From: a virus
Length of the DNA: 20,088 bases
Direction: 5' to 3' (one strand)
IMG/VR virus record: IMGVR_UViG_3300030331_002953
Location: 1 to 20,088 of that record
The notes below the pieces were generated by a model. The model ran no database searches and was not told where the DNA came from. It saw nothing but the letters and a program-made list of their open reading frames with translations. Every line of letters begins with the position of its first letter. The first letter of the stretch is position 1. A program made the translations under genes and the position numbers. Below, in pieces: positions 1 to 20,088 of the stretch.

Positions 1-3000
1 TATTTCATTAATATTTTGAAATGCGGTTTCTATTGGCGCTCTGCCTTTATCTGTTGGACTAAGGCCCGCAGGGCTAACGTTTACCCCTCTAACCATGTCC
101 TGTAATAGATTTTTAATAATGAAGGCATTCATCTCCCTAGCAGCTTTAGTAGGAGGTTGATCACCACCGCCAAAACCAAGACTTTTCCTTAACTCATTGA
201 AAATTTCTGCCATTTCAGAACTCCTCATCGGAGTTGCTCCAGAAGCAAATGGCCCTTCTTCACGAGTAACTCTTCTTGCTCTTACTTGGTCCTGAAAATA
301 TAAAGCTAAATCTTCTCTTTGTTTATCTGTGAGAGATTCAGCAAAATCTTTGATAGTGTCTTCTCTTTTTGATATTTCTAAAGCAATTTTATTGCCAAAT
401 TCCCTAAATGAGTTTGCATCTGGAAAAGCTAAAAAATCTTTCTTCATGAACCCAGCTCCAGGAACTCTATCCATTCCCCCCATTGCAGCAGGAACAGCTC
501 CCGCACCTTTAGCGAGTTCGGTAAACTGAGCTTGAGTTCCACCTGATAAGAAAAATCTCTGAGCTTGAGCAGCTACAGCTTCTTGTGAACCAGCTAACAG
601 ACCTCCAAACGTAAAAGTACCTTTAGATATAGAATCAACTAAAGTTTGAACTTCGTTTTTATCAACGGCCGATAATTCATTTAGCGCGAGCGCCGCCCCT
701 TTAGCTGCATCTGTTAAAAGCGCCATTGCATCTTTATTGGCTTCATTAACCCCATTTAAATCCTTATATATTCCAGTTCCTACTTTATATACTGCACTAA
801 CTGTTCCTAAGGCCATTGCTAAAGTCCCAGCTCCTCTTGTTAATTTTGCCATTACCCCAGTGCTATTTTTCATGCCGTCTGCAAAACTTTTTAATGCACT
901 TCCCGCTAAAAGTCCTGTGGTTAAATCTGATATACCTGTAGTTAAAGTATTAACAAACTTTCCTATGCCTTTTTCCGCATCTGAAGTAGCGCCAACTAAA
1001 AGGCTAACACCCATCTGTACTGCAAAAATAGTACCAAGTAAATCTCTTGTAGGCTTCTCTAATTCAGATCCAGATCCAGGTTTAGTCTTTGGAACCATTG
1101 TTTTTGCGAAACTAGGAATAGCTCCAGTAGGCTCATCTCTAGTATTAGTAACAGCAAGGCCCATTGGGTTTGCTGAGTTTCTTAGTGTGCCTTTTTGATT
1201 AATTCTTATCTGGTTGATAGGTATGCCAGCGGCAGCTTCTCTGCCTATTGCATTTTCTAAAGCTCCTACAAAGTTAGGAATATAACCGCCAGCAGCGTTA
1301 CCTTTCTTTGGTTTTTTAAAAACTCCAGCATGAACCATTGTTTGATCTGCAAATCTGTCAAGACCAGTTAGACTAGACTTATAATCGCCTTGTCTGAAAT
1401 GACCTTTAGGTAAACCAAAAATCATTTCTATAAATCCTCTGTTTTTCCCAGGACCAGAATCTAAATCTATGTCTAAATTTCCTCTCTTACCTCGTCCTCC
1501 TGAATCATCTAAATGAGCGTTTATTACAGCATTTGTAATTGACTCAAATAAAGATCCTTTTAATGCGGCTATGGCTCCAGGACCACCTTCAGAACTTATT
1601 AAACTTGTTAAGTTATTCTTTGTTACTGGAGAAGGTTTAATATTTATGTCTTTTGCTAAAGATTGAGCTACGTCATTAGCCGCTATTGCTAAAGAGTTTT
1701 CTATATTGTCCTCTAAGTTTAAAAACTTATCAAAACCATCTGGATTACCCTTTAGTCTTGGACTTATACCATAAGCAGAAGCTCTGAAGGCATTAAATTT
1801 TCCTCTAGGGTTTATAAATCTTTTTCTAAGCCCTCTTTTTCCATGAGTTTGAGGAACCAGCATTACATATGGACCGCTATCTCCAGACTTAAAACGGTCA
1901 GCGCGAAATTCCTGCATGCCTTGCAGTGTCTTTAGTCTCTCTTTAGCAGCTAAAATTTTTGGATCTTTGTCTGTATATGCTAAGGTCGCTGCTGTACGAC
2001 TATTTCCCCTCGCCAAAGCAGCGGCATTCTTAAGTTTATCAGGGTTACTTTGTTGTACTATCTCATCAATAGAATATGGTAGCCCACCTTTTCCTTTTGC
2101 AACAAAGTTAGGAATATATCCTCCAGCTGCTCCTACCCTTCTAGCCCCAGGAGGTAATCCCATTGAGGCTGCCATGTTCTGATTAAATATAGCAGAACCG
2201 CCACCAAAATTAGGAACAATAAATTCACTGGTATTGGCAACCATTGTGCCACGCTGACCACCACCAAAATTAAAATTAGGTATAGATACAGGTCTAGCTG
2301 AAGGAGGAGCGCCGCCAACACCGCGATTAATATCCGCTTGTTCTGAGCCAACTACAGACCCTCCAGCAAAGTTAGGAATATAACCTCCAGCACCTCTACC
2401 AAAAGCGCCTCTTCCCGTTGTTCCTGCTCTAACCCCAGGAGCTACACGAGCAGCTATGCCTTGCATTTTTGACATTATCGCAAACTGTTCGTTAAGAGCA
2501 GTGGTAAAAAACTGAGTTTGTTCAACCTTCTTTTGTTCTGCGGATATCTGTTTGTTTTCAATTCTTAAAATTTCTCTTTGAACCTCAGAATTGCCTAAAA
2601 GAGTCGAGGCTATTTGACCTTGTAAGGTTGCCTGTTCTTTTGCGGCTCTGTTTAAACCAAAGAAAGTCTTTAATGAACCAGTACCAAACTTAACAAGATC
2701 TAAAGTAAGCTTTCCAATAACTGCTGCAAAAACAGCTAACCCAGGTCCAGATAAAACATTACCTATTCCTTTAACCAATCCTTTTGCTATGTTACTGCCA
2801 GTTTCTTCATCTAATAAACCTTTTAATCCTTCAACCATACTGTTGAAGAATCCTAAGACATTTTTTAAACTATCAGTAACACCTATCTTGCCAAGCATGT
2901 CTCCCAATTGAGAAAGGTTAACTGTCACTTCATTTATAGCTGCACTTAAAGTTTTATTTAACGCTTCGTTACGCTCATAAGCTGCTGTTGTAGCTTTAGA

Positions 3001-4023
3001 GGAGATTTCTGTTATCTTTATAGCTTTTGAAGTTTCATCGTTGTAGTCCTCTAGTATCGATATGAAAGGAGCGACTTGGAATTTACCAACCAAGTTCTCA
3101 GCTATCTGTAGTCTTCTAGCATCAGGAAAAGTTTCAAGAACTCCAGCTAGATTTTTAATTATTTCAGTTGCAGATAAAACTTGACCTTCCGAATCTTCAA
3201 TTTGGACACCCAGCTCTCTCATTGTTTTCAATTTATCAAGACTCTGTATTCTTGTAAAAATTGTTTTGAAGGAGTTACCTATAACTGCACCACCCCTAGA
3301 TGTTTTCTCTTGCACGGCACTCACAATACCAACAAGCTCATCAAAAGAAACACCCGCTTGTCCAGCAACAGCACCAGCTCGCTTAAAAGCCTCGGCCAAA
3401 TCTCTTTCTGATACCGCTGCACTTTTAGCAGCCTCAGAAAATTTATTAACGACTTCAGAACTTGTAATCCCAGCACTTTTAAAACCGTTTATCGCTGAAG
3501 TAAGTCCAGCCACCGCATCTGCGGCACTCTGCCCAGACAATCTACTTAAAATCAAAGAATCATTAAGTCTTCTAACAACTTCTGTTGCACTCAGACCTTG
3601 ACGACTTAATTCTAACGCAGCAGTCGAAACAGTTTCAAAAGACTGCTCAGTGTTTCTGGCTACATCAAATATTTCTTTTTTAAATTTATTTAGCTCTCCA
3701 GAAGATGCACCCAAGATAGCATTTATGCTAGCCATCTGTTTTTCTACTTGAATTGTAACTGTAACTATATCTTTGAAAGATTGAGTCACAGCAGTCAAAA
3801 CTCCAACAGATGCACCGAAAGCCAAAACACGGGCATTTGCAGCCTCCATGGATTTTGTGAACTCATCAGCTTTACCTGTGATTCTACCTAAGGGTTGAGC
3901 CAATGCCTCAACACTCCTAGCGCTTGTGCCTAAATTTATCTTTAAATTTCTGCCAGCTTTTTTAGCGGCAATTTCAGCACTTTTCTCTAATCCAGTAAAT
4001 TCTGCGGGTATTTTTAGCGACAT
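1..4023 (-). CDS. Tail tape-measure protein, TP901-like, partial (C-terminus off window)
   Basis: The frame is open for 1341 codons from the ATG at 4023 to the left edge, so the C-terminus is missing. Tape-measure proteins set tail length, fill the tail tube and can be ejected into the host with DNA. Residues about 80-270 are Ala/Ser-rich helices ending in a GNSFKTIFTRIQ-type stretch, as in the TP901/PhageMin_Tail core. A hydrophobic segment lies near 422-446, with helical, Gln-rich sequence near 470-530. Then come glycine-rich IPNF motifs (GYIPNF at 547, 635 and 913; SIPNF near 581; IVPNF near 602; AIPSF near 969). Between 641 and 912 sits a cassette with PD-(D/E)XK-nuclease-like residues. 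An AAAGG lies 11 bases before the ATG. It follows two chaperone-like genes, the usual position. The family is seen from sequence; the cassette's role is inferred. Confidence 0.88.
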   Translation of the reverse strand, partial: MSLKIPAEFTGLEKSAEIAAKKAGRNLKINLGTSARSVEALAQPLGRITGKADEFTKSMEAANARVLAFGASVGVLTAVTQSFKDIVTVTIQVEKQMASINAILGASSGELNKFKKEIFDVARNTEQSFETVSTAALELSRQGLSATEVVRRLNDSLILSRLSGQSAADAVAGLTSAINGFKSAGITSSEVVNKFSEAAKSAAVSERDLAEAFKRAGAVAGQAGVSFDELVGIVSAVQEKTSRGGAVIGNSFKTIFTRIQSLDKLKTMRELGVQIEDSEGQVLSATEIIKNLAGVLETFPDARRLQIAENLVGKFQVAPFISILEDYNDETSKAIKITEISSKATTAAYERNEALNKTLSAAINEVTVNLSQLGDMLGKIGVTDSLKNVLGFFNSMVEGLKGLLDEETGSNIAKGLVKGIGNVLSGPGLAVFAAVIGKLTLDLVKFGTGSLKTFFGLNRAAKEQATLQGQIASTLLGNSEVQREILRIENKQISAEQKKVEQTQFFTTALNEQFAIMSKMQGIAARVAPGVRAGTTGRGAFGRGAGGYIPNFAGGSVVGSEQADINRGVGGAPPSARPVSIPNFNFGGGQRGTMVANTSEFIVPNFGGGSAIFNQNMAASMGLPPGARRVGAAGGYIPNFVAKGKGGLPYSIDEIVQQSNPDKLKNAAALARGNSRTAATLAYTDKDPKILAAKERLKTLQGMQEFRADRFKSGDSGPYVMLVPQTHGKRGLRKRFINPRGKFNAFRASAYGISPRLKGNPDGFDKFLNLEDNIENSLAIAANDVAQSLAKDINIKPSPVTKNNLTSLISSEGGPGAIAALKGSLFESITNAVINAHLDDSGGRGKRGNLDIDLDSGPGKNRGFIEMIFGLPKGHFRQGDYKSSLTGLDRFADQTMVHAGVFKKPKKGNAAGGYIPNFVGALENAIGREAAAGIPINQIRINQKGTLRNSANPMGLAVTNTRDEPTGAIPSFAKTMVPKTKPGSGSELEKPTRDLLGTIFAVQMGVSLLVGATSDAEKGIGKFVNTLTTGISDLTTGLLAGSALKSFADGMKNSTGVMAKLTRGAGTLAMALGTVSAVYKVGTGIYKDLNGVNEANKDAMALLTDAAKGAALALNELSAVDKNEVQTLVDSISKGTFTFGGLLAGSQEAVAAQAQRFFLSGGTQAQFTELAKGAGAVPAAMGGMDRVPGAGFMKKDFLAFPDANSFREFGNKIALEISKREDTIKDFAESLTDKQREDLALYFQDQVRARRVTREEGPFASGATPMRSSEMAEIFNELRKSLGFGGGDQPPTKAAREMNAFIIKNLLQDMVRGVNVSPAGLSPTDKGRAPIETAFQNINEI
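1270..2385 (-). repeat. Recurrent IPNF motifs in the tape measure
   Basis: Three near-identical motifs, GGYIPNF preceded by Ala/Gly, are coded at 2385-2368, 2121-2104 and 1287-1270. The underlying 18-mers differ only at one or two bases. Two degenerate copies (SIPNF at about 2283, IVPNF at about 2220) fall between the first two, and an AIPSF copy lies outside this span near 1119. Each is set in Gly/Ala-rich, linker-like sequence. They may mark domain boundaries, processing sites or docking points; the sequence does not decide between these. Confidence 0.8.
1285..2105 (-). other. Nuclease-like cassette inside the tape measure (residues about 640-913)
   Basis: This subregion lies between two GYIPNF motifs and differs from the Ala-rich helical body around it: it is charged, with many Gly, Asp, Lys and Asn. 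In order it shows KGSLFE (E827 in a likely helix), NLDIDL (D851/D853 in a likely strand) and QGDYKSS (D880-x-K882), followed by a segment with DQ. That order matches the E...D...(D/E)xK pattern of the PD-(D/E)XK nuclease superfamily. The upstream half (about 641-820) carries basic stretches and no motif I recognise. The nuclease call is an inference from a handful of residues; a structural mimic without activity is possible. Confidence 0.4.
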
Positions 4024-4059
4024 ATTTCCGTAAACCTTTATGTTTAATTACACAAATAT

Positions 4060-5043
4060 TTACACATCATGCCCAGCTAATCGCATCATTTGTTCCATGT
4101 TTAATTGGCCACCGCTTTTCTTAAGTTCATCTGATAAAGAAACAGTATTAGGTCCAGCATTCAAAGTTTTCATATCTTCTTTAGTTGCCCCAAATACAGC
4201 ACTCGCATCAGCATCATCTCTTAACCCTCCAGAATTTTTATCTTTGTTGAAATAAGAATCAGAAAAAGCCATTAGTTTTTGTGGATCTTCTTTTATATTA
4301 TCTGGTATGTCAGGTACATTTTGGAATATGTTAAAAAACATTCTTCCATAAGTTGCCACTTTTAGTTGGGGTATTGTTAAATCTATAACTGGCTTGCCAT
4401 AGAATTGAGATATATTTTCACAAGAAGATAGGTACATACTAAAAAATGGTCGCAGCACTGCCTCTTGAATTATCGAATCAGCAAATCTTTGATTTACGTT
4501 GTCCTGTAATTTACTTATTTTTATAACTTCCCAAGTCTCTAAATCACCAAACTGCTCATCTGTATAAAAATTATTTTTTAATTCATCAGAATCATATAAT
4601 AAACATCTAAGTAATTCATCACCACTCCTGGAAGTCGCATAGTCCTCTGCGGTTTTACCTATAACCTCTTGTCTTTTAATTCTTAAAGACTCTACCTCTT
4701 TTCTTTTTTTGTTTATGTCTTCTTGAAGATTTTCTCTTTGAGAAGGTAAAAAAGTAGCCTTAACAGTTCTTTTTAGATTCTCTATTTGATTTTCAAGAGA
4801 ATATATTTGCTCGTCATCTTTCTGCTCCCAGATTTCTTCCTCAAGAACATACTTTAATCTTTGCTCCTGTGTTTCTAGACCCCTGTCTAAAGCTATTTGT
4901 TTGTACTTTTCAAAATACTTATGTACATACCTTTGATCTTTTATACTTACGTGCTTAAGAAAAACTGGCTTTCCTTCTATATCGCACTCTGTATAACCAT
5001 CAAAAGCTTCACCTACTAAGGAGATGTAAAATTCTTCATTCAA
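4060..5043 (-). CDS. Probable tail assembly chaperone, second of pair
   Basis: This is a 327-residue acidic, mostly helical protein directly upstream of the tape measure (36-base gap), where siphoviruses keep the tail assembly chaperones that hold the tape measure for tube polymerisation. Residues about 60-130 are a strong Glu/Lys/Leu coiled coil, followed by a helical domain with FFSMYLSS and YGKPVIDLTIPQ near 205-230 and a Gly/Asp-rich tail. The start is TTG at 5043, overlapping the TGA of the previous gene (TTGA), with AAGGG about five bases before it; the next in-frame ATG is near residue 200, so TTG is preferred. Translation is probably coupled to the upstream gene. The chaperone role rests on position; the protein is longer than usual G or GT-type products and could be another tail assembly factor. 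Confidence 0.6.
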   Translation of the reverse strand: MNEEFYISLVGEAFDGYTECDIEGKPVFLKHVSIKDQRYVHKYFEKYKQIALDRGLETQEQRLKYVLEEEIWEQKDDEQIYSLENQIENLKRTVKATFLPSQRENLQEDINKKRKEVESLRIKRQEVIGKTAEDYATSRSGDELLRCLLYDSDELKNNFYTDEQFGDLETWEVIKISKLQDNVNQRFADSIIQEAVLRPFFSMYLSSCENISQFYGKPVIDLTIPQLKVATYGRMFFNIFQNVPDIPDNIKEDPQKLMAFSDSYFNKDKNSGGLRDDADASAVFGATKEDMKTLNAGPNTVSLSDELKKSGGQLNMEQMMRLAGHDV

Positions 5044-5798
5044 ATTTCACCCTTTTCGACATCCTCTATAAGCTTGTTAAACTCCTCAGGTTTAGAAGCT
5101 TGGTTGAAGAACCAGAAAGCTAAAATAGTTGTAACCTTTTTTACTAGCTCGAAATAGAAAGCATCTCCAGCATCTTCTTTTAAAAAGTAATCATCTTTCT
5201 TTTCCTCAAAGTTTCCACCTTGGAAATAAGGTAAAGGCTCATCATCATCCTCTCCTTGAATATGAGTTAGCATCAAAGAGTACCAAAGTAACAATTTGTT
5301 TTGTGCTTTTGTATCAGCAGTATGGTCAAACAAAGTGTGCATATTAGATTCAAACTCAACAAGCTTTCTTTTAGAATCGGCTAAATCAGATTTGATCTTT
5401 TCTAACTTTTCTTTTTGTTCTTTTGTCTTCTTTTCGACAGTATCAAGTCTTACATACTCATTCTGAGCAGTTAAAATATCTTTATAAATCTTGCTGTAAT
5501 CACTGGCTTCGTCCTCAGTGTACACTCCTCCTGTATCACTGTACTTTTTGTAAAGCATGGCTCTAGTTAAGATACCTTTCTTGACGCATTTACTCATTTC
5601 AATAGAGTATTCAAGCTCAGCCTCTTCAAGCTCTCTTCTAGATGGTCTTTTAATCCTAATTTGGTAAGGTTTTTTTTCTTTTACCTTTTTAGTCTTAGTT
5701 ATCTTTTCGCCAGTCTTTTTATCTGTGCGGGTGGTTTCTTTCTCCACTTCTTCTTCTCTATCCAAAGTGAATGCATATAATTCTTTAAATTCGTCCAT
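5040..5798 (-). CDS. Probable tail assembly chaperone, first of pair
   Basis: This 252-residue protein begins with a highly charged stretch (residues 14-46, lysine-rich) and then IRIKRPSRRELEEAELEYS, a basic-to-acidic helical motif. A GILTRAMLYKKYSDTGG segment follows near 75-91, then a coiled coil at about 110-155 and an aromatic C-terminal region with LAFWFFNQ near 228-235. It starts at ATG 5798 behind AGGAAAAAGG, nine bases after the TAG of the preceding gene, and its TGA overlaps the next start. Its place two genes before the tape measure argues for tail assembly chaperone. An A AAG GGT heptamer close to the 3' end looks like a slippery site but does not lead into the next frame. I do not recognise the family with certainty. 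Confidence 0.6.
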   Translation of the reverse strand: MDEFKELYAFTLDREEEVEKETTRTDKKTGEKITKTKKVKEKKPYQIRIKRPSRRELEEAELEYSIEMSKCVKKGILTRAMLYKKYSDTGGVYTEDEASDYSKIYKDILTAQNEYVRLDTVEKKTKEQKEKLEKIKSDLADSKRKLVEFESNMHTLFDHTADTKAQNKLLLWYSLMLTHIQGEDDDEPLPYFQGGNFEEKKDDYFLKEDAGDAFYFELVKKVTTILAFWFFNQASKPEEFNKLIEDVEKGEI

Positions 5799-5807
5799 AC
5801 CTTTTTC

Positions 5808-6095
5808 CTATTTAAAAATAAAACTTACTGTATAATTATCTAGTTCCGAATCAAAATTTCTAATCGATTCGTTCCCTAAATCTAAAATTCTTTTTCTTAT
5901 CCAAGCTACCTTTTGTTCTGTAAAATGATTTGCTGTATTTATAATTCCGTGATAGTCCTCTGGAATATTATCATATAGCTTATCATAGTGAAAATCATGG
6001 TCTTTTTTCATATCTTCAACCATCATTAGCATCATTTTAAATAAAGATGATATTTGGCTATTTGATTCCTGGGATAACTTTTTTTTAGCGTTCAT
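5808..6095 (-). CDS. Small hypothetical protein opening the left block
   Basis: This 95-residue protein is the first gene of the left minus-strand block and ends in TAG nine bases before the first chaperone-like gene. It has a Met-rich hydrophobic helix (FKMMLMMVEDM, residues about 19-29), a His/Asp/Tyr segment (HDFHYDKLYD) and a C-terminal helix with WIRKRI. AGGAT lies about seven bases before its ATG, and a TATAAT sits 16 bases before the ATG. I see no signal peptide or known catalytic motif. From position it could be a tail assembly or tail-completion factor, but no function can be assigned. Confidence 0.65.
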   Translation of the reverse strand: MNAKKKLSQESNSQISSLFKMMLMMVEDMKKDHDFHYDKLYDNIPEDYHGIINTANHFTEQKVAWIRKRILDLGNESIRNFDSELDNYTVSFIFK

Positions 6096-6140
6096 TCCTT
6101 AATCCTATCTTATTATATAAATAAAAGTGTAAAAGTCTAC
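6096..6140. promoter_or_regulatory. Divergent promoter region
   Basis: These 45 bases separate the leftward and rightward blocks, so both must start here or be read through. On the minus strand TATAAT (6117-6112) lies 16 bases before the 95-residue gene, with TAGACT as a weak -35 at 16-base spacing. On the plus strand TATAAATA (6116-6123) lies 17 bases before the ATG at 6141 and equals the consensus of T4-type late promoters. The two elements overlap. TATAAATA also appears by chance inside genes here (for example 9776-9783), so its match alone is weak evidence; the divergence of the genes is the stronger argument. Confidence 0.5.
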
Positions 6141-6611
6141 ATGGCAGGGTTTTTATCACAAGATCAAATAAATAAAATTAATAGTTTAGCGGATACTTTG
6201 CATACAACATTCGCTCAAACTATCACGGTATATAAAAATGCTAAAAAAACCTTAATAGCTTCTACTGATAATTGGAATTCCCTTTACAGAAGAACTAATA
6301 CAGGTTCTAACACATCTGTTGAATACTCTATGATTTCAGATACTTTTGAAGCTAGAATATACTACGTAGACATGGAAAAAGAGTACCTAGCGGATGAAGC
6401 TGGTACTGGACAAGTAGGCACTCAAAACAAAGTTATTTTGCCAGACGGCAGCGTAAAAATAGTAGTAAAAGAAGCTGGTTATAACTATATACGAGAGGCT
6501 AGAAGGGTAGAATTTGACGGCAGAAAATTTGCCATTAAAAGCGATGGATCTCCTCGTGGATTAACTAGCAACAGATTTTTTACTTTTCTTTTAACTCCTA
6601 TAGATGAATAA
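6141..6611 (+). CDS. Probable neck/head-closure protein
   Basis: This 156-residue protein is the first gene of the rightward block. Its N-terminal part (QDQINKINSLADTLHTTFAQTITVYKNAKK) is helical and the rest is beta-rich, with EYSMISDTFEARIYYVD and QNKVILPDGSVKIVVKEAGYNYIREARRVEFDGRKF, a layout like small head-tail joining or stopper proteins. Its TAA overlaps the next ATG by one base (TAATG), so the two are translationally coupled. No clear Shine-Dalgarno precedes the ATG; only AAAAG is present. The neck assignment rests on size, fold type and its place between connector-like and tube genes once the inverted block is set straight. Confidence 0.5.
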   Translation: MAGFLSQDQINKINSLADTLHTTFAQTITVYKNAKKTLIASTDNWNSLYRRTNTGSNTSVEYSMISDTFEARIYYVDMEKEYLADEAGTGQVGTQNKVILPDGSVKIVVKEAGYNYIREARRVEFDGRKFAIKSDGSPRGLTSNRFFTFLLTPIDE

Positions 6612-7207
6612 TGGCGAGACTTTCATTACAGGTCAGGGAAGCTTTAAAAAGACAAGTCCCTAAAGTAGCAAAAAAAGATCTTAACAGAGAAGTCAGAAAA
6701 GCTTTTAAAAGAACTAAAAATCAAATGATGAAAGAGTTCTTGCAGCTGCCAATAACTCAAGAGCTTTTGGCTGGCCCAGAATCTGCTAATATTAGCGGTA
6801 CTCTAAGGGGCGTTACAAATCTTTTTGCTTTTATAGGTTTTGATTCAGGAGAAAAGCCAGTAGATATTATAATACAGGCTTTAGAAAATACTAATATACA
6901 GTTCAGAAAAGAACTAAAAAAAGGAGAAAAGCTTGGCGCAGAGTACTCAATAAACTTACCAACACCTGAACAAATATTTGCAATCACTCCAATGCCATGG
7001 GCTTTAGGTAGAAGTTGGGCGCGGGGTATAGAGAGCGGCATATCAGGATTAGGCTTTTTATTAAGGAAAAATAATAGGGGCAGATCGGGTAGAGCTATCC
7101 AAAGTCGTGTAAAGGTAAGGGGAGGGGCTTTTAAGCCAACCCCATATATCACAGCATTTTTACAGAAATATAAAAAAAAGTTTGAATGTCTCGAATATAA
7201 AAAGTAA
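6611..7207 (+). CDS. Probable neck / tail-completion protein (HK97 gp10-like)
   Basis: This is a 198-residue basic protein. Its N-terminus (LSLQVREALKRQVPKVAKK and on to about residue 45) is a long Lys/Arg helix, followed by SGTLRGVTNLFAFIGF near residues 61-76. The C-terminus has RGGAFKPTPYITAFLQKYKKKF. HK97 gp10-type tail-completion proteins also have a basic N-terminal helix, a sGtLr-like element and a terminal P-pal segment, so the resemblance is reasonable though not decisive. The gene overlaps its predecessor by one base and its TAA directly abuts the next ATG (7208), indicating a tightly coupled group. No strong ribosome-binding site is seen. Confidence 0.5.
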   Translation: MARLSLQVREALKRQVPKVAKKDLNREVRKAFKRTKNQMMKEFLQLPITQELLAGPESANISGTLRGVTNLFAFIGFDSGEKPVDIIIQALENTNIQFRKELKKGEKLGAEYSINLPTPEQIFAITPMPWALGRSWARGIESGISGLGFLLRKNNRGRSGRAIQSRVKVRGGAFKPTPYITAFLQKYKKKFECLEYKK

Positions 7208-8056
7208 ATGAAAGAACAATTCCAACATAAAGTCACAACCTCATTTTTTATGTGGTTTGATAATTTTTTGCTAACAAAAGGTGAGGCTTTTTCTAATAAA
7301 ACAGGAGAGTTTTCATATTATGAAGATGCTAGATTAGACTCTACATATAAAGCTTACGGAAGCCCGTTCAAGACATGGGTGACTGACTCATCTATTACAG
7401 GAGCTAATATACCTACAGGAGTTTTTATAAATGGTAACTTTTCAGGAAGAGATGACGGAGTTGTTCTAGATTTTGAAAATGGCAGAGCGTTAGTTTCAGG
7501 CAGCGACGAAGATTTAACAGTAACTGGAGAGTTTTCTGTCAAAGATTTTAATGTCTACATAACTAACGATACTGAGGATGATTTAATTGTAGAAAACAAA
7601 TATAAAGTTAATTCCAGGTTACCATCAGCTTCATATGGTGCAATTTCACCGTATGATGATGTGGTTCCAGCTGTTTTCATATCAACAGCAAATTCAACAA
7701 ATGAACCTTTTGCATTTGGTGGAATACAAAACACTTCAGTGCAAGTAAAAGCAGTAATTTTAGCTGAGGATACATATCAGTTAGACGGAGTTTTATCTAT
7801 ATTTATGGACTCTGTAAATGAATGTATAACCAGTATACCAATGACAGGTTACCCAATTACAGAATTGGGAGATCTAAAAGACGGCAGCTACTCCTATACA
7901 GGATCAGAAGCTGGGTACACGGATAATAGGAAATTTTACGTTGATAGCGTAACAACTTCAAAACTAACAGATAGAGATAGGAAATCTCTAGCACACGAAA
8001 TGTATGTTGGATTTATCGATTTTGACATAAAGCAAATGAGATTGAGATTCACATAA
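7208..8056 (+). CDS. Virion structural protein, probably neck or tail terminator
   Basis: This is a 282-residue protein, acidic (many Asp and Glu) and rich in beta-strand-forming sequence, with Gly/Asp/Asn turns and no signal peptide or membrane segment. The N-terminus (TTSFFMWFDNFLLTKGEAF) is aromatic; the C-terminal half includes RKSLAHEMYVGFIDFDIKQMRLRF. It begins immediately after the stop of the preceding gene without a clear Shine-Dalgarno and ends 49 bases before the tail tube gene. Between a tail-completion candidate and the tube gene, a tail-terminator or neck role is likely, although the length exceeds the usual 130-200 residues of those families. I do not recognise a named family. 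Confidence 0.5.
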   Translation: MKEQFQHKVTTSFFMWFDNFLLTKGEAFSNKTGEFSYYEDARLDSTYKAYGSPFKTWVTDSSITGANIPTGVFINGNFSGRDDGVVLDFENGRALVSGSDEDLTVTGEFSVKDFNVYITNDTEDDLIVENKYKVNSRLPSASYGAISPYDDVVPAVFISTANSTNEPFAFGGIQNTSVQVKAVILAEDTYQLDGVLSIFMDSVNECITSIPMTGYPITELGDLKDGSYSYTGSEAGYTDNRKFYVDSVTTSKLTDRDRKSLAHEMYVGFIDFDIKQMRLRFT

Positions 8057-8105
8057 TTTCACATTTTAACAATAAAACTGTAAACAAAGAAAAGAATCTT
8101 TTATT

Positions 8106-9194
8106 ATGGCCAGAAATAGAGTAATTTATCAATCAGAAGCCCTATTTGTAAGTGAAAATGCGTCCTCAGCGACAGCAGCAAAACACGAGCAAATCGAAAG
8201 GGTGCAAAGTGCAAACTTTAGCTACACAATTAACAGACAAGATGTCAACCAATTTGGAAATCTAGCAAGAATAGACTCCTTAGTTCTTGACCCTCCTACA
8301 GTCTCTGTTGATTTTTCGTATTATTTAACAGATGGAGCAAATGAAAGAGCTTTAGGATTTTATGTAAAAACTGGGGCAGTTGCACAAGTCAACTTCGCCT
8401 CTGGACATATGATTGGAAGCTCTGGAAAGAACATCTACATAGCAACAAGCCCAGAAGGTACAGACGTAAATAATGATGGAGCATTAAACGGTACTGATAC
8501 AGTTATTGGAATTGGTAACTCTTATGTTACTGATTACTCAGTAGATATGTCAGTAGGATCTCTTCCAACTGTTTCAATGACAATGGAAGGAGCAAATGTT
8601 AACTCATCTCTTAGTGGTGCAAACTTTTTAACTCCAGCAGTTGATCAAGAAGCAGGTACACCTTTAGGTTTAAGAGTCGCTCTCCCAACCCCAAATTCAG
8701 GGACTTCAACAGCTCTTACAGCTTTACGTCCAGGAGATATAACAGTAAGTTTAGATAACTTTGAAGGAGAAACTATAGCAGATCTAGTAGGAACTGATGG
8801 AGCGCACGTACAAAGCGTTTCTTTAAGCCTTCCTCTTTCAAGAAGTCCTTTAGATAGACTTGGTAGTAGATTCCCATTTGCTCGTGAAGTTGATTTCCCA
8901 ATCAATGTTACAATGTCTATAAGTGCAATTGTAAATGAAACTACTGCATACAACCTAGCAAACGGTTTACAATCAGGAGTTCAAACTGCAACTGTTACTC
9001 TTAAAGACGAAGATAGCGCAAATGCTATGGTTTGGACATTGAAAGGAGCGCAGGTTGACTCAGAAAGTTTCTCATCTGCGATAGGATCAAACCAAACTGT
9101 AGACCTTACACTGTCTGCACAAGTAGGTGGTCCATCAGATACTGATGCTGGATTATTTGCTAGTGGAGCTAGTAAGCATACGATATTTGTTTAA
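8106..9194 (+). CDS. Major tail tube protein
   Basis: This 362-residue protein is Ser/Thr/Ala/Gly/Asn-rich and nearly all beta, as expected for a tail tube subunit. The N-terminal part contains FSYTINRQDVNQFGNLARID and PPTVSVDFSYYLTDGANE, a pattern typical of tube proteins in which a strand precedes an N-Q-F-G loop. Residues 120-131 form a perfect EF-hand/dockerin-like loop (D, N, D, G, L, N, D at positions 1, 3, 5, 6, 8, 9, 12). The C-terminal half (from about 200) looks like a second beta domain. Codons appear better optimised than in the neck genes, as for an abundant protein. It is followed at once by a strong terminator. A major tail or decoration protein are alternatives, but the tube is favoured by position. 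Confidence 0.75.
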   Translation: MARNRVIYQSEALFVSENASSATAAKHEQIERVQSANFSYTINRQDVNQFGNLARIDSLVLDPPTVSVDFSYYLTDGANERALGFYVKTGAVAQVNFASGHMIGSSGKNIYIATSPEGTDVNNDGALNGTDTVIGIGNSYVTDYSVDMSVGSLPTVSMTMEGANVNSSLSGANFLTPAVDQEAGTPLGLRVALPTPNSGTSTALTALRPGDITVSLDNFEGETIADLVGTDGAHVQSVSLSLPLSRSPLDRLGSRFPFAREVDFPINVTMSISAIVNETTAYNLANGLQSGVQTATVTLKDEDSANAMVWTLKGAQVDSESFSSAIGSNQTVDLTLSAQVGGPSDTDAGLFASGASKHTIFV

Positions 9195-9207
9195 TATTTA
9201 ACAATAA

Positions 9208-9237
9208 CCCTCTCTCCGAAAGGGGAGAGGGGTTTTT
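9208..9237 (+). terminator. Intrinsic terminator after the tail tube gene
   Basis: The 5' arm CCCTCTCTCC (9208-9217), GAAA loop (9218-9221) and 3' arm GGGGAGAGGG (9222-9231) form ten base pairs with one G-U, followed by a further G and five T. It lies 13 bases after the tube stop codon. Its 3' arm is purine-rich and ends 12 bases before the ATG of the next gene, so it may also hold that gene's ribosome-binding site. Confidence 0.9.
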
Positions 9238-9243
9238 ACAAAG

Positions 9244-9474
9244 ATGAAAGAAAAATCTAAAATTAAAGCTAAGAAAGTAGTTAAAACTAATAAAGCTGAA
9301 GAGCCAAAAAAAGAAAAAGCGCCTCAGCCAAAAAGTAAACCTACTTCAAAAGCAAAAACCGCAGGTCAACTTTTGAAAGATTATGCAAAAGAATCCGCAG
9401 GTAAAGACGCTGCAACAAAAATCAAACTTAAAGTTAAGCTAAAAAAGAATTTAGCAGATCTTAAAAAGAAATAG
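9244..9474 (+). CDS. Lysine-rich histone-tail-like small protein
   Basis: This 76-residue protein has 27 lysines, no arginine, no cysteine and one tyrosine, with Ala, Pro, Ser and Thr making up much of the rest. The first 40 residues are PK/AK-rich and probably disordered; the remainder (AGQLLKDYAKESAGKDAATKIKLKVKLKKNLADL) may be helical. The composition resembles histone H1 tails and other nucleic-acid-compacting proteins. It lies between two terminators, so it depends on read-through of the first. The GGGGAGAGG in that hairpin is the only Shine-Dalgarno-like sequence before its ATG. Roles such as DNA condensation in the head or tail assembly are guesses; the composition is the only direct evidence. 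Confidence 0.65.
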   Translation: MKEKSKIKAKKVVKTNKAEEPKKEKAPQPKSKPTSKAKTAGQLLKDYAKESAGKDAATKIKLKVKLKKNLADLKKK

Positions 9475-9486
9475 TAAATTTTAAAT

Positions 9487-9515
9487 AAACCCCGTTGAAA
9501 GACGGGGTTTTTTTT
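9487..9515. terminator. Bidirectional terminator between convergent genes
   Basis: AAACCCCGTT (9487-9496), GAAA (9497-9500) and GACGGGGTTT (9501-9510) form a ten-pair stem with one G-U. On the plus strand it runs into a T tract up to 9515; on the minus strand it is followed by T-rich sequence (TTTATTTAAAA in that sense includes the arm). It lies between the rightward lysine-rich gene and the leftward connector gene, whose stop codon at 9514-9516 overlaps the T tract. Confidence 0.88.
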
Positions 9516-9993
9516 AACCATAATCAGCCAAGCCGCTTCCATCTATTCCTCCTAATTGTCTAGGCTCAGCTTGGTAAATATTATATTGTGCCGATAAACG
9601 CACTACGTTGTCCATAGAATCGCTTGCAAGTCCTCTATAGACCTTTGATACCTCATTGCGATTAACAAACGTTACAGAGCTTTCTCCGTCTTTTAAAGCT
9701 AATATGTTATCTCCACTAACGCTAGAGCTAACTATACCTCTTAAAGCATTTCTAGCTTCTTTAGTATAATAATTATATAAATATAACTCCTTCAGTATAG
9801 CCTGGGCTTCTATGTCAATTATACCATAGGTTCCAGTGGCATTAGATCCACTAAAGTCTGTATATATATGAGTGTTAAGTCTTCCTAAGTTTTCAAACAG
9901 CCAACCACTTACAGCGGCAACTGTTGCGATACCAGTATCGCCATCAAATTCTGTTTCAACAATTCCTGAAGCTAGATCTTCTAAAGCGCTCAT
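9514..9993 (-). CDS. Probable head-tail connector adaptor
   Basis: This 159-residue protein starts with MSALEDLASGIVETEF and continues with SGWLFENLGRLNTHIYTDFSG, EAQAILKELYLYNYYTKEARNALRG near residues 62-86, and a Gly/Asp-Ser segment with DGESSVTFVNRNEVSKVYRGL. The helical core with LYLYNYY and a following beta hairpin resembles the gp6/adaptor class of connector proteins that sit under the portal. It follows the capsid and 146-residue genes, fitting the head-to-neck order. A seven-pair hairpin lies three bases before its ATG and there is no accessible Shine-Dalgarno, suggesting coupling to the upstream gene. Its stop is inside the bidirectional terminator. Confidence 0.6.
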   Translation of the reverse strand: MSALEDLASGIVETEFDGDTGIATVAAVSGWLFENLGRLNTHIYTDFSGSNATGTYGIIDIEAQAILKELYLYNYYTKEARNALRGIVSSSVSGDNILALKDGESSVTFVNRNEVSKVYRGLASDSMDNVVRLSAQYNIYQAEPRQLGGIDGSGLADYG

Positions 9994-9996
9994 GTA

Positions 9997-10016
9997 AGGT
10001 ATTACACTAAATACCT
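9997..10016 (-). promoter_or_regulatory. Hairpin before the connector start, spanning the upstream stop
   Basis: AGGTATT and AATACCT pair perfectly over seven bases around a six-base loop that contains the TAG of the 146-residue gene. The stem ends three bases before the connector ATG (9993). The AGG in the left arm is the only Shine-Dalgarno-like element. A ribosome finishing the upstream gene would melt the stem, so translational coupling is likely. Confidence 0.5.
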
Positions 10017-10447
10017 AGATCTTGCAGCATTTTAATAGTGCTTGCATGAACTGGATTATTTGGATCTAATTCAGGCTGCTTCAAAGGATTTGGGATGATG
10101 TTTCGACGATTATTTCTGGTATGAGCTTTAAACTCTTTAAGTAAAGCTGTTTTTAATCTTGGTCTATCTAAATACGCATTTAAACCTGCTTTCTCGGCCA
10201 TTCTCATCATATCAGTTAGATTCATTGTTTTAAGTTTATCCTCAAATATTTCTAACTCATTTGTTCCAAAAGGGCTTAATTCTTTGACCCCAAGAATAAC
10301 CTCAAGCTCTCTAATTTTTTCTTTATAAGCTGCGGTATTTATTTCGCCTCTTTCTTTCATCTCTTGAATCTCTTCAATGATTCCTTTTTTTACAGGCTTT
10401 TCTTGTCCTGTAGTAACCTCGTCATATGGTTTTTCTTCTTTGCTCAT
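10007..10447 (-). CDS. Conserved-looking small head-module protein
   Basis: This 146-residue charged protein has a Lys/Glu-rich N-terminus, a coiled-coil stretch (IIEEIQEMKERGEINTAAYK and on, residues about 23-48), a core with SPFGTNELEIFEDKL and LTDMMRMAEKAG at about 58-90, and a basic segment RNNRRNIIPNPLKQPELDPN near 114-132. No catalytic motif is visible. It lies between capsid and connector genes, so a head-completion or assembly role is plausible. The ATG at 10447 has no Shine-Dalgarno; TATAAT sits only about six bases upstream (10459-10454), so leaderless-like initiation or read-through past the capsid terminator must supply expression. Confidence 0.6.
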   Translation of the reverse strand: MSKEEKPYDEVTTGQEKPVKKGIIEEIQEMKERGEINTAAYKEKIRELEVILGVKELSPFGTNELEIFEDKLKTMNLTDMMRMAEKAGLNAYLDRPRLKTALLKEFKAHTRNNRRNIIPNPLKQPELDPNNPVHASTIKMLQDLGI

Positions 10448-10449
10448 AT

Positions 10450-10461
10450 ATTTATTATATA
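10450..10461 (-). promoter_or_regulatory. Candidate -10 element near the 146-residue gene
   Basis: TATATAATAA is read on the minus strand at 10461-10452, the same ten bases as found upstream of the 95-residue gene (6119-6110). It is downstream of the capsid terminator, where a new promoter would be useful. No convincing -35 is seen, and the -10 is so close to the ATG that a conventional leader does not fit. Confidence 0.3.
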
Positions 10462-10482
10462 CACTAAAATAATAAATTAAAT

Positions 10483-10515
10483 AAAAAAAAAGGCCGCCCC
10501 TTTCGAGGCGACCTT
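10483..10515 (-). terminator. Intrinsic terminator after the major capsid gene
   Basis: Read on the minus strand, AAGGTCGCCTC (10515-10505), GAAA loop (10504-10501) and GGGGCGGCCTT (10500-10490) give eleven pairs with two G-U, followed by a long T tract to 10483. It lies 24 bases after the capsid stop. On the plus strand no T tract follows, so it acts only leftward. Confidence 0.92.
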
Positions 10516-10539
10516 CTTAAAATGGATTCGTATTAGAGA

Positions 10540-11676
10540 TTAATTAAATGCTCCAATAATCTTTCCAACAAGTACTCGGTTATCAAGAACTACGCGACCT
10601 TCGTCGATAGAACCGAAATATCCAATCTTGTTCTGGCGGATGCTGTACTGGTCATCAGCAATGAGATTAAACTCACTACCACTCTCAGCGTCAACAGCAA
10701 CTGCACGGATTAATGAGTCTTTTGTGCGATCAACACCTAGGACGAAATCGTCAGTTGTAGTGTCGAAAGTTATTGACCCACCTCCATCAGTATAAGTTGT
10801 ACTACCAGCAGCAGTATCAAACAAGGTGTTGAACTTTTGGTTTACTCCAAGCTCATTGATCTCCATAATTCCAAGACCGTAAAACTCAGGAAGACCTGCG
10901 TTACGGAACATTTCCATACGAAGTTCATCAGGGGCTGCAAGACCATCTGTACCACCTGGAGCAGTACCGTCTGCATCCTGAGAGTTAATGGCGTTATAAG
11001 CCATTGAGCGGATGTCTTGTACGACTTCTGGTGAACAAATAAGATCAGTTAAACCTCTAGTACGAGTTGTTGGTGTTCCACCGATGAATGAAGTATTGAT
11101 TCTCTTAGCAAGAGTAAGAAGATCATTCATGTCAGCGAGTGTAAACTTGCCAGCAACTTGGTTAGTTTGAACGTGCTTTTTGCTGTTTGTAGTAGCATTT
11201 GCTACAGCTGTCATAAGCAATGTAGCTGAAGTAGTTTCCTGCTTAATCAAGATTTCCTGTGCAACACGAGTGAAAGTCTTGCTTACAACGTCCATGCGGC
11301 TTTTAGCAGCGTAACGACGATCAAAACTTACAGCGCTATCAAGGCTATAAGTAGCAAGTTTCAACTCAGATGAAGTTGGAAGAACTTGGTTAGTTGGAAG
11401 ACCTCCAGCGTGGCTCTGGCTGTATACCTGAACATAGTCCTCATCGGAAATGTTGTAGTAAAGATCCAAAGGAATGCTTGGATTATCATCAGCATTGAAC
11501 TGAAGTGACTGGAACAAGTTGCTTACAGTTGGGGCTTGGTTAAGAACCTCTGCCAAAACTGGTCCGATAAACTCGGCTAGTGCAACCTGTGCCTCATATG
11601 CAACAGCTTTGTTGCGAGAAGCCATAGCTTTTACAAGCTCGACTTGCTCTGGTGTGCGTTTTAAAGTAATTTTCAT
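10540..11676 (-). CDS. Major capsid protein (HK97-like fold)
   Basis: This 378-residue protein follows portal, protease/scaffold and decoration genes and precedes a strong terminator, as expected for the main shell subunit. It begins with a short helical N-terminus (MKITLKRTPEQVELVKAMASRNK) rather than a long scaffolding domain, which fits a separate scaffold gene upstream. Residues about 75-140 include DEDYVQVYSQSHAGGLPTNQ and SFDRRYAAKSRMDVVSKTF, like the E-loop to spine-helix region of HK97-type shells; the A-domain-like C-terminal part has RNAGLPEFYGLGIMEINELG and ends FGSIDEGRVVLDNRVLVGKIIGA. GC content and codon use are visibly higher than in neighbours, indicating high expression. AGGAAGG lies about 12 bases before its ATG. 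Confidence 0.88.
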   Translation of the reverse strand: MKITLKRTPEQVELVKAMASRNKAVAYEAQVALAEFIGPVLAEVLNQAPTVSNLFQSLQFNADDNPSIPLDLYYNISDEDYVQVYSQSHAGGLPTNQVLPTSSELKLATYSLDSAVSFDRRYAAKSRMDVVSKTFTRVAQEILIKQETTSATLLMTAVANATTNSKKHVQTNQVAGKFTLADMNDLLTLAKRINTSFIGGTPTTRTRGLTDLICSPEVVQDIRSMAYNAINSQDADGTAPGGTDGLAAPDELRMEMFRNAGLPEFYGLGIMEINELGVNQKFNTLFDTAAGSTTYTDGGGSITFDTTTDDFVLGVDRTKDSLIRAVAVDAESGSEFNLIADDQYSIRQNKIGYFGSIDEGRVVLDNRVLVGKIIGAFN

Positions 11677-11706
11677 GGTGAAATTTTTCCTTCCTATAAA
11701 TTTAGG

Positions 11707-12345
11707 TTATTTAATTTGTAAGACGATGTAATCACCTAAGAACTGATCACTTGTTGGTCCTTGGTTGGTTCTAGAGCCAGTTCCAATAACGTGTCCAAAG
11801 TGTCCTGAAGTCCAATGTCCATGGTTTGACACAGCGCCAGTAACTTTTCCTGGGTTTGTGTAAGACATTTGAACAGGCGCTCCAATAGTATAGTCAGTAG
11901 CACTTCCGTCAAAACCACTAGAAGATAAAGTAAATATACCTTTAGTAGCAATAGGTACTGCTTGACCTGGGAGAACCGCTTGTAGTTCAGTTTGCTTAGT
12001 TGGGTTATAGAGAAGTTTCTCTCCGTTTTCGTCTTTCTTAGCTGTCTGGTTAAGCGTAATTCCTAGAGGCTGTTGTCCAGATGTTGCAGCGTTGACTTTA
12101 AGGTTAACTTCAGGGTACATCTCTGTAGTACCAAGAAACGGGAAGCTTGAGTCACCAAGATAACTGTTTGTTTGGTAAGTTACAGGATCATTATTGAAGT
12201 TACCATCTGTAATCGTAACGAATACTCCAGCATCGCCAGAGCCTACGTCCGTTGTGCTATCGAGAACTGAGTTGTTATCCAACGCATATAAGTTCACGAC
12301 ATCATGATCAGAGTATTGTCTGAATGGTAAAATTCTAATAGACAT
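11707..12345 (-). CDS. Putative head decoration protein
   Basis: This 212-residue protein lies between the scaffold and capsid genes, where decoration or cement proteins are often coded. It is beta-rich with many Gly, Ser, Thr, Asn and Asp: TNSYLGDSSFPFLGTTEMYPEVNLKVNAATSG near residues 58-90 and IGAPVQMSYTNPGKVTGAVSNHGHWTSGHFGHVIG near 150-190, a His/Gly-rich stretch that could bind metal. The C-terminus ends DYIVLQIK. Codons are richer in G and C than in the neck genes. There is no clear Shine-Dalgarno before the ATG at 12345, only an A-rich leader. It could also be a vertex or head-fibre protein; no named family is recognised. Confidence 0.55.
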   Translation of the reverse strand: MSIRILPFRQYSDHDVVNLYALDNNSVLDSTTDVGSGDAGVFVTITDGNFNNDPVTYQTNSYLGDSSFPFLGTTEMYPEVNLKVNAATSGQQPLGITLNQTAKKDENGEKLLYNPTKQTELQAVLPGQAVPIATKGIFTLSSSGFDGSATDYTIGAPVQMSYTNPGKVTGAVSNHGHWTSGHFGHVIGTGSRTNQGPTSDQFLGDYIVLQIK

Positions 12346-12357
12346 GATATGTTAATA

Positions 12358-12375
12358 TTGTTTGTTAGTTAGTTA
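12358..12375 (-). promoter_or_regulatory. Tandem TAAC triplet giving stops in all three frames
   Basis: On the minus strand the scaffold gene ends in three tandem TAAC units (12375-12364). The TAA triplets are four bases apart, so they stop translation in all three frames, about 20 bases before the next ATG. The A/C-rich sequence that follows has no Shine-Dalgarno. This may insulate the decoration gene from read-through. Confidence 0.55.
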
Positions 12376-13044
12376 TGAAATTTCAATGTTTTCACGCTTA
12401 AAAGCATCTCTGAATTTGTCAGCAAATGACTCTTCGTTTGATGCAACAGCCTCATTTACGTTTGGAAGACCAGCATCAACTTCTTCAGCTTCGTCAAGAG
12501 CCTTCTCAACCTCTACCTCTTCAGTAGATGCATTTGAAACTCTTTTAGAGACTTCATCATCGATACGAGACTGTATTTCCTCGTTAAATGCAGCTTGCGC
12601 TTCTTTATTTTTATGTTTCCAAAGAACTTCTAATTTACTAGCGAAAGAAGAAAATTTCTCATCTTCATCGATAGATCTAAGTTCATTTGCGAGAAATTCG
12701 CGGTCCTGATCATCAAGATCATATGTTTGATCAAGAGAATCCATTCTTTCGTTAAAGCGAGCTACTGCTTCTTCAGCCATCTTCTCGTTTTCAAAAACAG
12801 TGATGCGCTCATTGGCAGCACCAAGTTTTTCTTCGAGATCAGCTACAGAAGCTTTCAGATCCTCGTATTCTTTAGCGATTGCTGCTTTTTCTGACTTCGC
12901 CGCCTCAAGATCAGCACGATATTGCTCATCCCGCTCTTTAATAGCTTGAGAGAAGGTTTCCGTCATTGAAGCGGCAGCTTCCTTAGAAAATTTCTTTTCG
13001 TTAAGAAGCTCCTTTAATTCTGAAATAGTTTTTTCAATTTCCAT
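12373..13044 (-). CDS. Nested capsid scaffold protein (internal start of the protease gene)
   Basis: An in-frame ATG at 13044 (Met274 of the protease-scaffold ORF) is preceded by AAAGGA (13060-13055) at a ten-base spacing. It opens a 223-residue acidic coiled-coil protein (MEIEKTISELKELL onward). From this ATG the codon use shifts toward G and C, like the capsid gene, as expected for a protein needed in hundreds of copies. The layout matches lambda C/Nu3, where the scaffold is the C-terminal part of the protease gene. The start and bias are seen; separate synthesis is inferred. Confidence 0.65.
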   Translation of the reverse strand: MEIEKTISELKELLNEKKFSKEAAASMTETFSQAIKERDEQYRADLEAAKSEKAAIAKEYEDLKASVADLEEKLGAANERITVFENEKMAEEAVARFNERMDSLDQTYDLDDQDREFLANELRSIDEDEKFSSFASKLEVLWKHKNKEAQAAFNEEIQSRIDDEVSKRVSNASTEEVEVEKALDEAEEVDAGLPNVNEAVASNEESFADKFRDAFKRENIEIS

Positions 13045-13863
13045 GGCGTGTATATCCTTTGTGGTGTTTACATTTAAATTAATTTTTTGTGAAATATTAT
13101 CACGTTTATCGTTTATAAAAACTTTCTCTACTTCAGGTTTTTCTGAGTAAAGACCTTTAACATCAGCTGCTGGATTTAGAGTATAAGCAATACCTAAAGG
13201 ATATATATTACCTTTGATTAAACGATATATGCTTTCACCCTTGTCCGTTTTACCAGTGCCTCCATAACTCCTCAAAAAACCCTTCATTTCCTGTATTTTT
13301 TCAGGATCTGAAATAATTTTTGCGTCTTTTAATTCATCACTTCCTACTGCTAAAACGTAATCGCTAAAACCGATTTCCCAACTAGCTGAAACTTTTTTGT
13401 ATGAGCTGCTTTCTGGATCTAATGAGCTTTCTACTAAATTAGTAAAATTTTTATTAACAGATTTGTAAATAACAGCGCCCAGAGCAATATTAAATGGGGT
13501 GTCTTTATCTTTTACTTCTTCTGCACTTAATACTTCATTTGTGTCAAATGAGCTGAATCCAGCATCAACTATATGTCCTACAACCTTTCCTTTATCATGT
13601 TCGATGTTAGTTGGTTTGTGGACGAAATTTGGTGTGTATGCTATGGCAGTTTCAGTATCCATACCATCGCCATTTCTATTAAATTTATTTACAACAGCGG
13701 CATTAAATGCTACTCCTAGCAAATCAACATTACTTTTGTAGTCTATATCTTTAGGTACTAAAGGGGCTAAATTACTTAAAGATGCCTCAGAGATCAGAGA
13801 TGCCTCACTAATTTTACAGATAGATATTGGACAATCAAAAGTTGTTTTATATTTGTAATCCAT
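12373..13863 (-). CDS. Prohead protease with C-terminal scaffold
   Basis: This 496-residue protein has two parts. Residues 1-260 are a mixed alpha/beta domain with NRNGDGMDTETAIAYTPNF, HKPTNIEHDKGKVVGHI (H82, H89) and KKVSASWEIGF (S149, S151). The histidine-then-serine order and the spacing of about 60-67 residues agree with herpesvirus-assemblin-like phage prohead proteases; the exact catalytic residues are inferred. Residues 274-496 are an acidic coiled coil (LKELLNEKK, then Glu/Lys/Ala heptads and EVEVEKALDEAEEVDAG) typical of scaffolds. An internal start at Met274 probably also makes the scaffold alone. It begins at ATG 13863, overlapping the portal stop by one base (TAATG), with AAGGA nine bases upstream. 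Confidence 0.75.
   Translation of the reverse strand: MDYKYKTTFDCPISICKISEASLISEASLSNLAPLVPKDIDYKSNVDLLGVAFNAAVVNKFNRNGDGMDTETAIAYTPNFVHKPTNIEHDKGKVVGHIVDAGFSSFDTNEVLSAEEVKDKDTPFNIALGAVIYKSVNKNFTNLVESSLDPESSSYKKVSASWEIGFSDYVLAVGSDELKDAKIISDPEKIQEMKGFLRSYGGTGKTDKGESIYRLIKGNIYPLGIAYTLNPAADVKGLYSEKPEVEKVFINDKRDNISQKINLNVNTTKDIHAMEIEKTISELKELLNEKKFSKEAAASMTETFSQAIKERDEQYRADLEAAKSEKAAIAKEYEDLKASVADLEEKLGAANERITVFENEKMAEEAVARFNERMDSLDQTYDLDDQDREFLANELRSIDEDEKFSSFASKLEVLWKHKNKEAQAAFNEEIQSRIDDEVSKRVSNASTEEVEVEKALDEAEEVDAGLPNVNEAVASNEESFADKFRDAFKRENIEIS
13055..13060 (-). promoter_or_regulatory. Internal ribosome-binding site for the nested scaffold
   Basis: AAAGGA on the minus strand lies ten bases before the in-frame ATG at 13044. 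It is among the better Shine-Dalgarno sequences in the window and sits exactly where the protease domain gives way to the coiled coil. Confidence 0.6.
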
Positions 13864-15836
13864 TAAGAATTTTCCTTACTATGATGAAGAATTGCTGATG
13901 GGTATAATTCAAGGTTATGTTCACTAGAAATTGACAAAACTTCAGTTAAGGTTTGTAAATTTTCTATTTCTTTAAAATCTTTTACACATGATTCCATAGT
14001 TTCTGTCCAAGATTCTTTACTTTCAGAGCAAACTATAGATTCACAAAGATCAGCAACCATTTGCTCTTGGCTATCAGAAAGCTCCTCAGACTTTATATTT
14101 TCTAGCATTGTAGCCTTTGCTGAATTTATAAATTCATCTATTTCATAAATAGTTTTTTGAATATTATTCCTGGAATACTGAGCATTTACAATTGGAACTT
14201 CAGTAGTACCCTCTGGCCTTCCACCTTCTCTTGGTGTCTTTGGGCCACCTCCTATATTAGCCTCTACCATAGGAACTCCACCAACTAATGGGTTGTAATA
14301 GCCCTCTTTTCTCTCATCAACAAAATCTTTTTGTGCTGGCGATATTTTATCTGCTTCTGGGAATCTTCCATTGTGGAACATTTCCATACCCTGCTGTGGA
14401 GTCAATATACCAAGCTCCATCAAACGAGTTGAAACTCTCATTAACTGAGCTTCATCTCTCATATCAATGTCTTTCATTTTTACTTCTGGAAAAGACCTCA
14501 AACCTAATTGTTTTGATACTCTTTTTATTTCTCTCTGTAAAAAATCATTAAGAAATCCACTTCTAGCTTCTTTTAACCTATCAATAAATATTTGGGCTTT
14601 AACTTGTGTTGAACTATACTTTTCTTCGCCAACCACTATGTTTTGTAACCCTTGCTTGATATCTTCATTTAATATCTTATACTTATCTGGACCCAAAACT
14701 CTATTTAACTCAGGTATTACAAACTCAGCTTTTGTTGTATAATCAGATACTAAAACTCTGCCAACGCTTTCGTTTTTAAATAGGTTTTGCATCGCTGCAA
14801 GGTTATTTGCATTTATTCCTCCCTTGTCAGGATCTGCACCCATTGTGATAAGAAGTATTACATTCTCAACTGTCCTCGTGATCGCTTGATCCATTTTTTT
14901 CAACTCCATCTTTGCGTTTATGTCTTCCAGCACTGGAAACCCAAAAGGCACGGCAAATGGTTCGTAGTCTTGCTTCTTATAGAAAGAAAAGGATAACCTC
15001 TGAGCATCTAATTGTATTTTAAGACCTTTTGAAGTGTAACCTCCATCTATAATAGCTTTTTGAGTATCAGCATCTAAACTATTAAAAAGCTCTACATCTT
15101 CCTCTGTTTGTGGGTTTTGTAGTCTGGCTAGCTCATATTCAGATAAAACTTTTTCATAAGCACCTACAGAAAAAGTAGTAGCTCTTTTTGCCACTATATC
15201 ATATGGATTAAGGAGTATGTATCTGATAGGTATTTTGTTTTGAGACGGATTTATAGACCCTACTTGATTCATAAGTCTGGCATAGTCGTCAGCTTTGAAT
15301 CTGCCATCAACCCTATATAAAAATACATTCCCGCTCCTATAATACTCTCTGAAGTACTGATCTTTAATTGATACTATATTTATTCTTTTAAACCATTCAT
15401 TAAAAAACTCTCTACTTTTTTTTGTGCCACCCTCTAAATATATATCTGTATTTGTAAACTCAGACATTATATCTATTGCATTCCTAAAAACAGCCACATT
15501 AGCGTAGGCTTTCTGGCATAGTTCTATGGTGTCTCTTACATCTACGCCATCAGAAGCGTAGTCATAAGGCAAAAGACCCATATCAATGCTTGAAAATCTA
15601 TTTTTTAAATTTACAAATGCGGATCTGTTTTTTCTAGTGCCTGTAAAACTGCTTGTGCTACTAGATTGCCTCCTGGCTTTAGAGATGTCTTTAAATGACG
15701 CATCGGATGTATAAAATGGATTTCCTAGTAAATCAGGCTGAACTTCTCCATTTTTACCAATCGGCACATAAGTTTCAGTTTTTTTATTAAATTTATCCCA
15801 GTAGGTAGAACGTTTTGTATATTTTCTTTTAGCCAT
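13863..15836 (-). CDS. Portal protein
   Basis: This 657-residue protein fits the portal by length, order (terminase, portal, protease) and content. After a basic Ser-rich N-terminus, residues about 85-150 carry YDYASDGVDVRDTIELCQKAYANVAVFRNAIDIM and YREYYRSGNVFLYRVDGRF-type segments (about 162-180), as in the wing of phage portals. The middle has VILLITMGADPDKGG and YTTKAEFVIPELNRVL, and KAQIFIDRLKEARSGFLNDFLQREIKRVSKQLG at about 430-465 corresponds to the helical stem-crown part. A Gly/Pro-rich linker at about 528-550 leads to an acidic helical tail of roughly 100 residues with three cysteines. The ATG at 15836 is the only option in frame because a TGA lies just upstream. Confidence 0.87.
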   Translation of the reverse strand: MAKRKYTKRSTYWDKFNKKTETYVPIGKNGEVQPDLLGNPFYTSDASFKDISKARRQSSSTSSFTGTRKNRSAFVNLKNRFSSIDMGLLPYDYASDGVDVRDTIELCQKAYANVAVFRNAIDIMSEFTNTDIYLEGGTKKSREFFNEWFKRINIVSIKDQYFREYYRSGNVFLYRVDGRFKADDYARLMNQVGSINPSQNKIPIRYILLNPYDIVAKRATTFSVGAYEKVLSEYELARLQNPQTEEDVELFNSLDADTQKAIIDGGYTSKGLKIQLDAQRLSFSFYKKQDYEPFAVPFGFPVLEDINAKMELKKMDQAITRTVENVILLITMGADPDKGGINANNLAAMQNLFKNESVGRVLVSDYTTKAEFVIPELNRVLGPDKYKILNEDIKQGLQNIVVGEEKYSSTQVKAQIFIDRLKEARSGFLNDFLQREIKRVSKQLGLRSFPEVKMKDIDMRDEAQLMRVSTRLMELGILTPQQGMEMFHNGRFPEADKISPAQKDFVDERKEGYYNPLVGGVPMVEANIGGGPKTPREGGRPEGTTEVPIVNAQYSRNNIQKTIYEIDEFINSAKATMLENIKSEELSDSQEQMVADLCESIVCSESKESWTETMESCVKDFKEIENLQTLTEVLSISSEHNLELYPSAILHHSKENS

Positions 15837-15837
15837 G

Positions 15838-15849
15838 TCAGTAATTCAT
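15838..15849 (-). promoter_or_regulatory. Three-codon leader ORF (MNY) before the portal
   Basis: GGAG (15859-15856) is six bases from an ATG at 15849, which opens ATG AAT TAC TGA. The stop ends one base before the portal ATG (15836). The same GGAG is 19 bases from the portal start, too far for good initiation. Ribosomes would fit the mini-ORF better and could reinitiate at the portal. No conservation can be judged here. Confidence 0.4.
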
Positions 15850-15859
15850 ATTACACTCC

Positions 15860-15886
15860 AAAGTTAACTTTCAACTTTTAAAAGTT
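15860..15886. repeat. Two adjacent perfect palindromes in the terminase-portal gap
   Basis: AAAGTTAACTTT (15860-15871) and AACTTTTAAAAGTT (15873-15886) are perfect palindromes of 12 and 14 bases separated by one base. They share AACTTT/AAAGTT arms, so several alternative foldings exist. The second overlaps the terminase stop codon (15885-15887). They may bind a dimeric protein or form an RNA element controlling the portal leader. Confidence 0.55.
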
Positions 15887-17750
15887 AAGAAATAAACATT
15901 GGTGTGAAAGTTTGTTGACCATAATTTCCTTCGAACGCTTCCATGTCATAAAAAACATTCATCATCCAATTAGCAAGCACTAAAGCTGAATACGAGTCCT
16001 TCCTGGCCTTATCAGCTCCTTTTTGTTTTCTTAAATTTGGCGGTAAATCAAAACTTTGAGTTCCCTGAACAGAGGTTGTTACTTGTATCAAAGCGCATTG
16101 GACCTTTATTAAATCCATCATGTCTTTTTGATGCTCAACCAAGTCAATCATTCTCGCCCCAGGTGAGCCACTAGTATTTGAGTCATTTCTTATAAACTTT
16201 AAATTTTTTATAGGAACTCTAGACTTTCTCTGGATATTGTAATCATCATTCATGGCTGCTCCAGCGAAAAATATTTTTTTATGATCAAAAGCTGACTGCA
16301 AAGACTCATTAGCTGCCCTGATCCACTGAGAGCTTGGTTTTCTTAAAAACACATATCTTCTTGAACTTTTATTGTATTGATTTTTTACTCTTCTTAAATT
16401 CTTTTCATAATCTGCAACCTTATCTAGATCAGCCTCTATAGTATCTAACCTTAAATTAAGATCTTTAAATATAGTGCTTTCATTGCATGAGTTCATAAAC
16501 TGAACACCACCATTATAGTCGCCCACTACCGCTACAATATTGAAATGAGTCATAAGATAAGCCATGTACCTTATGTGTGTTTTTAGATTAGCTCCAGACA
16601 TGGCGTAACTATGAACAATAGTACCCTTCTTTAAGTCTTTGTTTAATTTAAGCAATAATATAGCGAAATCGTCAGAGCTTTCACTTTCTGACCAAGATGG
16701 GTCAAAAGCTAAAATATATTCATCATTATGATTACCTACTACCTCAACAGATTGACCCTCGCCATCAGGTATGGTGCATTCTGCCATTTTGCTAACTTTA
16801 AAATATCCAGAGCTATCATCTGTAAACACAGCGCCAAACTCTCGATCAAACTGAGAATCGCTCATCGTAGCTCGTGATTGATTTATAAGGTTTTGATCAT
16901 ATAGCTGTTCTGGAGCGCAATCATAGCTAAAGTGCATAATCGTCCTATGCGCTCCGTCCTGTGTGTTCTTATTTAAAATTAAATTTTCATATTGCTGATA
17001 AAGTTTATATAAATATTCAAATTTGTAAGAAGCGGAAGACAATCCTATAATTTTGTTATTAGGCCAGATTTTTCTTTCATCCTCAGTCATCTTGCCTTGT
17101 TTAATCATCTCTGTTTCCAAATCATAAACTTCTTGTCTCTCTGTTGGATTATCAACCACAGATAGGAATGGCATAATCACTTCATTAAATATTTTTTCAG
17201 GCATTAACAAAAGCTCATCTATAATCATTCGTTGAAAACGGAAGCCTCTAAGTTTTTCACCGTCTCCAAGAGGTAAAGCTCTTATACTGCTTCTACCTAT
17301 TTCCATAACCCATTCATCATTCATTTTAGATGTCCTTGTTATACATTGAGAAAAGAATGTGGCCTTAGGGCTTTTAGCAATATCTTCTATCTTCTTAAAT
17401 ATCATTTTAGATTGTCTAAATGATTTAGATAAAATGCCTATCTGCACCCCTTGATTTAAAATGCCGTCTAAGAGCGCGAAAATAGCCGTAGAGAAGCTTT
17501 TAGACATTCCACGGCTCCATATGCCCAAAAAGTAATCAGACTCCATCATCGCCTTTATAGCCATATGCTGAAAGGGAAAGAGTTTTACCCCAGTAAACAA
17601 CTCTGTAGCGAAAGACGGGTTTTCTCTTAGGAACTTATAAAGCAAAATCTTTGCTTCATTCTCATCCAAAAACCCCTCTTTTTCTACCAGCTGTTGGTTT
17701 ATATCTTTGTACTCTCTTCTTAACTTTTGTACTCCTGTTTCCCAAGCCAT
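15885..17750 (-). CDS. terL: Terminase large subunit
   Basis: This 621-residue protein is the packaging motor, an ATPase-nuclease that docks on the portal. The ATPase domain has a Walker-A-like WSRGMSKS (residues 78-85, K84) and a Walker B MIIDEL (D178, E179). The nuclease domain has the RNase-H-like acidic triad: ILAFDPSW (D360), AVVGDYNGG (D421) and KDSYSALVLANWM (D575). The length is within the usual 450-700 residues. The ATG at 17750 is followed by helical sequence up to the SRGMSKS motif; a weak AAAAG is next to it. Its first 89 bases overlap the nuclease gene in another frame, so start and coupling are notable. Function is confident; the exact start less so. Confidence 0.92.
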   Translation of the reverse strand: MAWETGVQKLRREYKDINQQLVEKEGFLDENEAKILLYKFLRENPSFATELFTGVKLFPFQHMAIKAMMESDYFLGIWSRGMSKSFSTAIFALLDGILNQGVQIGILSKSFRQSKMIFKKIEDIAKSPKATFFSQCITRTSKMNDEWVMEIGRSSIRALPLGDGEKLRGFRFQRMIIDELLLMPEKIFNEVIMPFLSVVDNPTERQEVYDLETEMIKQGKMTEDERKIWPNNKIIGLSSASYKFEYLYKLYQQYENLILNKNTQDGAHRTIMHFSYDCAPEQLYDQNLINQSRATMSDSQFDREFGAVFTDDSSGYFKVSKMAECTIPDGEGQSVEVVGNHNDEYILAFDPSWSESESSDDFAILLLKLNKDLKKGTIVHSYAMSGANLKTHIRYMAYLMTHFNIVAVVGDYNGGVQFMNSCNESTIFKDLNLRLDTIEADLDKVADYEKNLRRVKNQYNKSSRRYVFLRKPSSQWIRAANESLQSAFDHKKIFFAGAAMNDDYNIQRKSRVPIKNLKFIRNDSNTSGSPGARMIDLVEHQKDMMDLIKVQCALIQVTTSVQGTQSFDLPPNLRKQKGADKARKDSYSALVLANWMMNVFYDMEAFEGNYGQQTFTPMFIS

Positions 17751-18666
17751 CTTTTATAATATGTTTATTCCAAAAATATTGAACATCTACTGACCAAAGA
17801 TCTGATCCTAGTATTAACAGTTTAGGTATTATAAACTCACTGTCTTTTCTAGATCCACTAAACACAAATTGACAACAATCTGAATACTCAGCTTGTATCT
17901 CTCTCATTTGATGGAACACATAGTCCAATTTAAATTTTTTAAATCCTTTTTTATTCTCATCCTCCATCTTATCGAAGGCAGTCTCAACCACTATAAACAA
18001 AAAGCAGCCTAAACTTTTACATCTTTCTAACTCTTTTACGAATCTATTGTAGCCGTTTGTAACGGTAGAGCAAAAATCCTGGTAGGACTTACGATCTACA
18101 AATGTATATGAATAATCGTCTCCCATAACACCGTAGTCTCCAACGTCTAATTTCAAAACTCTACTATTTTTGAAATTTAACGGTTGCTGTTCTCTTGTGT
18201 CTATAAGTATGCGGGTTGCTGTAAAATCATTATAAAATTCAGCTGGTAGCTGCCGTGACAGCATCGGCTTTAAACCAGCCGCTTCACAGGCTTGGCTATA
18301 GCTGCCGAAAAGTCTTTTACAAGTGTCTACGTCTGGTAGACCTGCGGTCTTTAAATAAATATCGGGCGGAGCTGCTATTAGCTCCTTTTCTTTCTGTCTA
18401 TCTTTTAAAATATCTATAATGAATTTTTTTACTTCCGCTTTCTTAGCAGTATCGCACCACTTAACCATATTTTCGTTGTTAAGAAAATATGTGCTAAAAT
18501 ACTGCTTATAGTTTTTAAATTGTATGAGTTCTCCAGTAAGTTTATCTTTCCTAGCGTAATTCTTGACGTAGTAGTCTCCAAGAACCATGTCATGCTTTTT
18601 TATATGTGCATGTAAGCTTCTTAAAAAAGTAAAGTCTTCTCCACACTCTTTACATTTAAACGACAT
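17662..18666 (-). CDS. C2H2 zinc-finger plus ERCC4-type nuclease between terminase genes
   Basis: This 334-residue protein has three recognisable parts. Residues 5-25 are a C2H2 finger (C5-x2-C8-x12-H21-x3-H25). Residues about 120-134 (FGSYSQACEAAGLKP) resemble the homing-endonuclease-associated repeat. Residues 151-260 carry ILIDTREQ (D156), DVGDYGV (G176, D177) and VDRKSYQD (D191-R-K-x3-D197), the XPF/ERCC4 nuclease signature GDxnERKx3D with Asp in place of the first Glu. The C-terminus is strongly basic. The gene overlaps the upstream gene by 11 bases and the terminase by 89. A free-standing homing endonuclease or a packaging-associated nuclease (as HNH proteins are near some terminases) are both possible; nuclease activity is likely. 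Confidence 0.8.
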   Translation of the reverse strand: MSFKCKECGEDFTFLRSLHAHIKKHDMVLGDYYVKNYARKDKLTGELIQFKNYKQYFSTYFLNNENMVKWCDTAKKAEVKKFIIDILKDRQKEKELIAAPPDIYLKTAGLPDVDTCKRLFGSYSQACEAAGLKPMLSRQLPAEFYNDFTATRILIDTREQQPLNFKNSRVLKLDVGDYGVMGDDYSYTFVDRKSYQDFCSTVTNGYNRFVKELERCKSLGCFLFIVVETAFDKMEDENKKGFKKFKLDYVFHQMREIQAEYSDCCQFVFSGSRKDSEFIIPKLLILGSDLWSVDVQYFWNKHIIKDGLGNRSTKVKKRVQRYKPTAGRKRGVFG

Positions 18667-19708
18667 CTTCTTGTGATATTCCTAATACTCTAGCTTTCCA
18701 TTCAGCCATACCCTCTAAGCGTTCAGCTTCTTTCTTGATTGATTGCTTTTGCATCTCTGCAATCCGAACCATGGTCTTCCTCTCCTCCTCCTCTTGAAAC
18801 AATTGAACTATAGACAAAAAAGATGCATTCTCTTTTTGATTTTTCTTCATTCGCTCCGCTCTGTCACCTTGGAGCTTCTTTGTAAGGTTCTCTATTCTGC
18901 TTTCGCACTGATGATACTCTCCAGACTTAGCTTTTATAATTTCTGCAAGTCTGACGCTCATTTCTGTCTGATCATCGGCGATATCAAACATATCATTCAG
19001 TTTGTTCAGGTGTGAGCTTACAACCTCCAGGTTTATAACCTCCTTGCACACATTGAGATACAAATTTATCTCGTCTGCTGTTAAATCTGGTTTATCCCAA
19101 GTAAGTCTTATAAATTCATGCTCAAAAAGGTTCCTGTCTTCTTGATTTAAATAATTATTAATAATTTTTAAAAATCTTGAGTTACTCAGATTGACCCCTA
19201 ATCTTTCAACGCAAACTTGCTTTTGTCTGTTCAATTTTGTATCATCTAGGTTCAAGCCAGTAGCATCATTGATTTTTTTGATGATTCGACTCGGAGACTT
19301 AGGTGAAATGTATGAACTTAGAGCAGCACCGTCTTGAGAAGGAATTATGTCTGGATTTACTTCTCTAATGAAAGCCAAAACCGTCCTTTGTTCATTACTA
19401 AGAGATTTTACATTTTTTTCAGGGAAAATTATTTTAGCTATCTCCAAAGACGACAAACCACTTTCTGCTTGCTCTAAAATAAAATCTTTTTGCTGTTGTG
19501 TTAATTCTATGTTCTCAGTCCTGGAAGTTGCTGTAGTTCTGAAATTTATTGAGTTTTCTACTAAAAATTTTCGCACAGCCCTACCCTCCTTAGATCTTCC
19601 GTCTAATTTGTCATCTTCAAAGCACTGACGAGTCAAATCTATCAGGCTTGTTATTTTTGCAGCATTTTCTCTTAAAAACTGCTTTTGTTCTTCGCTAAGG
19701 TCCATCAT
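18656..19708 (-). CDS. Probable terminase small subunit with duplicated HTH-like module
   Basis: This 350-residue protein lies two genes before the large terminase. Residues 4-52 and 69-117 are a gap-free duplication at a constant 65-residue offset: L, Q, K, F, E, A, S, F, S, E, R, V, F and E coincide (for example L4/L69, K9/K74, F30/F95, R43/R108, E51/E116). The module L(S/T)xxQKxF...SLxxI has the look of a helix-turn-helix, which would suit site recognition on phage DNA. A helical middle follows and the C-terminus (about 255-340) is a Glu/Lys/Met coiled coil, usable for ring assembly. It is longer than typical small terminases (about 150-200 residues), so the call rests on position and architecture. 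The ATG at 19708 overlaps the preceding gene by 14 bases. Confidence 0.55.
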   Translation of the reverse strand: MMDLSEEQKQFLRENAAKITSLIDLTRQCFEDDKLDGRSKEGRAVRKFLVENSINFRTTATSRTENIELTQQQKDFILEQAESGLSSLEIAKIIFPEKNVKSLSNEQRTVLAFIREVNPDIIPSQDGAALSSYISPKSPSRIIKKINDATGLNLDDTKLNRQKQVCVERLGVNLSNSRFLKIINNYLNQEDRNLFEHEFIRLTWDKPDLTADEINLYLNVCKEVINLEVVSSHLNKLNDMFDIADDQTEMSVRLAEIIKAKSGEYHQCESRIENLTKKLQGDRAERMKKNQKENASFLSIVQLFQEEEERKTMVRIAEMQKQSIKKEAERLEGMAEWKARVLGISQEDVV

Positions 19709-20088
19709 TTATAATATCGCTCTCTCTTAATATTTCCATGGCTACCTGTAAGAACTTCTTTTTTAGGTTTTTAACTTGTCGATATCCTAACTTGTTTTTT
19801 TGGGGTGATATTTTATATCCCATGAACTTAGCTACATCTTCTTCTGTCTTTTTTTCAAAATACAGCATGCGATAAGCTACATAATGAATTGATGATAACC
19901 TGGACTTCATCTTGCCATCAAGTAGCTCTAAAGACCTTTGAAAATCAAAATCATCATCTTGTTTGCTATGTACTTCTTTGCTGAAATCTTCAAGAGACAA
20001 AGGTATTTTTATTTCTAACCCTATCTTTTTTGATTTTGCCCACTTTGAGCAAACTGGACACTTTTCTTGATCATGGTCATCCAAATGA
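19695..20088 (-). CDS. Partial HTH protein with a CxxC knuckle (N-terminus off window)
   Basis: The frame stays open to the right edge (His and Leu codons precede the region), so the start probably lies outside; a TTG at 20084 or none in the window may be used. The 129 or more residues begin DDHDQEKCPVCSKW, a single CxxC that could be half of a zinc ribbon, then an acidic segment and, over the last 70 residues, AYRMLYFEKKTEEDVAKFMGYK followed by LGYRQVKNLKKKFLQVAMEIL. That layout resembles a sigma-70 region-4-type or similar HTH. It overlaps the next gene by 14 bases. It could be a transcriptional regulator or another packaging protein. Confidence 0.55.
   Translation of the reverse strand, partial: HLDDHDQEKCPVCSKWAKSKKIGLEIKIPLSLEDFSKEVHSKQDDDFDFQRSLELLDGKMKSRLSSIHYVAYRMLYFEKKTEEDVAKFMGYKISPQKNKLGYRQVKNLKKKFLQVAMEILRESDIINDGP

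Follow-up and report, generated by a model that had tools for sequence, protein, structure and literature searches.

Phage tail tape-measure proteins are found at the site of DNA entry, as illustrated by that of lambda, which is labelled by the inner-membrane protein ManZ during injection (PMC13190303). It has also been proposed that multi-enzyme proteins are delivered together with phage DNA (PMC5512222). Tape-measure genes have been noted in variable metaviromic islands of marine phages, for which the available portions of the reports give no enzymatic explanation (PMC3909814, PMC5628999). In the open-access literature, we found no description of the sequence GYIPNFA and none of nuclease cassettes in tape measures.

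Here, we describe the larger finding of this analysis, a slot in tape-measure proteins that holds diversifying, exchangeable cassettes. The slot has defined boundaries, and the very divergent cassettes that occupy it keep the same active-site residues and are exchanged from one phage to another. The nuclease-like domain of the virus fragment analysed below is one allele of this slot, which is exchanged at GYIPNF across many phages, a feature absent from the initial annotation of this DNA.

A cassette slot between repeated motifs

The window, by which we mean the whole stretch of DNA that was analysed, is a 20,088-base virus fragment whose first minus-strand ORF (1-4023) encodes a tape-measure protein. 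This ORF contains PF10145, the core domain of phage tail tape-measure proteins, and a PHROG search with it returned many tape-measure families, down to 5.4e-43. The initial annotation had placed a domain between two GYIPNF motifs of a tape measure. We confirmed this arrangement: GYIPNF begins at aa 547, 635, and 913, and KGSLFE (aa 822-827), NLDIDL (aa 849-854), and QGDYKSS (aa 878-884) lie exactly where they had been reported. The span given at the time, 1285-2105, was right to a few bases, the codons of aa 641-912 being 1288-2103. Only one enzyme-like domain is recognisable in the window protein, in which a Pfam search detected no metallopeptidase. Its features are as follows, with residue counts taken from an alignment of 57 distinct cassettes.

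1-4023 (-): tail tape-measure ORF, truncated at its C-terminus by the end of the window (1341 aa present); PF10145, E=7.7e-30
2368-2385 (-): first GYIPNF motif, aa 547-552
2104-2121 (-): second GYIPNF motif, the left cassette boundary, aa 635-640
1288-2103 (-): cassette, a nuclease-like domain whose N-terminal lead is poorly conserved, aa 641-912
1297-1869 (-): conserved cassette core, the basis of alignments A3 and A4, aa 719-909
1543-1545 (-): E827, first acidic residue; 54 E and 3 D, n=57
1471-1473 (-): D851, second acidic residue; D in 57/57
1465-1467 (-): D853, neighbour of D851; D in only 4/57
1384-1386 (-): D880 of the (D/E)-x-K motif; 27 D and 30 E, n=57
1378-1380 (-): K882 of the (D/E)-x-K motif; K in 57/57
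1270-1287 (-): third GYIPNF motif, the right cassette boundary, aa 913-918
1108-1269 (-): conserved post-cassette linker, AI-x-RE...NPMGLAVTNTRDEPTGAIP, aa 919-972; 88 motif copies of the set are followed by it

Elsewhere in the window, the nearest cultured relatives of the terminase (15885-17750, minus strand) are Slash/Staley-type and SPbeta-type Bacillus phages, which share about 25% identity with it and place the window phage far from isolates. A gene overlapping the terminase start (17662-18666, minus strand) encodes an ERCC4-type nuclease (PF02732, 2e-8), and two further features of its product score below their cut-offs: a C2H2-like zinc finger at the N-terminus and a homing-endonuclease-associated repeat. 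The structural module is otherwise on the minus strand and is interrupted at 6141-9474 by a plus-strand block of genes for products of 156, 198, 282, 362, and 76 aa.

A direct search with the cassette identified one close relative, L001 (57% identity in the best segment), and no match to the cassette or linker was found among cultured phages in 50,697 phage records. Running a DNA pattern for GGYIPNF[A/V] on IMG/VR viral contigs returned 113 stretches. Nearly all of these correspond to ORFs that resemble tape measures and carry one to eight copies of G[YF][IV]PNF. The set counts 114 such ORFs, almost every one of them with a domain in this slot. The context of the motif is strongly conserved as A-A-G-G-[YF]-[IV]-P-N-F-A, and 88 motif copies are followed by a conserved linker with AI-x-RE and NPMGLAVTNTRDEP. 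A first HMM that included the GYIPNF flanks drew in non-nuclease cassettes and was for that reason replaced by a core-only iterative profile. This profile recovered 78 of the 115 inter-motif cassettes and detected a nuclease-type domain at E<1e-3 in 92 of the 114 ORFs; several of the remaining ORFs either have the signature outside the reach of the profile or are themselves truncated at contig ends. The pattern E..D..(D/E)xK was present in 76/76 distinct covered slots, and no empty allele of the slot occurred among them, in a set that was chosen by motif and is hence biased. In a search of genome contigs, the sole true match was to a contig binned to a Flavobacteriaceae MAG, which is probably a phage contig. 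The single match to the cassette profile among 190 genomes around a Marivita genome, a weak one to a Sel1-like repeat protein, was judged spurious.

A few relatives add other cassettes that are enzyme-like, judging from their sequences. In L058, one cassette bounded by the same motifs is a CCA-adding/poly(A) polymerase (PF01743, 9.4e-15; PDB 3aqm, 2.1e-15; NCBIfam, 1.2e-41). L012 and its relatives have a P-loop, GPAGSGKST, with only weak matches to ATPases. By eye, cassettes of L050, L034, and L037 resemble a kinase, an ADP-ribosyltransferase, and a HAD protein, respectively; library searches gave no support for these resemblances, which serve as leads only. A single tape-measure-like ORF of 3548 aa (L058:5925-9830, plus strand) combines nuclease-type, CCA-adding/poly(A) polymerase, and further unknown cassettes between the same motifs, and L034:228-3287 (minus strand) encodes several successive cassettes bounded by GLIPNF, the nuclease-type one seemingly without the lysine.

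Cassettes are exchanged at the GYIPNF-coding sequence

Comparison of closely related phages shows that the cassette is swapped precisely at the GYIPNF-coding sequence, while the DNA ahead of it stays up to 97% identical. The window and its sibling L031 share 95.3% amino acid identity in the 634 residues that precede the cassette, 38.9% in the cassette itself, and 62.1% beyond it, and their DNA identity (91.3% over 2232 nt) stops 1 nt past the second GYIPNF motif. Despite this divergence, the two cassettes keep the signature residues, and D853 is changed. The DNA of L095 and that of L108 match at 97.1% identity along 2829 nt, a match that extends 3 nt beyond the motif; their cassettes have no detectable similarity, and DNA identity picks up again at the next motif. 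Like junctions at the motif were found in L012/L038 (96.1%), L016/L018 (91.6%), and L068/L071 (85.7%). Because DNA on both outer sides is 94-96% identical in L012/L038, the swap in this pair is local. Each of the five pairs thus combines a conserved carrier with an exchangeable domain, as in polymorphic toxin systems, the toxicity of the cassette being putative.

Over all long matches inside both ORFs, 15 of 71 match ends fall within 30 nt of a motif end. The remaining match ends are at the linker end or beyond it, where the tape-measure protein enters a second variable part. In L012:7964-10023 (plus strand) and L038:3989-5961 (plus strand), this second variable stretch begins about 60 aa past the cassette, between outer regions of 94-96% DNA identity.

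Conserved residues and predicted fold

Fifty-seven distinct cassettes, from the window and other contigs, were aligned after being gathered by profile score and not by signature residues. Most are only 12-30% identical to the window cassette. The sole near-invariant columns are G823 (56/57), E827 (54 E and 3 D), D851 (57/57), and K882 (57/57), and position 880 is acidic in every cassette (27 D, 30 E). The set E/D ... D ... (D/E)-x-K is thus kept in the homologues to an extent that exceeds chance, and this arrangement, the D/E alternation included, is the PD-(D/E)XK signature as read from aligned residues. A loose regular expression for the signature also matches 21 of 71 N-terminal control segments of tape-measure proteins; such a pattern is unspecific, so only aligned conservation carries weight. 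L034 and L103, near-identical contigs that fell outside the alignment for length, seem by eye to have lost the lysine, and the other cassettes inspected in this way have the signature residues. The conservation predicted in the initial annotation therefore holds for E827, K882, and position 880 (as D or E). It fails for D853, which had also been named, as only 4/57 cassettes have D at this position; the aspartate that never varies is its neighbour, D851.

The core of canonical PD-(D/E)XK enzymes has the order alpha-beta-beta-beta-alpha-beta. AlphaFold modelled the window cassette with a mean pLDDT of 74.6 (core mostly 80-97) and the core of the relative L020 with a pLDDT of 81.6 and a pTM of 0.78. 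Both models have an N-terminal beta-meander followed by long helices, the last of which bears the E; then come a short strand at the D, a helix, a strand that has (D/E)xK at its end, and a final helix. This predicted order, sheet-alpha-alpha(E)-beta(D)-alpha-beta(ExK)-alpha, differs from the canonical one. Foldseek searches of the PDB with both models, and of BFVD with the window-cassette model, found no similar solved structure or viral model, respectively, and no PD-(D/E)XK match. Sequence searches with the cassette against Pfam, PHROG, NCBIfam, PADLOC, and PDB sequences likewise gave no credible match. A mycobacteriophage Cas4 was considered as a relative and set aside (tblastn E of about 0.8, not significant).

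To compare profiles directly, we aligned the cassette with two known PD-(D/E)XK families using hhalign. Against UPF0102, the E, D, and ExK positions fall in register, with a gap at the extra helix of the cassettes, and the match is weak (E=0.12, where the true pair Mrr-UPF0102 gives E=0.0016); 3 of 150 column shuffles reached the real score. Against Mrr, none of 150 shuffles did so, but the alignment is off register. The nuclease reading of the initial annotation was thus upheld by residue conservation, with D851 in place of D853, but not by fold search, where neither model resembled a PD-(D/E)XK structure in the PDB and the order of elements was noncanonical, and profile comparison with the two families was weak. 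Membership of the cassette in the PD-(D/E)XK superfamily is accordingly unproven, the profile comparison being suggestive. That the cassette may work like a PD-(D/E)XK enzyme is better supported. The cassettes would represent a divergent, nuclease-like family that is new and goes unrecognised by current libraries.

Possible roles and comparison with known systems

Our preferred reading, which we consider somewhat more probable than not, is that the cassettes are diversifying nuclease effectors that would be carried by the tape measure and act at DNA entry. From tape-measure biology (PMC13190303), we infer that the cassette is injected with the DNA. The tape measure would exit the tail with the DNA or ahead of it, and the cassette would reach the host cytoplasm or inner membrane. 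There, it may cut nucleic acid, whether the chromosome, a resident plasmid or prophage, a defence element, or tRNA. An arms race over the target or an inhibitor would underlie the diversity of the cassettes, and GYIPNF would be the recombination junction and possibly also a hinge or processing site. A broader proposal, which we put forward more tentatively and with slightly less than even confidence, is that this is an undescribed diversifying family of virion-delivered nucleases, in which a large clade of uncultured phages uses its tape-measure proteins to carry effectors. These proteins would have a nuclease cassette that is almost always present yet hypervariable, could hold additional enzymes, and would exchange cassettes at a motif dedicated to this purpose, AAGG[YF][IV]PNFA.

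Among the alternatives, it is unlikely, though worth weighing, that the domain is a variable structural or recognition spacer, which would pick an inner-membrane partner or evade a host factor that binds tape measures, such as SNIPE, its acidic and lysine residues being structural. In favour of it, tape measures are known both to contact proteins of the inner membrane and to be recognised by defence systems (PMC13190303), and their genes have been noted in metaviromic islands of marine phages (PMC3909814, PMC5628999). However, almost all that stays invariant among the 57 divergent sequences is an acidic residue, an aspartate, and (D/E)-x-K with alternating D and E, and a spacer would not be expected to retain this set. 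A nuclease directed at phage DNA itself or serving virion maturation, by trimming the packaged DNA or releasing it when head and tail are joined, as reported for T4 gp4, is by our estimate marginally less likely still. Virion nucleases with a maturation role are documented (PMC7824862), and we keep this rival because a nuclease-type cassette that is near-constant in the tape-measure clade (76/76 distinct covered slots of the motif-chosen set) fits an important infection step. If the domain served such a housekeeping step, though, siblings whose flanking DNA is 91-97% identical would not be expected to differ by replacement of all of it.

A selfish insertion in a structural gene, of a homing-endonuclease-like or intein-like kind, appears very improbable. 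Nuclease genes are often located at phage recombination boundaries, according to the portion of the source available (PMC10448857). This domain, however, sits in frame between repeated motifs, has no empty allele in the biased, motif-chosen set of 76 distinct covered slots, and belongs to a series of cassettes that replace one another instead of inserting, with non-nuclease cassettes sharing the same boundaries.

If the cassettes are effectors carried by the tape measure, this protein would be an effector delivery vehicle and not only a ruler, as if each phage were loading its own enzyme into its infection syringe. The presence of tape-measure genes in metaviromic islands would also gain an enzymatic explanation if the protein guiding DNA into the cell has an exchangeable nuclease-type domain.

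Several described systems share parts of this picture. Like members of the PD-(D/E)XK superfamily (such as UPF0102/YraN and Mrr_cat), the cassettes are predicted to have a helix-borne E, then D, then a strand-end (D/E)-x-K followed by a helix; unlike them, they have a predicted extra helical stretch between the D and (D/E)xK and a beta-meander N-terminal to the catalytic helix, and lack a significant fold or profile match. T4 gp4 and related REase-fold nucleases (PMC7824862) also place a nuclease of this general class in the virion, but gp4 is a separate head-completion protein, whereas the cassette is a swappable domain of the tape measure. The polyvalent proteins of phages and conjugative elements (Iyer et al. 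2017, PMC5512222) combine different enzyme domains in one protein expected to enter with invading DNA. Some relatives of the window protein similarly carry several cassettes, with L058 joining a CCA-adding/poly(A) polymerase to a nuclease-type cassette. The window protein differs in having a single recognisable enzyme-like domain in place of several, with no metallopeptidase detected, and the carrier here is a tail tape-measure protein, while the words "tape" and "TMP" are absent from PMC5512222. As in polymorphic toxin systems (PMC3482391), a conserved delivery part is combined with effector domains exchanged by recombination at a fixed boundary; here, the cassette is internal and flanked by the same short motif on both sides, none of the listed neighbouring genes was recognised as one for immunity, and the carrier is a phage tail protein.
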